Positions 1 through 64,000 of a stretch of DNA of 64,000 nucleotides are shown here, piece after piece (positions within the stretch are counted from its first letter, which is position 1; every line of letters starts with the position of its first letter). The notes beneath the pieces were generated by a model. That model saw only the letters and a program-made list of their open reading frames with translations. It ran no database searches and had not been told where the DNA came from. The translations under genes were made by a program, and so were the position numbers. The stretch is from Cryptosporangium phraense (lineage in GTDB: Bacteria > Actinomycetota > Actinomycetes > Mycobacteriales > Cryptosporangiaceae), in the NCBI RefSeq assembly GCF_006912135.1, contig NZ_VIRS01000001.1, positions 372,001-436,000 of the forward strand, written 5' to 3'.

Positions 1-1
1 C

Positions 2-952
2 TGGCTCCTCCGCCACCGACCGCACCTGGTGCTGGAGGGGCTCCGCCTGGCCGCGCACGCGGTGGGCGCGGACGCGTCGTACGTCTACGTGTCGGACGCC
101 GGCGCGGCCGTCGCCGTCCGGACCGCGGCCGACGCCGGGGTCGACGTGGTGGAGGTCGCGCCCACCTACGTGGCCGGAGAGGAGACCGCGGCCGTGCGGG
201 CGGTGAACGGAGGGCCAGCGCGGCCGTCCGACAAGCCACCCCGCCCGTACGAGGAGGGCGTCGGCGGACGTCCGACGCTGGTCAGCAACGTCGAGACGCT
301 GGCCCAGCTGGCCTACCTGGTCCGGCACGGCGCGCCGGCGTTCCGCTCGCTCGGCACGCCGGGATCGCCGGGCACGTTCCTGGCCACGGTCAGCGGCGCG
401 GGCCGCGCGGCCCTGTACGAACTCCCGCACGGGCTGCCGTTCGGCGCGCTCCTGGAACGTCACGGGGTCGACCCCGACCTCGTGCGGGGCGCGCTGCTGG
501 GCGGCTACTTCGCGGGCCTGATCAACCGGCGGGTCCTCGACCTCACCCTCGACCACGAGACCGCCCGCCGTTTCGACACCGGGCTCGGCTGCGGCGCGAT
601 CGCCGTGCTGACCGGCGTCGACTGTCCGGTCGCCGTGGCCGCGTCGGTGATGGCCTACTTCGACCGGGAGAACGCCGGCCAGTGCGGCTCGTGCTTCAAC
701 GGCACCGCGGCGATGAGCGCGGTCACCGCCGCCCTTCGCGACGGCGTCGCCGAGCAGACCGACGTCGACCGGCTGACCCGCTGGTCGGTGGTGCTGCGCG
801 GCCGGGGTGCCTGCGGCACCCTCGACGGCGCCACGAACGTCGCCGCGTCGCTCCTGCGCGAATTCCCGTCCGAGGTCGCCGAGCACCTGCGCGGGGGCTG
901 TACCGGCCCCGCCTACCACGCCGACCGGCCGTTCGAGGTGACGCTCCCGTGA
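2..952 (+). CDS. NuoF-like NADH dehydrogenase flavoprotein subunit, 5' truncated
   Basis: The frame is already open at base 2, so the gene begins outside the window; about 316 residues are visible. They match the SLBB and iron-sulfur (N3) part of the 51 kDa NuoF/HoxF family: the SNVETLAQL stretch, then the C-terminal Fe-S helix bundle. The usual CGxCxPC motif is degenerate here (QCGSCFNG near base 680): the first two cysteines and the late GACG cysteine remain but the third is missing, so the cluster may be altered or lost. The stop overlaps the start of a ferredoxin gene by four bases (GTGA), which suggests an NAD(P)H-to-ferredoxin electron-transfer pair. NADH binding itself cannot be judged because the N-terminal half is absent. 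Confidence 0.8.
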   Translation, partial: WLLRHRPHLVLEGLRLAAHAVGADASYVYVSDAGAAVAVRTAADAGVDVVEVAPTYVAGEETAAVRAVNGGPARPSDKPPRPYEEGVGGRPTLVSNVETLAQLAYLVRHGAPAFRSLGTPGSPGTFLATVSGAGRAALYELPHGLPFGALLERHGVDPDLVRGALLGGYFAGLINRRVLDLTLDHETARRFDTGLGCGAIAVLTGVDCPVAVAASVMAYFDRENAGQCGSCFNGTAAMSAVTAALRDGVAEQTDVDRLTRWSVVLRGRGACGTLDGATNVAASLLREFPSEVAEHLRGGCTGPAYHADRPFEVTLP

Positions 953-1149
953 GGATCAAGCTGGACCGGACGATCTGCGACGGGTTCGGCATCTGCGCCG
1001 AGCGCGCGCCCGACCACTTCTCGCTCGACGACTGGGGCTACGCCTCGCTGGTCGGCAACGGCGACGTCCAGGAGCACGACGAGAACGACGTCCGGCGCGC
1101 GCTGCTGGACTGCCCGGTGCACGCGATCGTCGAGCTCCCTCGCGAGTGA
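949..1149 (+). CDS. [3Fe-4S] ferredoxin, P450-partner type
   Basis: A 66-residue protein starting at a GTG that overlaps the previous stop. Cysteines 10, 16 and 55 form the C-x5-C...CP arrangement of single-cluster ferredoxins; the fourth-ligand position is Phe13 rather than Cys, so a [3Fe-4S] cluster is expected. Such small acidic ferredoxins usually feed cytochromes P450 or similar oxygenases. Coupling to the NuoF-like gene suggests that flavoprotein is its reductase. No P450 is visible in the window; one may lie upstream. Confidence 0.85.
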   Translation: MRIKLDRTICDGFGICAERAPDHFSLDDWGYASLVGNGDVQEHDENDVRRALLDCPVHAIVELPRE

Positions 1150-1221
1150 ACGCCGAACTCCGCCGCCGCCGCAGGTCGGGGGCCCGGCCCCGGCGGGCGA
1201 CCGGCTCGTCATACTGGTCGG

Positions 1222-2502
1222 GTGAACCGACCGCTGGTGTCCGAGCGAGCCACCGAGGGCGCCCGTCGGTCCGAGATCCTGGAGATCGCCTCGCGGCTGT
1301 TCGCGGCCTCCGGCTACTCGCGCACCTCGCTCAAGGACGTCGCCGAGGCCTGCGGGATCCTGCCCGGCAGCCTGTACCACCACTTCGACTCCAAGCAGGC
1401 GATCGCCACCGAGCTGCTCGAGCGCTACCACGCCGAGCTGGACGCGATCGGCCGCCGGTGGCTGGAGGCACCGCCGCTCGGGCCCGAGGTCCGGACCGCC
1501 GACCGGGTGATCGCGCTCGGCGTCGCGCTGGCCGAGTGCGGGGTGCGCCACGGCGCCGCCCTGCAGCTCTCCGCCTACGAGCCGCACGCCGGGGCGTCCG
1601 CCGATCTGGTCGAGCTGGCCCGGCGGCCGCACGGCGGCATCACCGCGGCCATGCACCGGGTGCTCACCGACGGCGCGGACCGCGGCGACCTCGTCGACCG
1701 CGTCGACCTCGACCTGCTCGCCGACCAGACCTGCCAGACGATGCTGCACGTCGGGCTGGCCCGCCTGCACCAGGGCGGCACGCCCGCGGCGATCGCGGCG
1801 CTGCTGTGCACGATGCTGCTCTACGGCGTCGCGGTGCGGGCCCCGGCCGACCGGGTACTCAACCGCTCGGCGGCGATGGGCGCGGCCTCGGCCACGATCG
1901 CCCAGTGGTCGTCGGACCCGGACGACGACGCCGACGAGCGGCGGGCCGCCCTGCGCGCGGTGGCCCGGGCCGAGTTCGCCCGGCGCGGCTACGAGGCGAC
2001 GACGATCCGCGACATCGCGTCGGCGGCCGGGATGGGCACCGGCAGCGTGTACCGGCTGGTCGACGGCAAAGAGGCGCTGCTGGCCTCGATCATGAACGCG
2101 TTCTACACCCGGCTGTCGGCCGGCTACACCGCGGTGACCGCGTCCGGGTCGACCCCGATCGAGAAACTCGACGCGCTGACCTGGCTCAACATCAACGCCC
2201 GGGAGCGGTTCAGCGAGGAGTTCGAGATCCAGCGGGCCTGGTTCCGGTCGTATCCGCCGGAGACCAGCACGCTCTCGGACTCGTTGAAGGAGCGGACCCG
2301 GCTGATCCGCGACGTCGTCGCGGCCGGCCTCGACGCCGGCGAGATCCGCGTCGACGGGGAGCCGCTCGACGTCGTCGGGCTGTGCGTCCGCGACCTGATC
2401 TGGGTGCCGCCCGGGGTGCTACGGCGCAGCACCCCTCGCGGAGTGTTCGCCCACGCCCGGGCCACCGTGCTCCGCGGGGCCCTGGCCCCGGCCGCCCGGT
2501 AG
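1222..2502 (+). CDS. TetR-family regulator with two tandem TetR units
   Basis: A 426-residue protein from a GTG start, about twice the usual TetR length. It contains two complete TetR N-terminal HTH units: residues about 16-62 (motif GSLYHHFDSKQAI) and about 240-288 (motif GTGSVYRLVDGKEALL), each followed by a helical ligand/dimer region. A protein of this shape could bind DNA as an internal pseudo-dimer. Its target is not evident; it lies 72 bp downstream of the ferredoxin gene and abuts, tail to tail, the membrane protein on the other strand. Confidence 0.85.
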   Translation: MNRPLVSERATEGARRSEILEIASRLFAASGYSRTSLKDVAEACGILPGSLYHHFDSKQAIATELLERYHAELDAIGRRWLEAPPLGPEVRTADRVIALGVALAECGVRHGAALQLSAYEPHAGASADLVELARRPHGGITAAMHRVLTDGADRGDLVDRVDLDLLADQTCQTMLHVGLARLHQGGTPAAIAALLCTMLLYGVAVRAPADRVLNRSAAMGAASATIAQWSSDPDDDADERRAALRAVARAEFARRGYEATTIRDIASAAGMGTGSVYRLVDGKEALLASIMNAFYTRLSAGYTAVTASGSTPIEKLDALTWLNINARERFSEEFEIQRAWFRSYPPETSTLSDSLKERTRLIRDVVAAGLDAGEIRVDGEPLDVVGLCVRDLIWVPPGVLRRSTPRGVFAHARATVLRGALAPAAR

Positions 2503-3219
2503 TCACCAGCTGCCCTCGAACAGCAGCAGGAGCTTCGGCAGCGGGTCGAGCACCGCCGTCGTGTTCGCGATCGCGGCCACCACCGCGACCAGCCCCAGCA
2601 CGACCGCGAGCCCGGCGACCGACCCGACCGCCCACCGGTCGGACCCGCGCCGCCACCGCAGCGCCAGCCGGACCCCGACGCCGAGCAGCACGACCGCGAC
2701 GACCGACGACGTTGCGAGCATCACGACGTGGTACCGGACGTACTGCTCGACGATCAGGCCGAGCGCCGGCGGCGTCCGCTCCCCGGCGGCCAGCCGCTGC
2801 CGGATCTGATCGAGCGCCGGCTGCGCCGAGGGGTCCACCAGCAGCGGAAACAGCGATCCGAACGCCGCCACCGCCTTCCGCAGGTTGTCGATCACGGCCA
2901 GCAGCGCGACCGCCCCGGCCACCGCCGCCCCGGCGCGGGCCAGGGATCGCGTCCGGACCGCCAGCGCGACGAGCACGGCCAGCAGCAGCCCAGCGGTGAG
3001 CACCCGGAGCCCGTGATACCAGCGCGCGTAGTCGACGAACTGCGCCAGCGCCGGAGTCAACGCCCGCGAGCCGGCCGTCCACCACGGCACGAACGCGGCG
3101 CGGAACGCGTCCGGATCGAACGACGACCCGGACGCGGAGGCCGCGAGCGGACCGGGCAGCACGACGAACGCGACCGCGAAGGCGATCGCCAGAACCACGA
3201 GCCAGACGTTTTTCCGCAT
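2503..3219 (-). CDS. Polytopic membrane protein of unknown function
   Basis: A 238-residue protein if translation begins at the ATG at 3219 (sequence MRKNVWLVV), which puts a hydrophobic segment right at the N terminus; 16 more codons are open upstream. About five hydrophobic stretches are visible, with an extracytoplasmic loop of about 100 residues after the first and a polar segment around FPLLVDPSAQPALDQIRQRL. No family is recognised. It ends exactly where the double-TetR gene ends and lies 81 bp after the lipoyl-domain gene on the same strand, so it could be the last gene of that operon. Confidence 0.6.
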   Translation of the reverse strand: MRKNVWLVVLAIAFAVAFVVLPGPLAASASGSSFDPDAFRAAFVPWWTAGSRALTPALAQFVDYARWYHGLRVLTAGLLLAVLVALAVRTRSLARAGAAVAGAVALLAVIDNLRKAVAAFGSLFPLLVDPSAQPALDQIRQRLAAGERTPPALGLIVEQYVRYHVVMLATSSVVAVVLLGVGVRLALRWRRGSDRWAVGSVAGLAVVLGLVAVVAAIANTTAVLDPLPKLLLLFEGSW

Positions 3220-3300
3220 GCCGGAAGCCTGGCTCCCGGCCCCGGCCGGGTCACCGGGGCGGGCCACCCGGCTCCGGTGTGGCCCACCCCACCCCCGACC

Positions 3301-3552
3301 TCACCCGTTCGCGCGCTCGATGGTCCCGATCTCGGTGCCCACCGGGTACACCTCCTCGGACTCCGCGGTGCCGTGGCGCAGGACGCCCGCGGCCGGGGCG
3401 GCGATCTCGTTCTCCACCTTGTCGGTGGCGACGCTGTAGATCGCCTCGTCCTCCTCCACCGTCGTGCCGTCCGGGACCAGCCACTCCACGAACGTCACCT
3501 CGGTCGTGGCCATCGTCAGCTTCGGGATCTGGATGGAGACGCTCTGGGTCAT
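3301..3552 (-). CDS. Free-standing lipoyl (biotinyl-lipoyl) domain protein
   Basis: An 83-residue protein consisting of one lipoyl domain. It has the E2-type pattern with the modifiable lysine in ATDKVENE (Lys45) and the symmetrical GTE/GTI turn near the end. Its ATG overlaps the E1-beta stop by four bases. In 2-oxoacid dehydrogenases this domain is normally fused to the E2 acyltransferase; here no E2 catalytic or subunit-binding domain follows. It may be the mobile swinging arm for the E1 encoded upstream, with E2/E3 supplied elsewhere. Confidence 0.8.
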   Translation of the reverse strand: MTQSVSIQIPKLTMATTEVTFVEWLVPDGTTVEEDEAIYSVATDKVENEIAAPAAGVLRHGTAESEEVYPVGTEIGTIERANG

Positions 3553-4544
3553 TTGTCGTATCCCACGGTCGCTCGGGCCGCCGAGGCGATGCGCTCGGCG
3601 TTCGGGTACACGGCGGCTTCCAGGTTGGCGGCGGCCGGGATCGGGCGGTAGCGGCCGCCGACCCGGGCCACCGGGGCGCGGAGCCGGCCGAACAGCTCGG
3701 AGCTGATCCGCGCCGCGATCTCGGCGCCGGGACCGGCGAACTCGACCGCGTAGTGCGTGACCACGGCCCGGCCGGTGCGGCCGACCGACTCCAGCACCGA
3801 CGGCAGGTCCAGCGGCACCAGTGTCCGCAGGTCGAGCACCTCGGCGTCGATGCCCTCGGCCGCGAGTGCGGTGGCCGCGTCGAGCGCGTCGTAGACGCCC
3901 CGGCCGTAGGTGACGATCGTGACGTCGGAGCCGGCCCGCTTGATGTCGGCCCGGCCCAGCGGGATCGTGTAGTCGCCGCTCGGCACCGGGCCGCGCTTGC
4001 CGTAGAGCGCGGTCGTCTCCAGGAACAGCACCGGGTCGGGGTCGAAGACCGCGGACTTGAGCAGGCCCTTGGCGTCGGCCGGCGTGCTCGGCACGACGAC
4101 CTTGATGCCCGGGACGTGCATGAACCAGGCCTCCAGCGACTGCGAGTGGGTGGCGCCGTTGCCGAGGCCGCCGAAGCTCGCGGTGCGGACCGTGATCGGG
4201 CACGGCGTCCGCCCGCCCGACGAGAACCGGGCCTTGGCCGCCAGGTTCACGATCTGGTCCACCGCGATGCCGATGAAGTCCATGATCATGATCTCGAAGA
4301 CCGGCAGCCGCCCCTCGATCGCGGCCCCGATCGCCGCCCCGGCGATCGCCGCCTCCGAGATCGGCGTGTTCAGCACCCGGTCGGCACCGTGCTTCGTGGA
4401 CAGACCGCTGGTGACGTGGCTGACGCCGCTGGCCGGGTCGGCGAGGTCCTCCCCGAGCAGGAACACCCGCTCGTCGGCCGAGAGCGCCTCGTCCAGCGCC
4501 GCGTTCAGCGCCTGCAGCACGGTCGTGGTGGTCGTTTCGCTCAC
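3549..4544 (-). CDS. 2-oxoacid dehydrogenase E1 component, beta subunit
   Basis: A 331-residue transketolase-type beta subunit (AcoB/PdhB/BkdB family). Recognisable stretches are the N-terminal VFLLGEDLADP, the NTPISEAAIAGAAIG core and the C-terminal transketolase domain. It pairs with E1 alpha to decarboxylate a 2-oxoacid using thiamine diphosphate. The GTG start overlaps the alpha stop by four bases and its own stop overlaps the lipoyl gene, so the three are translationally coupled. Substrate (acetoin, branched 2-oxoacid or other) cannot be read from sequence; the upstream Liv-type binding protein is only a hint. Confidence 0.88.
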   Translation of the reverse strand: MSETTTTTVLQALNAALDEALSADERVFLLGEDLADPASGVSHVTSGLSTKHGADRVLNTPISEAAIAGAAIGAAIEGRLPVFEIMIMDFIGIAVDQIVNLAAKARFSSGGRTPCPITVRTASFGGLGNGATHSQSLEAWFMHVPGIKVVVPSTPADAKGLLKSAVFDPDPVLFLETTALYGKRGPVPSGDYTIPLGRADIKRAGSDVTIVTYGRGVYDALDAATALAAEGIDAEVLDLRTLVPLDLPSVLESVGRTGRAVVTHYAVEFAGPGAEIAARISSELFGRLRAPVARVGGRYRPIPAAANLEAAVYPNAERIASAARATVGYDK

Positions 4545-5527
4545 GACGGGATGCCCTCCATGTCCACGAAGACGTCCTGCTCCAGTTCGGTCAGCTCGGG
4601 GGCGGGCGCGGCCAGCACCTCGGCCAGGGCCGCGTCGACCCGCGCGGTGGCGTCCGTATCGATCGCGGTCAGGTCGTCCTCGGAGAGGACGCCCGCGTCG
4701 AGCAGTTTCTGCCGGTAGCGGGGAATCGGGTCGGCCTCCCGGGCCGCCGCCAGTTCCTCGGCCGGCAGGTATTTCTGCTGGTCACCGAAGTAGTGACCCT
4801 CGAAGCGGAACGTGACCGCCTCGAGGAACGTCGGGCCGCCGCCGGTACGGGCGCGCTCGACCGCGGCGGCCGACGCGCGGTACATGGCCTCGGGGTCGTT
4901 GCCGTCGACGCGCTCGCCCGCCATGCCGTAGGCGAGCCGGCGGTCGACGACCTGGTCGATGTTCATCGTGTCGCGGATCGGCGTCATCTCGGCCCAGAGG
5001 TTGTTCTGGCAGACGAAGACGACCGGTAACTGCCAGGTCGAGGCCAGGTTCATGCCCTCGTGGAACGAGCCGGTGTTCGTCGCGCCGTCACCGAACGTCA
5101 CCGCGGCGACCCGGTCGAGGCCCTGCTGCTTGAACGCCAGCGCGAGCCCGGCCGCCACCGGCACCCCGGCGCCGACGATGCCGGTGGTGAGCGCGACCCC
5201 CTGATCGGGCGCGGTGATGTGCATCGTGCCGCCCTTGCCGCGGGAGGCGCCGATGCTGCGGCCGAGGATCTCCCCGATCACCTCGGTCAACGGCACACCC
5301 TTGCTGACCAGGTCGTGGATGCCCCGATAGGTGGTGACGAGCCGGTCGTCGGGGCGGAGCGCGGCGGTGAGCCCGGCCGCGACCGCCTCCTGGCCGCGGG
5401 ACGGCCAGATCACCGCCATGAACTCGCCGCGACCGATGCCCTTGCGGAGCCGGGCGTCGACCGCCTGGGCGAGCGTCATCGTCGAATAGAGGCGGCGGGC
5501 CAGGGCCCTCGCTGAGTCCGTGGTCAA
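4541..5527 (-). CDS. 2-oxoacid dehydrogenase E1 component, alpha subunit
   Basis: A 328-residue thiamine-diphosphate-binding alpha subunit (AcoA/PdhA type). The ThDP motif GDGATNTGSFHEGMN followed by QNN is clear, as is the preceding RGKGGTMH loop. The frame is open upstream to 5659, but the start chosen is the TTG at 5527: it has a GGAGAGGAG ribosome site just upstream and matches the family N terminus. The gene lies 44 bp after the substrate-binding lipoprotein gene, so both are probably on one transcript. Confidence 0.88.
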   Translation of the reverse strand: MTTDSARALARRLYSTMTLAQAVDARLRKGIGRGEFMAVIWPSRGQEAVAAGLTAALRPDDRLVTTYRGIHDLVSKGVPLTEVIGEILGRSIGASRGKGGTMHITAPDQGVALTTGIVGAGVPVAAGLALAFKQQGLDRVAAVTFGDGATNTGSFHEGMNLASTWQLPVVFVCQNNLWAEMTPIRDTMNIDQVVDRRLAYGMAGERVDGNDPEAMYRASAAAVERARTGGGPTFLEAVTFRFEGHYFGDQQKYLPAEELAAAREADPIPRYRQKLLDAGVLSEDDLTAIDTDATARVDAALAEVLAAPAPELTELEQDVFVDMEGIPS

Positions 5528-5571
5528 TCTCCACTCCTCTCCGGTGGAAGAACCTAACGTTTGTTCCGAGG

Positions 5572-6789
5572 TTAGCCGCCGACGAGCTTGCCGCAGAGTG
5601 GGGCGGCGTTGGCCACCGGCACGAACGCGCTGCCCTGCAATTTCAGGAAGTACGAGCACTGCTCGGCCGCCTCGACCGTGGTGAAGTCCCGCTTGGCCGG
5701 GTAGAGGCCGCCCGCGTCCCAGGTCTTGTCGGCCCGGAGCGTCGAGATGAACTTCGCCTGGTCGACGTCGCAGCCCGCGACGTCCAGGCCGTGCAGGAAG
5801 ATGTCCGCGGTCATCCAGCCCATGAGCTGGAAGAACCCGGGGATGCCGGACTTCGAGCCGGCGTGGTCCTTCAGGGCCTTGGCCATCCGCTCGGTGGCCG
5901 GGGTCTTCAACTCGTTCGGAGCCGACCCGGTGTTGAACGTGACGCCCTGGCCGGCCTGCACGGCCGGGGCCGATTCGAGCAGGTCGGCGCCATAGCCGGT
6001 GGCCGAAACGGTCGCCTTCAAGGCGTACCCGGCCTGCTTGAGACCGGCGATGACGGCGAACGACGTGTCCGGGTTGATGCCCATCTGCAGGACGTCGGAC
6101 TTGGACTGGATGATGCCCAGCACGATCGCGCCGACGTCGGTGCTGCCGAACGGGATCTTCGTGTTGACGTAGCCGCGCTTCAGCCCGGCATTCTCGGCCG
6201 ACCGCAGCGACGCCTCGAGCCCCTGCTGCGAGGCCGGGCTCTCGTAGGCCAGACCGGCGACCTTCGTCCCGCCCTGGCTCTTCAGGTAGTCACCGGCGGT
6301 CGTGTAGGTCTTGTCGTAGTTCGGTACTGGGATGGCCGGGAACAGGTTGTTCTTGGTGTTCTGCCACTCCTTGGCGCCGTCGAACGCGCCGCCCTCGACC
6401 GGGACGTTCTTGCCGGCGGTCGTGAGGAACGGCGCGGCGCCGTACACGAACGAGCTGGGCGCGAGGATCGTGTAGACCTTGTCCTGCTGGACCAGCTTCT
6501 GCGCGGCGGTCAGGGCACCCTGGGCGCTGGACTGGTCGTCGGCCTTGACCAGCTCGAACGTCTTGTCGGCGCACTTGCCTTTGTCTTCTTTATAGGCCGC
6601 GAACCGGGCCTCGGCGCCGGACACCGAGCTGGTCGCCGACGCGCTGTTCGCGCCGCTGAGCGACGTCATGAGGCCGACCTTGACCGTGTCGCCCGGAGTG
6701 GTTCCTCCGCCCGACCCACCACCACACGCCGAGACCGCGAGCGCGACCGCGCAGGCGGCCCCGATCGCGGCGAAACGTCTACCGCCCAT
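5572..6789 (-). CDS. Branched-chain-amino-acid-type ABC substrate-binding lipoprotein
   Basis: A 405-residue extracellular binding lipoprotein (periplasmic-binding-protein type 6, LivJ/K-like). The ATG at 6789 has a GGAG site and gives a signal peptide ending in the lipobox AVSAC, followed by a Gly/Ser/Thr linker and the typical start VKVGLMTSLSG. It is divergent from the matching permease and ATPases and leads the E1/lipoyl gene set. Together these suggest an importer whose ligand feeds a 2-oxoacid dehydrogenase route. The ligand need not be an amino acid; this family also binds aromatic acids and amides. Confidence 0.88.
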   Translation of the reverse strand: MGGRRFAAIGAACAVALAVSACGGGSGGGTTPGDTVKVGLMTSLSGANSASATSSVSGAEARFAAYKEDKGKCADKTFELVKADDQSSAQGALTAAQKLVQQDKVYTILAPSSFVYGAAPFLTTAGKNVPVEGGAFDGAKEWQNTKNNLFPAIPVPNYDKTYTTAGDYLKSQGGTKVAGLAYESPASQQGLEASLRSAENAGLKRGYVNTKIPFGSTDVGAIVLGIIQSKSDVLQMGINPDTSFAVIAGLKQAGYALKATVSATGYGADLLESAPAVQAGQGVTFNTGSAPNELKTPATERMAKALKDHAGSKSGIPGFFQLMGWMTADIFLHGLDVAGCDVDQAKFISTLRADKTWDAGGLYPAKRDFTTVEAAEQCSYFLKLQGSAFVPVANAAPLCGKLVGG

Positions 6790-6860
6790 GCTCCACCAGG
6801 TCCTCTCTGACAGCTGTGGAAGGGGCGCAATCATTTCTAAAGATTGAAAGATTTACAAGT

Positions 6861-6876
6861 GTTGACGTGGATCACA
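6861..6876. promoter_or_regulatory. CRP/GlxR-like half-degenerate palindrome
   Basis: GTTGACGTGGATCACA resembles the CRP/GlxR consensus TGTGA-N6-TCACA: the right arm is exact and the left arm matches three of five bases. It sits in the divergent region between the binding protein and the permease operon, where a shared control site is expected. It is a motif match only; TTGACG inside it could alternatively be a -35 element. Confidence 0.3.
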
Positions 6877-6951
6877 CCGCATAGCACCCTGTGATGGATC
6901 CGCAGCGGGGAGCCCGCACGCCGTTCATAAGTTCCGTTGCTTGGAGGCTCA

Positions 6952-8904
6952 GTGCTCTCCTACGTCCTCGCCGGGCTGGCTCTCGGCTCCATCTACGCCA
7001 TCGCGGCCGGGTCGCTGGTGGTCACCTACGTCGCCTCGGGCATCTTCAGCCTGGCGTTCGCCGCCATGGCGTTCACGGTCGCGCGGGTGTACTACGCGCT
7101 CGACACCGAGGCCGGCTGGCCGATCCTGCCGTCCGCGCTCGTCGCCCTGCTTCTGTTCGCGCCCGCGCTCGGCGCGGCGCTGTACTGGGCGCTCTTCCGC
7201 CACCTGCGGCAGCGCTCCACCCTGGTCAAACTCATGGCGACGATGGGGCTGTCGGTGGCTCTGCCGCCGCTCGTCGAGCTGGTGCTCGGCCACCTGACCA
7301 GCGTCACCGCGCCGGGGCTGGCCCCGCGTCCGCTGCACACCTGGCACCCGTTCGGTGCCGTGCTCAACGCCGACCAGCTGACCGCCTATCTGGGGCTCGG
7401 TGTCGTCCTGGTGATCGGCGTCGGCGTGCTCCGGTTCACCGACGTCGGTCTCAAGGTCCGGGCGCTGGTCGACTCGGAGGCGCTGACCAGCCTGTCGGGC
7501 ACGTCGCCGGGCCGGGTCTCCCTCGGCGTCTGGGCGTCGACCGCGACCGTCGCCGGGCTGGCCGGGATCATGATCGCTCCGACCGCGGGCCTGTCCGCGG
7601 AGGGCATGACCGTGCTCATGTCGGCCGCGTTCGCCGCGGTCGTCGCCGCGCGGCTGCGCAGCCTGCCGGTCGCGGTCGTCGTCGCGCTGCTGATGGGCGT
7701 CGTCACGACCGTGATCCAGAAGTACCTGGACCCGCAGAGCGAGTTCACCGCGGCCGTCGTGCCGAGCGTCCCGTTCGCGTTCATGCTCGTGTTCCTGCTC
7801 TACTACGCGGCCCGCGGGCAGGCCGGTGACACGACGGCCGGCGGCGCGCTCGACCGGGCGATCAGCATTCAGGAGGACGCTCCGGCGACCCCGGCGTCGA
7901 GCGGCGGGCGCTTCGGCCCGGGGCTGATCCCCACGATCGTCTTCGTCCTGGTCGTGGCCGCGCTCCCGCTGGTGATGTCCGAGTACTGGGCCGGTCTGGC
8001 CGCGGCCGGTATCGCGCTGGCGATCGCGCTGCTGTCGTACACGCTGGTCACCGGCGAGGGCGGCATGGTCTGGCTGTGCCAGATCACGTTCGCCGGCCTC
8101 GGCGCGGTGCTCTCGGCCGAGCTCGCGACCTACCACGCCTGGCCGCCGCTGCTCGCGGTGATCGTCGCCGCGCTGGTCGTCGTGCCGCTCGGCGTCGTCC
8201 TCGGCGTCCTGACGATCCGGCTCGGCAACCTCTACGTCGCGCTGGTGACGCTGACGTTCGGCCTGCTGATCTCGACGCTGGTCTTCACCCGCGAGCGGTT
8301 CTACAACTTCGGGTCCGGCCAGCCGATGCCCCGTCCGTCGTTCGCGCTCGAGAACCAGGAGTTCGCCCTGCTGACGCTGGCCGCGTTCCTGATCCTCGGG
8401 CTGGTCGTGCTCAACCTGCGCCGCTCGACCGCCGGGCTGGCGATGAGCGCGGTCCGCTGGAGCGAGAACGGGGCCCGGACCCTGGGGATCAGCGTCCTGC
8501 AGGCCAAGGTGCTGATCTCCGGCGTGGCCTCGTTCGTCGCGGCGATCGGCGGCGGGTTCCTGGCGATGAACTTCCAGTCGGCGCTGCCGGACTCGTTCGC
8601 GCCGTTCCTCGGGCTGGTCTGGCTCGCGGTGCTGGTGACGCTCGGGTCGCGGTCGATCATGGCCGCGCTCGCCGCGGGCCTGCTGTTCTACCTGATGCCC
8701 GGCGTGTTCGCGACCTACGTGCCGAGCACGTTCGCGCAGGTCCCGGTGATCCTGTTCGGCCTCGGCGCGATCGCGCTGGCCAACCACCCGGAGGGGGCGA
8801 TCGCCCAGAACGCGGCCGGGATCAGCCGCCTGGTGGCCCGCTTCCGGCCCCGCCCGACGCCGGTGACGGCCTACGCCGCCACCCCCGAGAAGGAGCGCGT
8901 ATGA
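6952..8904 (+). CDS. Fused LivH-LivM ABC permease
   Basis: A 650-residue polytopic protein. The N-terminal half (about 1-290) is a LivH-type inner-membrane permease (VLAGLALGSIYAIAAGSLVV) and the C-terminal half (about 325-630) a LivM-type permease (LVTGEGGMVWLCQITFAGLGA, AAIGGGFLAMNF). They are joined by a polar linker that carries the EDAPATPASS stretch. These subunits are separate genes in classical Liv systems. The GTG at 6952 is preferred because GGAGG lies four bases upstream; a TTG at 6937 is also in frame. The stop overlaps the ATPase ATG. Confidence 0.88.
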   Translation: MLSYVLAGLALGSIYAIAAGSLVVTYVASGIFSLAFAAMAFTVARVYYALDTEAGWPILPSALVALLLFAPALGAALYWALFRHLRQRSTLVKLMATMGLSVALPPLVELVLGHLTSVTAPGLAPRPLHTWHPFGAVLNADQLTAYLGLGVVLVIGVGVLRFTDVGLKVRALVDSEALTSLSGTSPGRVSLGVWASTATVAGLAGIMIAPTAGLSAEGMTVLMSAAFAAVVAARLRSLPVAVVVALLMGVVTTVIQKYLDPQSEFTAAVVPSVPFAFMLVFLLYYAARGQAGDTTAGGALDRAISIQEDAPATPASSGGRFGPGLIPTIVFVLVVAALPLVMSEYWAGLAAAGIALAIALLSYTLVTGEGGMVWLCQITFAGLGAVLSAELATYHAWPPLLAVIVAALVVVPLGVVLGVLTIRLGNLYVALVTLTFGLLISTLVFTRERFYNFGSGQPMPRPSFALENQEFALLTLAAFLILGLVVLNLRRSTAGLAMSAVRWSENGARTLGISVLQAKVLISGVASFVAAIGGGFLAMNFQSALPDSFAPFLGLVWLAVLVTLGSRSIMAALAAGLLFYLMPGVFATYVPSTFAQVPVILFGLGAIALANHPEGAIAQNAAGISRLVARFRPRPTPVTAYAATPEKERV

Positions 8905-9701
8905 CGACGGCGGTGGAGGCTCCGGCGCGCCTGGCGGCGCGCGGGGTGACGGTGCGGTTCGGTGGTCTGGTCGCCCTCAAAGACGTCGATGTGGACGTTC
9001 CGGCGCGCTCGATCGTCGGGCTGGTGGGGCCGAACGGGGCCGGGAAGAGCACGCTGTTCGGCGTCCTCTCCGGGCTGCTGCGTCCCACCGCCGGAACCGT
9101 GCTGATGGACGGCGACGACGTGACCGGCGCATCGCCGCAGGCCCGGGCCCGGCGCGGGCTCGCCCGCACGTTCCAGCACCCCGAGCTGTTCTCCTCGCTG
9201 AGCGTCCGCGAGCACATCGTCCTGGGCTACCGGATGCGTCACAGCAAGGGCCGGCTGTGGACCGACCTGGTGACCGGCGGCGGTTTCCGCCGCCCGCCGG
9301 CGGCCGAGACCGAACGGGTCGACGCGCTGGTCGAGGCGCTCGGGCTGACCGACGTGCAGCACGCACCGGCGGCCGGGCTGCCGCTCGGGACCAGCCGGCT
9401 GGTCGAGGTGGCGCGGGCGCTCTCGGTGGACCCGCGGGTCCTGCTGCTCGACGAGCCGTCGTCGGGGTTGGACGTGCGGGAGACCGAGGAGCTGGCGGCG
9501 ACTCTTCGTGACCTGGTGGCCTCCCACGGGGTGTCGCTGCTGCTGGTCGAGCACGACGTGCCGCTGGTGCTGGGGCTGTGCGACCGGGTCGACGTGCTCG
9601 ACTTCGGGATCCGCATCGCGACCGGCACCCCGGCCGAGATCCGCGACGACGAGGCCGTGCGAGCGGCCTACCTGGGCACGGCCGTGGAGGAGACAGCATG
9701 A
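8901..9701 (+). CDS. Liv-type ABC transporter ATP-binding protein (LivG-like)
   Basis: A 266-residue ATPase with Walker A GPNGAGKST, a Walker B LLLDEPSSGLD and a switch histidine in VEHD. The signature is divergent: the segment LPLGTSRLVEVARAL replaces the usual LSGGQ-type motif. It overlaps the permease stop by four bases (ATGA) and the following ATPase likewise. It energises the import system together with the next gene. Confidence 0.9.
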   Translation: MTTAVEAPARLAARGVTVRFGGLVALKDVDVDVPARSIVGLVGPNGAGKSTLFGVLSGLLRPTAGTVLMDGDDVTGASPQARARRGLARTFQHPELFSSLSVREHIVLGYRMRHSKGRLWTDLVTGGGFRRPPAAETERVDALVEALGLTDVQHAPAAGLPLGTSRLVEVARALSVDPRVLLLDEPSSGLDVRETEELAATLRDLVASHGVSLLLVEHDVPLVLGLCDRVDVLDFGIRIATGTPAEIRDDEAVRAAYLGTAVEETA

Positions 9702-10408
9702 GCGCATTGAAGGTCGACGGTCTTTCGGTGCGGTACGGGGCCGCCGGGGCGCTGGCCGACGTCTCGTTCGAGATCCCGTCGAACACCGCGCTCGCGGTGC
9801 TGGGGCCGAACGGGGCCGGGAAGAGCACGCTGGCCCGGGCGGTTTCCGGGCTGGTGCGCAAGAGCAGCGGGACGGTCACGTTCGGCGGCCAGGACCTGTC
9901 CACGGTCTCCCCGGCGAAGATCCGGCGGGCCGGGATCGTCCACCTGCCCGAGGGACGCGGGGTCTTCCGGGGCCTGACCGTGCTGGAGAACCTTCGGATG
10001 GGCCTGGCCGCCGACCCGGGCCGCCGGGCGGCCGGCCTCGAGCGGGCGTTCGAGCTGTTCCCGGTTCTCGGCGAGCGGCGCAAGCAGCTCGCGGGCACGC
10101 TCTCGGGTGGCGAGCAGCAGATGCTCTCTCTGGCCCGGGCGCTGATGGTCGAGCCGAAGCTGGTCATCGCGGACGAGATGTCGCTCGGGCTGGCCCCGAA
10201 GCTCGTCGACCTGATCTTCGAGAGCCTCGGCCGGGCGCGGTCGGCCGGCGTGTCGGTGCTGCTCATCGAGCAGTTCGCGGGACGCGCGCTGGAGTTCGCC
10301 GACCAGTGCCTGATCCTGCAGCGGGGCAGCGTCTCGTGGAGCGGCCCGGCCGACACCGCGGGCGAGGAGCTCCTCCACCGCTACCTGGGCGAGGCCACCG
10401 CGGCCTGA
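9698..10408 (+). CDS. Liv-type ABC transporter ATP-binding protein (LivF-like)
   Basis: A 236-residue ATPase with Walker A GPNGAGKST, the LivF-typical HLPEGRGVFRGLTVLENL stretch, the signature LSGGEQQMLSLARAL and a Walker B variant VIADEMSLGLAP with Asp-Glu retained. It is the last gene of the permease-ATPase-ATPase operon and overlaps livG-like DNA by four bases. Nothing downstream on this strand appears coupled: the next gene starts 33 bp later with a different function. Confidence 0.9.
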   Translation: MSALKVDGLSVRYGAAGALADVSFEIPSNTALAVLGPNGAGKSTLARAVSGLVRKSSGTVTFGGQDLSTVSPAKIRRAGIVHLPEGRGVFRGLTVLENLRMGLAADPGRRAAGLERAFELFPVLGERRKQLAGTLSGGEQQMLSLARALMVEPKLVIADEMSLGLAPKLVDLIFESLGRARSAGVSVLLIEQFAGRALEFADQCLILQRGSVSWSGPADTAGEELLHRYLGEATAA

Positions 10409-10441
10409 GTATCTCCACACATCGGCGGCCGGCCTGCCGAC

Positions 10442-11956
10442 GTGGAAAGTATGCGGACCGCCCGGCTCAGGTCGCCCACCGAGCCGCGCCGGCCGGTGGC
10501 GGTGGCCGACGAGCGGGCGACTCGGCTGATCGTGCTGGCCGCTCCGGTCGTGCTGGTGACGTACGCCGGGTTCGCGATCGTCGGGCACCATCTCGAGACG
10601 TTCCTCGCGACCGCGCTCCAGCTGGGCGGGGTCTCGCTGCTGACGGTCGCGGTGGTGCGGGGCGGGGCGGGGCGCCGCATCCCCTGGATCCTGCTCGTGG
10701 CCGCGCACGCGCTGGTCGGGGTGTCCAGCGTCAACTACGCCGGACGATTCGTGCGCGGCACGTACGACCCGGCACTGTCCACGCTCTGCTCGGTGCTGGC
10801 CGCGCTGCTCGTCCTCGGGGCCGTCGTGGCCTGGAGCCGCCGGGCGGGCTCGCTCCGGGACCGGGCTGCGCGGGACCGGTTCGCGAGCATCGACGTGGCG
10901 ATCATCGTCGTCGTCTCGGCGTTCCTGTCGTGGGCGTTCGTCGTGGCCCCGGTGCTGCACCGGCCGGACGTCATCGGGCCGGCCAAGGTCATCGTGCTGA
11001 CGTTCTCGATCGCCGACCTGATCACGATCGGGCTGACGGTCCGGATCCTGTTCGCGACCAGGGCGACCCCGGCGCTGCGGCTCTTCCTCACCTACCTGCT
11101 GCTCTGGTCGAGCGCCGACGGGCTGGTCGTGGCCGATCTGACCGGCAACGGGGCGTGGATGGCCGAGGCCGGCGGGCCGATCCGCATCCTCGCGCTGTTC
11201 GCGCTGGTCGGGGCCGCGTACCACCCGTCGATGACCGCGGTCGTGGCGCCGGGACGGACCGCGGTGCGGGTGACGTCGGCCGGGCGGCTGGTGCTGCTCG
11301 GGCTGGCGACCGCGGTGACCCCGGTGGTGTTGCTCATCCAGCACTTCCAGCGCGGTCCCGAGCACGTGCCGGCCGCCGCGGTCGCCTGCCTGCTGGTGTC
11401 CGCGCTGGTCATGGCCCGGATGGCCCGGCTGGTCGCCGAGCAGCGCGGGCTGGCGATCACCGACGGGCTGACCGGCCTGCACACCCGCCGGTTCTTCGAC
11501 GAGGCGCTGTCCAGCGGCACCGCGCAGAACCTGCGCACCACCGACGACATCGGGCTGCTGCTCGTCGACCTGGACCACTTCAAGAGCGTCAACGACACCC
11601 ACGGGCACCCGGCCGGCGATCAGGTGCTGCGCGAGGTCGCCCGCCGGCTGCGGGACTCGACCCGCTCCGGTGACGTCGTCGCCCGGTACGGCGGGGAGGA
11701 GTTCGCGATCCTGCTCCCGCGCACCGGCCGCCCCGAACTCGTCAGCATCGCCGAGCGGATCCGGGCGGCGATCGACCGGGACCCGGTGCGGCTGCCGAAC
11801 GGCCGTCCGCTGCGGGTGACGGTCTCGATCGGGCTGGCCGCCGCGTCCGAGGGCCTCGCCTCGTCGGACGAGCTGACCTCGGCGGCCGACCGTCGCCTGT
11901 ACGCGGCGAAGGCCGGCGGCCGCAATCAGGTCTCGGCCGACTTCAACATTTTGTAG
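10442..11956 (+). CDS. Membrane-bound GGDEF diguanylate cyclase
   Basis: Up to 504 residues; the start may be this GTG or the ATG nine bases later. The N-terminal 320 residues hold about nine or ten hydrophobic segments, a membrane sensory module. The C-terminal domain carries an intact GGEEF active site at residue 417 (RYGGEEFAILLP), and an RxxD inhibitory site (RSGD, 408-411) exactly five residues before it. The enzyme should therefore make cyclic di-GMP and be subject to product inhibition. No EAL domain follows. The signal sensed is unknown. Confidence 0.88.
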   Translation: MESMRTARLRSPTEPRRPVAVADERATRLIVLAAPVVLVTYAGFAIVGHHLETFLATALQLGGVSLLTVAVVRGGAGRRIPWILLVAAHALVGVSSVNYAGRFVRGTYDPALSTLCSVLAALLVLGAVVAWSRRAGSLRDRAARDRFASIDVAIIVVVSAFLSWAFVVAPVLHRPDVIGPAKVIVLTFSIADLITIGLTVRILFATRATPALRLFLTYLLLWSSADGLVVADLTGNGAWMAEAGGPIRILALFALVGAAYHPSMTAVVAPGRTAVRVTSAGRLVLLGLATAVTPVVLLIQHFQRGPEHVPAAAVACLLVSALVMARMARLVAEQRGLAITDGLTGLHTRRFFDEALSSGTAQNLRTTDDIGLLLVDLDHFKSVNDTHGHPAGDQVLREVARRLRDSTRSGDVVARYGGEEFAILLPRTGRPELVSIAERIRAAIDRDPVRLPNGRPLRVTVSIGLAAASEGLASSDELTSAADRRLYAAKAGGRNQVSADFNIL

Positions 11957-11970
11957 ACGGTGCTCTACAA
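11951..11970. promoter_or_regulatory. Perfect palindrome (candidate operator) before the dehydratase gene
   Basis: TTGTAGACGGTGCTCTACAA has 7-base perfect arms around a 6-base spacer and ends ten bases before the GTG start of the PLP dehydratase. The first bases overlap the end of the diguanylate cyclase gene. The gene pair downstream includes its own YheO/DauR-type regulator, an obvious candidate binder. Confidence 0.5.
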
Positions 11971-11979
11971 TTTGTTGAC

Positions 11980-12954
11980 GTGATACCCCTTCTGGATCTC
12001 GCGGCCGTGTCCGCGGCCGCCGACCTCATTCGCGACGACGTCGTCCGGACGCCGACCGTGGCCAGCCCCGGTCTCTCCGAGGCGCTGGGCGTCCCGGTCA
12101 CCGCGAAGCTCGAGCTGCTGCAGCGCACCGGCTCGTTCAAGGCCCGCGGGGCGACCGCGAAGCTCCGCTCGCTCTCCGCGGCCGAGCGGGAGGCCGGGGT
12201 GGTCGCGGTCAGCGGGGGCAACCACGGCATCGCGGTCGCGGCGATGGCCGAGGCGCTCGGCGTCAAGGCGACGATCGCCATGCCCCGCTCCGCTCCGCGC
12301 CGGGCCGTCGACCTGGCCGCTCGGTACGGCGCGACCGTGCAGGTCACCGACGACATCACCGAGGCGTTCGCGCTCGGCGTCCGGCTGCGGGCCGAGGGGC
12401 GCACGCTCATCCACCCGTTCGACGACCCGGTGGTGGTGGCCGGGCAGGGCAGCGTCGGGCTCGAGCTGGCCGAGGACGCCGGCCCGCTGACCGACGTCGT
12501 CGTGAGCATCGGCGGAGGCGGGCTGATCAGCGGCATCGCGGTAGCGCTGAAGGCGCTGCGGCCGGAGGTCCGGATCTGGGGGGTCGAGACCGAGGGGTCG
12601 GACACGATGGCGCGGGCGCTCGCGTCCGGCGGTCCGGTGCCGATGGTGCCGACGTCGATCGTCTCGACGTTGTCGCCGCCGTCGGTGGCGCCGCTGACGT
12701 TCGCGCACGTGCGGGCGCTGGTTGAAGACGTTCTCGTGGTGCCGGACGCGGAGGCGGTGCGCGGGTCGCTGGAACTGGCCGACGTGGCCAAGGTGTGGAC
12801 CGAGCCGGCGGCCGGGTGCCTGCTGCCGGCCGCGCGCCGGGTTCTCTCGCAGGTGGGCCCCGGGTGTCGGCTGGGCCTGGTGATCTGCGGTGGCAACGCT
12901 TCGGTGAGCGATCTGCTGGGTTGGGCCGAGCGGTTCGGCGTCCGCCTTGGCTGA
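11980..12954 (+). CDS. PLP-dependent threonine/serine dehydratase-family enzyme
   Basis: A 324-residue fold-type II PLP enzyme. The PLP lysine is Lys54 in GSFKARGA; the SGGNHG phosphate/substrate loop and the tetraglycine-type SIGGGGLISG phosphate cup are both present. It has no C-terminal ACT regulatory domain, so it is of the short catabolic dehydratase or ammonia-lyase/racemase type. The GTG start lies just after a perfect palindrome. The following regulator gene overlaps its last bases, indicating co-transcription; the pairing suggests catabolic control by an amino acid, possibly a D-amino acid. Confidence 0.85.
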   Translation: MIPLLDLAAVSAAADLIRDDVVRTPTVASPGLSEALGVPVTAKLELLQRTGSFKARGATAKLRSLSAAEREAGVVAVSGGNHGIAVAAMAEALGVKATIAMPRSAPRRAVDLAARYGATVQVTDDITEAFALGVRLRAEGRTLIHPFDDPVVVAGQGSVGLELAEDAGPLTDVVVSIGGGGLISGIAVALKALRPEVRIWGVETEGSDTMARALASGGPVPMVPTSIVSTLSPPSVAPLTFAHVRALVEDVLVVPDAEAVRGSLELADVAKVWTEPAAGCLLPAARRVLSQVGPGCRLGLVICGGNASVSDLLGWAERFGVRLG

Positions 12955-13600
12955 GTGGGCCAGCGAGGCGTACGCGGCGGAAGCCGCGCGGGTCGTGGAG
13001 ACGTACCGGCCCCTGGTGGAGCCGCTGGCGGCGGCGGTCGGGCCCGGGGTGGAGGTCGTGCTGCACGACCTGTCGAAGCTGCCGAACTCGGTCGTGGCGA
13101 TCGCCGGCGGCCTGTCCGGCCGCGCGGTCGGCGCGCCCGCGACCGACCTCGGCCTCCGCCTGCTGATGCAGGACGACCCGCCCGACAGCATCGTGGGCTA
13201 CCGCACCGAGCTCCCCGGCGGCATCGTCTGCCGGTCGTCCACGATCTTCCTGCGGGGGGACGTTACGCGGCCGGTCGCCGCGCTCTGCCTGAACCGCGAC
13301 ATCAGCCGCCTCTCGGCCGCGATCGACGTGCTGGCCGAGCTGGTCGACACCCCGGTCACCAGCGGTCACGACAAGACCGAGACGTTCTACGAGAGCGTCG
13401 AGGGCCTCACGACCGACCTGCTCGGCCGGGCGATCGCAGCGGTGGGCGTCGAGGTCGACGCGATGTCCAAGGCCGACAAGACCCGTGTGGTCAAGGACCT
13501 GGAGAGCCGGGGGTTCTTCCTGATCAAGGAGTCGGTGGAGATCGCCGCCCGGGCGCTCGGAGTGAGCCGTTACACGATCTACAACTATTTGAACGGCTGA
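12947..13600 (+). CDS. YheO/DauR-family PAS-HTH transcriptional regulator
   Basis: About 217 residues from a TTG that overlaps the dehydratase end by eight bases; a later in-frame GTG is possible. The N-terminal part is a YheO-like PAS domain (VVLHDLSKLPNSVVAIAGG), and the C terminus has the characteristic HTH with ARALGVSRYTIYNYL. DauR, the known family member, represses D-arginine catabolism, and related genes often sit beside PLP enzymes. It probably regulates its own operon through the palindrome at 11951-11970. Confidence 0.8.
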   Translation: MAEWASEAYAAEAARVVETYRPLVEPLAAAVGPGVEVVLHDLSKLPNSVVAIAGGLSGRAVGAPATDLGLRLLMQDDPPDSIVGYRTELPGGIVCRSSTIFLRGDVTRPVAALCLNRDISRLSAAIDVLAELVDTPVTSGHDKTETFYESVEGLTTDLLGRAIAAVGVEVDAMSKADKTRVVKDLESRGFFLIKESVEIAARALGVSRYTIYNYLNG

Positions 13601-13638
13601 CTTCGGCGGGTGTTCGCGGGCCGGGTGACAATCGGAGC

Positions 13639-14754
13639 GTGGAGCCCGCCGCGCCGGAAGCGCCGCCCTCGTCCCGCCGTCGCTGGGGACCGGTGGCCGG
13701 CATCGCCGCCGCCGCGGTGGCCGTGACGGCCGCGGCCGCGCTGTTCGGCCCGGAGCGGGAGAAGCCCTCCCCCGAACCGGCGCCGCCGGTGACCCCGTGG
13801 AGCACGACGTCGAACCTCGTCGCGTTCGCCGACGACCGCAACGGCTGGGCCCTCACCCCGCGCTGCGACGACACGACCTGCCACCCCAGGTTCTGGCGGA
13901 CGCTCGACGGCGGTACGTCGTGGGGCGAGGTTCCGGTGCCGGACCCCGTGCTGGGCCGGGACACCGGCGTCCAGCTGATCCCGGCCGGGCCGAGCACGGT
14001 CGTCGTCGAGGCCGGCCGGCGCCGCTGGCTGAGCACCGACGCCGGCGCGAGCTGGCACCGCGGCCTGGCCGTCGACGTACTGGCCCGGCCGGCCGAGCCG
14101 CCGGTCGGCGTCCCGCTGCGGATCACCGCGGGGACGCAGGTGACCGGCGGCACCGTCGCCGCGACGCCCCGGACGATGGGCTGGTACGAGCCGGCGACCG
14201 GTCAGCCGACCGCGTTCCCCGAGCAGCTCGACTGGCAGCCGATCTCGTGGTCGGGGGCCCGGGACGGCTCGGTCTGGGTGGTCGGCGGCAACGCCCAGCT
14301 GCGGGTCTGGGAGGACGGCGACTGGCGGACCCTCCGCCCGGCGATGCCCGCTCCCCCGCGGACGTTCATCCAGGTCGCGGCCGTCGACCGCCGGACCGCG
14401 TACCTGCTGGTGTTCGGCGTCGACGACGAGAGCCTGCTGCGTCCGAGCGCGATCTCGGCGACGGCCGACGGCGGGAAGACCTGGCGGCTCGTGTCGCTGC
14501 GCGGCTCGACGCTGCGCGGCAGCCGGGACGCCGCCGCGCTCGGCACCCGGCTGGTGATCGTGGACTCGAACGGCGGGGTCCGGGTGTTCGACGCCGCGGC
14601 GCGCTCGTCGGCCCCGTTCGCGGTGGAGGAAGCCCCGGCGCTGTGGAAGCTGGACGCGGCCGGGAGCCGGGTGATCGGCACCGGCATGCAGGACGGGCGG
14701 TTCTACTACACGGTCGACGGCGAGGTCTGGACGCCGATCCGGCTACCGTCCTGA
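13639..14754 (+). CDS. Membrane-anchored Asp-box (BNR-repeat) beta-propeller protein
   Basis: A 371-residue protein from a GTG with GGAG nearby. A short cytoplasmic tail with RRR is followed by one hydrophobic anchor (about 19-38) and then an extracytoplasmic domain. That domain contains several Asp-box repeats, SxDxGxxW-like: TLDGGTSWGE, STDAGASWH and TADGGKTWRL. These mark a sialidase/Ycf48-like propeller, but no catalytic residues of a sialidase are evident. The role is unknown, perhaps a surface scaffold. The 3' end overlaps the MBL gene on the other strand by 12 bases. Confidence 0.75.
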   Translation: MEPAAPEAPPSSRRRWGPVAGIAAAAVAVTAAAALFGPEREKPSPEPAPPVTPWSTTSNLVAFADDRNGWALTPRCDDTTCHPRFWRTLDGGTSWGEVPVPDPVLGRDTGVQLIPAGPSTVVVEAGRRRWLSTDAGASWHRGLAVDVLARPAEPPVGVPLRITAGTQVTGGTVAATPRTMGWYEPATGQPTAFPEQLDWQPISWSGARDGSVWVVGGNAQLRVWEDGDWRTLRPAMPAPPRTFIQVAAVDRRTAYLLVFGVDDESLLRPSAISATADGGKTWRLVSLRGSTLRGSRDAAALGTRLVIVDSNGGVRVFDAAARSSAPFAVEEAPALWKLDAAGSRVIGTGMQDGRFYYTVDGEVWTPIRLPS

Positions 14755-15825
14755 GACCGGGCGCCAGGCGTCGGTTTCGCCGGGGCCCCGGGTGACCAGG
14801 TTGCGGCGCTCGAGGTGCAGGAGGTGGGCGTAGGTCTCGCCGATCGCCGAGCGGCGGATGAACCCGCGGTTCTGCTCCCAGGGCCGCGACCAGGTCAGCT
14901 GCGCGGCGACCGCGGCCGTGCTCGGCCCGTCGTCGTCGGCCAGGGCGGCCAGGATCTCGGCCAGCCGCTGATCGTGGTGGTGCAGGAGCTGACGCACCCG
15001 GGCCGGCAGCCCGGCGAACCGGTACTCGTGGGCGGGCAGCACCTCCCCGACGTCCAGCTGACCGACCTTCTCCAGCGAGGCGAGGAACTCGCCGAGCGTG
15101 TCGGACTCGGTCAGCGGGTTGGGGCTGATGTTCGGGCTGATCCGCGGGAGCACGTGGTCGCCGGTGAGCAGCACGTCGTGGTCGGTGTGGGCGAAGCAGA
15201 TGTGGCCCGGGGTGTGGCCGGGCGTCCACAGGACCCGGAGCGGGGTGCCCGCGCCCATCGGGAGGTCGCCGTCCTCGAGCAGCACGTCGACGGCGTCGTC
15301 GTCCCAGTGGGGCTCGTCGTCGGTCGCGGACGGTGGGAGGAGCATCTCGGGGAGCTGGTCGTCCGGCACCCCGCGGCGGATCAGCCAGGCCCGGTCCTGG
15401 TCGATGAACGAGCGGAGCGAGCCGAACTCGCGGATCGCCTTCGCGTCGAGCGTGTGCATCGCGACCCGGGCGCCGGACACTTCGCGGACCCGGGACGCGA
15501 GTCCGAAGTGGTCGCCGTGGAAGTGCGTGATCAGGACCGCGTCGATGTCCTCGAGTTCGTGGCCGGTCTGCCGGACGCCCGCGACCAGGCCGTCCCAGGC
15601 TTCGTCGCTGTGCCAGCCGGTGTCGACGAGGGCGAGGCCCTTGCGGGTTTCGACCAGATAGGCGAGCACGTAGCGCAGCGGGTTGTTCGGGAACGGCGTC
15701 GGCACCGACCAGAGCCCGGGGCGGACCTCCTCGACCGGTGGCAGCACGCGGTCGGCCCAGGCCTGCTTCTGTACGGTTCCGGTCACCGTGATGAGGTCGG
15801 TGGCCGAAGTCGTGGTATCCGTCAC
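14743..15825 (-). CDS. MBL-fold metallo-hydrolase
   Basis: A 360-residue metallo-beta-lactamase-fold hydrolase. The zinc motif HFHGDH is at residues 101-106, with further candidate ligands in WTPGHTPGH and LLTGDH. The C-terminal winged-helix-like part (LTWSRPWEQNRGF onward) is usual for the large lactonase/thioesterase-like members of this family. The substrate cannot be inferred. It is transcribed away from the L7/L12-like protein, with an 11-bp palindrome just upstream of its start. Confidence 0.85.
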   Translation of the reverse strand: MTDTTTSATDLITVTGTVQKQAWADRVLPPVEEVRPGLWSVPTPFPNNPLRYVLAYLVETRKGLALVDTGWHSDEAWDGLVAGVRQTGHELEDIDAVLITHFHGDHFGLASRVREVSGARVAMHTLDAKAIREFGSLRSFIDQDRAWLIRRGVPDDQLPEMLLPPSATDDEPHWDDDAVDVLLEDGDLPMGAGTPLRVLWTPGHTPGHICFAHTDHDVLLTGDHVLPRISPNISPNPLTESDTLGEFLASLEKVGQLDVGEVLPAHEYRFAGLPARVRQLLHHHDQRLAEILAALADDDGPSTAAVAAQLTWSRPWEQNRGFIRRSAIGETYAHLLHLERRNLVTRGPGETDAWRPVSGR

Positions 15826-15838
15826 TGATCCACCGGAA

Positions 15839-15849
15839 CATACGGTATG
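15839..15849. promoter_or_regulatory. Short perfect palindrome upstream of MBL gene
   Basis: CATACGGTATG has 5-base perfect arms around a single base and lies 14 bp upstream of the MBL start, inside the divergent promoter region. It may be a regulator site or chance. Confidence 0.25.
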
Positions 15850-15924
15850 CCTTACGGCAACGAGATCTCGGTCACCGCGCGCTGACCAGGTTCGATGATT
15901 GCCGTTTACGGGTTCAATGGGGGT

Positions 15925-16668
15925 ATGGACTACGCCTTGCTCGTCGCGTTAGGCATCGCGGTCGTCGGCATCGGGTTGATCACCGTGTCGTCGGCCGGAC
16001 GTGATCGTCGGGAGGTGCGTCTCGGCCGGCAGTTGGCGGTGGTCGAACGCAAGCTGGACGCGGTGATCGAGCATTTGGGGGTCGAGGTCGGCGAGCCGGT
16101 GTATCCGGAGGTGGAGGAGCATCTCGACGAGGGTGCGACGGTGGCGGCGATCAAGGCTTATCGGGAGCGGACCGGGGCGGGGTTGCTGGAGGCCAAGACG
16201 GCGGTGGATCAGCGGATCCGGGAGAGGGAGGCCGCTACTTCGGGGGCCGGCTCTGCTGCTCTGGGATCCGCTGCTACGGGGTCCGCAGGTTCGGGATCCG
16301 ACGCGCGGGAGTCCGGCGCTCAGGGGTCCGGTGCCCGCGAGGACGCGCTCGGCGCAGCCGACGTCCACGAGGAGGTGCCCAGCGGTCGCGAGGGCGCGTT
16401 CGGCGCGGCCGATGTCCGCGAGGACGCGCTGGGCGCTCGTGAGGGCGCGCTCGGCGCTAGTGAGGGCGCGCTCGGCGCGGCCGATGTCCGCGAGGGCGGC
16501 GCTCACGAGGGCGCTGCGGCTTCTGGCCTGCGCGAGGAGACTGCGCGCACCGAGGCCGATGAATCGGCGGAACTGGGCGAGCCCGCGCTGGGCGAGCCGG
16601 CGCCGATCGCCGCCGAGCGCGCCTCCGTCGCGACCGCAGACACCGAGACACGCTCCGCCAAGTCCTGA
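15925..16668 (+). CDS. Membrane-anchored protein with ribosomal L7/L12-like domain and repeat tail
   Basis: A 247-residue protein from the ATG at 15925. It has an N-terminal membrane segment (DYALLVALGIAVVGIGLI), then a charged helix. A domain at about 60-100 has the L7/L12 C-terminal signature: VAAIKAYRERTGAGLLEAK, echoing the ribosomal K-x-VRxxTGLGLKEAK. The last 140 residues are low-complexity with repeated REDALGA/REGALGAADV units, encoded by 21-30 bp DNA repeats. Small L7/L12-like membrane proteins are known in actinobacteria without a firm function. The repeat tail is unusual and runs straight into repetitive non-coding DNA. Confidence 0.7.
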   Translation: MDYALLVALGIAVVGIGLITVSSAGRDRREVRLGRQLAVVERKLDAVIEHLGVEVGEPVYPEVEEHLDEGATVAAIKAYRERTGAGLLEAKTAVDQRIREREAATSGAGSAALGSAATGSAGSGSDARESGAQGSGAREDALGAADVHEEVPSGREGAFGAADVREDALGAREGALGASEGALGAADVREGGAHEGAAASGLREETARTEADESAELGEPALGEPAPIAAERASVATADTETRSAKS

Positions 16669-16902
16669 CCTCGCACCGGCCACGGCGAGAACGCCTGCCC
16701 GCCGGCGCGGGTAGGCGGTCTCACCCACCGCGCTGCAACGTCGCCACCCAGCGACCTGACCAGCCCGGCGCGATCCAGCCACTGCGCCGCGACTCGCCCC
16801 GCCAGGCGCACCCACCCGACGCGACGGCGCCCACCCGGCCCGACTCACCCGCTTGATCCGACCCACCGCGCGACCCGACCCACCCGCGCCGCCCGGCTCC
16901 CC

Positions 16903-17022
16903 GCCCAGCCCGACGTGGCTTCCCAGCCAGCCCGACGTGGCTTCCCGGCCAGCCCGACGTGGCTTCCAGCCCGGACCGACTTGGCTCCCCAGCCCGAACC
17001 GACGTGGCTCCCCAGCTCAGCT
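16903..17022. repeat. 22-bp tandem repeat array, five copies
   Basis: The core GACGTGGCT recurs at 16912, 16934, 16956, 16978 (as GACTTGGCT) and 17001, a period of 22, 22, 22 and 23 bases, each followed by TCCC-type sequence. The period is not a multiple of three. Confidence 0.8.
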
Positions 17023-17156
17023 CGGTGCGCGGGCTGGCCGCTTGGCGCGAACATCCGCCCGCCGTGCGGCGGCCTCCGGGCGGAGCGCGCCCCGCCCGAG
17101 CCCGCTCCAGCGCGTTCCACCGAGCGCGGCCGTCCGACCAAGCGACTCCCCACACC

Positions 17157-17500
17157 ATGCGACATGGCCACCCCACGACTCGGCCTACCCCCTCCACGCG
17201 GCCAGCCCGCGACCCGACCCCCCGCGTGACACCGCCACCCCACGCCCAGACCCCGACGCCACACGGCCAGCCCCGCGACCCGACACCCGCGTGACACCGC
17301 CACCCCACACCCGGACCCCGGCTCCACGCGGCCAGCCCCGCGACCCGACACCCCGCGTGACGCGGCCACCCCACACCCGAACCGCCGACGCCACACGGCC
17401 AGCCCCCCGACTCGACCCCCTGCGTGACGCGGCCACCCCACATCCGGACCCGTGGCGCCACGCGGCAACTCGTGCGTGGCGTGGCCACCCCCGCAATGCG
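17157..17500. repeat. 66-bp tandem repeat array, about five to six copies
   Basis: The marker CGCGTGAC with following GCCACCCCAC recurs at 17223, 17288, 17354 and 17421 (as TGCGTGAC). A diverged copy starts at about 17157 and a shortened last copy at 17473. Periods of 65, 66 and 67 bases show free indel drift, which argues against coding. Confidence 0.8.
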
Positions 17501-17948
17501 GCCTGCCCAACACGGTTGCTCACCGCCGCCCGCCAGACGCCGCCACCCGCCGCCCGCCGCCTCCCGCCAGACGCCGCCACCCGCCGCCTACCGCCAGACG
17601 CCGCCCGCCGCTAGCCGCTGGACGCCGGACTCCCACCGCCGGGCGCCGCTGCCCCGCCGCACCCAAACCAACGCAGCCCGCGCAGCACCGCCAGACCAGC
17701 ACAGCCGACCAGCACAGCCAACCGGCGCCAGCCGACCAGCGCACCCGACCGACCCGGAGTAGCCGCCTCCCGCTGGCTCGCCTTCATCCGCGCGAAGCGC
17801 GACCGGCCGACCCCGCCCACGCCACCGGTACGGCACCCGCCGTCCATCCGGCCGAACCAGCTCCCGCCGCACCACCGCGATGCCGACCACCGACACCCCG
17901 ACCGACCGCCACGACCCGCACCGATTCACCGCCGCTGCCTGGGCGACC

Positions 17949-18764
17949 TCAGCCCAGGCCCGGGGAATACACCCCGCCGATCGGTAGCGTCACATCCGGC
18001 GTCCTCATGTGGACGTCGAAATCATCGATGCGGAAGCCGCAGGCCAGCAGCGTCCGCATGGCGGGGTGCGGGCCCGGGAGCGCGAACGTGATCGCCGCGG
18101 TCCCCAGGGCGGCGACGGCCGCGTAGAGGGCGCCGGCCGCCATCCCGCGGTCGGGGCAGGTCAGGTGCGTGAGCACGGCGGGTGAGCCGACGCCGGCCGC
18201 GACGAGGCGGCTCCCGTCGCGGACGACGAGCGCGGTGGCGTCGTCGGCGCGGGTCCAGTACTCGAACAGCGGCGTCCGCGGCCGGCCCCAGCCGGTGAGG
18301 CGCGCGACCGCGGCCGCGGCGGTGCGCGCGTCGACCCGGTCGACGCGGAGGACGCCGAGCGGGAGACGGTCGGCCGGACCGCTCAGGTACAGCAACGGCC
18401 AGGACGGGACGAGCCCGGCGCGGACGTAGAGCGGCAGCGCGGCCGGGTGCTTGGAGCTGAACGTGTACCGGCCGCCCGCCGGAGCCGGCCACATCGCCCG
18501 GAGCAGCGCCGAGCCCACTCCGCGGGCGTGCACGGCCGGGTCGACGAACAGGTCCGTGAGCAGGGTCCCGGACGGGGTCGGCACCTCGCCGGCCCACCCC
18601 AGCACCTCCGACCCGCGAGCGGCGACCGCCCGCCCGATCGTCAGAATCAGCTCGACGTACGCCGCCTCGACGCCCGACTCGGTGTCGGGCTGATCGGTGG
18701 CGCGACTGATTGCGCGGATGCCGGGTAAATCGACCGGGGTCACCGCGCGTACCTGCACGGTCAC
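17949..18764 (-). CDS. GNAT-family N-acetyltransferase
   Basis: A 271-residue protein. The first half is a GNAT domain with the acetyl-CoA site FVDPAVHARGVGSALL (motif A, R/Q-x-x-G-x-G/A). The second half looks like a degenerate second GNAT unit (ALVVRDGSRLVAAGVG...ALGTAAITFALPG). Two-domain GNATs of this kind act on small molecules or proteins; the acceptor is unknown. It is divergent from the DUF1810 gene, 26 bp apart, so they share a promoter region. Confidence 0.8.
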   Translation of the reverse strand: MTVQVRAVTPVDLPGIRAISRATDQPDTESGVEAAYVELILTIGRAVAARGSEVLGWAGEVPTPSGTLLTDLFVDPAVHARGVGSALLRAMWPAPAGGRYTFSSKHPAALPLYVRAGLVPSWPLLYLSGPADRLPLGVLRVDRVDARTAAAAVARLTGWGRPRTPLFEYWTRADDATALVVRDGSRLVAAGVGSPAVLTHLTCPDRGMAAGALYAAVAALGTAAITFALPGPHPAMRTLLACGFRIDDFDVHMRTPDVTLPIGGVYSPGLG

Positions 18765-18790
18765 GACTCTAGCGACGAGAGGCTCGCCCC

Positions 18791-19213
18791 ATGGACTACC
18801 GGCTGGAAAGGTTCGTGAGCGCCCAGGACAGCGGCGACGGGTACGACTCGATACTCGCCGAACTGCGCGCCGGCCGGAAGGTGAGCCACTGGATGTGGTA
18901 CGTGTTCCCGCAGGTCGACGGCTTGGGCAGCAGCTCGATGGCCCGTCGGTACGCGATCGGCTCGCTCGACGAGGCCCGCGCCTACCTGGCCCACCCGGTG
19001 CTCCGCGCGCGCCTCGACGCGGCCGTCGACGCGCTCCTCGGCGTCGACGGGCGCAGCATCACGACGATCCTGGGCCCGGTCGACGCGATGAAGCTCCGCT
19101 CGTCGATGACGCTGTTCGACGCGGCCGAGCCGGAAGCCGGCGGATTCCGGAAAATCCTGGACAAGTACTTCCACGGCCAGTCCGACGACCGGACGACGGC
19201 CCTTCTGCCCTAG
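18791..19213 (+). CDS. DUF1810 family protein
   Basis: A 140-residue protein that matches the DUF1810 family over its full length: it begins YRLERFVSAQD, contains the invariant WMWYVFPQVDGLG stretch, and ends with MTLFDAAEPEAGGFRKILDKYF. The family is widespread and cytoplasmic, with no assigned biochemical role. It stands alone, 25 bp before the acyl-CoA ligase gene. Confidence 0.85.
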   Translation: MDYRLERFVSAQDSGDGYDSILAELRAGRKVSHWMWYVFPQVDGLGSSSMARRYAIGSLDEARAYLAHPVLRARLDAAVDALLGVDGRSITTILGPVDAMKLRSSMTLFDAAEPEAGGFRKILDKYFHGQSDDRTTALLP

Positions 19214-19238
19214 CCGACCGTCGTGTGACGATGCAGCG

Positions 19239-20795
19239 ATGGACATCGTCGCCCAGGCTCGGCAGCACACGCTCGGTGACCTCCCCCGACGCTCGGCGCG
19301 CCGGTTCGGGAGCAAGACCGCGATCATCGACGGCGACACCCGCCTGACGTTCGCCGAGCTGGACGCGGTCGTCGACCGCACCGCCGCCGGGCTCGACGCG
19401 GCCGGGCTGGAGAAGGGCGACCGGCTCGCGCTGCTCTCGCACAACTGCTGGCAGTTCGCGGTGCTCCAGTACGCGACCGCCCGCCGGGGCGTCGTCCTCG
19501 TCCCGATCAACTTCATGCTCGGGCCGGACGAGATCGCCTACGTCCTCGACCACAGCGGCGCGGCCGCGTTCGTCGTCGAGGACGCCCTGACCTCGACGGC
19601 GGAGAAGGCGATCGCCGCGTCGGCCGGCACCGTGACGCACCGGTTCGCGATCGGTGACGGCCAGCCCGGCTGGCCCAGCGTCACCGAGCTCACCGACTAC
19701 GACGGGCCGCAGCCGCCGGACGTGCTGGTCGCGGACGACGACCCGACCCGGCTGATGTACACGAGCGGCACAGAGTCGCGTCCGAAGGGCGCGATCCTCA
19801 CCAGCCGGGCGCTGCTCTGGCAGTACGCGAGCTGCGCGATCGACGGCGAGATGACGTTCGACGACATCGAGGTGCACTCGCTGCCGCTCTACCACTGCGC
19901 GCAGCTGGACTGCTTCCTCAACGTCGACGTCTACACCGGCGCGACCAGCGTCATCCTGCCCGCCCCGGCGCCCGCGGCGATCCTGCGGGCGATCGAGGAG
20001 CACGGGGCGACGAAGTTCTTCGCCCCGCCGACCGTGTGGATCGCGTTACTGCGCTCGCCCGAGTTCGACAGCACCGACCTCTCCACGCTGCGCAAGGGCT
20101 ACTACGGCGCATCCCCGATGCCGGTCGAGATCCTGCAGGAGCTGTCCCGGCGCCTGCCGGACGTCCGCTTCTGGAACTTCTACGGCCAGACCGAGATGGC
20201 TCCGCTCGCGACGATCCTCCGGCCCGACGAGCAGATCCCGCACGCGGGATCGGCCGGGCGTCCGGCCATCAACGTCGAGACGATCGTGGTGGACGAGGCT
20301 GATCAGCCGGTGCCGGTCGGCGTCGTCGGGGAGATCGTGCACCGGAGCCCGCACGCGACCCTCGGCTACTACCGGGACGACGAGAAGACCGCCGACGCGT
20401 TCCGCAACGGTTGGTTCCACTCCGGGGACCTCGGGGTGTTCGACGCCGACGGGTATCTGAGCGTCGTCGACCGGAAGAAGGACATGATCAAGACGGGCGG
20501 GGAGAACGTCGCCAGCCGTGAGGTCGAGGAGGCGCTGTACCAGCACGCGGGGATCGCCGAGGTCGCGGTGTTCGGCATCGACCATCCGTACTGGGTGGAG
20601 GCGGTGACCGCGGTCGTGGTCCCTCGAGAGCCCGGTCTCGATCCGGACGAGGTGCTGGCGTTCGGGAGGTCGGTGCTGGCCGGGTTCAAGACGCCGAAGT
20701 ACGTGGTGATCGCGGAGGCGTTGCCGAAGAATCCGAGCGGGAAGATCTTGAAGAGGGAGCTCCGGGCCCGGTACGGCCACCTCGGCCAGAGCTAG
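19239..20795 (+). CDS. Acyl-CoA synthetase (AMP-dependent ligase)
   Basis: A 518-residue ANL-superfamily ligase. The AMP-binding P-loop is MYTSGTESRPKGAIL, the adenylation motif YGQTEMAPL is present, and the hinge/catalytic region is SGDLGVFDADGYLSVVDRKKD. The catalytic lysine lies in NPSGKILKREL near the end. It activates a carboxylic acid to its CoA ester; similarity is to the FadD13-like medium/long-chain group, but the chain length cannot be read. Its TAG stop shares one CTAG with the stop of the convergent gene. Confidence 0.88.
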   Translation: MDIVAQARQHTLGDLPRRSARRFGSKTAIIDGDTRLTFAELDAVVDRTAAGLDAAGLEKGDRLALLSHNCWQFAVLQYATARRGVVLVPINFMLGPDEIAYVLDHSGAAAFVVEDALTSTAEKAIAASAGTVTHRFAIGDGQPGWPSVTELTDYDGPQPPDVLVADDDPTRLMYTSGTESRPKGAILTSRALLWQYASCAIDGEMTFDDIEVHSLPLYHCAQLDCFLNVDVYTGATSVILPAPAPAAILRAIEEHGATKFFAPPTVWIALLRSPEFDSTDLSTLRKGYYGASPMPVEILQELSRRLPDVRFWNFYGQTEMAPLATILRPDEQIPHAGSAGRPAINVETIVVDEADQPVPVGVVGEIVHRSPHATLGYYRDDEKTADAFRNGWFHSGDLGVFDADGYLSVVDRKKDMIKTGGENVASREVEEALYQHAGIAEVAVFGIDHPYWVEAVTAVVVPREPGLDPDEVLAFGRSVLAGFKTPKYVVIAEALPKNPSGKILKRELRARYGHLGQS

Positions 20796-21415
20796 CCGAC
20801 GGGCGTCTCGGCCGGGGCCTCGTAGCTGAAAAGGGTCAGATCGACCGGGTTCACGACGTCGGGTAAGCAACCGCTCTTGACGACCTCCGACGGGTTGCCC
20901 AGCACGATCGAGTGCGCCGGGACGTCGTGCGTGACCAGCGCGCCGGCCAGGATCCGGGAGCCTCGTCCGACGCGGACTCCCCCGGTGACGACCGCATTCG
21001 GTCCAATCCAGACCTCGTCCTCGATGACCGGATAGCGGGTCGTGCGGGTGCCGTCGGGAGCGATCGAATCGGCCTGGCCGATCGTCACGCCGTGGAAGAG
21101 CGTGACGTTGGCGCCGATCGTCGCGCCCGGGCTCACGACCAGACCCCAGCCGTGCTGGATCGCCAGCCCCGGCCCGATGCGCGTCGCCGCGGGCAGGTCG
21201 GCCGCGCCCCGGCCGGACGTGTACCGGTGGGCGATCCGCGCCGGCAGTAGGGCCACGCGCGCGAGCCCACCGCGGCCGGCCAGCCGCTGAATCAGGCGCA
21301 AAGTACAGGTCATCCGGAAAGTGCGACTCCGGACGAATAGTTTCAGCATTCCCGAGCGCCCGAAATCGCCATTGATCCGGAATGCGTCAGCGTCAGCCGG
21401 TCGGAGGGTGCGCAT
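20792..21415 (-). CDS. Serine acetyltransferase-like hexapeptide-repeat transferase
   Basis: A 207-residue left-handed beta-helix acyltransferase. Hexapeptide repeats run through IGPGLAIQHGWGLVVSPGATIGANVTLFHGVTIG. The catalytic histidine is probably in FHGVTIG, and the C-terminal NPSEVVKSG is CysE/WcaF-like. The N-terminal region is shorter and more basic than in true CysE, so the acceptor may be a sugar or another alcohol. There is no adjacent cysteine or polysaccharide gene. Confidence 0.7.
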   Translation of the reverse strand: MRTLRPADADAFRINGDFGRSGMLKLFVRSRTFRMTCTLRLIQRLAGRGGLARVALLPARIAHRYTSGRGAADLPAATRIGPGLAIQHGWGLVVSPGATIGANVTLFHGVTIGQADSIAPDGTRTTRYPVIEDEVWIGPNAVVTGGVRVGRGSRILAGALVTHDVPAHSIVLGNPSEVVKSGCLPDVVNPVDLTLFSYEAPAETPVG

Positions 21416-21453
21416 ATCGGGTCCCTTTAGCCTTGTGCATTGTTGGCGGAAAT

Positions 21454-21807
21454 TTACCCCGCTAGTAGCACCGCTACCAGGGCCAGCGCGGCCGGAACCG
21501 TCTGCACATAGAGAATTCGGCGGCTGACCGTGAGCGCGCCGTAAATGCCCGCCACCACCACACAGAGCAGAAAGAACACCGCGAACGAGAAATCGTCGGC
21601 GATCAGGCTCCAGATCAGGCCGGCGGCCAGGAATCCGTTGTACAGCCCCTGGTTCGCCGCGAGCGTCGCACTCTCGGCCGCGAATTCCGGCGTCGTGCCG
21701 AACGTCCGCTGCCCGCGCGGCCCACGCCAGAGGAACATCTCCAGCACGAGGATGTACACGTGGATCACCGCGACCACGCCGACCAGGACTTTCGCTGCTA
21801 GTTCCAC
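21454..21807 (-). CDS. DUF1304 family small membrane protein
   Basis: A 117-residue membrane protein from a GTG at 21807. It has four hydrophobic segments with the DUF1304 hallmarks: VIHVYILVLEMFLW in the first helix, then NQGLYNGFLAAGL in the second. Function in the family is unknown. It is divergent from the histidine kinase gene 81 bp away. The same frame is open far upstream, but that is antisense to the kinase. Confidence 0.8.
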   Translation of the reverse strand: MELAAKVLVGVVAVIHVYILVLEMFLWRGPRGQRTFGTTPEFAAESATLAANQGLYNGFLAAGLIWSLIADDFSFAVFFLLCVVVAGIYGALTVSRRILYVQTVPAALALVAVLLAG

Positions 21808-21888
21808 AGCGCCGGAGCGTACGGTTCCCGCCCGTCCGGGTGAATAGCGGGGATCCCTCGCGCGGGCGAGGTTTCTGTCGGGGGTGCC

Positions 21889-24768
21889 GTGCACACTGGA
21901 TCGGTGCCGGCCCGGTACCGCGTCGATCTCCTGGTGGCCGCGTTCGTCGCGGTGCCGGTCACCGGGCAGCTCGTCAGCGCCTCGGACGTCACGGTGTTGG
22001 GCGTGCTGCTCAACGCCGGCACGGTGGTGCCGCTGGTCTGGCGAAGGCGGGCTCCGTTCGCCGCCGCGCTGGCCGTGTTCGCGGCCGGGCTGCTCGCCTC
22101 GGCGTACGCCCGGCCCGGGCAGATGCTGCAGTACGGCGCGCTCGTCGCCGGATATACGGTCGCCGACCTGGCCCGGCACCGGTGGCAGCGGTGGGGCGTG
22201 CTGGTCGGGCAGTGTCTGTTGATCCCGCCCGGCGCGATCTGGATCAAGCACAACACGCTGCCCGAGTTCCTGTTCACGATGCTGCTGCCGATCGCCGCGT
22301 GGCTGCTCGGCACGCTCGCCCGGGCGAATCGCGAGCGGAGCGACGCGCTGGCCGCCCGTGCGTCCGATCTGGAGCGTCGGCTGGCCGCCGACGCCGCCCG
22401 CGCCGCCGCGGAGGAGCGCGCCCGGATCGCGCGCGACATGCACGACGTGCTCGCCCACGCGGTGAGCGTGATGGTCGTGCAGGCCGAGGCCGGTCCGGTC
22501 GTGGTCCGGTCCGACCCCGAGCGCGCCGAGCGCGCCTTCGAGGCGATCGCGGCCGCCGGCCGCGATGCGATGGTGCAGCTCCGCCGCTCCCTGGGCGTTC
22601 TCAAGGCCCATTCGGACGTCGCTGAGCTCGCGCCGCAGCCGACGGTCGCCGCGATTCCCGACCTGGTGGCGCGAGTCAGCGCGACGCACCTGCGGGTGAC
22701 GACGGAGGTGACAGGCGCGCCGGTGCCCCTCCCGCCGGACGCGGAGCTGGCCGCGTACCGGATCGTCCAGGAGGCGCTCACGAACGCGGTGAGACACGCC
22801 TCCGCGAGGGCGGTGGAGATCCGGCTCGACTGGGAGCCGGGCGGCCTGAAGGTGTCCGTCCGAGACGATGGCCAAGCGGTGTCATCGAGCGCCGGACCGG
22901 TCGCCAGGGGCCGCGAGCCGACCGCAGCGAGCGCCCGGGAGATCGGTGCGTCCGAGGCGAGCCCGGCCGGAGCCGGGGCCGGGGTGGCCGGGGCGGCCCG
23001 GGCCGGGTTAGCCGGGGCCGGCGGGGATGCAGCCGGGGTCAGCGCGGCTCGGGCGGAGGTGGCCGGTGCGCCTCAGGCGGGGGTGGCCGGCGCGGCTTGG
23101 GCGGAGGTGGCCGGGGCCGGCGCGGCCGGAAGGGATGTGGCCGGGGCGGGCGCGGCCGAAAGGGATGCGGCCGGAGTCAGCGCGGCTCGGGCGGGTCTGG
23201 CCGGGGCCGGCGCGGCCGAGGCGCGCACGGTCGGCACCGGTGCGATCGACAGGGATGCAGCCGGGATCGGCGCGGCTCGGCCGGGTGCGGCCGGGGCCGA
23301 GGCGGGCATGGTCGGCGCCGGTGCGGTCGGTATGGATCCGGTCGCGGTTGGCGCGGCAGCGGTCGGCGCTGGAAGGCTCGGTGGTCGCGGCGGGATCGGA
23401 CAGGGGCTGATCGGGGTGCGGGAGCGCGCGGCGGCGTGCGGCGGGTGGGCATCCGCCGGGCCGGCGGAGGGCGGTGGGTTCGTCGTTCGGGCCTGGCTTC
23501 CCGCGCTTCCTTCCCGCGCCACCACCGAACCAGTCCCCCCGGGCGCGAACCCCCGCGCCGCCAGTCACCACCACGCCGGCCGACACCCCGCTAGCCCTAG
23601 CCGCATCACCAGTCATCACCACGCCGGCCCCCACCACCTCGTCCGTCACGGCGGCGCCGTCCGCTTCCGCCACGTCCTCCACCGCCACCACCCCCGCCGC
23701 TTCGACCCCCGCCACCAGCGCGACCGCCACCACCGCGACCGCTGCCACCACGCCCGCCACCAGCGCGCTCGCGAACCCCACGGTCACCGGCACCACCGCA
23801 ACCGCCACCACCAGCAGCACGACCGGCGGCAGCACGACCGCCGGCAACGCGGCCACCGGCACTACGCCCACCACCAGCACCGCGACCGTCGGCACAGCGA
23901 CTACCACCAGCACGGTCGCCAGCGCCGTACCCGGCGGCACCGCGACTGCCGGCACCCCCGCCACCAGCGCGACCGCCAGTACCGCGACGGCCGGCGGCGT
24001 GGACGGTGGGGCGGCGGGCGGGGCTTTCGCGGGGCCTCGCTTTGGGGTCTTGCCGGGTGGCTCGGGTCGGCGCGCCGGAGGTCGGGGGTGATTCGGATCG
24101 TGGTGGCGGACGATCAGGAGCTCGTGCGCAGCGGGTTCGCGATGATCCTCGAGGCTCAAGCGGACTTCGACGTCGTGGCCGAGGTCGGCGACGGGGGCGC
24201 GGCCGTGGCAGCGGCACACGACCTCTCCCCCGACGTCGTCCTGCTCGACGTCCGGATGCCCGGGATGGACGGGCTGCGGGCCGCGCGCCGGATCTGCGCG
24301 GAGACGACCGCGAAGGTCGTCATGCTGACGACCTTCGACCAGGACGACTACGTGTACGACGCGCTCTACGCGGGCGCCAGCGGGTTCCTCCTCAAGGATC
24401 TCCGGCGCGACGACCTGGTGCACGCGGTCCGGGTCGTCGCCTCCGGCGAGGCGCTGCTGGCGCCGACCGTGACGCAGCGGCTGATCGCGGACGTCGTCCG
24501 GCAGCGCGCGGCCGGGGTGGTGACGCCGCACCGCCTGGATGCGCTGACCGCTCGCGAGCGGGAGACCTTACTGCTCCTCGGGCGCGGGCTCTCGAACGCC
24601 GAGATCGCGGCGGCGCTGGTGGTCAGCGAGCACACGGTCAAGACGCATGTGAGCAGCGTGCTGGGCAAGCTCGGTCTGCGGGACCGGATCCAGGCCGTGA
24701 TCGCCGCGTACGAAACCGGCCTGATCGTGCCCGGCAGCGCCGCCAGCGACTCGGCCGCCGACAGCTAA
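21889..24768 (+). CDS. Histidine kinase with expanded ATP lid, frame open into response regulator
   Basis: A single 959-codon frame. Residues 1-145 hold four or five membrane segments. HisKA_3 follows with RIARDMHDVLAH (phospho-His185), then the ATPase N box EALTNAVRHA (Asn299), G1 box DDG at 326-328 and G2 box GIGQGLIGVRER at about 502. G1-to-G2 is about 174 residues instead of the usual 15-25; the extra is Ala/Gly decapeptide repeats. The kinase should end near residue 535 (FVVRAWLP), but no stop occurs. About 190 His/Arg/Asp-rich residues lead, in frame, into a complete NarL-type regulator. A frame slip at a C6 run (23535-23540) would instead give a Thr/Ala-rich tail ending at TGA 24089-24091. 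GTG 21904 is an alternative start. Confidence 0.65.
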   Translation: MHTGSVPARYRVDLLVAAFVAVPVTGQLVSASDVTVLGVLLNAGTVVPLVWRRRAPFAAALAVFAAGLLASAYARPGQMLQYGALVAGYTVADLARHRWQRWGVLVGQCLLIPPGAIWIKHNTLPEFLFTMLLPIAAWLLGTLARANRERSDALAARASDLERRLAADAARAAAEERARIARDMHDVLAHAVSVMVVQAEAGPVVVRSDPERAERAFEAIAAAGRDAMVQLRRSLGVLKAHSDVAELAPQPTVAAIPDLVARVSATHLRVTTEVTGAPVPLPPDAELAAYRIVQEALTNAVRHASARAVEIRLDWEPGGLKVSVRDDGQAVSSSAGPVARGREPTAASAREIGASEASPAGAGAGVAGAARAGLAGAGGDAAGVSAARAEVAGAPQAGVAGAAWAEVAGAGAAGRDVAGAGAAERDAAGVSAARAGLAGAGAAEARTVGTGAIDRDAAGIGAARPGAAGAEAGMVGAGAVGMDPVAVGAAAVGAGRLGGRGGIGQGLIGVRERAAACGGWASAGPAEGGGFVVRAWLPALPSRATTEPVPPGANPRAASHHHAGRHPASPSRITSHHHAGPHHLVRHGGAVRFRHVLHRHHPRRFDPRHQRDRHHRDRCHHARHQRAREPHGHRHHRNRHHQQHDRRQHDRRQRGHRHYAHHQHRDRRHSDYHQHGRQRRTRRHRDCRHPRHQRDRQYRDGRRRGRWGGGRGFRGASLWGLAGWLGSARRRSGVIRIVVADDQELVRSGFAMILEAQADFDVVAEVGDGGAAVAAAHDLSPDVVLLDVRMPGMDGLRAARRICAETTAKVVMLTTFDQDDYVYDALYAGASGFLLKDLRRDDLVHAVRVVASGEALLAPTVTQRLIADVVRQRAAGVVTPHRLDALTARERETLLLLGRGLSNAEIAAALVVSEHTVKTHVSSVLGKLGLRDRIQAVIAAYETGLIVPGSAASDSAADS
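22960..23390 (+). repeat. 30-bp coding tandem repeat inside the kinase ATP lid
   Basis: About a dozen degenerate units, mostly 30 bp, encode decapeptides such as VAGAGAAERD, AAGVSAARAG and LAGAGAAEAR. They lie between the G1 and G2 ATP-binding boxes of the histidine kinase. Most copies preserve reading frame. Confidence 0.8.
24088..24768 (+). CDS. NarL/LuxR-type response regulator
   Basis: A 226-residue regulator if started at the GTG at 24088, which has GGAGG six bases upstream. The receiver domain has the acidic pair Asp8-Asp9, phospho-acceptor Asp54 in VLLDVRMPGMDG, and the TTFDQDD and FLLKD motifs. The C-terminal LuxR HTH is LTARERETLLLLGRGLSNAEIA...VSEHTVKTHVSSVLGKL. It is the partner of the kinase encoded in the same frame upstream. 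Its start overlaps a TGA in the neighbouring frame as GTGA, the coupling pattern seen elsewhere in this window. The last codons merge into a 15-bp repeat. Confidence 0.85.
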   Translation: MIRIVVADDQELVRSGFAMILEAQADFDVVAEVGDGGAAVAAAHDLSPDVVLLDVRMPGMDGLRAARRICAETTAKVVMLTTFDQDDYVYDALYAGASGFLLKDLRRDDLVHAVRVVASGEALLAPTVTQRLIADVVRQRAAGVVTPHRLDALTARERETLLLLGRGLSNAEIAAALVVSEHTVKTHVSSVLGKLGLRDRIQAVIAAYETGLIVPGSAASDSAADS

Positions 24769-24777
24769 GCCGCCAAG

Positions 24778-24837
24778 AATTCAGCCGACAAGAACTCGGC
24801 CGACGAGAACTCAGCCGACCAGGACTCAGCCGCCGGA
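24778..24837. repeat. 15-bp tandem repeat just after the response regulator gene
   Basis: Copies of AACTCAGCCGACAAG with small changes start at 24778, 24793, 24808 and 24823, period 15. A weaker copy lies in the last codons of the regulator gene (from about 24749), so the array straddles its stop codon. Confidence 0.75.
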
Positions 24838-24902
24838 GGGATCCGTCCAGATGGCTCCTGACGGCGATGTGGACGCGCCCGCCGCCCGCCGACGATCGGG
24901 CC

Positions 24903-25448
24903 ATGTACATCGCTGCTCCACTGCTGCTGCTCGCTTACGGCGTCATCCGGCTGATCGACGGGCGGGACGGGGCCCACGGACCGGGCCCGGCCTGGACTAC
25001 CGGCCACCTGCTGTTCCTGGCCTCCTTACTGATCTTCGGACTCATCGCCCTGGACGTGCGACGCCGACTGAACACCGTTCCGGGGGCGGTCGCGGCGGCC
25101 GCGACCCTGGTCGGACTGATCGCGTTCGTGAAGACCGTGGTGATCGACATCGTGGTCGGGCTCCGGGCCTCCGATCACGAGGCCATGCACGCGGTCCGGG
25201 AACAGTACGAGTCCGGGGCCGACCGCGTCGTCGACCCGCTGTCGCCGCTGTTCCCGATCGGGCTGGCCGTGCTGTTGGTGCTGCTGGCGGTGTCCCGGCG
25301 CGTCCCGTGGTGGAGTCCGGTTCTTGCCGTGTGCGGCTTCTGTTCGATCGTGGCGACGCTCGATCTGCTGCCGGTCGCCGCGATGCTTCTGCTCGTCGCG
25401 CTGGTACCGCTGGCCCGGGAGCGCACACCGGCCGCCGTCACCCGCTGA
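24903..25448 (+). CDS. Polytopic membrane protein of unknown function
   Basis: A 181-residue protein with about six hydrophobic segments, from the ATG at 24903. Conserved-looking polar parts are RLIDGRDGAHGPGPAWTTGH after the first helix and SDHEAMHAVREQYESGADRVVDPLSPLFPIG in a central loop. No named family is recognised. It follows the two-component genes after the 15-bp repeat and could be part of that unit, but the gap of 134 bp argues for separate expression. Confidence 0.65.
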   Translation: MYIAAPLLLLAYGVIRLIDGRDGAHGPGPAWTTGHLLFLASLLIFGLIALDVRRRLNTVPGAVAAAATLVGLIAFVKTVVIDIVVGLRASDHEAMHAVREQYESGADRVVDPLSPLFPIGLAVLLVLLAVSRRVPWWSPVLAVCGFCSIVATLDLLPVAAMLLLVALVPLARERTPAAVTR

Positions 25449-25585
25449 GCACGGCCGTCATCGCCCGCCCACGCCGACTCCCCGCGCCTGCCCGCCGTGC
25501 ACGCCGACCAGGAGCGCCCCTCCGGCCGTGCCCGCGTGTCCCCCACGCCCGCGGCGCCGGCCATGCCCGCGCCTTCCGCCACGGC

Positions 25586-25610
25586 CGCCTCCCGCCTCGT
25601 GAGGGAGGCG
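25586..25610. terminator. GC-rich hairpin between convergent genes
   Basis: CGCCTCCC pairs with GGGAGGCG across a 9-base loop, in the 237-bp gap between the membrane protein and the convergent TetR gene. There is no T run, as is common in actinobacteria. The rest of the gap is GC-rich low-complexity sequence. Confidence 0.35.
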
Positions 25611-25685
25611 CCCACCTCCCACCGCGCGGAGAAGGCGCCCGCCTCCCGCCCGCGCCGGCCGACGCGCAGAAGAAGGCCTCCGCCT

Positions 25686-26402
25686 TCAGGGGCGGGCCGA
25701 CGCCTTCGGGGCGCGGCGGCGGCGCGCGATCGGCGCCCCCTCCACCGAAGCGGACGACGGCGCCGCCGCCGGCGCCGGCGGCAACGGCGGCAACGGCTGG
25801 AACGGCAACTCCCCCTCATACCCCACCGCCAACGCCAACTGCCGACCAGCCAACCGCCGAGCCCTCCCCACGCTCAACCCCGGATCACCCGCCGAAAGCC
25901 TCGTCGCCAGGCCCCCCAGCAGCGCCAATGCGACCGTCGCCACGTCGTCCGGATCGCACCCGGAGAACTGACCCTCTTCCAGTCCCGACGCGACCGCGGC
26001 GGCGAGCGGCCGCAGCAGGCGGTCGTTGAGCGCGGCGAGGCTCCGGGCGAGTTCCGGCGAACCGGACGCGCGGTGCTCGAGTTCGGCCCAGAGCCGCCAC
26101 TCCAGCACGTCCTCGGGTGTCAGCGGCAGTCCGAAGTCGATCAAATCGGCGAACCGCTGGTCGGCGCGGGTCCGCCGGGCGTCGGCGGTGCGGTGCTCCA
26201 GGCGGCGCTCGGCGGCGCTGAGCGACTGCGCGAGCGCGTCGGTGAGGAGCTGCGCCCGGGACGCGAAGTGGTAGTGCAGCAGCGCGGTCGACACTCCGGC
26301 GCCTTGGGCGATGTCGGCGAGCCGCACGCCGTCGAATCCGTCGCGGGCGATGAGCTCCAGCGCCGACTGGAGAATCCGCTCCCGTGCGTCACTCGTGCTC
26401 AT
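25686..26402 (-). CDS. TetR-family transcriptional regulator
   Basis: A 238-residue regulator. The HTH occupies about 8-54 (ILQSALELIARDGFDGVRLADIAQGAGVS...HYHFASRAQLL). A helical ligand domain follows to about residue 190, and then a 45-residue Pro/Ala/Arg low-complexity tail that extends into the repetitive 3' DNA and looks like an added end. It is divergent from the agmatinase-like gene, with two palindromes between them, so it probably represses that gene and itself. Confidence 0.85.
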   Translation of the reverse strand: MSTSDARERILQSALELIARDGFDGVRLADIAQGAGVSTALLHYHFASRAQLLTDALAQSLSAAERRLEHRTADARRTRADQRFADLIDFGLPLTPEDVLEWRLWAELEHRASGSPELARSLAALNDRLLRPLAAAVASGLEEGQFSGCDPDDVATVALALLGGLATRLSAGDPGLSVGRARRLAGRQLALAVGYEGELPFQPLPPLPPAPAAAPSSASVEGAPIARRRRAPKASARP

Positions 26403-26424
26403 AAGTCGAGCTTCTCACGCACGT

Positions 26425-26437
26425 AAACCTCTGGTTT
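26425..26437. promoter_or_regulatory. Short inverted repeat near the TetR start
   Basis: AAACCTCTGGTTT has 5-base perfect arms around three bases, 23 bp upstream of the TetR ATG. It is a possible second operator in the TetR/agmatinase divergent region. Confidence 0.3.
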
Positions 26438-26477
26438 CTCCTCTTCCCTTCCGCCGCCTCCGCGCCGTAGTCTCTGA

Positions 26478-26495
26478 CCTGATTTTAAAGTCAGG
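26478..26495. promoter_or_regulatory. 18-bp palindrome, likely TetR operator
   Basis: CCTGATTTTAAAGTCAGG pairs at eight of nine positions and ends right at the AGGAAGGG ribosome site of the agmatinase-like gene. It is an AT-rich island in very GC-rich DNA, as expected for an operator overlapping a promoter. The divergent TetR is the natural binder. Confidence 0.55.
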
Positions 26496-26507
26496 AAGGG
26501 AAACCTC

Positions 26508-27527
26508 GTGCCCCGCTACGGATCGATGTTCGGCCCCGACGTCACGTTCCTCGGCGTCGACCGCTGCGCGCTCGACGAGCCCGAGTCCTACGCGGACGCC
26601 GACGTCGTCGTCCTCGGCGCGCCGTTCGACGGTGGCGTCAGCCACCGGCCCGGCGCGCGCTTCGGCCCGCAGGCCATCCGCACGACCGACTACAACCCGC
26701 ACGACGGTTCCCGTCCGTCGCTGGCGCTCCGCGTCGATCCGCTGCGCGATCTCCGGGTGATGGACGCCGGCGACGTCGAGACGTTCGCCGGTGACATCGA
26801 CGGGAGCCTGAAGGCGATCGAGAACGCGGTGGCGACGATCGCGACGAGTGGCGCGGTGCCGGTGATCCTCGGCGGCGATCACACGATCGCGTTACCGGAC
26901 GTGACCGGCGTGGCCCAGCACCACGGGTTCGGCCGGGTCGCGGTGCTGCACTTCGACGCGCACGCCGACACGGGGGACGTCGAGTTCGGGCACCTGCACG
27001 GGCACGGGCAGCCGATGCGCCGGCTGATCGAGTCCGGGGCGGTGCGCGGCGACCGGTTCATCCAGATCGGGCTGCGCGGGTACTGGCCCGGGCCGGAGAC
27101 CCTCGACTGGATGGCCGACCAGTACATGCGCTCGTACGAGATGGGCGAGATCGTCGCCCGGGGGCTCGACACGGTGCTCGCCGAGGCGTCGCGGCTCGCG
27201 CTCGACGACTGCGACGCGGTGTTCCTGTCGGTGGACGTGGACGTCGTCGACCCGGGGATGGCGCCGGGCACCGGGACGCCCGAGCCGGGCGGGCTGACGT
27301 CCCGGCAGTTGCTGGACGCGGTCCGGCGGCTCAGCCTGGAGTTGCCGATCGCCGGGCTGGAGGTCGTGGAGGTGTCGCCGCCGTACGACCACGCCGAGGT
27401 GACCGCGTTCCTCGGGAACCGGATCGTGCTCGAGGCGCTGTCCGGGATGGCCGCCCGCCGCCGGGGTGCGGCGTGGGACCCGACCCGCCCGCTCTTGGAC
27501 GGCCGGGGCACCCGCCCGCCGCGCTGA
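26508..27527 (+). CDS. Agmatinase/guanidinobutyrase-like ureohydrolase
   Basis: A 339-residue arginase-fold enzyme with all six manganese ligands: His125 (GGDH), Asp150/His152/Asp154 (HFDAHAD), and Asp243/Asp245 (SVDVDVVDPG). The C-terminal GTGTPEPGGLTSRQLL and EVVEVSPPYD stretches match the SpeB/guanidinobutyrase group rather than arginase. It releases urea from a guanidino compound. The GTG start is set by AGGAAGGG. Sole control by the divergent TetR suggests catabolic use of a guanidino compound. Confidence 0.85.
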   Translation: MPRYGSMFGPDVTFLGVDRCALDEPESYADADVVVLGAPFDGGVSHRPGARFGPQAIRTTDYNPHDGSRPSLALRVDPLRDLRVMDAGDVETFAGDIDGSLKAIENAVATIATSGAVPVILGGDHTIALPDVTGVAQHHGFGRVAVLHFDAHADTGDVEFGHLHGHGQPMRRLIESGAVRGDRFIQIGLRGYWPGPETLDWMADQYMRSYEMGEIVARGLDTVLAEASRLALDDCDAVFLSVDVDVVDPGMAPGTGTPEPGGLTSRQLLDAVRRLSLELPIAGLEVVEVSPPYDHAEVTAFLGNRIVLEALSGMAARRRGAAWDPTRPLLDGRGTRPPR

Positions 27528-27624
27528 GTCCGGTCGAGGTGATCGGTCGTGCTCGACACCGGGCCTACGGCCCGAAGGACGGCGCTTGACCTTGACGCTC
27601 GGGTGAGGGTCGAGCATCTCCCTC

Positions 27625-28506
27625 ATGCGGACGAGGGAAGTGCGGCTCGCGGGGCCGGACGAGTTGGTCGTGGTCGAGACGGAGTTGGCCGAGCCCGGGC
27701 CGGGGCACGTGCTGGTGCGCAACCGGTGGATGGCGCTCGGGGCGGTGATGCGGACGCTGCTCGACGGCACCGGTCCGCTGCCCGGGTACCGGGTCGGTGA
27801 GCCGCTGTTCGGGAAGGCCGTCGGCGAGGTGATCGCCGGGGACGGCGCGCCGGTCGGGACGCTGGTGAGCCACGGTCTCGGGTGGCGGGAGCACGCGATC
27901 ACCGAGCGGTTCGAGATCGTCGAGCCGGGCGCCGAGCTGCGCGCGTTGTCCAGCGGGTTCGTCGCGTACGGGGCTCTGCGGGCGGCCGGGCTCCGGAGCG
28001 GCGAGACCGTGTACGTGTCGAGCGTGGCCGGCGCGGTCGGGAGCACGGCGGCGCGCCTGGCCAAGGCGCTGGGGGCCGCCCGGGTGGTCGGGAGCGCCGG
28101 AACGCCGGAGAAGGTCGCGGCGCTCACCGCCGCCTTCGGCTACGACGAGGCCTTCGACCGACAAACCGAAACCCGCCCGGCCGACATCGACGTCGCCATC
28201 GACCTCGTGGGCGAGCCTCCGGTCGCCGCGATGCGCCCCGGCGGGCGCATCGCGCTGGTCGGAGCCCTCGCGCAGCAGCTCGGCGGCGCTACCCCGGCAC
28301 CGCTCGACCTCCTCGGCGTGATCGGCCGAGGCGTGACCATGGTCGGGCTCGACCTGGCCGCCCATCGCCACCTCGAACCCGAGTACCGCACGCTGGCGGT
28401 CGACCCACCGCACTCCGTGGTCCACGGCCTGGACGCCGCCCCGGACGCCCTGCGCGGATTGTTCGCGGGCCGGTTCACCGGCCTCGTCGTGATCACGCTG
28501 GGATAG
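27625..28506 (+). CDS. Zinc-independent MDR-superfamily oxidoreductase
   Basis: A 293-residue medium-chain reductase/quinone-reductase-like protein, slightly shorter than usual. The N-terminal GroES-like part lacks the catalytic and structural zinc cysteines. The nucleotide-binding part has [23 protein letters not shown] followed by [12 protein letters not shown], typical of NADP-dependent leukotriene-B4-dehydrogenase-like (prostaglandin/enone reductase) enzymes. The ATG at 27625 is used. It stands alone. Confidence 0.8.
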
Positions 28507-28514
28507 TCGGAGGC

Positions 28515-28644
28515 GTGCACATCGGCGAACTCGCGCGCTCCACCAACTCGACGCCCCGGGCGCGCCTCGCTGCGCGCACGCATCGACGCGTACACCGCGC
28601 TCCACGACCGAATCGCCGATCGGCTAGAACAACCCCCCGGCTAG
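28515..28644 (+). pseudogene. MerR-family regulator remnant
   Basis: A GTG preceded by GGAGG starts VHIGELARSTNSTP, a typical MerR N terminus. Soon after, the sense shifts frame: from 28570 another frame reads LRARIDAYTALHDRIADRLE, resembling the C-terminal coiled coil of MerR proteins, and stops at 28644. About 200 bp of the middle is missing. This looks like an internally deleted gene rather than a functional small protein. Confidence 0.35.
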
Positions 28645-28667
28645 AACAACCCCCCGGCTAGAGCAGA
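28621..28667. repeat. 17-bp tandem repeat across the amidohydrolase stop codon
   Basis: CGGCTAGAACAACCCCC begins at 28621, 28638 and, as a partial copy, 28655. Each copy carries CTAG; the last supplies the TAG stop of the minus-strand amidohydrolase. Confidence 0.8.
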
Positions 28668-29911
28668 CGGCGGAGGTTCCGGGCGATCTCCACGTCGTCG
28701 GCGGTCACCAAGCGGTAATCCCGCACGACCACCCGCCCACCCACCACCACGTGCCGAGGCCGCCGCCCCGGATCGGCCCACAACAATCCCGCCACCGGGT
28801 CCGCCACCCCCGCGTCGGCCACCCCACCCACGTCCCAGCACGCGAAATCCGCGGCCGCGCCCACCGCCAGCGACCCCAGCTCCGCGCGCCCCAGGCCGGC
28901 CGCCGAGCCGGCCGTAGCCCAGGACAGCACCTCCCGCGCCGCGACGGCCCGCCCGGCCAGCGGCGCCACCTGCATCGCCAGGCGCGCGTCGGCCAGCAGG
29001 TGACCCGCGTCGTTCGAGCCGCCTCCGCTGGTTCCCAATCCCACCGCCACCCCGGCGTCGGCCAGCGCCGCCATCGGCGCCACCCCCCAGCCCATCGGCA
29101 GGTCGCACCCCGGGGCGTGCGTCACGCTCACCCCGGCGTCCGCGACCCGCCGGACCTCCGGTCCGGTGATCCCGCACAGGTGCGCGAGCGTGACGTCGGG
29201 CGCGAGCCAGCCCCACTCCTCCAGCAGGTCCAGCGGCCGCCGCCCGTACCTCTCCTCCGCGATCTCGACGTCCACCTGCTCGTTCGCCTGCGTCCGCCGC
29301 CGCAACCCGTACTCGGTGGCAACCTCGGCCAGCGCGGCGAACGTCTCCTTCGAGTCGCTGTGCACGCCCGCGGGCCCGACCGCCACCTGCACGTCGGGCA
29401 GCGCCGTGACCAGCGCCGCCGCCGACTCGGCCGCCCGCGCCGGGTCGTCCCCGGCGCTCCCCCGCACGAACACCAGACGCGCGCCGAGCGCCCGGGCCGC
29501 CGACGCGACCGCGCCCGCCACCTCGAGATCCGCCGACACCGACGAGCCCAGCCAGGTCAGCTGGTGATCGGCCACCGTGGTCACCCCGCGCAGCAGCGAC
29601 TCGGCCAGCCCCACCGACGCCGCCGCCCCGGCCAGTTCGGGCGTGATCCCGGTCCGCCGGTACGCGGCCCCCATCACCCCGAGCCACTCGCGCATCGGCA
29701 CCCCACGCGTGCCCGGCAACGTCCGGAAAGCACTCTGCAGCAGGTGGTGGTGCGCGTTCACCAGCCCGGGCGTGATCACGCACCCGTCCGCGTCCAGTAC
29801 CTCGTCGTCCGCCACCGCGTCCGAAAAGACACCCGTCACCGGATCGCACGTCAGCACCCCCGTGCGTTCGGAGAACGCATCCCAGAGGCGCACCGCGCCG
29901 ACGACCCTCAC
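28658..29911 (-). CDS. Amidohydrolase/deaminase, 8-oxoguanine-deaminase/AtzA-like
   Basis: A 417-residue metal-dependent hydrolase of the cytosine-deaminase/TrzN/AtzA branch. The zinc-binding NAHHHLLQS is present, then the central helix HLCG and the DLPMGWG and LGTSGGGSND stretches near the metal aspartate. Family members hydrolyse amino or chloro groups on purines, pyrimidines and triazines. It is the last gene of a seven-gene operon and its GTG overlaps the creatininase-like stop by four bases. The typical SND aspartate region is intact, so activity is expected. Confidence 0.85.
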   Translation of the reverse strand: MRVVGAVRLWDAFSERTGVLTCDPVTGVFSDAVADDEVLDADGCVITPGLVNAHHHLLQSAFRTLPGTRGVPMREWLGVMGAAYRRTGITPELAGAAASVGLAESLLRGVTTVADHQLTWLGSSVSADLEVAGAVASAARALGARLVFVRGSAGDDPARAAESAAALVTALPDVQVAVGPAGVHSDSKETFAALAEVATEYGLRRRTQANEQVDVEIAEERYGRRPLDLLEEWGWLAPDVTLAHLCGITGPEVRRVADAGVSVTHAPGCDLPMGWGVAPMAALADAGVAVGLGTSGGGSNDAGHLLADARLAMQVAPLAGRAVAAREVLSWATAGSAAGLGRAELGSLAVGAAADFACWDVGGVADAGVADPVAGLLWADPGRRPRHVVVGGRVVVRDYRLVTADDVEIARNLRRLL

Positions 29912-30642
29912 GACGGACGGAACCGCTGGGCCTCGCCCAGCACGGACGCGATCGTGCCGACCGCGGTCTCGAACAGCTCCTTACCGTGCGCGGCGGTCGC
30001 GGTCGACGCGTCCCCGAGGACGCCGTCGGAGTTGAAGTCCGACGACAGCCAGCCGAAGCTCACCGGCTTGCCGAACCCGATGTGCTCGTAGTCGGCCAGG
30101 TGCTCGGGCACCCACCGCCGGGCGTGCTCCATCTTCACGAGATCCGGACGCAGGTGCAGCATGATCGACGTCTCGGAGTGCCCGCCGTGAATGCCCAGCC
30201 CCCGCTCGTCCGGAGGAGCAGAGAGCCCGGGGTGGGCCAGGAACGTCTGCAAGCCGAACTCCCGACGCAGCTCCCGGCAGGCCACGGCCGCCAGCGCCGA
30301 GTTGCCCCCGTGCGCGTTCAGCAGCACCAACCTGCGCGCCGGGGTGGTCGCCAGCGATCGTCCGATGTCGACCAGCGTGCGCATCAGCGTGTCCCACGAC
30401 ACCCAGATCGTGCCCGGCGACCACGCGTGCTCGTCCGACTTCGTGTACGAGAGCGCCGGGAGCAGCAGCGTCTCCACCTCGGCGGCCTCGACCGCGGCCG
30501 AGGCCACCGACGACGCCACGGTCAGATCCGTCGACACCGGCAGGTGCGGCCCGTGCTGCTCGATCGAGCCCAGCGGCAGCACGATCACGGTGTCGGGGTC
30601 GAGCGCGCCGAGCTCGGGCCCGGTCCGGTCGATGAAGTTCAT
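29908..30642 (-). CDS. Creatininase-family amidohydrolase
   Basis: A 244-residue protein of the creatinine amidohydrolase family. Recognisable parts are LPLGSIEQHGPHLPVSTD (metal Glu, His, Asp), LLNAHGGNS and GIHGGHSETSIML (His and Glu ligands). The family includes ring-opening amidases for creatinine, mycofactocin peptides and riboflavin-type intermediates, so the substrate is not fixed. The ATG at 30642 overlaps the FAD oxidase stop; both neighbours are coupled by four-base overlaps. Confidence 0.85.
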   Translation of the reverse strand: MNFIDRTGPELGALDPDTVIVLPLGSIEQHGPHLPVSTDLTVASSVASAAVEAAEVETLLLPALSYTKSDEHAWSPGTIWVSWDTLMRTLVDIGRSLATTPARRLVLLNAHGGNSALAAVACRELRREFGLQTFLAHPGLSAPPDERGLGIHGGHSETSIMLHLRPDLVKMEHARRWVPEHLADYEHIGFGKPVSFGWLSSDFNSDGVLGDASTATAAHGKELFETAVGTIASVLGEAQRFRPS

Positions 30643-31937
30643 GCCAGCTTCCCCGGGTTGAGCAGCCCGCGCGGGTCGACCCGGGGCGCGACGGCCCGGA
30701 TCACCGGCAACTGCCGGTCGACGTACCACTGGTGCGGGCTGTGCACGGCGACGCCCATCGCCTCCAGGCCTTCGATCCCGGCGAGCACCTGCTCCTCGTC
30801 GACGTAGTCCGCGACGATCATCGCCTGCACCCCGCGATGCCCCAGCTCCAGGTGGAACAGCACGTGGGGCAGCAGCGAGCGGATCGCGTCCGGAGCCTGC
30901 CAGAGCGGGTCACCGGCGCTCTCCAGGTGGAAGCACCGGTACCCGGACTGCTGCAGAAAGTAGACCGGGTGGTTGTACGACATGCCGGAGAGCAGGTCGG
31001 TGGCCTCGACCCCCTCGACGACGGCCGAGACCGTGCCGCCGAGGTCGTACGCCAGGTCACAGGCTTCGGTCACGGTGTCGGCGGGCAGGATCGCCCGGAC
31101 GCTGATCCGGTCGCGGTCCACGTACGACGACGGCAGGTGCGCGACGAGCGGCACCTCGTCCATCGACGCCAGCCGCGGGCCGAACGCGCGCAGCCCCCGC
31201 AGGATCGTCGTCCCGGTCGTGTAGTCGTCGGCCGCGAGGTACACCGCCCGCCAGTCCCGGGCCGGTTCGGTCGCCAGCGTGAGCGACGTCAGGATGCCGG
31301 TGACCCCGTAGGCGTGGACGTACGGCAGCGCTTCGACGCCGTCCGCCGTGAAGGTCGACGAGCTCCCGTCGCACGGCGCCACGGTCAGCGAGCGGACGTA
31401 CCCGTCGTACGTGGTGCCGTGCTCGATCGTGCCGGTGCCCGCGCTCCCGCCGCCGACGAACCCGCCGGCCGTGGAGCCCTTCGTCGACGGGAACATCCAC
31501 AGGTCCTGCCCGGCCGCGCGCACCGCCGCGTCCACGTCGGTGAGCTTCGCGCCCGGCTCGACCCGCACGAACCCGTCGCCGACCTCGAGCACCCGGTTGC
31601 AGCGACGGAGGTCGAGCACCGCGCCGCCGGCGAACGGCGTCGCCTGGCCGTAGTTGCCGGTCCCGGCGCCGCGCGGGGTGATCGGGACCCCGGTCTCGTA
31701 GGCGGCGGTCAGGATCCGCGGGACGTCCTCGGCCGACTCGGGAGCCACCACGAGCTGGGCCGTGTACCGGCCCGGCGGCAGCTTCTCCTGCAGCACCGGC
31801 GACATCCTCGACCAGTCCGAGCTGAGTTTGATCAACTCGGCGGCGTCGGTCCGGACGAGCTCCGGGCCGACCGACCGCACGAAGTCGGCGATCTGCAACG
31901 CGGTCGGCGTCGCCGGTAGCGGTGCCTTCGTGATCAC
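30639..31937 (-). CDS. FAD-linked oxidase (PCMH-type, GlcD-like)
   Basis: A 432-residue FAD-binding dehydrogenase. The PCMH-fold FAD site is visible in VPITPRGAGTGNYGQATPFAGGAVLDL and GSTAGGFVGGGSAGTG. The C-terminal substrate domain ends ...VDPRGLLNPGKL as in GlcD/vanillyl-alcohol-oxidase-type enzymes. The GTG at 31937 overlaps the binding-protein stop (GTGA); the longer upstream frame is antisense-like noise within the preceding genes. It probably oxidises an intermediate of the pathway encoded by this operon. Confidence 0.85.
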   Translation of the reverse strand: MITKAPLPATPTALQIADFVRSVGPELVRTDAAELIKLSSDWSRMSPVLQEKLPPGRYTAQLVVAPESAEDVPRILTAAYETGVPITPRGAGTGNYGQATPFAGGAVLDLRRCNRVLEVGDGFVRVEPGAKLTDVDAAVRAAGQDLWMFPSTKGSTAGGFVGGGSAGTGTIEHGTTYDGYVRSLTVAPCDGSSSTFTADGVEALPYVHAYGVTGILTSLTLATEPARDWRAVYLAADDYTTGTTILRGLRAFGPRLASMDEVPLVAHLPSSYVDRDRISVRAILPADTVTEACDLAYDLGGTVSAVVEGVEATDLLSGMSYNHPVYFLQQSGYRCFHLESAGDPLWQAPDAIRSLLPHVLFHLELGHRGVQAMIVADYVDEEQVLAGIEGLEAMGVAVHSPHQWYVDRQLPVIRAVAPRVDPRGLLNPGKLA

Positions 31938-33085
31938 AGCTTCACCGCGGGATCGAGGAACTGGGTGTCGACGATGTCGGCGGCCTTCAGCCCGGCCTTC
32001 GGCGTGCCGCCGCTGGCCTGCAGCAACGGCGCGAACGTGTCGATCGACTGCTGCACCCGGGCCGGGTCCATCCCGCCCAGCGGCCCGCTGGCGTCGTTGG
32101 TCACGATCTTCAGGTCGGCCATCTCCTTGGCCGCGTAGTCGGCGACGCCCTTCGAGTAGGTCCAGCCGTCGTTGTACTTGGTGACGACGTCCGTGATGAG
32201 CTCGTTCGTCGCCGACGGATCCTTCAGGTAAGACACCTGGGCCTTCTGGAGGATCGGCACCAGCTTCTTCAGGCAGGCCGCGTTCTTCTGCAGATCGCCG
32301 CTGCGCACCGAGAGTGGCTCCGGGTAGACGTTGTAGCCGACGTCCGCGAGCAGCTGGTACGAGACCGGCTTGCCCCAGGCCGTCACCTCTTTCTCGTAGA
32401 TGTACGGCTCGGCCGTCGCGAAGCCCTGCTGGGCGATCTTCGGGTCGCCGACGAACCGGGCCGGGGCGCCGTCGTAGCTGGTGTCGATCTGCGACTTCTT
32501 GATCAGGCCCTTCTTCACCAGCAACTCGGCGTAGAGCGTGCCCTCGGAGACGACGATCGTGACGTTCTTCTTCCCCAGATCGGCCACGGTCTTGACGTCC
32601 GGGTGGCTCTTCGGGTCCCACATCAGCATCTGCGGGCTCTTGTTCAGCGGCGCGACGACCGCGGTCACCGGCTGCTTTCCGGACGCCGAGATCGCCTGGT
32701 CGGTGGTGATCGAGCCGAGCAGGATCGTGGGGTCGACGTACATCTGGGACGTCACCGACTGGAAGCCGATCGCCGAGCCACCGGCGCGCACCTCGATGTC
32801 GACGCCGGTGTCGACGCCGTCGCTCACCAGCGGGCCCTTGACCCGCTTCTTCGCGGTGTCGACCGTGTAGCCGCCGCCGATCAGCGCGTATGCGGCGCTG
32901 TGCTCGGCCTCCGGTTCCCAGTCCATCTGGACGACGACGGTCGCCGGGCAGACGCCGGACAGGTCCTGGGCCGAGCCGGTCGCCGCCGCGGTGGCCGTGT
33001 TCTCGCCGGTGCCGGCGGAGTCGCTTCCAGAGGAGCAGGCGGCCAGTAGCGAGAGCAGGAGTCCGGCGGTGATGAGTCTCTTCAT
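31934..33085 (-). CDS. NMT1/SsuA-type ABC substrate-binding lipoprotein
   Basis: A 383-residue binding lipoprotein. The signal peptide ends in the lipobox LLAAC, and AGGAG precedes the ATG. The mature part has the NMT1/THI5-like start VQMDWEPEAEHSAAYALIGGGY. This family delivers pyrimidine precursors, sulfonates, nitrate or similar small organics. Together with the permease and ATPase it forms a complete importer embedded among hydrolases, which makes the ligand a likely substrate of those enzymes. Confidence 0.87.
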   Translation of the reverse strand: MKRLITAGLLLSLLAACSSGSDSAGTGENTATAAATGSAQDLSGVCPATVVVQMDWEPEAEHSAAYALIGGGYTVDTAKKRVKGPLVSDGVDTGVDIEVRAGGSAIGFQSVTSQMYVDPTILLGSITTDQAISASGKQPVTAVVAPLNKSPQMLMWDPKSHPDVKTVADLGKKNVTIVVSEGTLYAELLVKKGLIKKSQIDTSYDGAPARFVGDPKIAQQGFATAEPYIYEKEVTAWGKPVSYQLLADVGYNVYPEPLSVRSGDLQKNAACLKKLVPILQKAQVSYLKDPSATNELITDVVTKYNDGWTYSKGVADYAAKEMADLKIVTNDASGPLGGMDPARVQQSIDTFAPLLQASGGTPKAGLKAADIVDTQFLDPAVKL

Positions 33086-33094
33086 GGGGGTCTC

Positions 33095-33924
33095 CTAGCG
33101 AGAAGTGCCGTACCAGCGGCCGACGACGGCCCGGTCGAGCGCGGTGAAGACGGCGAAGATCGCTACGCCGAGGAACGAGGCGAGGAAGATCGCGCCGATC
33201 AGGTCCTCGGACTGCAGCCGCGACCGGTAGGTGTCGAGCAGGCCACCGATGCCCGGCTCGCCCTGGCGGAAGAACATGTCTCCGACGACCGCGCCGATCA
33301 CCGCCAGCCCGGCCGACGTCCGCAGGCCGGTGAAGATCGACGGCACCGCGGCCGGGAGCTGGAGCAGCACCAGCCGCTGCCACCGGCTGGCCTTGTTCAG
33401 CGTGAACAGGTCGTGCGCGTCCCGGTCGGCCGAGTGGATGCCGAACAGCGTGTTCGAGATCATCGGGAACAGCGCGATGATCACGCAGACGATCACCCGG
33501 CTGGTGAATCCGAACTGGAACCACAGCCCGATCAGCGGCACGATGGCCAGGATCGGCACGGTCTGGATGATCACCGCGTACGGGAAGATCGCCCGCTCGA
33601 GGAAGTCGGCCTGGCTCATCAGCACCGCGGTGAGGATGCCGAGCACCACCGCGATGCCGAGCCCGGTGAGCGCCACCCTGGTCGTCAGCGCGAGCGCTTC
33701 GAGCTTGGGCTGCAGGTGGACCGGATCCCCGAACGCGACCCGGACCACCTCGTGCGGTGGCGGCAGCAGGAACCGGCGCTGCTCGCTGAGCACCAGGTAC
33801 GTGACCGCGTACCAGAGGCCCAGCCCGCCGGCCAGCGCGACCAGCACCGGCAGCACCGACCGGGTCAGCCGGCGCTTCTTCCTCGGCGTCGTGACCGGCC
33901 GGGTCTCCACCAGCGTGGCGGTGC

Positions 33925-33928
<4 letters not shown>
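33095..33928 (-). CDS. SsuC/TauC-type ABC permease
   Basis: A 277-residue inner-membrane permease with about six helices and the BPD_transp_1 loop around FGIHSADRDAHDLFTLNKASRW (the EAA-type contact with the ATPase). It sits nine bases upstream of the binding-protein gene and overlaps the ATPase gene by four bases. Confidence 0.88.
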
Positions 33929-34655
<727 letters not shown>

Positions 34656-34659
<4 letters not shown>

Positions 34660-35894
34660 ACCTCCTGGGGCTCGCGGGTGAGCGCGGTGGCCCGCTCGAC
34701 GCGGGTGCTGGCCAGCACCGTGCCGCCGCGCAGCACGACCCGGGCGTCGCCCGGCCCGGCCACGATCGAGGTGAGGCTCTGCGCCGGGACCAGGACCAGG
34801 TCGGCGACCGAATCGGCGTCGGGCAGGCCCAGAACCCGGCGGACCCCGCCGGTGACCGCCTCCAGGGCTTCCCCCGGATGCACGTGCGCGGCCGCCACCA
34901 GCAGCGACGCGGTCTCCAGCGGATCGCCGCGCCCGACCGCGTTGAACGGGTCACGCAGGTTGTCGCCCCCGGCCGCGACCTCGATCCCGGCCTCGAGCAT
35001 GGCCCGGACCGGTGCGATCGCCCGCGGTACCGAGTGCCGGCGGTCGCGCCCCTGGAGGAACAGGTTGGTCTGCGGCAGCACGACGATGCCGATCCCCGCC
35101 TCGGCGACCTTGTCGAGCGTCGTCGCCAGGCGCTCCGGCGGCAGCAGCGAGAGCCGGACGCAGTGGCTGGCCGTGACCCGCTGCTCCAGCCCGCGGGCCA
35201 GCACCTGGCGGGCGAGATCCTCCAGGTCGAGCCCGTGCAGGTCGAGCGCCTCGTCGGTGTGCAGGTCGACCGGTAGTCCGGACCGCTCGGCGACGTCGAG
35301 CAGCCGGGCGGTCTCGGCGGCCGGATCGTCGGCCAGGTGCGGGACGCCGCCGATCCCGTCGACGCCCTCGGCGACCGCGGCCTCGATCACCGGGAGCGGG
35401 GTGGCGGGCGAGATCAGCGGGATCACCTGCACGGTCATCCGGTCGGCGACCTCGTCCCGGAGTTCGAGCACCGCGCGCAGGCAGCGGAGCGCGTCGCCGT
35501 CCGGGGGGACGTCCACGTGGGTCCGGATCGCCGTGACGCCGGCCGCCGCGTACTGCGCCAGCGCCCGCTCGGCCCGTTCCCGGACGTCCGGCCCGTTGAT
35601 GTCCGGGAGCATCCGGTGCCACTGGTCGACGGCGTCGAGCAGGCTGTTGAGCCGGCTGGAGCCGCGGTCGACGGTGAGCGCCTTGTCGAGGTGGGCGTGC
35701 GGTTCGCCCAGGGCCGGTAAGACGAGCCACCCGGTGGCGTCGACGACCGCGCCGGGCATCTCCGGTTCGGCGTCCGCGGCCGCGGCGGCCCGGCCGTCGA
35801 CGATCTGCAGGTCGACGGTCTCCCCGGCCAGGGTCCGGACGTCGCGGAGCAGCGCGACGGGCTCGCCGGGGCGGAGTGCGGAGGGATCGAGCAC
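34656..35894 (-). CDS. Cytosine-deaminase-type amidohydrolase
   Basis: A 412-residue CodA-like amidohydrolase. Hallmarks are LGEPHAHLDKALT (two metal histidines), VDLHTDE, TASHCVRLSLLP and AAGGDNLRDPFN (catalytic Asp in GGDN). It is the first gene of the seven-gene operon. CodA relatives deaminate cytosine, isoguanine or creatinine, or hydrolyse cyclic ureides. Having two different ring-directed amidohydrolases plus a creatininase-family amidase in one operon points to stepwise breakdown of a nitrogen heterocycle. Confidence 0.87.
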
Positions 35895-35912
35895 GGCAAC
35901 TCCCCTGCGAGA

Positions 35913-35931
35913 ATGTTGACCGGGTGAACAT
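35913..35931. promoter_or_regulatory. 19-bp near-perfect palindrome, operator of the heterocycle operon
   Basis: ATGTTGACCGGGTGAACAT pairs at eight of nine positions around a central base. It lies 18 bp upstream of the operon's first start and 59 bp upstream of the divergent XRE-cupin regulator. A second GAATGTT half-site follows near 35949. Confidence 0.55.
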
Positions 35932-35990
35932 CGGCGAGGCTAAGCACCGAATGTTTCAACGCGTGCACGACGAGATTTCCGGGGGGACCC

Positions 35991-36524
35991 ATGCGCCAGG
36001 CGAGCCCGCAGGCCCGCGCCGTCGGTGAGGTGATCCGCCGTCGGCGGCGCTCTCTCGGGCTGACGTTGGTGCAGGTCGCCGCGGTGACGGGGCTGTCCCA
36101 CCCGTTCCTGAGCCAGCTCGAGCGCGGGCGGACGCGGGGCAGCATGCGGTCGCTGTTCCTGGTGGCCGAGGCGCTGCACACGTCCCAGCAGGCACTGTTG
36201 GCCGAGGCGACACCGGACGTCGAACTACCGGTGGACGACGACGGGGGCTCGGCCCGGTTGCTGGCCGAGGTGCCGGGGCAGTTCGCGCTGACCGAGTTCC
36301 GGTTGCTGCCCCGGGAGTTCGGCCAGTTCTTCCGGCACGAGCACGCGGAGATGCTGTACGTGGCGGCGGGCGTGGTGGAGGTGGAGTTGCCGGCCGGGCG
36401 ATCGGTGTTGCGGGCCCGGGACGTCCTGGAGTGGGGCGGTGGGGTGCCGCATCGGTGGCGGGGGGCCGGGCCCGGGGAGTCTGTGGTGCTGGTGACTCAT
36501 ACTTTTGGGCGTATTGTGGGGTAA
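35991..36524 (+). CDS. XRE-family regulator with C-terminal cupin domain
   Basis: A 177-residue regulator. The XRE HTH spans about 12-65 (LGLTLVQVAAVTGLSHPFLSQLERGR). A cupin domain spans about 100-170 (HEHAEMLYVAAGVVEVEL...GGGVPHRW), a small-molecule sensor. This architecture (PuuR/MppD-like) typically controls divergent amine or nucleobase catabolism genes, matching the seven-gene operon read in the opposite direction. Confidence 0.85.
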   Translation: MRQASPQARAVGEVIRRRRRSLGLTLVQVAAVTGLSHPFLSQLERGRTRGSMRSLFLVAEALHTSQQALLAEATPDVELPVDDDGGSARLLAEVPGQFALTEFRLLPREFGQFFRHEHAEMLYVAAGVVEVELPAGRSVLRARDVLEWGGGVPHRWRGAGPGESVVLVTHTFGRIVG

Positions 36525-36546
36525 ATGCCGTTTATCGGGGGTTGGC

Positions 36547-36954
36547 ATGTCGTACGACGAGTTCCACTTCCCAGCGCGCCCGTCGTTCTTCGATCGGGCC
36601 GAGCCGCCGGTGCCGGTCGAGGCCGAACTGGTGCCGGCGGCCCCGGCCCGCCCGGCGGTCTACCACGCTCAGAGCACCCGCCTCGACCGCCCACGCCCCG
36701 CTCCCCCGATGCCGGCCCCAGCTCCGGCCCGCCCGGCCCGGGCCTACCCGGCTCCGGCCCGGCCGGTGGCCGCGCGTCCGGCGTCGGCCTGGCCTCAGCC
36801 CGCGTCGGCCCGGCCGGTCGAGGCCGCGGACGCGCCGACGGCCGCGTGGCGGCCGGTCGGGGGTGAGCCGACCTACGTGCCGGTACCGGTCGTCGTGCCG
36901 ATCCTGGTGATGCCGGTCAGCATCCGGGTCAGCGTCGAGTTCCGCTGGTTCTAA
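36547..36954 (+). CDS. Pro/Ala-rich small protein of unknown function
   Basis: A 135-residue protein from the ATG at 36547. It begins SYDEFHFPARPSFFDRAEPP. A central Pro/Ala/Arg-rich linker (about 40-105) follows, and the end is hydrophobic: YVPVPVVVPILVMPVSIRVSVEFRWF. No family is recognised; the linker suggests an exposed or interaction segment. It ends in a four-base overlap with the convergent glycosidase gene. Confidence 0.5.
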   Translation: MSYDEFHFPARPSFFDRAEPPVPVEAELVPAAPARPAVYHAQSTRLDRPRPAPPMPAPAPARPARAYPAPARPVAARPASAWPQPASARPVEAADAPTAAWRPVGGEPTYVPVPVVVPILVMPVSIRVSVEFRWF

Positions 36955-37982
36955 CCGGCCGCGCGGTAGGCGTCGCCCATCGGCGTCTTCGACCCGTCCT
37001 CGTTGTACAGCGTCGTCCCGGCCTGGCCGCCCTCCTTGGGCGGCGAGAACTTGAACCACGAGTACCGCTCGACGAACGACAACCCGTCCATCATCGCCGT
37101 CGACGCCTTCACGAACGCCACCTGCTCCTCCGGCGACGCCACCTCCGCGCCGTTCGAGAAGTTGATCAGCGCGTACTCGGTGAGCCAGATCGGCTTGTGC
37201 CAGCGGTCCCACGTCCGCTGCAGGTACCGCTTCAGCTGCTCGACCGCGTTCGACGTGTCGAAGTCGCCGCCGTACCAGTGCAGCGCGATGAAGTCGACGC
37301 GGTACCCGCGGCTCTTCGCGCCCTGCATGAACTGGTCGAACCAGCTCCCGTCGTCGGCCGCCCCGAACGCCGGAGCCGGCGAGCCCAGCCGCATCCCGGT
37401 CGCCTGCAGCTTCGGCCAGAGGTCGAGCGCGGCCGACGGCGACAGGTTCGACTGGCTCTCGAAGTCCGGCTCGTTGAACCCGAGCAGCGTGTCGCCGCGC
37501 CCCTTCACGGCGGCCAGCGTCTCGTCGTTCGCCAGCTTGGCGCCCCAGATCATCGGCACGAACTGGACGCCGGCCGGCGCGGCGATGCCCTGCGGGGACG
37601 CGTCCCAGTCGTAGTACCAGGTCACACCGGAGTCGGCGAGCGAGGACCGGACCGCGCCGAACGGGTTCAGCGCGGCGCCCTTCTTGCTCGACACCGACCG
37701 GTGCGTTCCGCGCGACGACGACGCGCGCGGCGACGGGCTCTTGCCGGTGCCCGACTGCGCCGGCCCGATCGAGACCCGCGGCTGCGCCGACGACGTTCCG
37801 GACGGCCGCACCGGCACGCCGTTCGCGTCGACGACCGCCGCCACGTCACGGTCGGGGCCCGACGCGAGCGCCCACCCGCCCACGCTGAGCGCCACCACAG
37901 CGAACCCGGCGCACACCGCGAGAATCAGGCGGGCGTGACGCGGGGGCGGGCGCCGGTGCGAGGGTCTGTGTGAGGGCGACAC
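36951..37982 (-). CDS. GH128-like glycoside hydrolase (Asl1-type), copy 1
   Basis: A 343-residue protein with an N-terminal membrane anchor or uncleaved signal (about 16-40) and a Ser/Arg/Lys-rich linker. The Asl1/GH128 barrel begins WYYDWDASPQGI. The acid/base glutamate is in GFNEPDF and the nucleophile in WLTEYALINF. GH128 enzymes act on beta-1,3-glucans. It is about 70 percent similar by eye to the next gene on the same strand, which indicates a tandem duplication. Confidence 0.82.
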   Translation of the reverse strand: MSPSHRPSHRRPPPRHARLILAVCAGFAVVALSVGGWALASGPDRDVAAVVDANGVPVRPSGTSSAQPRVSIGPAQSGTGKSPSPRASSSRGTHRSVSSKKGAALNPFGAVRSSLADSGVTWYYDWDASPQGIAAPAGVQFVPMIWGAKLANDETLAAVKGRGDTLLGFNEPDFESQSNLSPSAALDLWPKLQATGMRLGSPAPAFGAADDGSWFDQFMQGAKSRGYRVDFIALHWYGGDFDTSNAVEQLKRYLQRTWDRWHKPIWLTEYALINFSNGAEVASPEEQVAFVKASTAMMDGLSFVERYSWFKFSPPKEGGQAGTTLYNEDGSKTPMGDAYRAAG

Positions 37983-38035
37983 CCTACTAGTCTCCGTTAC
38001 CGGCGTGCACGCGGGTCACGCGGCCCCCACAACTA

Positions 38036-38995
38036 TCAGCCCGCATCGCGGTAGGCGTCCCCCATCGGCGTGGTCGAGCCGTCGTCGTTGTAGAGCGTCG
38101 TCCCGGCCTGGCCGCCCTTCTTGGGCGGCGAGAACTTGAACCACGAGTACCGCTCGACGAACGACAGCCCGTCCAGCATCTCGGTCGACGCCTTCACGAA
38201 CGCGACCTGCTGGTCTTCCGACGCGACGTCGGCCCCGCCGTTGGCGAAGTTGATCAGCGCGTACTCGGTGAGCCAGATCGGCTTCTGGTACTTGTCGTAG
38301 ACCGCCTGCAGGTACTCCTTGAGGCCCGCGACCGCTTCCTCGGTCTCGAAGTTTCCGCCGTACCAGTGCAGCGCGATGAAGTCGATCTTGTACCCGCGCT
38401 CCTCCGCGCCCTTCATGAACTCGTCGAACCAGCTGCCGTCGTCGGCCGCGCCGTTCGCCGGGGCCGGGCTGCCCAGCCGCATGCCGGTCGCCTCCAGCTT
38501 GGGCCACAGCTCGAGCGCCTCGTCCGGCGTCATGTTCGACTGGCTCTCGAAGTCGGGCTCGTTGAACCCGAGCAGCGTGTTGCCCTCTTTCTTCACCGCG
38601 GCGAGCGTCTTGGGGTCGTTCGCCGCCTTGTCGCCCCAGATCATCGGCACGTACTGCACGCCGGACGGTGCCTTGATCCCCTGCGGGGATCCGTCCCAGT
38701 CGTAGTACCAGCTCACGCCGGAGTCCTTCAGCGCCTCGGTCACCGGCCCGAACGGGTTGAGCGCGGCCCCCTTCTTCGTGTTCAGCTGGGCCGCGGCCGT
38801 CGGAGCCGAGCTCGCGCCGGGTTTCGCCCCGTCCGAGTCGTCGTCGGAGCCGGACGCGACGATCCACCCCCCGATGCTGAGGGCGGCGACCGCGACGACG
38901 GCACACACCACGATGATCAGGACATTGGGGCGTCCCGGACGCCGATGAGAGGGTGGCACACGGCTATTCTCCGGTACCGCGTCTACCACCGTCAC
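38036..38995 (-). CDS. GH128-like glycoside hydrolase (Asl1-type), copy 2
   Basis: A 319-residue paralogue of the preceding protein with the same layout: membrane anchor (about 24-45), short acidic linker, then the barrel with WYYDWDGSPQGI, GFNEPDF and WLTEYALINF. Both catalytic glutamates are retained, so both copies appear active. The linker differs most (DDDSDG here, basic Ser/Arg in copy 1). It lies upstream of copy 1 with a 53-bp gap; whether they share a promoter is open. Confidence 0.82.
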   Translation of the reverse strand: MTVVDAVPENSRVPPSHRRPGRPNVLIIVVCAVVAVAALSIGGWIVASGSDDDSDGAKPGASSAPTAAAQLNTKKGAALNPFGPVTEALKDSGVSWYYDWDGSPQGIKAPSGVQYVPMIWGDKAANDPKTLAAVKKEGNTLLGFNEPDFESQSNMTPDEALELWPKLEATGMRLGSPAPANGAADDGSWFDEFMKGAEERGYKIDFIALHWYGGNFETEEAVAGLKEYLQAVYDKYQKPIWLTEYALINFANGGADVASEDQQVAFVKASTEMLDGLSFVERYSWFKFSPPKKGGQAGTTLYNDDGSTTPMGDAYRDAG

Positions 38996-39033
38996 CCGGG
39001 CCAGTCAGGAATAAGGTTCCGCACACAGAGCTG

Positions 39034-40245
39034 TTACGTGAGCTCGGCCAGCGGCACCGACGGATCGGTCAACCGGGCCTTCTCGACGCTCGCCCGTCCG
39101 TTCACCAGCTTCCAGATCGCGTCGCCGTCGTCCCACGCGTTCGCGTTCAGCACCGCCTGCACCGCGCCGTCGACCAGCCAGAACGCGTACCACGACCCGG
39201 CCGGGTCGGCCCCGCGCACGACGACCTCGGCCGACGCCCCCGGCTCCACCCAGCCCCGGTACTCGAACCCGAGCTCGTACTGGTCGGAGAAGAAGTACGG
39301 CGCCCGCGTGTAGGGCTCGGACGAGCCGGTCAGCGCCTTTCCGAGGTACTGGCCGTGCTTCGCGGCCACGTCCCAGTGCTCGACCCGCACCGGCTTCCCG
39401 TACCGCGGATGGTCGACCGCGGCGATGTCCCCGGCCGCCCAGATGTGCGGGTCCGACGTCCGCAGCGTCGACGACACCGCGACTCCCCCGGCCGCCTCGG
39501 CCAGGCCCGCGGCCCGGGCCAGGTCCAGCCGCGGGGCGACGCCGACCGCCTGGACGACCAGCGACGCCTCCACCACCCGATCCGCCAGCACGACCCCGTC
39601 CGCGGTCACCTCCCGCACGTCCGCGCCCAGCGTGACGGCGACGCCCTGGGCGCGGTGCAGGTCGAGCAACCGGGCGCTCACCTCGTCCGAGCCCAGGATC
39701 GAGAGCAGCCCGGGCGCCTTCTCGACGATCTCGACGTCGCAGCCGTGCCGGCGCAGCGACGCGCCGACCTCGCACCCGATCCAGCTGCCGCCGATGATCG
39801 CCACCCGCCCGCCGGCCTCGGCCGCGCGCCGGATCGCCAGCGAGTCGTCGAGCGTCCGGAGCGTGTGCGCGCGGTCGGACCCCGGGATCGACAGCCGGCG
39901 CGGCTCGGAACCGGTCGCCAGCACCAGCGACTCGTAGCCCAGCACGTCGCCGTCGTCGAGCGTCACGGTCCGCGCGGCCGCGTCGATACCGGTCGCGCGC
40001 CGGCCGGACCGGAACGTGATGTCCTGGGCGGCCCAGGCGGAAGCGTCGCCGTCGGCCAGCACCCAGTCGGGCTGGTCGCGTTCGCCCTGCATGACCTGCT
40101 TGGAGAGCGGCGGCCGCTCGTACGGGGCTTCCTTCTCGTCGCCGACCAGCGTGACCGGCCCGTCGTAGCCGTTCTCCCGCAGCGCGAGCGCGGCGCTGCC
40201 GCCCGCCAGGCTCGCCCCGATGATGAGCACTCCCCGACCCGCCAT
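39034..40245 (-). CDS. FAD-dependent ferredoxin-reductase-like oxidoreductase
   Basis: A 403-residue enzyme of the rhodocoxin/putidaredoxin/phenylpropionate-dioxygenase reductase family. The FAD motif GASLAGGSAALALRENG is followed by the NAD motif IIGGSWIGCEVGASLRRHG and IWAAGDIA; a C-terminal reductase domain (YEFEYRGW-like) is present. It transfers electrons from NAD(P)H to a ferredoxin. The true start is the ATG at 40245; the frame runs on upstream antisense to the PASTA gene. No ferredoxin or oxygenase gene is adjacent. Confidence 0.87.
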   Translation of the reverse strand: MAGRGVLIIGASLAGGSAALALRENGYDGPVTLVGDEKEAPYERPPLSKQVMQGERDQPDWVLADGDASAWAAQDITFRSGRRATGIDAAARTVTLDDGDVLGYESLVLATGSEPRRLSIPGSDRAHTLRTLDDSLAIRRAAEAGGRVAIIGGSWIGCEVGASLRRHGCDVEIVEKAPGLLSILGSDEVSARLLDLHRAQGVAVTLGADVREVTADGVVLADRVVEASLVVQAVGVAPRLDLARAAGLAEAAGGVAVSSTLRTSDPHIWAAGDIAAVDHPRYGKPVRVEHWDVAAKHGQYLGKALTGSSEPYTRAPYFFSDQYELGFEYRGWVEPGASAEVVVRGADPAGSWYAFWLVDGAVQAVLNANAWDDGDAIWKLVNGRASVEKARLTDPSVPLAELT

Positions 40246-40342
40246 GACGCCACCTCTCTCGACGACCGCTGTGACCCACCCTGCCACTACCCGGACAAGG
40301 GGTCCCGCGGCTCGCCCCGTCGATACACACTGGAGGTGAGCG

Positions 40343-41050
40343 ATGACTATCCGTGGGGGCGACATGAGTTTCGGGCAGCCGCGCCGATTTCCCCGTCCGG
40401 AGCGGCGGGCACCGTGGGGGCTGATCATCGTCATGGCGATCGTCCTCACGGTCTGCTGCTTCGTCGGGCTGCTGTTCGCGACCGTGCAGCGCATCGGCGG
40501 CGACGACGACCCGTCGTCACCGGCGTCGGCCGCCGCGGCGCCGTCGGGCTCGGCGGCGCGCGGTCCGGTCTCCGTCCCGACCCTCGTCGGTAAGCGCCTT
40601 CCGGACGCCGAGCAGCGGCTGACGTCCGTCGGTCTGGACGCGCACGTGGTGGACGCGACGGGCCGGAACCGGGTCGTCCTCTCGCGCGAGAACTGGATCG
40701 TGCGGTCGCAGGACCCGGCGGCCGGGCGGAAGGTCGCGGCCGGATCGAAGATCACGCTGCGGGTCAGCAAGCCCACCGACGTCGCGTCCACCCAGGCCCC
40801 GGTCGACGGCGTGATCCCGGACGTCGTCTGCCGTGACCTGCAGGCGGCCCAGGACGCGATGCAGGCGGCCGGGTTCTTCGTGCTCGACTCGGTGGACGGT
40901 ACCGGGAAGGGGCGGCGGCAGCTGGTCGATCGCAACTGGGTAGTGACCGGGCAGTCGGTGGCCGCGGGTACCCGACCGGTGCGCTCGACCCGCGTGCTGC
41001 TCACCGTCGTCAAGATCAGCGAGTCCACCGACCGTTGCGGCACCAGCTAG
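40343..41050 (+). CDS. Membrane-anchored PASTA-domain protein
   Basis: A 235-residue protein (alternative start ATG 40364). A cytoplasmic basic tail is followed by one membrane segment (APWGLIIVMAIVLTVCCFVGLL), then two PASTA-like units outside the membrane: VSVPTLVGKRLPDAEQRL...VAAGSKITLRV and GVIPDVVCRDLQAAQDAM. No kinase domain is attached, unlike PknB. PASTA units bind peptidoglycan fragments or beta-lactams. The last codons and stop belong to the first unit of a long DNA repeat that continues downstream. Confidence 0.8.
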   Translation: MTIRGGDMSFGQPRRFPRPERRAPWGLIIVMAIVLTVCCFVGLLFATVQRIGGDDDPSSPASAAAAPSGSAARGPVSVPTLVGKRLPDAEQRLTSVGLDAHVVDATGRNRVVLSRENWIVRSQDPAAGRKVAAGSKITLRVSKPTDVASTQAPVDGVIPDVVCRDLQAAQDAMQAAGFFVLDSVDGTGKGRRQLVDRNWVVTGQSVAAGTRPVRSTRVLLTVVKISESTDRCGTS

Positions 41051-41600
41051 GACGTCCCCGCCCATGACGCGGCCACCCACCGCGCGTCCGCCGCGACCGG
41101 ATCCGGTGGCCGGTCCGACCGGGCCCGGTCCGGACCGGCGCGCCGCAGCGGCGGACGGCGTCCGCTCGCGCAGCGGGCTGGTCCTGACCGGCCCACCGCA
41201 CGCCCCCCGCGACCGCCGCCCCGAACCCCCGACCGGACCCGTGGCCGGTCCCGATCGGGCCTGTCCGGACGGGCGCGCCGCAGCGGCGGCTGGCGTCCGC
41301 TCGCGCAGCGGGCTGGTCCTGACCGGCCCACCGCGCGGCCCCCGCGACCGCGACCCCGGGCCCCCGACCGGATCCGACGGCCGATCCGATCGGGCCCGGT
41401 CCGGACCAGCGCGCCGAGGCGGCGGCCGGCGGCCGTTGCGGCACCGGCTAGCTCGTCCCCGCCACGACGCGGCCGCCCACCGCGTGTCCGCCGCGACCGC
41501 GACCCCGGCCCCCCAACCGGAACCCGTGGCCGATCCGATCGAGCCCGGTCCGCACCGGCGCGCCGCAGCGGCGGCCGGCGTCCGCTCGCGCGGCGGGTGA
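41032..41600. repeat. Composite repeat block containing a copy of the PASTA gene 3' end
   Basis: A core beginning GCGCGCCGCAGCGGCGG recurs at 41138, 41273, 41409 and 41538 (periods 135, 136, 129). On a larger scale, the segment from 41032 (CCGTTGCGGCACC, the last PASTA codons) recurs at 41433, 401 bases later, still carrying a CTAG where the PASTA stop is. Bases 41101-41170 match 41521-41590 almost throughout. Confidence 0.8.
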
Positions 41601-41797
41601 TCGCCGGACGCGGCGGGGCACCCGTGGTCCTCGACCTCACCCTTCTCACCGGTCAGGTCAATCTCCCCGTTGGCCGGAACCCTGCATCCGCGTCGGCGAC
41701 CCGGGCGCCGGCCGACGGGGTCGGCCACCGTGTGCGGCGCGGCCGGGCCGGGTCGGCGGGCGGCCGCCGTCGTCGGCTCCGTCTGGTCGTGCGAGTC
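41051..41797. other. Gene-free region between convergent genes
   Basis: It holds the composite repeat block to about 41600, then about 200 bp in which I see no gene, hairpin or motif. The frames open here are Pro/Arg low complexity and show no conserved family. Confidence 0.6.
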
Positions 41798-42979
41798 TCA
41801 GGCGCCGGAGAGGGCTAGGGCTATCACCTGGGTCTGTTGGATCCAGTTGAAGTTGTCGTCGGTGACCAGCACCACCGACTTGCGGCCGTCAGGCAGATCG
41901 GGGCCCAGCGTCACGCCCTCAACGTTGTCGACGTGGCCGCGGGTGTCGTCGAGGTCGAGCAGCAGGGTCTTGCGCATCGGGACCGCTCCCCCGAGCGAGC
42001 GGGACAGCACGTTCGTGGCGCCGTTGGCGTCGGCCAGGTAGATCCGGACCTTGATCCGGAAGCGGTCGGGCACCGCGGCCCGCTCGATCGTCAGAAAACG
42101 CCCGCCACCCAGCGCGACCAGGTCGGACAGCCCGTTGGTGGCGCTCCGGTCGGCCTCGCGAGGCGCCAGGAACAGCGGCTCGAGCGGGTACGCGTACTGG
42201 GCGTCGGGGGCGTCCCCGGTGTACCGGGTCACGCGGGTGAGCGCCCCGGCCCGCGCGGTGGGGTTCGGGCCGTCCTGCAGCAGCGGGTCCTCCATGGCCA
42301 CGTAGAGCTGGCGCCCGTCCGGCGTGAACGTCACCCCCTCCAGCGCCTGGTTGCGCCGCGGACCCCGACCCGGCGCGATGCGCAGCGACTTCGGGATCGG
42401 CAGCTCCCGGACCCGAGCACCGCCCGGGGTGGCCACCCGCACGGCCGGGTTCGCGAGAACGTCGGATCGCTCCCCCTCGTCCACCCAGTAGAGGTTGCCC
42501 GAGCGGGGGTCGACCGCGATCCCCTCGGGATCGGGAGGCGCGTAGCCGTAGCTCAACGGCGGGTAGACCGAACCGTCCCGGCGGAGCAGCGGCTTCGTTC
42601 CGGTCAGGCGGGCGCGGACCGACCCGGTCGGACCGATCGTGATCGCGGCCGTGTAGAAGCGGGCCGGGCTCCGTTCGGACCGGTCGTCGCTGATCACGTA
42701 GTAGCGGTCGTGCTCGCGGTCGAAGCTGATGCCGGAGAGACCGCCGACGGCCGTGCCCTGGAAGTCCGACGAGCGGGGGATCGTGGTGGACCCGAGATAT
42801 TCGAGCTCGAGCCGGGCGGCGGCCGGCGTGCTCGGGGCGGCCGACGGCGCCCGGTCGTCCGGGTCGGCCCGGTCGGCATCGCTGCGGCACGCGGCCGTTG
42901 CGAGCAGCCCCGCCAGGGCGAGGGCCGCCGCCAGTCCCGCCCGGATCCGCACCCCTGCCAGCCTACGAAGAACCGGCAA
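41798..42979 (-). CDS. Phytase/esterase-like lipoprotein
   Basis: Up to 393 residues. TTG 42979 gives the full frame; GTG 42952 is a likelier start directly before the signal peptide RIRAGLAAALALAGLLATAAC, which ends in a lipobox. The mature part matches the esterase-like-activity-of-phytase domain: LSGISFDREHDRYYVISDD, DPEGIAVDPRSGNLYWVDEG, ALEGVTFTPDGRQLYVAME and DNVEGVTLG. These are beta-propeller blades carrying acidic metal-binding residues. It is a cell-surface lipoprotein; the substrate is unknown. Confidence 0.82.
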   Translation of the reverse strand: MPVLRRLAGVRIRAGLAAALALAGLLATAACRSDADRADPDDRAPSAAPSTPAAARLELEYLGSTTIPRSSDFQGTAVGGLSGISFDREHDRYYVISDDRSERSPARFYTAAITIGPTGSVRARLTGTKPLLRRDGSVYPPLSYGYAPPDPEGIAVDPRSGNLYWVDEGERSDVLANPAVRVATPGGARVRELPIPKSLRIAPGRGPRRNQALEGVTFTPDGRQLYVAMEDPLLQDGPNPTARAGALTRVTRYTGDAPDAQYAYPLEPLFLAPREADRSATNGLSDLVALGGGRFLTIERAAVPDRFRIKVRIYLADANGATNVLSRSLGGAVPMRKTLLLDLDDTRGHVDNVEGVTLGPDLPDGRKSVVLVTDDNFNWIQQTQVIALALSGA

Positions 42980-43054
42980 GTGGGGTGCAACCGGGACCGG
43001 AACGTCGGCGTGTCGTGTGTGTACGGACGACCGGATGAGACGGGGACACCGACC

Positions 43055-43753
43055 ATGGGCTCAGTACGACGAACGCACCTGCTCGCGGGGGCCGCGGTGG
43101 CGGCGGCGCTGATAGCACTGCCGGCCGCGGTCGCGTTGGCGACCGTTGGCGACGACGACGCCGAGGCGGTGATCCGCGTCCAGCCGATCACCGACGCGAC
43201 CGGCTCACCCGCCGCGGCGACCGGCTCGACGTCGAAGAAGCCGTTCTTCTGGGCCGGCGCCACCCTCGACCTGCCCTGGACCGACGCGCCGTTCCTCAGC
43301 GACGGCGGCAGTTGCCCGGGCGGCCGGATCACGTTCATCCCGAACACCGACCCGGCCAACCCCGGCCGCGGCGACGCCAGCCGTCCGGGCTACGAGTACC
43401 ACCTCGGGGTCGCGGCCACCGCGGACGTCACCCGCGACGGGCGGCCCGACGACCTGATCAGGCTGTCGTGCGACCCGGCCGACCGGATCGAGGGCGGCTG
43501 GACGTTCTGGTACCTCTACAGCGTCGTCGACGGGAAGCCGGTGCTGCGCGACTTCGTCACGTCGGCCGAAGCCAAGGCCAACGCGACCTGGAACGTCGCC
43601 TCGATCGGCGCGCGGCGCGGCGCGATCGACACCGAGATGACCGCCGACGGGGCGCCGGGCCTGCAGAAGCGGGTGTTCCGCTGGACCGGCCGCGAACTGG
43701 TGCCGGACAAGCCGCTGGCCGGTCACCCGGAGGCCGACACCGCCCCGCGGTAA
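43055..43753 (+). CDS. Secreted or anchored protein of unknown function
   Basis: A 232-residue protein from the ATG at 43055. A Tat-less signal or anchor (RRTHLLAGAAVAAALIALPAAVALA) is followed by a Ser/Ala/Thr linker. The globular domain has two cysteines (GGSCPGG and LSCDPAD) that could form a disulfide, and Trp-rich parts (FFWAGATLDLPWTDAPF, GGWTFWYLY). The phrase TADVTRDGRPDDLIRLSCD resembles a VCBS/FG-GAP-like Asp-rich loop. No family is assigned. Confidence 0.65.
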   Translation: MGSVRRTHLLAGAAVAAALIALPAAVALATVGDDDAEAVIRVQPITDATGSPAAATGSTSKKPFFWAGATLDLPWTDAPFLSDGGSCPGGRITFIPNTDPANPGRGDASRPGYEYHLGVAATADVTRDGRPDDLIRLSCDPADRIEGGWTFWYLYSVVDGKPVLRDFVTSAEAKANATWNVASIGARRGAIDTEMTADGAPGLQKRVFRWTGRELVPDKPLAGHPEADTAPR

Positions 43754-43831
43754 TTCCCTACTCCGTCGGTAGGCATTCCCGGAGGACCCGGACTACAGTC
43801 GAGTCACCGGTACCTCACCGAGGGAGCAGCG

Positions 43832-44641
43832 ATGACCGCCGTCCACGAAACCTCGACTTTCCGGCAGGACTGGGACACGTGGTACGCCGAGCACCAGCGC
43901 GTGCTCGGCGACCCGCACGGCTTCCTGGCCATCACCAACCTGCACTGGCTGGACGAGAATCCGCAGCGGTTCCCGGACGCGCCCGGCGAGTGGTCCACCG
44001 GCCCGGACGGCGTCGTCGTCGACCTCGCGCCGGGCGAGGAACTCGTCGTCGACGGGACGGCGGTCACCGGACGGCACTCGTTCGGCGTCATCCCGGAGCG
44101 GGGCAGCCTCTACCCCGAGGCCGGGGACGCGGTGATCGAGGTCGCGAAACGCGGCGGGCACGACATCGTGCGGCCGCGCCACCCGGAGAACCCGCTTCGC
44201 GAGCAGTTCACCGGGACGCCGGCCTACGAGCCCGACCCGCGTTGGGTCGCGACCGGCCGGTACGTCGCGTTCGACGAGCCGCGACCGACGACGGTGGGCG
44301 CGGCGGTCGAGGGGCTGCAGCACGTGTACGACGCGCCGGGCGAGCTCCGCTTCACGCTCGACGGCACCGACTACACGCTGACCGCGTTCAACGGCCACCG
44401 CCCGGGCACGCTCTCGGTCCTGTTCACCGACGCGACGTCGGGCGTGACGACGTACGCGGCGAACCGGTCGCTGCAGGTCGACGCCCCGGACGAGGACGGC
44501 ACGGTGACCATCGACTTCAACCGGGCCGCGAACCTGCCCTGCGCGTACACCGACCTGGCGACCTGCCCGCTCCCCCCGGCCGAGAACCGCCTCCCGATCG
44601 CGATCGAGGCCGGCGAGAAGATCCCTACCGAAAGGCTCTGA
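43832..44641 (+). CDS. DUF1684 domain protein
   Basis: A 269-residue protein matching DUF1684. The opening W-x-x-W-Y-A-EHQRVLGDPHGFLAITNLHWL is characteristic, as is the C-terminal block TVTIDFNRAANLPCAYTDLATCPLPPAENRLPI, which carries a likely metal or active-site Cys/Asn set. The function is unassigned. GGGAG precedes the ATG. Its 3' end overlaps the convergent siderophore ATPase gene by 17 bases. Confidence 0.85.
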   Translation: MTAVHETSTFRQDWDTWYAEHQRVLGDPHGFLAITNLHWLDENPQRFPDAPGEWSTGPDGVVVDLAPGEELVVDGTAVTGRHSFGVIPERGSLYPEAGDAVIEVAKRGGHDIVRPRHPENPLREQFTGTPAYEPDPRWVATGRYVAFDEPRPTTVGAAVEGLQHVYDAPGELRFTLDGTDYTLTAFNGHRPGTLSVLFTDATSGVTTYAANRSLQVDAPDEDGTVTIDFNRAANLPCAYTDLATCPLPPAENRLPIAIEAGEKIPTERL

Positions 44642-45422
44642 CCCGCCGGGGCGCCGGAATGATCATCGGGGTGCCGGTGGCGGGGTCGTCCATGATCTCG
44701 CACGGCACCCCGAACACGTCCTCGATCAGTTCCGGCGTCATCACCGCGGCCGGAGCGCCCTGCCCCACCACCGCCCCCGCCTTCATCACGATCATGTCGG
44801 TCGCGTAGCGCGCGGCCTGGTTCAGGTCGTGCAGCACGGCGACGATCGTCCGCCCCTGTTCGTGCAGGTCGGCGCACAGATCGAGCACCTCGAACTGGTG
44901 CGCGAGGTCGAGGAACGTCGTCGGCTCGTCGAGCAGCAGGATCTCGGTCTGCTGGGCCAGCGCCAGCGCCAGCCAGACCCGCTGCCGCTGCCCGCCCGAC
45001 AGCTCGTCGACGTACCGCTCGGCCAGCGCGGTCACCTCGGTGAGCCGCATCGCCTCGGCGACCGCGGCCTCGTCCTCGGACGACCATTGACGCAGCAGCC
45101 GCTGGTGCGCGAACCGGCCCCGCGCGACCAGGTCCTCCACCACGATCCCGTTCGGGACGACCGGCGACTGCGGCAGCATCCCCAGCCGCCTCGCGACCTC
45201 CTTGGACGGGTACGACGTGATCGCCTTCCCGTCCAGGTACACGGTGCCGGCCCGGGGTTCGAGCACCCGCGCCAGCGCCTTGAGCAGCGTCGACTTGCCG
45301 CACGCGTTCGGCCCGACGATCACCGTGAACGACCCGTCCGCGATCTCGACGCCGAGGTCGCGCGCGACCACGTGCTCGTCGTAGGCCAGGGTCAGGTTCT
45401 CCGCCGACAACCGCTGTCTCAT
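44625..45422 (-). CDS. Iron-siderophore ABC transporter ATP-binding protein
   Basis: A 265-residue FecE/FepC-type ATPase: Walker A GPNACGKST, signature LSGGQRQRVWLALAL, Walker B LLLDEPTTFLD and switch VLHD. The ATG at 45422 overlaps the permease stop by four bases, so it is preferred to the open frame upstream. It is the third gene of the permease-permease-ATPase operon under the iron box. Confidence 0.9.
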   Translation of the reverse strand: MRQRLSAENLTLAYDEHVVARDLGVEIADGSFTVIVGPNACGKSTLLKALARVLEPRAGTVYLDGKAITSYPSKEVARRLGMLPQSPVVPNGIVVEDLVARGRFAHQRLLRQWSSEDEAAVAEAMRLTEVTALAERYVDELSGGQRQRVWLALALAQQTEILLLDEPTTFLDLAHQFEVLDLCADLHEQGRTIVAVLHDLNQAARYATDMIVMKAGAVVGQGAPAAVMTPELIEDVFGVPCEIMDDPATGTPMIIPAPRRVRAFR

Positions 45423-46456
45423 ACGCCTCTCCGCCATTCACGCGCCAGCAACCAGCACAGATACGCCCCACCCGCGGCCGCCGTCACCACGCCGACCGGC
45501 AGGTCCCGGTCGGGCAGGATCCGCTGCGCGACCCAGTCCCCGCCGACCATCAGCACCGCGCCCATCGCGGCCGACGGCAGGATGTTCGCGCCCGGGGCCC
45601 GGGTCAGCCGGGCGGCGATGTGCGGCGCGGAGAGCGCGACGAACCCGACCGGCCCGGCCGCCGCGGTCGCGACCGCGGCGAGCACCACCGCTCCCCCGGC
45701 CAGCACGGCCCGGGCCGGTTCGACCCGGACGCCCTGCACGACCGCCACCTCGTCGCCCAGGTTCAGCATCGCGAGCTGCCGCGACGCGTACACCAGCACC
45801 GGCAGCACGACGACGACGCCCAGGCCGACGATGACGACCTCGGTGTACGTCCGCCCGCTGACGCTGCCGATCAGCCAGACCTGGGCGGCGATCGCGTCGG
45901 CCAGCCGGGCCCGCAGGATCAGGAACGTGTTCAGCGCGTCGAGCAGCGCGGAGACGCCGATCCCCATCAGCACCAGCCGGAACGGCTGCACGCCCCGCCG
46001 GAACGCCAGCAGGTACACGAGCACCGACGTGGCGACGCACCCGGCGATCGCGCCGGCGCTCACCCCGAATCCACTGCCGCCGAGCAGCAGGATCACCAGC
46101 AGCGCCCCGGTCGACGACCCGACGGTCAGCCCGACGAAGTCCGGGCTGCCGAGCGGGTTGCGGGTCAGGCTCTGGAACACGGCCCCGGACGCCCCCAGCG
46201 CGATCCCGACGAGCAGCGCGACCGCCACCCGCGGCAGCCGCAGCTCGAGCACGATGACGTTCGTCGCCGCGTCGCCCGCCCCGACCAGCGCGCGGAGCAC
46301 GTCGGGCACCGGGATCGGGAAGTCGCCCGAGGTCAGCGTGAACACCGAGACGGTCAGGGCCAGCAGCGCCAGCACCGCCCCGACGATCACCGGCCGCACC
46401 CGCAGCCGCAGCGAGAAGCCGCCCCGCCGGATCGTCACGCGGTGGATCGTCGTCAT
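45419..46456 (-). CDS. FecCD-family siderophore permease, second subunit
   Basis: A 345-residue BtuC/FecCD-type permease of about ten helices: RLPRVAVALLVGIALGASGAVFQSLTRNPLGSPDFVG is the family block, with LTRAPGANILPSAAMGAVLMVGGDW near the end. The ATG at 46456 overlaps the first permease stop by four bases. The two permeases probably form a heterodimeric channel. Confidence 0.9.
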   Translation of the reverse strand: MTTIHRVTIRRGGFSLRLRVRPVIVGAVLALLALTVSVFTLTSGDFPIPVPDVLRALVGAGDAATNVIVLELRLPRVAVALLVGIALGASGAVFQSLTRNPLGSPDFVGLTVGSSTGALLVILLLGGSGFGVSAGAIAGCVATSVLVYLLAFRRGVQPFRLVLMGIGVSALLDALNTFLILRARLADAIAAQVWLIGSVSGRTYTEVVIVGLGVVVVLPVLVYASRQLAMLNLGDEVAVVQGVRVEPARAVLAGGAVVLAAVATAAAGPVGFVALSAPHIAARLTRAPGANILPSAAMGAVLMVGGDWVAQRILPDRDLPVGVVTAAAGGAYLCWLLAREWRRGV

Positions 46457-47484
46457 AGCTGCCCGATCCGACGGCGGCGGCACAGCAGCAGGAACACCGG
46501 CGCCCCGACGAACGCCGTCACCACGCCCACCTGCAGCTCGGACGGCGGCGCGGCCACACGTCCGACGATGTCGGAGAGCAGCAACAGCGACGGTCCGATG
46601 AGGACCGAGTAGCCCAGCACCCAGCGGTGGTCGGCTCCGACCAGCAGCCGGGCCACGTACGGGACGGCCAGCCCGAGGAACCAGATCGGACCGGTGGCCG
46701 CGGTCGCGGCCCCACAGAGCAGCGTGATCGCGCCGAGCCCCAACGCCCGGATCCGGGCCGGCGAAGCCCCGACCGCGGTCGCCGCCTCGTCGCCCAGGCT
46801 CAGCGCGTTCAGCCGGCCCCCGAGGAGCAGCGCCCAGACCACGCCGACGACCAGGAACGGCGCGACCCGCACCAGCGTGGCGTGGTCGCGGTCGGCCAGC
46901 GACCCGACGTCCCAGTAGCGGTAGCGGTCGAAGACCTCGGGCAGCGTCACCAGCACCGCCCAGACGAACGCGCCGAGCACCGACGTCAGCGCGATGCCGG
47001 CCAGGATCTGCCGCTCCGGCGTCGGCGAGCGTCCGGTGCCGCCGAGCGCGAAGACGGCGACGGACGTCAGCGCCGCTCCGGCGAACGAGAACCAGATGTA
47101 GCCGCTCAGCGACGAGATGCCGAGGAACGCGATCGCGACGACGACCGCGGTCGCCGCGCCCAGGTTGACGCCGAGGATGCCCGGCTCGGCCAGCGGGTTC
47201 CGGGTCAGCGCCTGCATCAGCGCACCGGACAGGCCGAGCGCGGCCCCGACCCCGAGGCCCAGCAGCGTCCGCGGAATCCGCAGCGTGTGGATGACGTCGG
47301 ACGCCACCGAACCGTCCGGATGCCACAGGACCTGCCAGGTCGTCCCGAGCGGAATCGATCGGGTGCCGAGCGCCAGCGACAGCATCGAGACCACGACGAG
47401 CCCGGCCGCGGCCGCGGCCAAACCGGCCGTGCGCCGCCGGGTGCGGGCGCGGCCGACGACCGGTGCCACCACGGTTGTGGCCAT
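46453..47484 (-). CDS. FecCD-family siderophore permease, first subunit
   Basis: A 343-residue permease of the same family (RIPRTLLGLGVGAALGLSGALMQALTRNPLAEPGILG). It is the first gene of the operon and starts at the ATG at 47484, 18 bp from the iron box shared with the divergent binding-protein gene. Confidence 0.9.
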   Translation of the reverse strand: MATTVVAPVVGRARTRRRTAGLAAAAAGLVVVSMLSLALGTRSIPLGTTWQVLWHPDGSVASDVIHTLRIPRTLLGLGVGAALGLSGALMQALTRNPLAEPGILGVNLGAATAVVVAIAFLGISSLSGYIWFSFAGAALTSVAVFALGGTGRSPTPERQILAGIALTSVLGAFVWAVLVTLPEVFDRYRYWDVGSLADRDHATLVRVAPFLVVGVVWALLLGGRLNALSLGDEAATAVGASPARIRALGLGAITLLCGAATAATGPIWFLGLAVPYVARLLVGADHRWVLGYSVLIGPSLLLLSDIVGRVAAPPSELQVGVVTAFVGAPVFLLLCRRRRIGQL

Positions 47485-47502
47485 GACCCCCCTCTCGACA
47501 GG

Positions 47503-47521
47503 TGAGGAAAGGCTAGCCTAA
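47503..47521. promoter_or_regulatory. Iron box (IdeR/DtxR-type operator)
   Basis: TGAGGAAAGGCTAGCCTAA matches 15 of 19 positions of the DtxR/IdeR consensus TTAGGTTAGGCTAACCTAA. It lies in the 74-bp gap between the divergent siderophore permease and binding-protein genes, so iron-loaded IdeR should repress both. Confidence 0.8.
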
Positions 47522-47527
47522 GGTCCT

Positions 47528-47552
47528 CCCCCAGTAGCCGAACACCTGGGGG
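47528..47552 (+). promoter_or_regulatory. Hairpin covering the ribosome site of the siderophore-binding protein gene
   Basis: CCCCCAG (47528-47534) pairs perfectly with CTGGGGG (47546-47552) over an 11-base loop. The right arm is the GGGGGA ribosome-binding site, six bases before the GTG start, so folding would block translation. Confidence 0.45.
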
Positions 47553-47558
47553 AACACC

Positions 47559-48572
47559 GTGCTTCGAAGGCTCACCGCGGCCACCGCCGCCCTGGTCCTG
47601 GCCGTCGGGCTGGCCGCCTGCGGCGGCAACGACGACAGCTCCGAGGCCACGGAGTCCACGTCCGCCGCGTTTCCGGTGACCGTCGAGCACAAATACGGCA
47701 CGACGACGATCACCGCGGAACCGAAGCGGATCGTCGTCGTCGGACTGGTGGAGCAGGACGCCCTGCTCTCGCTGGGCGTCGTGCCGGTCGCCACCACCGA
47801 GTGGTTCGGGAGCCACCCGGGCGCGGTCTTCCCGTGGGCGACCGACGAGCTCGGCGACCGGGCGAAGCCGACCGTCCTGACCAACACCGACGGCCTGCAG
47901 TTCGAGAAGATCGCGGCCCAGAAGCCCGACCTGATCCTCGGGGTCTACTCCGGACTGACCAAGGACGACTACGACAAGCTGTCGAAGTTCGCGCCGACGA
48001 TCGCCCAGCCCGAGGGCGGCATCGACTACGGCGTCAGCTGGCAGGACCTGACCACGACGGTCGCGACCGCGGTCGGGCGCAAGGCCGACGGCGAGAAGGT
48101 CGTCGCCGACGTCGAGGCGAAGATCGCCGCGGCCAAGACCGCGAACCCCGCGTTCGCGAAGTCCACCGGCCTGATGGTGACGAACTACGAGGGCTACTAC
48201 GTCTACGGCTCGCAGGACCCGCGCGGCCGGTTCCTCACCGATCTCGGCTTCGCGCTCCCGCCCGGTCTGGACGCGGTGACCGGCGAGGAGTTCGGGGCCA
48301 GCATCAGCCGGGAGCGCACCGACCTGCTCCGGGTGGGCGCGCTGGTCTGGCTGGTGCCGGACACCACCGCCGACGCGGAGAAGATCCAGGCCGACCCGCT
48401 GTACGCGAAGCTGAACGTCACCAAGGAAGGCCGGGACATCTACCTGGACGAGGCGAAGGACGTCGGAGCGGCGACGTCGTTCATCTCGGTGCTGAGCCTG
48501 CCGTACCTGCTCGACGAGCTGGTTCCGAAGCTGGCCGCCGCGGTCGACGGCGATCCGTCGACGACGGCCTGA
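47559..48572 (+). CDS. Iron-siderophore substrate-binding lipoprotein
   Basis: A 337-residue FepB/FhuD-like binding lipoprotein from a GTG. The signal peptide ends in the lipobox GLAAC. The mature part starts VEHKYGTTTITAEPKRIVVVGLVEQDALLSLGV, the classic Fe-siderophore-binding opening, with KIAAQKPDLILGVYSGL following. It delivers a ferric siderophore to the divergent FecCD/FecE importer. Control is expected from the shared iron box, and possibly from the hairpin over its ribosome site. Confidence 0.9.
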   Translation: MLRRLTAATAALVLAVGLAACGGNDDSSEATESTSAAFPVTVEHKYGTTTITAEPKRIVVVGLVEQDALLSLGVVPVATTEWFGSHPGAVFPWATDELGDRAKPTVLTNTDGLQFEKIAAQKPDLILGVYSGLTKDDYDKLSKFAPTIAQPEGGIDYGVSWQDLTTTVATAVGRKADGEKVVADVEAKIAAAKTANPAFAKSTGLMVTNYEGYYVYGSQDPRGRFLTDLGFALPPGLDAVTGEEFGASISRERTDLLRVGALVWLVPDTTADAEKIQADPLYAKLNVTKEGRDIYLDEAKDVGAATSFISVLSLPYLLDELVPKLAAAVDGDPSTTA

Positions 48573-48576
48573 GATT

Positions 48577-48605
48577 CGGCCGGGGCGCTCCGAGCGCCCC
48601 GGCCG
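48577..48605. terminator. Strong bidirectional terminator hairpin
   Basis: CGGCCGGGGCGCT and AGCGCCCCGGCCG form a perfect 13-bp stem with a CCG loop, centred in the 36-bp gap between the convergent binding-protein gene and the small gene on the other strand. It lacks a T run, as usual in this GC range. Confidence 0.85.
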
Positions 48606-48608
48606 CTC

Positions 48609-48947
48609 TCACAGCTCCCGGCGCCGGTCCGCGGCCGCCTCGGCCACCGCGGGCAGCGTCGTGACCGCCTCTTGCACCGCCGCCAGCACGCGGTCCGCGT
48701 CCTGGCAGGTCGTCAGGCCGTCGGTCGCGCTGACGGCGTGGTTCAGGTAGCTCACCAGCGCGGTCAGCGCCTGGGATGCGTACGCCGTCCTCACCGGACT
48801 GTACGGACCGATGAGCGGCCAGTGCCCGGCGACGACCGAGTAGCCGTCGATGTCTGTTCCGATCTGTTCGTCCACCACGAGGATCCCCAGTTGAATCGAG
48901 GTGCGCCCCCGGGCGGTCTGTAACCGTTCAGGCGCTAATAATTCCAA
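48609..48947 (-). CDS. Small protein of unknown function downstream of AAA ATPase
   Basis: About 112 residues if started at the TTG at 48947, which overlaps the end of the ATPase gene; a GTG in VVDEQIGTD is another possible start. Codon usage is native and the translation looks globular: IQLGILVVDEQIGTDIDGYSVV, then YASQALTALVSYLNHAVSATDGLTTCQDADRVLAAVQEAV. It ends just before the strong terminator. The protein may be a helper of the ATPase, but no family is recognised. Confidence 0.5.
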   Translation of the reverse strand: MELLAPERLQTARGRTSIQLGILVVDEQIGTDIDGYSVVAGHWPLIGPYSPVRTAYASQALTALVSYLNHAVSATDGLTTCQDADRVLAAVQEAVTTLPAVAEAAADRRREL

Positions 48948-49516
48948 GCTTCTTCGGAGAATCGAACCTCGTCGGCCTGGAGTGCCTCGTCGATCAGGTC
49001 GACGCGGTCTTCCAGCGCCATCGGAGGCACGTCGACCAGCTCGTAGACCCGCATGCTCTGGTACACGCTGCGGTGCAGTTCCTCGAAGCGCTCGGCGTCG
49101 TCGGGGGTGGTGCACCAGCCGCCGACCGTGGGCTCGATCTTGCCGTCGTGCTGCACGAAGAACACCGCGGGCTGGTAGATCGTGTTGGTGACGACCCGGT
49201 TCACCTCGGTGCGCAGCTCCCGGGTGATCGGCAGCCCGCAGTACCGGGCCAGCGTCAGCGTGCAGATCGGCGACTGGTCGAAGACCTGCATCACCGCGCC
49301 GTCGGCCGGTAACCGCTGCTGCCGCTCCTGCTGCAGCCGGATCACCGCGTCGAGGAAGCCGGGCTCCCGCCACGGCTCGGCCACGCCGTTCTGCTGCTCA
49401 CGGGTGAGCACGTCGGTGGCCGCCTCGTCGACGACCGCGTACCCGCGGGCCAGCAGGGCACGGACGATCGCCGTCTTGCCGCTGCCGGGAGCCCCGGTGA
49501 CGATGTATCGCCGCAT
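48935..49516 (-). CDS. AAA-family ATPase (AAA_28, small)
   Basis: A 193-residue P-loop protein from the ATG at 49516. Walker A is GAPGSGKTAI; the DEAATDVL stretch and VMQVFDQSPICTLTLARYCG resemble AAA_28/NadR-type nucleoside-triphosphate-binding proteins of unknown role. A longer frame upstream adds residues that do not fit the family. It overlaps the small downstream gene and is divergent from the M20 peptidase gene. Confidence 0.8.
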   Translation of the reverse strand: MRRYIVTGAPGSGKTAIVRALLARGYAVVDEAATDVLTREQQNGVAEPWREPGFLDAVIRLQQERQQRLPADGAVMQVFDQSPICTLTLARYCGLPITRELRTEVNRVVTNTIYQPAVFFVQHDGKIEPTVGGWCTTPDDAERFEELHRSVYQSMRVYELVDVPPMALEDRVDLIDEALQADEVRFSEEAWNY

Positions 49517-49626
49517 GTCTCCCGGCCTACTCGGGGCACGGGAGAAGATCGGGGTGGTTGTCCGCCACACCACTATTCACGCAGCGAATCGCGGTCGACG
49601 CAAGACGCTGCGTTAGCGTTGGGGAT

Positions 49627-50916
49627 ATGACCGGGCCGCGTGCGGTCGACGAAGTCGTCGCGCTCACCAGCGCGCTGATCGCGATCGACACCACGAACAG
49701 CGGCGATCCCCACTCACCCGGCACCGAACGGGCCGCCGCGGAATTCGTCGCCGAACAGCTCACGGACGCAGGGTACCGCCCGATTTACGTCGAGTCCGGG
49801 GCGCCCGGCCGCGGCAACGTCGTGGTCCGTCTGCCCGGCCGCGACCCGTCGGCGCTCCTCGTCCACGGCCACCTCGACGTCGTCCCGGCCGACCCGGCCG
49901 AGTGGTCGGTGCACCCGTTCTCCGGCGAGGTCCGCGACGGCTACGTCTGGGGACGCGGTGCGGTCGACATGAAGGGAACGGTCGCCACCGCGCTCGCCCT
50001 GGCCCGCCAATTCCGACGTGACGGCACGGTCCCGCCGCGCGACCTGATCTTCGCGTTCCTCGCCGACGAGGAGGCCGGTGGGCGGGTCGGCGCGCAGTGG
50101 CTCGTCGACCACCGGCCCGACCTCTTCGAGGGTGCGACCGAGGCGATCTCCGAAGTCGGGGGCTATTCGGTGACGCTCGGCGGCCGGCGGGCGTACCTGA
50201 TCCAGGTGGCCGAGAAGACGTCGTTCTGGCTCCGGCTGGCCGCCCACGGCCAGGCCGGCCACGGTGCGCTGCTGCACGCCGACAACCCGGTCGCCCGCCT
50301 GGCCGCGGCGGTGGCCCGCCTGGACGCGCACGAGTTCCCGCTGGAGGTCACCGACCCGATGCGGGCGTTCCTGGATGGGGCGGCGGAGATGCTGGATGTA
50401 CCGGTCGATGCGGTCGTCGACGCGCTCGGGCCGCTGTCGCGGTTGATCGGGGCCTCGCTGCGGGACACCGCGAACGTCACGATGTTCTCGGCCGGCTACA
50501 AGTCGAACGTGGTGCCGTCGGTGGCGCGGGCCGAGGTCGACTGCCGGGTGCTGCCGGGGCGTCTGGAGGCGTTCGCGCGCGAGGTCGTCGAGGTGTTGGG
50601 TCCGGGTATCGAGGCGTCGTGGGATCATCTGCCGTCGTGGAGCTCGCCGTTCGACGCGCCGGTGGTCGAGCGGATGGGGGCTGCTCTGGCGTTCGAGGAT
50701 CCGGGGGCGCGCGTTCTGCCGTATCTGTTGCCGGCCGCTACCGATGGGAAGGCGTTCGCCCGCCTGGGCCTGCGCACCTACGGCTTCGCTCCGCTCCGCC
50801 TGCCCGCTGATCTGGATTTTCTCTCCCTGTTCCACGGGGTGGACGAACGAGTGCCGATCGACGCCCTCGAGTTCGGCGTCCGCGTCCTCGAGAGGTTCCT
50901 CCTGACCGAGCCGTGA
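49627..50916 (+). CDS. M20-family metallopeptidase
   Basis: A 429-residue zinc peptidase/deacylase (ArgE/DapE/carboxypeptidase G2-like) from the ATG at 49627. Metal and catalytic residues are in HGHLDVVP (His82, Asp84), GRGAVDMKG, ADEEAGG (Glu-Glu pair) and a C-terminal HGVDERVP histidine. A dimerisation insert starts near FWLRLAAHGQAGHGA. It hydrolyses an amide bond in a small peptide or N-acyl amino acid. Confidence 0.87.
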   Translation: MTGPRAVDEVVALTSALIAIDTTNSGDPHSPGTERAAAEFVAEQLTDAGYRPIYVESGAPGRGNVVVRLPGRDPSALLVHGHLDVVPADPAEWSVHPFSGEVRDGYVWGRGAVDMKGTVATALALARQFRRDGTVPPRDLIFAFLADEEAGGRVGAQWLVDHRPDLFEGATEAISEVGGYSVTLGGRRAYLIQVAEKTSFWLRLAAHGQAGHGALLHADNPVARLAAAVARLDAHEFPLEVTDPMRAFLDGAAEMLDVPVDAVVDALGPLSRLIGASLRDTANVTMFSAGYKSNVVPSVARAEVDCRVLPGRLEAFAREVVEVLGPGIEASWDHLPSWSSPFDAPVVERMGAALAFEDPGARVLPYLLPAATDGKAFARLGLRTYGFAPLRLPADLDFLSLFHGVDERVPIDALEFGVRVLERFLLTEP

Positions 50917-51387
50917 CCCCGGCGCGGTCACCGCGGGTCTGCCCGCGGACTGGCCGCCATCACGCCCTCCGGGCTCTCGACCGCACTCTCGGCCGGGCTG
51001 GGCGGCCGAGCTGATCCGGGCCGCGGCCGACGCCGGGGGCCGGCGGATGGTGCCCTGGCGAGCCTCGATGCCGAACGCGCGCTGGCCGATGACCCGATCG
51101 TCCGAGCCGAGGTCGCACTGTGGGAGCCCGGCCGCTGAGGGTGCGCTCCGGCCGACGACGGGCGGACCCGTCCGTCGCCGGGCCGGCTGCGCGGTCGCCG
51201 TGGCTCTCCACCGCGGATGGCCCGCGCGGCATCCTGGCGGGCGCCGGTCCGGGCCGCGATCATGCACTCCGCGTGCGCGGCCGGGCTGGGCCACCGGTCA
51301 GCCTCGCGCCGGTGATCCCGATTGGCGGCGCCGTGCTGCGGGCGCTCGGTCGCGAGCCGTACTCCGCGATCGGGGTCGCGCGTCGCG
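50917..51387. other. 471-bp gap, possible decayed coding DNA
   Basis: No complete gene is seen. One plus-strand frame ending at 51398 reads VSLAPVIPIGGAVLRALGREPYSAIGVARRV near its end, which looks protein-like, but the upstream part is low complexity and no family is recognised. It may be a decayed gene. Confidence 0.4.
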
Positions 51388-52794
51388 TCAGACGTTGAGG
51401 ACGTTGCCCAGTTCGGAGGCGACGGTCAGTACGGCGTCGACGTCGTCGGGCGTCGTCCGGAAATTGACGAAGCAGACGCGGAGGCAGACGGCGTCGTCGA
51501 GGGCGGCGGGAGCCAGATAGATTCGGCCGTCCTGCTGGATCGCGCGAGCGAGCCGCTCGTTGTGGGCGTTGAGCTGATCGGCGGGAAGGCCGGCCGGGAC
51601 GTGCCGGAAGCAGACCGTCGAGAGCATCGGCTCATCCAGCAGCTCGAACTGCGGGTGCGCCCGGACCGCAGCGGCGAGCCGGGCCGAATTCGCGAGCGTG
51701 CTCTCGATCCAGGCCCGGAACTGCGCTGCCCCGTGCACCCGCATCGAGAGCCACAGCCGCAACGACCGGAACGGCCGCGAGTACTCGAACGTGCGGTCCA
51801 CCGGGTTCGCGGTGTCCTCCTCGTGGAGCATGTACCGCTCCTCGTGACCGAACGCCGCCCGCAACGCCCCCCGCCGATGCATCAGGATCACGCTGCACGA
51901 TTTCTGCATCCCGAGCCATTTGTGGGCGTCGATCGTCGCCGAGTCGGCCCGGTCGAGCCCGCTGAACCAGTGCCCGGCGGCGGTCGTGGCGGCCGCGGGC
52001 AGTCCGTAGGCGCCGTCGATGTGCAGCCAGACGTTCTCGCGCTCGCAGACGTCGGCAATCGCGTCGAGCGGGTCGACCGCGCCGGTCAGCGTGGTGCCGG
52101 CGGTCGCGACGACCGCGACCGGGGTGCAGCCGTCGGCCCGGTCGCGGGCCAGGGCGTCGGCGAGCGCGTCGGCGCGCATCCGGCGCTGCGGGTCGGTGGC
52201 GATCCGGCGCAGCGCGCGCCGCCCGAGGCCGGCGGCCTCGACGGCCCGGACGATCGAGTGGTGCGCCTCCTCCGAGCAGTAGACGGTGGCCCGGTGACCG
52301 GCGACGCCGTTCTCGCGGCTGCCCGGGAGCGCCTGCTCGCGGGCGGCCAGCAGCGCGGTCAGGTTCGAGACCTGTCCCCCGCTGGTGAAGTGGCCCTCGC
52401 CGATCGGGAACCCGACGAACTCGGCGACCCAGCGCACGGCCTGCTGGTCGAGCAGGTCGGCGGCCCCGGCCGCGGTGGCCAGGTTCGTGTCGTAGGCCGC
52501 GGCCAGCGCCGACGCCAGCACGCTGGTCTCCAGTCCGCTGGACCCGACGTAGGCCAGGAACAGCGGACGGGACGGCGAGACGCTGGCGTCGAGGATGCGC
52601 ACGGCGTCGTTCAGCGTCGCCTGCAGATCGCTGGGCCAGGGCGGGAGGCTCGCGCCGAGGCGCTCGAGCAGGCGGGGGTCGGCCTCGGGCTCGACCGGGC
52701 GCGGGTGGTCGAACGAGGCCCACGCGGACGCCAGGTGCGCCGAGAGAACCCGCAGCACGCCGTCCCGGTCGGCCAGCCCGTCGGAGACACTCAT
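51388..52794 (-). CDS. PLP-dependent (aromatic/aspartate-type) amino acid decarboxylase
   Basis: A 468-residue group II decarboxylase from the ATG at 52794. The PLP-binding lysine is in DAHKWLGMQKSCS. The cofactor contacts VVATAGTTLTGAVDPLDAI and LHIDGAYG are present, as is FTSGGQVSNLTAL near the N-terminal third. It converts an L-amino acid to an amine; specificity (tyrosine, tryptophan, glutamate-like or aspartate-like) cannot be told from these motifs. It is divergent from the methyltransferase gene with a long inverted repeat between them. Confidence 0.87.
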   Translation of the reverse strand: MSVSDGLADRDGVLRVLSAHLASAWASFDHPRPVEPEADPRLLERLGASLPPWPSDLQATLNDAVRILDASVSPSRPLFLAYVGSSGLETSVLASALAAAYDTNLATAAGAADLLDQQAVRWVAEFVGFPIGEGHFTSGGQVSNLTALLAAREQALPGSRENGVAGHRATVYCSEEAHHSIVRAVEAAGLGRRALRRIATDPQRRMRADALADALARDRADGCTPVAVVATAGTTLTGAVDPLDAIADVCERENVWLHIDGAYGLPAAATTAAGHWFSGLDRADSATIDAHKWLGMQKSCSVILMHRRGALRAAFGHEERYMLHEEDTANPVDRTFEYSRPFRSLRLWLSMRVHGAAQFRAWIESTLANSARLAAAVRAHPQFELLDEPMLSTVCFRHVPAGLPADQLNAHNERLARAIQQDGRIYLAPAALDDAVCLRVCFVNFRTTPDDVDAVLTVASELGNVLNV

Positions 52795-52845
52795 GCCGGT
52801 CAGCGTGCGTTTTCCTGAGTTCGCGCACAAGAGATCGGCGTGCGC

Positions 52846-52893
52846 TTGAGCAATTTGGCACCTACGTCGCTGTTTCCGCCTCGGATTGCTCAA
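52846..52893. promoter_or_regulatory. Inverted repeat with 30-bp spacing in divergent promoter
   Basis: TTGAGCAAT (52846-52854) and ATTGCTCAA (52885-52893) are exact inverted copies 30 bases apart, between the decarboxylase and methyltransferase genes. They could be paired operator half-sites, each seen once by a divergent promoter. Confidence 0.45.
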
Positions 52894-52931
52894 CACGGTA
52901 AATCGCTCGCGGGCGGGGTTAGCGTCCGAAC

Positions 52932-53630
52932 GTGACCGATGGCTACTTCGGCGAGGACGTCGCCGCCACCTACGACGACGACTCCCAGTTCCAGGTCGTC
53001 GACGCGACCGTGGACGTGCTGGAGTCGCTGGCCGGCACCGGCCGGGCCCTGGAGTTCGCCTCGGGCACCGGTCGGATCGCGGTGCCGCTGGCCGCCCGGG
53101 GCGTGCCGGTGCACGGCATCGAACTCTCGCGGGCCATGCACGCCCGCCTGGCCGCGAAGTCGGCCGCGATCCCGGTGACGATCGGGGACATGACGACGTC
53201 CCGGGTCGACGGCCGGTTCCGGCTCGTCTTCCTGGTCTTCAACACGATTCTGAACCTGACCACGCAGGCCGCCCAGGTCGCGTGCTTCCGGAACGCGGCT
53301 GCGCACTTGGAGCCCGGCGGGACGTTCCTGATCGAGGTCGGTGTGCCCGCGCTGCGGCTGCTCCCGCCCGGCCAGACGACGGTGCCGTTCCTGGACACGC
53401 CCGACGTGTTCGGGTTCGACCGGTACGACACGGCGACGCAGGCGATGAGCTCGAATTACGTCGGGGCGGGCGGGTACCGGTCGATTCCTTTCCGGTACGT
53501 GTGGCCGGCCGAATTGGACCTGATGGCGGAGCTGGCCGGGCTGCGGCTGCGCGATCGGTGGGGTGGGTGGGACAGGTCGCCGTTCACCCACGAGAGCACG
53601 AGGCACGTCTCGGTCTGGGAGAAGCCTTAG
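52932..53630 (+). CDS. Class I SAM-dependent methyltransferase
   Basis: A 232-residue methyltransferase from a GTG. The SAM-binding motif I is ALEFASGTGRIAVPLAARG, motif II is VHGIELS, and FRLVFLVFNTILNLTTQ is motif IV. The N-terminal YDDDSQF is common in this group. The substrate is unknown; being divergent from a decarboxylase it might methylate the resulting amine, but that is only a guess. Confidence 0.85.
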   Translation: MTDGYFGEDVAATYDDDSQFQVVDATVDVLESLAGTGRALEFASGTGRIAVPLAARGVPVHGIELSRAMHARLAAKSAAIPVTIGDMTTSRVDGRFRLVFLVFNTILNLTTQAAQVACFRNAAAHLEPGGTFLIEVGVPALRLLPPGQTTVPFLDTPDVFGFDRYDTATQAMSSNYVGAGGYRSIPFRYVWPAELDLMAELAGLRLRDRWGGWDRSPFTHESTRHVSVWEKP

Positions 53631-53639
53631 CCGACGTCC

Positions 53640-53878
53640 GCGTGTCCGCCCGGCGGCCGTCGCGGCCGCGTGGCCCTCGTCGGCGCGCTGACCACGACCG
53701 TCGTCACCTCTCGGCGCGCTGAACCTCCCCGCCGACGCGGCCAGACGCGGCCCGGCGCGTCCTCTCCGACCTGGCCGCGCCGATCGTCTTCTGCTCGGCC
53801 GAGGAGAATTCCACCCCTTCGCCGACCTGGCCGACGAGCTCGAGGGCCTCGGGTTCACGAATATCCACCGCAGCTAGG
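53640..53878 (+). pseudogene. Possible decayed methyltransferase C-terminus
   Basis: After 53631 there is no intact gene. One frame ends at TAG 53876-53878 with FHPFADLADELEGLGFTNIHRS, which looks like the final strand of a SAM methyltransferase, and another frame nearby reads ALVGALTTTVV. The segment may be the degraded end of a second methyltransferase. The rest of the gap to 54268 shows nothing recognisable. Confidence 0.25.
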
Positions 53879-54268
53879 GCGGTAACGGCTCGGACTCGGC
53901 GGGGTCGACCGCGCCCACCGGCTCCTCCTCTCGACCCGCGCGCTACCGGCGGAACGACCAGGCGATCGCCCCCCGAAGCATGCAGATCACCGCGTAGGAC
54001 ACCTACCGCACGCTGTCAGCGGCGTCGATCCAGTCGCTCACCTGTCACGACTACAGCCGGCGCCGGTCGCGTCGATGAACCCACCGAACAAGCCGAGCGG
54101 CGCGGCAACCTCGCTACCCAGGCTGGACAGCACCGTCTCCCAAGCCCGGCGAACAGTTACGGGCACTCCATTGCCCGGTTGCCCGGTTCGTTGACAGCCC
54201 GATTTCGCCATGTGACCGTGAGTTCTCCGGAAGAACCCGTCTCACCGTCGAGACCGGAGGCTGCCCCC

Positions 54269-55222
54269 ATGACCGACGTCCCGTCGATGGCCGACCTGCT
54301 CCGCGGAACACCGTCCAACTGGGGCCGGTGGGGCGACGACGACGAAGTCGGAGCGCTGAACTTCCTGACGCCCGCCGAGGTCATCCGGGGCGCGGCCGAG
54401 ATCCGCTCCGGCACCGTCTTCACGCTCCAGCGCCTGATCGGCGACCCGAAAGGCGACCCGGTCTGGCCCGGCCGCAAACCGGCCGTGAAGACGATGATCC
54501 TCGACGAGTCGAGCTGGGACACGAACAAAGCCCCCGCCTTCCCCGGCGGCCTGCACTACGCCGACGACAAGATCGACGCGTTCCTGCAGGGCTCGACGCA
54601 GTACGACGCGCTCGGACACGTCTGGTACGACGGCCAGATCTGGAACGGCTACGACGCCCGCAGCACGGTCGGCGGCCTCGACAAGGCGAGCGTCCAACCG
54701 ATCGCCGAGCGCGGGGTCGTCGGCCGGGGCGTCCTGCTCGACCTGGCCCGGTTCCGCGGCAAGGACAACCTCGACAAGGCCGAGACGTTCACCCATGAAG
54801 ACCTCGAAGCGTGCGCCCACAAACAAGGCCACACGATCGAACCCCACGACATCCTGGTCGTCCGCACCAACTTCCTGAAGCTGTTCTTCGAGCAGGGCCC
54901 GGCGTTCTACGACGGCTTCTGCGAGCCCGGCCTCACCTACTCCCCCGAGCTCGTGGAGTGGTTCCAGCAGAAGGAGATCCCGAACCTGGTCACCGACACG
55001 ATCGCCAACGAGGTCACGATCGACCCGGTCTCCGGCACCGCGTTGCCGCTGCACTGCTCGCTGATGCGCAACCTCGGCGTCACGCTGACCGAGATCTGCG
55101 ACCTCGAGGCCCTGGCCGCGAGCTGCGCCGAGGACCGGCAGTACACGTTCCTCTACGTGGCCGCGCCGCTGAAGGTCGCGAAAGCCAGCGGTTCGCCGGT
55201 CAACCCGGTCGCGATCAAATGA
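54269..55222 (+). CDS. Cyclase-family (KynB-like) metal hydrolase
   Basis: A 317-residue protein of the cyclase/kynurenine-formamidase superfamily, starting at the ATG at 54269 with GGAGG upstream. It is of the long subtype with GRWGDDDEVGALNFLTP near the start and STQYDALGHVWYDGQIWNG in place of the short HxGTHxD metal motif. C-terminal VTDTIANEVTID and LPLHCSLMRNLGV match that subtype. It overlaps the acyl-CoA ligase gene (ATGA), suggesting one pathway. Confidence 0.85.
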   Translation: MTDVPSMADLLRGTPSNWGRWGDDDEVGALNFLTPAEVIRGAAEIRSGTVFTLQRLIGDPKGDPVWPGRKPAVKTMILDESSWDTNKAPAFPGGLHYADDKIDAFLQGSTQYDALGHVWYDGQIWNGYDARSTVGGLDKASVQPIAERGVVGRGVLLDLARFRGKDNLDKAETFTHEDLEACAHKQGHTIEPHDILVVRTNFLKLFFEQGPAFYDGFCEPGLTYSPELVEWFQQKEIPNLVTDTIANEVTIDPVSGTALPLHCSLMRNLGVTLTEICDLEALAASCAEDRQYTFLYVAAPLKVAKASGSPVNPVAIK

Positions 55223-56877
55223 CGTCCTACGCCGAGCGGCCCTGGCTCGCGCGCTACGGCGTCGGCCGGCCGGCCGACATCACGCCCGAGTTCACGACGA
55301 TGCTCGATCTCTTCCGCGCCTCGGCGGCGCGCTCCCCCGACGTCGAGCTCATCCGGTATTTCGACGGCGTCCTGACGACGGCGGACGTCGACCGCGCGTC
55401 GGACGCCCTGGCGGTCGCGTTGCTCGAACGCGGATTCCGACGCGGGGACCGGCTGGCGCTCTACCTGCAGAACGACCCGGCGTTCGTGATCGGGCTGATC
55501 GCGGCCTGGAAGGCCGGCGGGAAGGCCGTCGCGATCAACCCGATGAACAAACACCGGGAACTCACCTACCTGCTCGAAGATTCCGGCGCAACCGCGCTGC
55601 TGTGCCTGGACGACCTGTACGCGGACGTCGCACGCCCGGTGATCGCCTCCGGGCAGACCGTCGTGCGGCTGGTGATCACCGCGTCGGCGCTGGACTTCCA
55701 GCAGCGGCTCGACCCGCGCCTGTTCGGCAGCGTGCTCAAACCGGTCGTCGAGGACGCCCTCGACCTCACCGACCTGCTCGATCGCCACGCCGGGCAGGTC
55801 CCGCCGCCCGTGCACCCGAACCCCGACGAGGTCGCGATCCTCACGTACACCTCGGGGACGACCGGCGTGCCCAAGGGCGCGATGAACACCCACCGGACGA
55901 TGGCGTTCAACTGCCAGACCTACCGCGACTGGATGGCGCTGACCGGCAACGACAGCGTCCTAGGCGTCGCTCCGCTGTTCCACATCACCGGGCTGGTCGG
56001 GCACGTCGGGCTGGCCCTGCTGCTCCCGTGTCCGCTGGTGCTCGCGCACCGCTTCCACCCCGCGGTGGTGCTCGACGCGATCCGCGAGCACCGGCCCACG
56101 TTCATGATCGGCGCGATCACCGTCTTCATCGCGCTCGCCGACGTTCCCGACGCCACCCCGGACGACTTCGCGTCGCTGAAAGTCGTCTACTCGGGCGGGG
56201 CGCCGATCGCGCCGGCGGTGCGCGACCGGATCAAGGCTCAGACCGGGCTGAACATCCACAACATCTACGGGCTCACCGAGACGAACTCCCCGTCGCACGG
56301 CGTGCCGCTGGGCGCCGACGCTCCGGTCGACCCGGCGTCCGGCGCGCTCTCGATCGGCGTACCGGTGTTCAACACGCTGGCCCGGATCGCCGGCGAGGAC
56401 GGCGAGGACGTCCCGGTCGGCGAGATCGGCGAGATCGCGATCACCGGGCCGCAGGTCGTGCCCGGCTACTGGAACAAGCCCGACGCGACGGCCGAGTCAC
56501 TGCCCGGCGGCGAGCTGTGCACCGGCGACGTCGGGTTCATGGACGCCGACGGCTGGTTCTACCTGGTCGACCGGAAGAAGGACATGATCAACGCGGCCGG
56601 CTACAAGGTGTGGCCGCGCGAGGTCGAGGACGTGCTCTACACCCACCCGGCGGTGCGGGAGGCGGCGGTGGTGGGGGTGCCGGATCCGTACCGGGGCGAG
56701 AACGTCGCCGCGTACGTCTCGCTGCTGCCGGGTGCCCGGGTGACGCCGGAGGAGCTGATCGCGTTCTGCCGCGCGAACATGGCCGCGTACAAGTACCCGC
56801 GCACGGTCACGCTGGTGGAGGATCTTCCCAAGACCACCACCGGGAAGATTCTCCGCCGCGAGCTGCGCGGACGTTAG
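55219..56877 (+). CDS. Acyl-CoA synthetase (AMP-dependent ligase)
   Basis: A 552-residue ANL-superfamily ligase. The P-loop is TYTSGTTGVPKGAM, the adenylation motif YGLTETNSPS, the hinge region TGDVGFMDADGWFYLVDRKKD and the catalytic lysine in TTTGKILRRELRG. It is coupled to the cyclase gene upstream, so it may activate that enzyme's carboxylic acid product. The TAG stop overlaps the stop of the convergent monooxygenase gene. Confidence 0.88.
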   Translation: MTSYAERPWLARYGVGRPADITPEFTTMLDLFRASAARSPDVELIRYFDGVLTTADVDRASDALAVALLERGFRRGDRLALYLQNDPAFVIGLIAAWKAGGKAVAINPMNKHRELTYLLEDSGATALLCLDDLYADVARPVIASGQTVVRLVITASALDFQQRLDPRLFGSVLKPVVEDALDLTDLLDRHAGQVPPPVHPNPDEVAILTYTSGTTGVPKGAMNTHRTMAFNCQTYRDWMALTGNDSVLGVAPLFHITGLVGHVGLALLLPCPLVLAHRFHPAVVLDAIREHRPTFMIGAITVFIALADVPDATPDDFASLKVVYSGGAPIAPAVRDRIKAQTGLNIHNIYGLTETNSPSHGVPLGADAPVDPASGALSIGVPVFNTLARIAGEDGEDVPVGEIGEIAITGPQVVPGYWNKPDATAESLPGGELCTGDVGFMDADGWFYLVDRKKDMINAAGYKVWPREVEDVLYTHPAVREAAVVGVPDPYRGENVAAYVSLLPGARVTPEELIAFCRANMAAYKYPRTVTLVEDLPKTTTGKILRRELRGR

Positions 56878-57197
56878 TCGACCGCGAACTCGCCCAGCGA
56901 CGACCACTCGGTGCCGTCCACCGTCGTGTTGACGATGCGCGGGGTGGCCGCCAGGTACTGGGGCAGCTCACGCTGAGCGGTCTTGAAGTGCTCGCCGGTC
57001 ACGTGGGCGACCCCGGCGTCCTGGTCGCGGAACGCCTCGACGATCACGTACTCGTTCGGGTCGTCCAGGCTGCGCGACCACTCGAACCAGAGGTTGCCCG
57101 GCTCGGCCCTGGTCGCCTCGGTGAACGCCTTGGAGAGCTCCGGCCAGGAGTCGGCGAACTCGGGCTTCACCGGGAACTTCGCGGTGATGAAGATCAA
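56874..57197 (-). CDS. Antibiotic-biosynthesis-monooxygenase (ABM)-type protein
   Basis: A 107-residue ferredoxin-like dimeric alpha/beta-barrel protein with the ABM pattern FPVKPEFADSWPELSKAFTEATRAEPGNLWFEWSRSLDDPNEYVIVEAF and a conserved His region HVTGEHFK. Such proteins act as cofactor-free monooxygenases or stress-type oxygen scavengers. It is the last gene of the ADH/DUF59/amidohydrolase operon, nine bases after the ADH gene. Confidence 0.8.
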   Translation of the reverse strand: MIFITAKFPVKPEFADSWPELSKAFTEATRAEPGNLWFEWSRSLDDPNEYVIVEAFRDQDAGVAHVTGEHFKTAQRELPQYLAATPRIVNTTVDGTEWSSLGEFAVD

Positions 57198-57205
57198 CGG
57201 TCCCC

Positions 57206-58231
57206 CTACGGAATCAGGATGGCTCGGCCTCGGACGCGACCGTTGTCGAGATCGTCGATCGCGTCCTGGAAGCGGTCAAGCGGGTACTTCGCCGTGTGCA
57301 ACGTAACCTTCCCGGCCGCGGCCAGCGCCATCAGCGCGGCCAGGTCGTTGTACGACCCGACCAGGTTGCCGATGATGTTGATCTCGCTGGAGATCAGGTC
57401 GATCGTCGGAACGTCGACGTTCTCGCCGTAGCCCACCACGTGGTAGTCCCCGGCCCGCCGGGTCATCCGCAGGCCCTCGGACGTGGACCCGCCCTCCCCG
57501 ACGAAGTCGATGACCTGCTCGGCGCCGTGCCCGCCGGTCAGCGTGAGTACTTCCTCGACGTGGTCGCCGCCGGCCACCACGCCGTGCTGAGCGCCGAGTT
57601 CCAGCGCGAGCTTGAGCGCGTCCGGGTTGCGGTCCACGACGATGATCTCGGCCGGCGACAGCGCGGCCATCACCTGGATGCCGATGTGCCCGAGGCCGCC
57701 GGCCCCGATGATCACGACCCGATCGCCGGCCCGCAGCCGGCGCGAGGACTTCGCCACCGCGTGGTACGCGGTCAGGCCGGCGTCGGCCAGCGCGGCCACG
57801 TCGGACGGCTCCAGCCGGTCGTCGATCTTGACGACGCTGCGCGCCGACGTCTTGAGGTACTCCGCGTACCCGCCGTCGGTGTCGATGCCCGGGAACGCCG
57901 AGTTCTCGCAGTGCACGTCGTCGCCGTCGCGGCAGGCCCGGCACAGCCCGCAGGTCACCAGCGGGTGCAGGATGACCTTGTCGCCCTCGGCGACGTTGGT
58001 GACCGCGCTGCCCACCGCGGCCACCCAGCCGGCGTTCTCGTGCCCGATCGTGTACGGCAGCCTGACCTGCGACTTCTCGGCCCACTGGCCTTCGAGGATG
58101 TGCAGGTCGGTCCGGCACACCCCGGCTCCGCCGATCTTCACGACGACGTCGTGGGGGCCGGTGATCTCCGGCTTGTCGACGTCCTCCAAGCGGAGGTTCT
58201 CGTGGTAACCGACGACTCGCACGGCTTTCAT
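57206..58231 (-). CDS. Zinc-dependent alcohol dehydrogenase
   Basis: A 341-residue MDR alcohol dehydrogenase. Catalytic zinc ligands include Cys38 in GVCRTDLH and His63/Glu64 in GHENAG. The structural zinc cysteines are in CGLCRACRDGDDVHC, and the NAD motif is GAGGLGHIGIQV. It is related to the NAD-dependent secondary-alcohol enzymes of propane and isopropanol oxidation. Its ATG overlaps the DUF59 gene stop by four bases. It is probably an enzymatic step of that operon. Confidence 0.87.
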   Translation of the reverse strand: MKAVRVVGYHENLRLEDVDKPEITGPHDVVVKIGGAGVCRTDLHILEGQWAEKSQVRLPYTIGHENAGWVAAVGSAVTNVAEGDKVILHPLVTCGLCRACRDGDDVHCENSAFPGIDTDGGYAEYLKTSARSVVKIDDRLEPSDVAALADAGLTAYHAVAKSSRRLRAGDRVVIIGAGGLGHIGIQVMAALSPAEIIVVDRNPDALKLALELGAQHGVVAGGDHVEEVLTLTGGHGAEQVIDFVGEGGSTSEGLRMTRRAGDYHVVGYGENVDVPTIDLISSEINIIGNLVGSYNDLAALMALAAAGKVTLHTAKYPLDRFQDAIDDLDNGRVRGRAILIP

Positions 58232-58944
58232 CGGGCGATCTCCTCTACGAGTGGCAGCAGTGGACGCTGGTCGCGCTCGGCACCGGGGTACCGCGTCGCC
58301 AGCAGACCCCGGCAGAAGTGGGCATTCCCGTCGACCGAGATGCGAACCGACCGGGCCCGTCGCAGGAACATCTCGGCGGCCTCGGGCGCCGGGCGGGTGC
58401 CGTCCGGCTCGACCAGCACCGGGGCGTCGTCGGCGAGGGAGAGGCCGAGCGCCGCCCGGCGGCGGCGGAGCGCCGCCGCCTCCGGACCGCGCAGGTCGCC
58501 CAGCGTCAGCGCCCACACGTCGGTGTCCGGCGCCACCCGGATCAGCACGGTGATCGCCCGTTCCATGGCGGCGACGTGTCCCTTGCGGACGAACGTGGCC
58601 CGCAACTCGTCCAAGGAGTCCTCGGCCTCGTGCCGGAACGTGCCCCGGTACCCGGCCCGGGCGGCCAGCCCCTGGTTGATGAGCTCGGAGTCGTGGTGAT
58701 CGTCGAGTTCGATCACGACCCGCTCCACGCCCGGCACCGACTCGACCGCTTCGTAGGCGTCCGAGGCCATCAGGAACGCGAAATTCGGCGCGCAGAACGA
58801 CGTCGGCAAACGCAGGTGCACCTCGACGGCGCTGCCGTCGACCGCGACCGACCGGACGAACCCGAGGTCGGTGATCGGTTCGTCCAGCTCCGGGTCGACG
58901 ACGGCGCTCAGCGCCGTCCGCACAGCGTCGGCGAGGCCCGTCAC
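58228..58944 (-). CDS. DUF59/MIP18-type iron-sulfur assembly protein
   Basis: A 238-residue protein from a GTG that overlaps the amidohydrolase stop. The N-terminal MIP18 domain (AVVDPELDEPITDLGFVRSV...LRLPTSFCAPNFAFLMASD) is clear and carries the conserved Cys. It is followed by an extra helical region of about 130 residues. In propane/acetone monooxygenase clusters a gene of this type accompanies the amidohydrolase and ADH genes, presumably aiding metal-centre assembly. Confidence 0.82.
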   Translation of the reverse strand: MTGLADAVRTALSAVVDPELDEPITDLGFVRSVAVDGSAVEVHLRLPTSFCAPNFAFLMASDAYEAVESVPGVERVVIELDDHHDSELINQGLAARAGYRGTFRHEAEDSLDELRATFVRKGHVAAMERAITVLIRVAPDTDVWALTLGDLRGPEAAALRRRRAALGLSLADDAPVLVEPDGTRPAPEAAEMFLRRARSVRISVDGNAHFCRGLLATRYPGAERDQRPLLPLVEEIAR

Positions 58945-59990
58945 GAGGCCGCGCCGGCCAGGTCGGCCGCGCCCGGCTCGCGCGGGCCGGTGGCGGTCTC
59001 GTCCGCCTCCGGGAGGCGGAGCTCCTTCGGGACGTCCAGGTCGTAGAGCCGCGCCGCGTTGAGGCCGAGCACCTTCTTCTTCTGCTCGATGGTCAGCGGG
59101 CCGTACTCGGTCATATCCGCCGGGATCTGGAAATCGACGTACCGCTCGACCAGCCACCTCGGCGTCCACAGGGCGTAGTCGCTGGAGAACAGGATCCGGT
59201 CCTCGCCGACCCAGTAGTTCAGCTCGCCGATGATCTGCGCGAAGTACCGCGGCCGGGTGTGGATGAACGGCATCGCGACGGCCAGGCCGGCGTACACGTT
59301 CGGCTCCTGGGTGGCGATCCAGCAGAAGTCCTCGAGCCGCGGCAGCCCGCAGTGCTCGACGATGAAGTTGAGGTCGGTGAAGTCGGTGGCGACGTGGTCG
59401 ATGTCGGCGACGTCGAACGCGTCCCGGTCCAGCGGCCGGATCGTCGGACCCTTGTGGACGTGGATGTTCGTGATGCCGAGCTCCTGGCAGAGCTCGAAGT
59501 ACCGGTAGGCCCACGGGTCGGTCAGCTTGTAGCCGCGGGACTCGCCCTGCCACTCGGCCGTGTACAGCTTCACGCCCTTGAGCCCGAAGCGGGCCGCGTC
59601 CTCGCGCAGTTGCTTGAGGCCGGTCTCCCCGAACCGCGGGTCGAAGCAGTGGTTGTACGTGAGCTTGCCCGGGTTGGCCTGGGTCAGCGCGAACGCCTCT
59701 TCGGTCTGCCCGAAGCCGTTGTTGTAGAACTCGCCGAGGAGCGCGGGCTGGAAGATCGCGTGGTCGGCGTACCCGATCTCGAAGACGTCGTGCATGAGCC
59801 GCTCGCCGCCCTGGTAGAGGTACTCCTCGTAGGGCCAGACCTCGGACTCCGGGGACAGGTTGCGGTGGTAGTCGTAGAAGCAGTCGATGAACTGCTTGCC
59901 GTGGATGTTGCGCTGGTTCTCCGCTCGCGCGTCCCAGAGCGCGATGTGCGCGTCGACGATGTAGTAGTTCTCGCCGTCCTTGCTGTACAT
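58941..59990 (-). CDS. Amidohydrolase-2 family protein, prm/mim-cluster type
   Basis: A 349-residue amidohydrolase (PF04909-like). Barrel motifs include IVDAHIALWD, GLKGVKLYTAEW, IHVHKGPTI, IVEHCGLP and LFSSDYALWTP. The first motif lacks one classical metal histidine (DAHIALWD), so it may be a maturation factor rather than a hydrolase. Genes of this type accompany binuclear-iron propane monooxygenases in mycobacteria and Gordonia. It starts at the ATG at 59990 and is the first gene of the four-gene operon divergent from the activator. Confidence 0.82.
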   Translation of the reverse strand: MYSKDGENYYIVDAHIALWDARAENQRNIHGKQFIDCFYDYHRNLSPESEVWPYEEYLYQGGERLMHDVFEIGYADHAIFQPALLGEFYNNGFGQTEEAFALTQANPGKLTYNHCFDPRFGETGLKQLREDAARFGLKGVKLYTAEWQGESRGYKLTDPWAYRYFELCQELGITNIHVHKGPTIRPLDRDAFDVADIDHVATDFTDLNFIVEHCGLPRLEDFCWIATQEPNVYAGLAVAMPFIHTRPRYFAQIIGELNYWVGEDRILFSSDYALWTPRWLVERYVDFQIPADMTEYGPLTIEQKKKVLGLNAARLYDLDVPKELRLPEADETATGPREPGAADLAGAAS

Positions 59991-60079
59991 GTCAGCCCTC
60001 CGAGCGGGTCGTGTGTCAGCGGTCACGCTCTTGACCGACGACGCTATGAACGGCGTACCGGACCTTCAAGGCGCCTGCT

Positions 60080-60094
60080 GTCTCACTTTGGGAC
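60080..60094. promoter_or_regulatory. Inverted repeat, candidate activator site
   Basis: GTCTCA-CTT-TGGGAC has arms matching at five of six positions. It lies midway in the 193-bp gap between the amidohydrolase operon and the GAF-Fis activator, about 90 bp from each start, a plausible upstream activating site. Confidence 0.35.
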
Positions 60095-60183
60095 GCTCGC
60101 TGACCTCGCCGAACAGGGCGCCGACGACGGGATCCCCACGTACGCTGGAACGCGGCGCAACGTAGGCGCTACGGAGGTGCCCC

Positions 60184-61572
60184 GTGGAAGGACGGCTGCG
60201 CGCATCGTGGCGTCGCAGCGAGCGCTACGGCGTGTCGCCCGACGAGGTCAGCCCGGTCTACACCGAGTCCGTCGACACCGGCTCCCTGCTCTACGACTGC
60301 GCGTTCGAGGTGCTGACCGGCCTGCAGTCGACGATCGCCAACGAGCCGGTCGGGCTGATGGTGGCCGACGCGAACGGGCTGGTGCTGGCCCGGCTGTGCA
60401 ACGACCCGTCGATCCTGCGGTCGCTCGACCGCGTCCACCTCGCGCCGGGCTTCTCCTACGCCGAGCGCAACGCCGGCACCAACGGCCTCGGGCTCTCGCT
60501 GGCCGACCGCGTGCCCACGCTGGTGCGCGCCGGCGAGCACTACTGCACCGAGTTACGCCGGTACACGTGCGCGGCGGTTCCGGTGGTGGATCCGGTCGGT
60601 GGCGACCTGGCCGGCAGCATCAACCTGACCACGTGGTCGGAGTCGTCGTCCGAGTTGCTGCTCGCGCTGGCTCAGGCCGCGGCCGGGGCCACGTCGGCGA
60701 TGATGCTGGTCCGGGCCACCGGCCGGATGGTCCGTCCGGCTCCGCGCGGCGAGGTCTTCTCGGTCACCGGCGGGGCGTCCGAGGGTGCTCCGTGCACGTC
60801 CGCCGGCTGGCGCACTGCTCATGCGGACGCTCTGGGAGCTCTCGCCGCCGGCCGGGTGACCGCCGTGGTCGGTGAGCCCGGCGTCGGGAAGGCCACGCTG
60901 GCGGCCCAGGCCCGCCGGTCGCTGGCGCCCCGCTCGAGGATCCTGCACGCGCGGGCGCCGGAGGCCGGTGACGTCCCGGCCTGGCTCGAGCTCTGGACGC
61001 CCGAGCTGCGCAAGCCCGACACGTTCATCATCGTGTCCGGGTTGCACACGCTGCCGGCCTGGGCCGCGGGCGAGCTGGCCCGCCTGTTCGCCGAGGCGCC
61101 CGCCCCGGTGCCGTTCGTGTTCACCACGCCCGACTTCACGTCGCTGCCGGACGAGCTCGCGCTGCTGGTCGACGCGCTGGTGGAGGTCCCGCCGCTGCGC
61201 ACCCGCCCGGACGACGTCCTGCCGCTGGCCCGGCACGTGGCCCGGTCGGCGCGACGTCGCGAGGTGACGTTCACCCCGCGGGCGGCGGCCGCGCTCACCG
61301 CGTACCACTGGCCCGGCAACGCGGCTCAGCTCCGGGAGATCGTCCGCGACGCGGTGATGCGCGCAACGGTCGTCGACCTGCAGCACCTGGGGCCGGAGAT
61401 ACTCGATCGGGGGTCGCGGCCGCTGACCCGGCTGGAGAAGCTCGAGCGGGACGAGATCGTGCGGTGTCTCGTGGAGCCGAATCAGACGATGACGCATGCG
61501 GCCGAGGAGCTCGGTATCGGTCGCGCCACGCTGTACCGGAAGATCGCCCACTACAAGATCGCGCTCCCCTGA
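60184..61572 (+). CDS. AcoR/MimR-like GAF-Fis transcriptional activator, no GAFTGA motif
   Basis: A 462-residue regulator from a GTG with GGAGG upstream. It has an N-terminal GAF-type sensor (about 40-180), a reduced AAA-like region with a weak Walker A (VVGEPGVGKATLAAQA), and a C-terminal Fis HTH (MTHAAEELGIGRATLYRKIAHYKI). The sigma-54-contacting GAFTGA loop is absent, as in actinobacterial members that work without sigma-54. It is divergent from the ADH/DUF59/amidohydrolase operon and almost surely controls it, sensing a small alcohol, ketone or similar compound. Confidence 0.85.
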   Translation: MEGRLRASWRRSERYGVSPDEVSPVYTESVDTGSLLYDCAFEVLTGLQSTIANEPVGLMVADANGLVLARLCNDPSILRSLDRVHLAPGFSYAERNAGTNGLGLSLADRVPTLVRAGEHYCTELRRYTCAAVPVVDPVGGDLAGSINLTTWSESSSELLLALAQAAAGATSAMMLVRATGRMVRPAPRGEVFSVTGGASEGAPCTSAGWRTAHADALGALAAGRVTAVVGEPGVGKATLAAQARRSLAPRSRILHARAPEAGDVPAWLELWTPELRKPDTFIIVSGLHTLPAWAAGELARLFAEAPAPVPFVFTTPDFTSLPDELALLVDALVEVPPLRTRPDDVLPLARHVARSARRREVTFTPRAAAALTAYHWPGNAAQLREIVRDAVMRATVVDLQHLGPEILDRGSRPLTRLEKLERDEIVRCLVEPNQTMTHAAEELGIGRATLYRKIAHYKIALP

Positions 61573-62353
61573 CCGCGAGCCCGATCCCGGCCGGCGGGCC
61601 GAAGTGGCGCCAGCTGTGGTGCCGGCTGTGGTGCCGGCGGCGACGCCGGGCGGTCGTCCGCCGCGTTCGCGGCGGGATCGGCCGAAGCGGATCGATTCCT
61701 CCGGGTCGCCGTCTCGGCCGCCCCGACGCGTGCCCGTGACCTGCGACTCGCCCCGGCCGGCCGGCCAGCCCCCGGCGTTTCACCGACGCCGACCTACTGA
61801 CCGCCACGACCGCTCAGGCCCGGCTCCGGTTCCCTCCGGACGACGCCGGCTGCGGCCGATCACCGGCCGCCGGCCCGGCACGTTCCCGCCCTGCCCCGGC
61901 ACCCCGGCTACCCCAAGCGCCTCCGCGCCGCCGGAGCTCGACGTACCCGTGTCCGGTTCCGGGGCACGGGCCTGCAGCTGGTCCGCACCCCGGCGGGGCC
62001 AACGCGAACCGCCCGACCGCTACGGGCCGTGGAGACCGCGTGAGGTCACGCGACGGGTCGATACCCACGATCCATCCGGGGTGCCCGTGGATCGGTAGGC
62101 CTCATCGGCCAGATCCTCGCTGATCTCCGGGACCAACGAATGGGTTCGCTGGCCGGCTTCAACCGGCCTCGAAGCGCTGGTCCGCGCGATCGACACCCGC
62201 AGGCGTCTGCGGGCGGTCCCCCGCATCCCAAAGCGGGCTCCGACCCTCTGAGGCAGGCGGCAGCCCGGCACCGACTTGCGCCGCCGGCCCGTCGCTGCAT
62301 ACAGTCTCGGCGGAACGGAACAGACCTGTTCCGTAAAAACGCAGGGAGACGAC
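61573..62353. other. 781-bp gap, no gene recognised
   Basis: GC-rich DNA without a convincing frame. A short direct repeat of CTGTGGTGCCGG occurs at 61614-61640. From about 62300 the sequence becomes promoter-like and contains the palindrome at 62315-62334. Confidence 0.6.
62315..62334. promoter_or_regulatory. Perfect 20-bp palindrome, TetR-type operator
   Basis: ACGGAACAGACCTGTTCCGT has perfect 9-base arms around two bases and ends 19 bp before the SnoaL-like gene. The next gene encodes a TetR regulator, so autoregulation of the two-gene unit is likely. Confidence 0.7.
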
Positions 62354-62785
62354 ATGGCGGACCACGGCACGATCGCACTCGCCCAGGCGTGGGCCGATCT
62401 CTGGAACGGGAACCTGAGCCAGACCCCGAAGATCATCGCCGAGAACTTCGTCTCGCACGCGGCCCCGCTGTTCGGCGGCGCCCCCGGCGACGCCGCCGGC
62501 CGGGAGTCGCTCGAGGCCTGGGTCGGCGGCGCCCACCAGGTCTTCTCCGGCCTGACGTTCGAGATCCAGGTCGGCCCGATCGCCGACGGCGACTTCGTCG
62601 TCGTCCGCTGGCTCGCCCGCGGCACCTACGCCGGAGCGCTGCCCGGCACGCCGGCCGAGCCGCGCGAGGTCTCGTTCTCCGGCACCGACATCCTGCGGCT
62701 CGAGGACGGCCTCATCGCCGAGTACTGGGCCAACGCCGACAGCCTGTGGGTCGCGCAGCAGATCGGCCTGGCCCCCGTAGGGTAG
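62354..62785 (+). CDS. SnoaL-like (NTF2-fold) protein
   Basis: A 143-residue NTF2-fold protein starting at the ATG at 62354 with GGGAG upstream. It resembles SnoaL-type ester cyclases: IALAQAWADLWNGNLSQTPKIIAENFVSHAAPLF, then FVVVRWLARGTYAG and DILRLEDGLIAEYWANAD. The function may be isomerase, cyclase or detoxifying hydrolase; no polyketide genes are near. It is six bases from the TetR gene, so the two form an operon behind a strong palindrome. Confidence 0.82.
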   Translation: MADHGTIALAQAWADLWNGNLSQTPKIIAENFVSHAAPLFGGAPGDAAGRESLEAWVGGAHQVFSGLTFEIQVGPIADGDFVVVRWLARGTYAGALPGTPAEPREVSFSGTDILRLEDGLIAEYWANADSLWVAQQIGLAPVG

Positions 62786-62791
62786 GTCGCC

Positions 62792-63403
62792 ATGGTTCGG
62801 CAGAGTGATTCCGGCGTGCGCGGGTCGGCGCGGCTGCGCGACGAACTGACCCGGGCGATCGAGGCCGCCGCCGTCGACGAGTTGGCCGAGAACGGGTACG
62901 GACGGTTCTCGATGGCGGCGGTGGCACGGCGGGCCGGCGTCGGCAAGGCCGCGATCTACCGTCGCTGGGCCACGCAGGAGGCGATGCTCATCGACCTGCT
63001 GGCCCCGAAGGCGGTGCTGCTGGCGGCCGGGCCGGCGTCCGACACGCTCGCCGGGGACGTGCGGGCGTTCGTCGAGGCGACCCGGCGGGCATTCGCGGTG
63101 CCGCGGGTCGCGTCGATCGTGGCCGATCTGTTCGCCGAGGCGCTGCGTAACCCGTCGCTGTTCCGGGTGCTGCACGAGGAGGTCACGGTGCCGCGCCGGG
63201 CCGGGGCCGCGGAGATGCTCGCCCGCGCGACGGCCCGCGGCGAGATCCCGTCCGACGTGGATCTCGACGCTGCCCTCGACCTGCTCGCCGGCCCCAGCGT
63301 CGTCCGCATGATGACGTCGACCGAACCGCCGTCGGACGCGTGGGTGGACAGCACGGTCGCGATGCTGCTGCGGGCGCTGGGCTACGACGCGCGCAGCGCG
63401 TAG
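62792..63403 (+). CDS. TetR-family transcriptional regulator
   Basis: A 203-residue regulator with an HTH at about 20-65 (AVDELAENGYGRFSMAAVARRAGVGKAAIYRRWATQEAMLIDLL) and a TetR C-terminal helical domain of the AcrR-like type. It probably represses its own operon at the 62315-62334 palindrome. Its 3' end overlaps the convergent MFS gene by 22 bases. Confidence 0.87.
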   Translation: MVRQSDSGVRGSARLRDELTRAIEAAAVDELAENGYGRFSMAAVARRAGVGKAAIYRRWATQEAMLIDLLAPKAVLLAAGPASDTLAGDVRAFVEATRRAFAVPRVASIVADLFAEALRNPSLFRVLHEEVTVPRRAGAAEMLARATARGEIPSDVDLDAALDLLAGPSVVRMMTSTEPPSDAWVDSTVAMLLRALGYDARSA

Positions 63404-64000
63404 ACGGCCGCGGCCAGGGTTCCCGCGCAGAGCGCGGCCGCGCTCAGACCCAGAGACCAGTGGACGCCGACGACGGCGCCGAACAACCCGACGGTGATGC
63501 CGCTGCCGAACCGGCCGCCCATCGCCGCGGTGCCGTAGACGCCGAGTACCCGGCCGCGGTCCTCGGCCGACGCCCGGAGCTGGACGATCGTCTGCCCGAT
63601 CGACATCGCGGCCAGGTTCGCGACGCCGCCGACGACCAGCATCAGCAGCGCGAGCGGGTAGTTGCCGGTGGCGGCGAAGATCACGGTCGTGACGCCGTAG
63701 ACCAACGTGGTCGCGACCGCGGCCCGGACGCTCGGTCTGACCCAGCCGGTCGCCTCCAGCAGGAACCCGCCGAGCACCCCACCCGCGCCGTTCGCGAACA
63801 GCAGGACGCCGTACGCGGTGCCCTCGCTGCCCGCGCCGAGGTCACCGGCGAAGATCGGCATCGCCGACTGCAGCGACGCGCCGATGAAGAACGACCCCAG
63901 CCCGCCCAGGATGATCATGCTGACCAGCGTGCGGTCGGCCCGGACGTCCTTGAGCACGCGGACCGAGTCGAGCAGCCCCACCCGTTTGCGCTCGACCACG
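63382..64000 (-). CDS. MFS transporter, 3' part only
   Basis: About 205 residues of a major facilitator protein, open to the window edge, so the start lies beyond 64000. Roughly six helices are visible, the C-terminal half of a 12-helix exporter. The partial chain opens with the cytoplasmic central loop (VVERKRVGLLDSVRVLKDVRADRTLV), and PEDRGRVLGVYG-like ASAEDRGRVLGVYG is the loop motif of the enterobactin-exporter/EntS-like group. The substrate is unknown. It may be a target of the convergent TetR. Confidence 0.82.
   Translation of the reverse strand, partial: VVERKRVGLLDSVRVLKDVRADRTLVSMIILGGLGSFFIGASLQSAMPIFAGDLGAGSEGTAYGVLLFANGAGGVLGGFLLEATGWVRPSVRAAVATTLVYGVTTVIFAATGNYPLALLMLVVGGVANLAAMSIGQTIVQLRASAEDRGRVLGVYGTAAMGGRFGSGITVGLFGAVVGVHWSLGLSAAALCAGTLAAAVYALRAS

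Follow-up and report, generated by a model that had tools for sequence, protein, structure and literature searches.

A sensor kinase and a NarL-type response regulator in one open frame of Cryptosporangium phraense: a probable two-gene pair merged within repetitive DNA

In the 64,000-nucleotide stretch of Cryptosporangium phraense DNA analysed here (the window), a sensor kinase and a NarL-type response regulator were found within one open frame on the forward strand (21889-24768), which starts with GTG and runs for 959 codons with zero internal stops in the assembled sequence. This merged frame is real in the assembly. Examination of the relatives and of the junction suggested that the two modules are probably an ordinary pair made as two proteins, in which the kinase gained a repeat tail and a one-base frame break merges the two frames.

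Organization of the merged frame

Pfam placed DUF7134, HisKA_3 (PF07730, E 2.1e-16) and the first half of HATPase_c within residues 10-337 of the 959-codon frame, and Response_reg (E 5.6e-27) and GerE (E 3.4e-16), both in the regulator part, within residues 737-939. The following features were recognized along the region.

21889..22872, + strand: membrane/sensor part of the kinase, DHp with His185 (22441-22443), N box and G1 box (Pfam, alignment, dN/dS)
22873..23403, + strand: in-frame low-complexity ATP-lid insertion, 177 residues, Ala/Gly-rich, 15/30-bp periodicity (tandem repeats)
23398..23502, + strand: G2 box and kinase C-terminus, GQGLIGVRER...FVVRAWLP (alignment with relatives, model)
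23503..24085, + strand: low-complexity tail/junction array, 583 nt, 3n+1 (repeats, phase analysis, length, composition)
24077..24081, + strand: GGAGG, Shine-Dalgarno-like, with a 6-nt spacer before the regulator GTG
24088..24091, + strand: GTGA, regulator start overlapping the +1-frame TGA at 24089-24091 (kinase stop of most relatives)
24088..24768, + strand: NarL-type response regulator, 226 aa from its own GTG (Pfam, congener identity, dN/dS)
24768..24832, + strand: 15-bp repeat at the regulator stop, the third low-complexity patch of the operon (repeat reading)
24903..25448, + strand: small membrane-protein-like gene after the pair, likewise present in three congeners (ORF lists); no NCBIfam match was found

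The original prediction had described the 959-codon frame with its two modules, a GGAGG and GTG belonging to the regulator itself, and a +1 frame open from 23411 until the TGA that overlaps this GTG as GTGA. Each of these elements was found in the sequence. The kinase had also been called complete. His185 (invariant across the 26-kinase alignment), the N box, G1 (VRDDG, ending at 22872) and G2 (GQGLIGVRER; GLIGVRER from 23404) were indeed all located, and over the whole kinase all 46 columns invariant in the 25 other aligned kinases were also kept in the window kinase. The description had overlooked, however, the 177 low-complexity residues that were measured directly as Ala/Gly-rich repeats between G1 and G2. 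The Pfam match to HATPase_c covers only profile positions 3-55 of 111, and G2 was recovered by alignment, beyond this insertion. By script count, the lid of 83 relatives has a median length of 12 residues, with 65 and 201 for the two longest; direct measurement of one locus, L018 of Actinomadura barringtoniae, gave a low-complexity lid of 202 residues. Since large ATP-lid insertions occur in two genera, this loop seems able to accommodate long disordered stretches.

An AlphaFold model of the kinase was built from 26 sequences (mean pLDDT 69.4, pTM 0.42). Residues 334-502 were predicted as disordered (pLDDT below 50), and the ATP-binding fold was closed by a helix (505-516) and two strands (520-525 and 531-537), the block from residue 511 showing pLDDT of 90-96. 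When the model was used for a Foldseek search, the first 26 PDB matches were DesK entries (best E 5.2e-7), with low TM-scores over the whole query. Since the ATP lid is flexible, as indicated in the available part of PMC5231405 by a loop that was absent from a DesK-DesR crystal structure and rebuilt for simulation, the lid insertion could be looped out. By this analogy and by the model, a kinase carrying the insertion may still work. The idea that the second array is an inverted copy of the first was rejected, the local alignment score of 46 lying within the range of 31-47 for ten shuffles.

Constraint on the two proteins was estimated by pairwise Nei-Gojobori dN/dS (363 kinase codons and 217 regulator codons). 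For the kinase, the values were 0.34-0.37 between the window and its congeners and 0.25-0.32 among the congeners; for the regulator, which is 82-84% identical to the congener orthologues, they were 0.16-0.19 and 0.11-0.15, respectively. With columns anchored on the window and slightly favouring it, identity to four Actinomadura outgroups was 65-68% for the window kinase core (60-65% for the congeners) and 73-77% for the window regulator (75-79% for the congeners). Both proteins are thus under purifying selection, and neither looks decayed. Mild relaxation of constraint is possible, because the dN/dS of the window is slightly higher and its regulator is slightly further from Actinomadura.

The kinase-regulator junction in relatives

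If the merged frame were a true fusion, a 959-residue hybrid would be made, whose kinase would pass phosphate to the NarL-type regulator tethered to it by an Arg/His-rich disordered linker. The uninterrupted frame and the constraint on both domains agree with this possibility, and it was examined among relatives. A contig scan yielded 155 stretches encoding a relative, of which the best 80 were kept; together with three congener orthologues and one congener paralogue these made 84 loci. One locus running off its contig (L027) was excluded, leaving 83 testable relatives, and one with a kinase frame ending early (L050) was scored as not fused. A kinase-regulator fusion was detected in none of these 83 relatives (the best 80 of 155 plus the congener loci), leaving the fusion option of the original prediction unsupported there. 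The merged frame was also absent at 20 further regulator places, several of them overlapping the 84-locus set, when 61 genomes of the order were sampled; at one of these places, in congener G002, the regulator place is in phase, but the frame is open for just 3 codons upstream. Likewise, among the 51 kinase matches in the own genome, two of which lie in one gene, the ten with the next-longest frames carry no receiver or LuxR domain. A membrane-tethered DNA-binding domain would moreover need a new mode of action, although the Bacteroides HTCS proteins, as described in the available part of PMC11253607, show that such an arrangement can exist. Taken with the junction evidence described below, a true fusion of this kind is unlikely.

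The order of stop and start signals at the junction was then compared. In 66 of the 82 relatives with an identified regulator start, the kinase stop is a TGA overlapping that start. Among the remaining 16, the kinase frame passes the regulator start in eight Streptomyces, five stop 134-867 nt before it, congener G002 stops 10 nt before it, and two have a one-base overlap. The own family is represented by 5 genomes, and the orthologues in three congeners are 69-74% identical in the kinase core; their kinase stop follows WLP after 3 nt (G001 and G003) or 6 nt (G002), and in G001 the kinase ends as CTG CCC GGA TGA with the regulator ATG inside that end. Relatives do show an ordinary kinase stop followed by a separate regulator, an outcome that the original prediction had itself named as speaking against it. 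Judged by position, the window TGA at 24089-24091 is the same landmark as this stop. As the array of 583 nt is 3n+1 in length, the kinase reaches the junction out of phase with this TGA and in phase with the regulator. Short overlaps of the ATGA/GTGA type are the common kind and have been linked to translational coupling, according to the part of PMC3887535 available.

The start signals of the regulator are likewise in place in the window. NTGA was observed at the regulator start of 77 of the 82 relatives. A GGAGG-class sequence precedes the start in 9 of the 82 and any Shine-Dalgarno-like motif in 25; when the local sequence is shuffled, 2% of the shuffles would be expected to contain GGAGG. 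The retention of the relatives' stop position, the GTG and the Shine-Dalgarno sequence speaks against a true fusion.

An open frame across the junction is also expected by chance. Out of 2000 dinucleotide shuffles of 23503-24087, 46% kept frame 0 open and 19% kept both frames open; when the +1-frame codons were shuffled instead, likewise 2000 times, frame 0 remained open in 29%. Because shuffling so often leaves frame 0 open, the open merged frame is unremarkable in itself. Across the 83 relatives, the open stretch of the regulator frame extends upstream by a median of 179 codons, reaching at least 150 codons in 46 of them and at least 300 codons in 28. A one-base change would therefore often read as a fusion.

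A kinase of the same genome, one of the ten own-genome matches with the next-longest frames, gives a useful contrast. Within a 1004-codon frame (L178), a HisKA_3 kinase is joined to an astacin peptidase domain, and the three congeners carry relatives of this astacin part in frames of 1171, 1098 and 1177 codons. The H-box and G2 of the kinase, with the same 149-residue spacing as in L178, share a frame with the astacin HExxH in G002 and G003 (G001 was missed by the motif script), and the distance from G2 to HExxH varies (153 in L178, 290 in G002 and 240 in G003). A genuine fusion in the genus thus stays in phase across species with a linker of variable length, and the kinase-regulator pair does not. 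The conserved join indicates at the same time that in-frame C-terminal additions to kinases of the genus are possible, a point in favour of a true fusion.

Other merged frames were sought in a screen of 456 kb, containing 1134 stop-to-stop frames of at least 200 aa, of which just 119 had any match to a congener stretch, making the screen weak. It returned six rows, half of them from this pair and half from two frames of L124. One of the latter was provisionally read as a D-serine-dehydratase-like gene that is extended upstream by a part lacking a Pfam match, and the other, equally provisionally, as a probable antisense frame. A strain-wide excess of repeats was considered separately and rejected: in the stretches sampled, arrays cover 24.2 bp per kb, against 25.7 in G001, 11.7 in G002 and 15.3 in G003.

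Reading frame and phase of the junction array

Read in +1, the tail is rich in Thr (53), Ala (45) and Pro (23); read in frame 0, it is rich in Arg (50) and His (39). Codon usage was evaluated with a model trained on just 23 stretches with 6696 codons, since few frames match the fetched congener regions. The mean codon ln P over the array was -3.706 in +1 and -3.753 in frame 0, an effective tie. The best Viterbi path was frame 0 throughout at switch penalties of 12 and 20, entered +1 at 23563 and left it at 24050 at a penalty of 8, and switched eight times at a penalty of 5. GC content by codon position in the array reached its minimum at position 2 of frame 0, a pattern shared with the flanking genes, and the repeat mismatches by codon position gave a clear wobble signature in no frame. 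The codon usage of the array permits frame 0, as a true fusion would require.

In a triplet-phase model, which was trained on the array itself, one phase was kept for about 450 nt (approximately 23548-24012), with the preceding stretch matching the frame-0 register. The highest-scoring single phase break, picked from 198 positions, was 23564, 17.5 log units above +1 throughout, and positions 23547-23567 scored nearly as well; support for the phase assigned to the first tail stretch is weak (permutation p = 0.10). Elsewhere in the genome, the array most similar to this one (L108, 68% identity over 262 nt) sits within the Thr/Ala/Pro tail of an apparent membrane protein; read off-frame, it looks much like frame 0 of the window array. 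With moderate confidence, we favour reading of the tail in +1.

The original prediction had placed the switch of frame at a C6 run. This run exists at 23535-23540; as a switch point it fares less well, lying outside the twelve best break positions of the phase fit, itself weak (p = 0.10). Programmed or transcriptional slippage at the run might shift a regulated share of the kinase into the Thr/Ala frame. CCC-C-type steps favour +1 slips, and the step here is rightly placed and directed. Against this stand the position of the C6 run relative to the breaks, the 19 runs of at least 6 G or C in the 64-kb window, among which the slippery site is not uniquely placed, and the tail itself, which occurs in none of the relatives examined and so gives no sign of conservation of the site. 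Such slippage is very improbable. Slippage yielding both products, another option of the original prediction, found no specific evidence. Best fitting among its options was a slipped kinase with a repeat tail ending at GTGA, given that 66 of 82 relatives end the kinase with a TGA at this place and that the break, albeit weakly defined, falls near 23547-23567.

Two further readings take the merged frame as real. A recent fusion could have arisen by repeat expansion past the kinase stop, yielding a hybrid together with a free regulator from the internal start, for which we see some chance, though a small one. A dual output, with a kinase-regulator fusion made by read-through alongside a free regulator started at the internal GTG, agrees with the open frame and with the presence of GGAGG and GTG. 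This outcome would follow automatically from a real indel, and hence gives no sign of selection; we consider it quite unlikely.

The two-protein reading is preferred because none of the 83 relatives is fused, the TGA, GTG and GGAGG are kept, the array is 3n+1 in length, a phase break is indicated, at almost the place where the codon-usage path at penalty 8 also enters +1, the L108 array resembles the tail, and the kinase-astacin fusion behaves differently. An open upstream frame is, besides, routine, both proteins are constrained, and the window kinase core shows no greater distance to the outgroups than congener kinases do. Counted against it are the assembled sequence, which lacks a stop, codon usage and GC by position, which allow or resemble frame 0, the weak signal of a phase model trained on the array itself, and the possible mild relaxation of constraint. 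According to the two-protein reading, a membrane-bound DesK-type kinase and a NarL-type regulator would be produced as two separate proteins, and repetitive DNA would have grown at two permissive places, in-frame within the ATP lid, which is flexible, and in the gap that separates the end of the kinase from the start of the regulator. The latter expansion would form a Thr/Ala-rich disordered kinase tail, which should end at the TGA overlapping the regulator GTG. A single additional base (mod 3) early in the tail, whether an error of assembly among GC-rich repeats or an indel that is real and recent, would bring the kinase frame into the phase of the regulator and give the single ORF as assembled. 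The regulator would be translated from its own GGAGG/GTG either way; if the indel is real, some read-through by-product is expected.

Comparison with known systems

The merged frame, if real, would display, caught in the act, a route from two coupled genes to a hybrid sensor-regulator through repeat expansion at the stop/start overlap. If it is not real, it is a warning that long merged frames come cheap in GC-rich genomes. A single-chain fusion of a kinase with a NarL-type regulator is named in no title or abstract opening among the open-licence papers listed for kinase-regulator fusions, which does not thereby prove its absence, nor in the available part of PMC3466318 on actinobacterial LuxR proteins.

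As in hybrid two-component systems, the kinase and regulator modules share one open frame as assembled; conservation of this hybrid architecture in orthologues was seen in none of the 83 testable relatives. The Bacteroides HTCS proteins, which carry kinase and DNA-binding response regulator in one chain, resemble the window pair only if the merged frame is translated. Their DNA-binding domains are of the AraC type and they form a large class, as described in the available part of PMC11253607, whereas the window frame is of the NarL type and was found in one strain, with no fused relative among the 83 testable. Also comparable is the Actinomadura barringtoniae locus L018, in which the kinase is 66% identical in the best segment, carries its own 202-residue lid insertion, and is followed by a regulator preceded by GGAGG. 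Unlike in the window, that kinase stops normally in a TTGA overlap and the genes are separate. The window pair shares with the DesK-DesR type (HisKA_3 kinase and NarL/FixJ regulator) a membrane kinase with HisKA_3, HATPase_c and the H, N, G1 and G2 boxes, next to which lies a NarL-type regulator; it differs in the 177-residue lid insertion, the 583 nt of repeat DNA at the junction, and the merged frame as assembled. The pair is a known kind of two-component system, and the best explanation for its merged frame is an accident of phase within repeats.

The kinase–regulator pair in the window genome, its congeners and Streptomyces relatives

The DesK-type kinase, the NarL-type regulator and the small membrane-protein-like gene that follows them (window 21889-25448; L009-L011 in congeners) were found together in four of four genomes. 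A D-serine-dehydratase-like gene lies within a few kilobases of the pair in the congeners, and its counterpart in the window genome (L124) is located about 236 kb away. In eight Streptomyces relatives (loci L031, L037, L040, L042, L048, L053, L069 and L072), the kinase frame overruns the start of the regulator gene, continuing 28-106 nt into it in a different frame.

Repeats and insertions in and around the operon

A third low-complexity patch of the kinase–regulator operon, made of a 15-bp repeat, starts at the regulator stop (window 24768-24832, + strand). Past this stop, the repeat extends the C-terminal reading of the regulator as NSADK, NSADE and NSADQ units; the congener regulators terminate about nine residues before the end of the window regulator.

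Expansion of the ATP lid was observed also among relatives. The kinase of Actinomadura barringtoniae (L018:5001-6677) carries its own insertion of 202 residues, rich in Gly, Ser and Ala, and smaller expansions were detected at L017, L027, L040, L062 and L069.

In congener G002 (L009, approximately 700-850), GRMSESAA tandem repeats are located where two upstream genes meet, and represent a further case of repeat expansion at a gene boundary. Dense tandem arrays, some with periods that are not multiples of three, and a 135-bp unit in 3.6 copies are located at window 16335-17750 and 41094-41597.

A kinase–astacin frame in the same genome

One further join was observed at the following locus, together with L209, L210 and L211:

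L178:1389-4400 (own genome, contig C6), a single frame in which a membrane HisKA_3 kinase is joined with an astacin (M12A) peptidase domain at the C-terminus

The next gene encodes a NarL-type regulator. Kinase and astacin domain also share one frame in congeners G002 and G003, with linkers of variable length. Among the papers listed by a search of open-licence literature, none has the terms kinase, astacin and fusion in its title or abstract. The kinase–astacin join is possibly more novel than the merged kinase–regulator pair.
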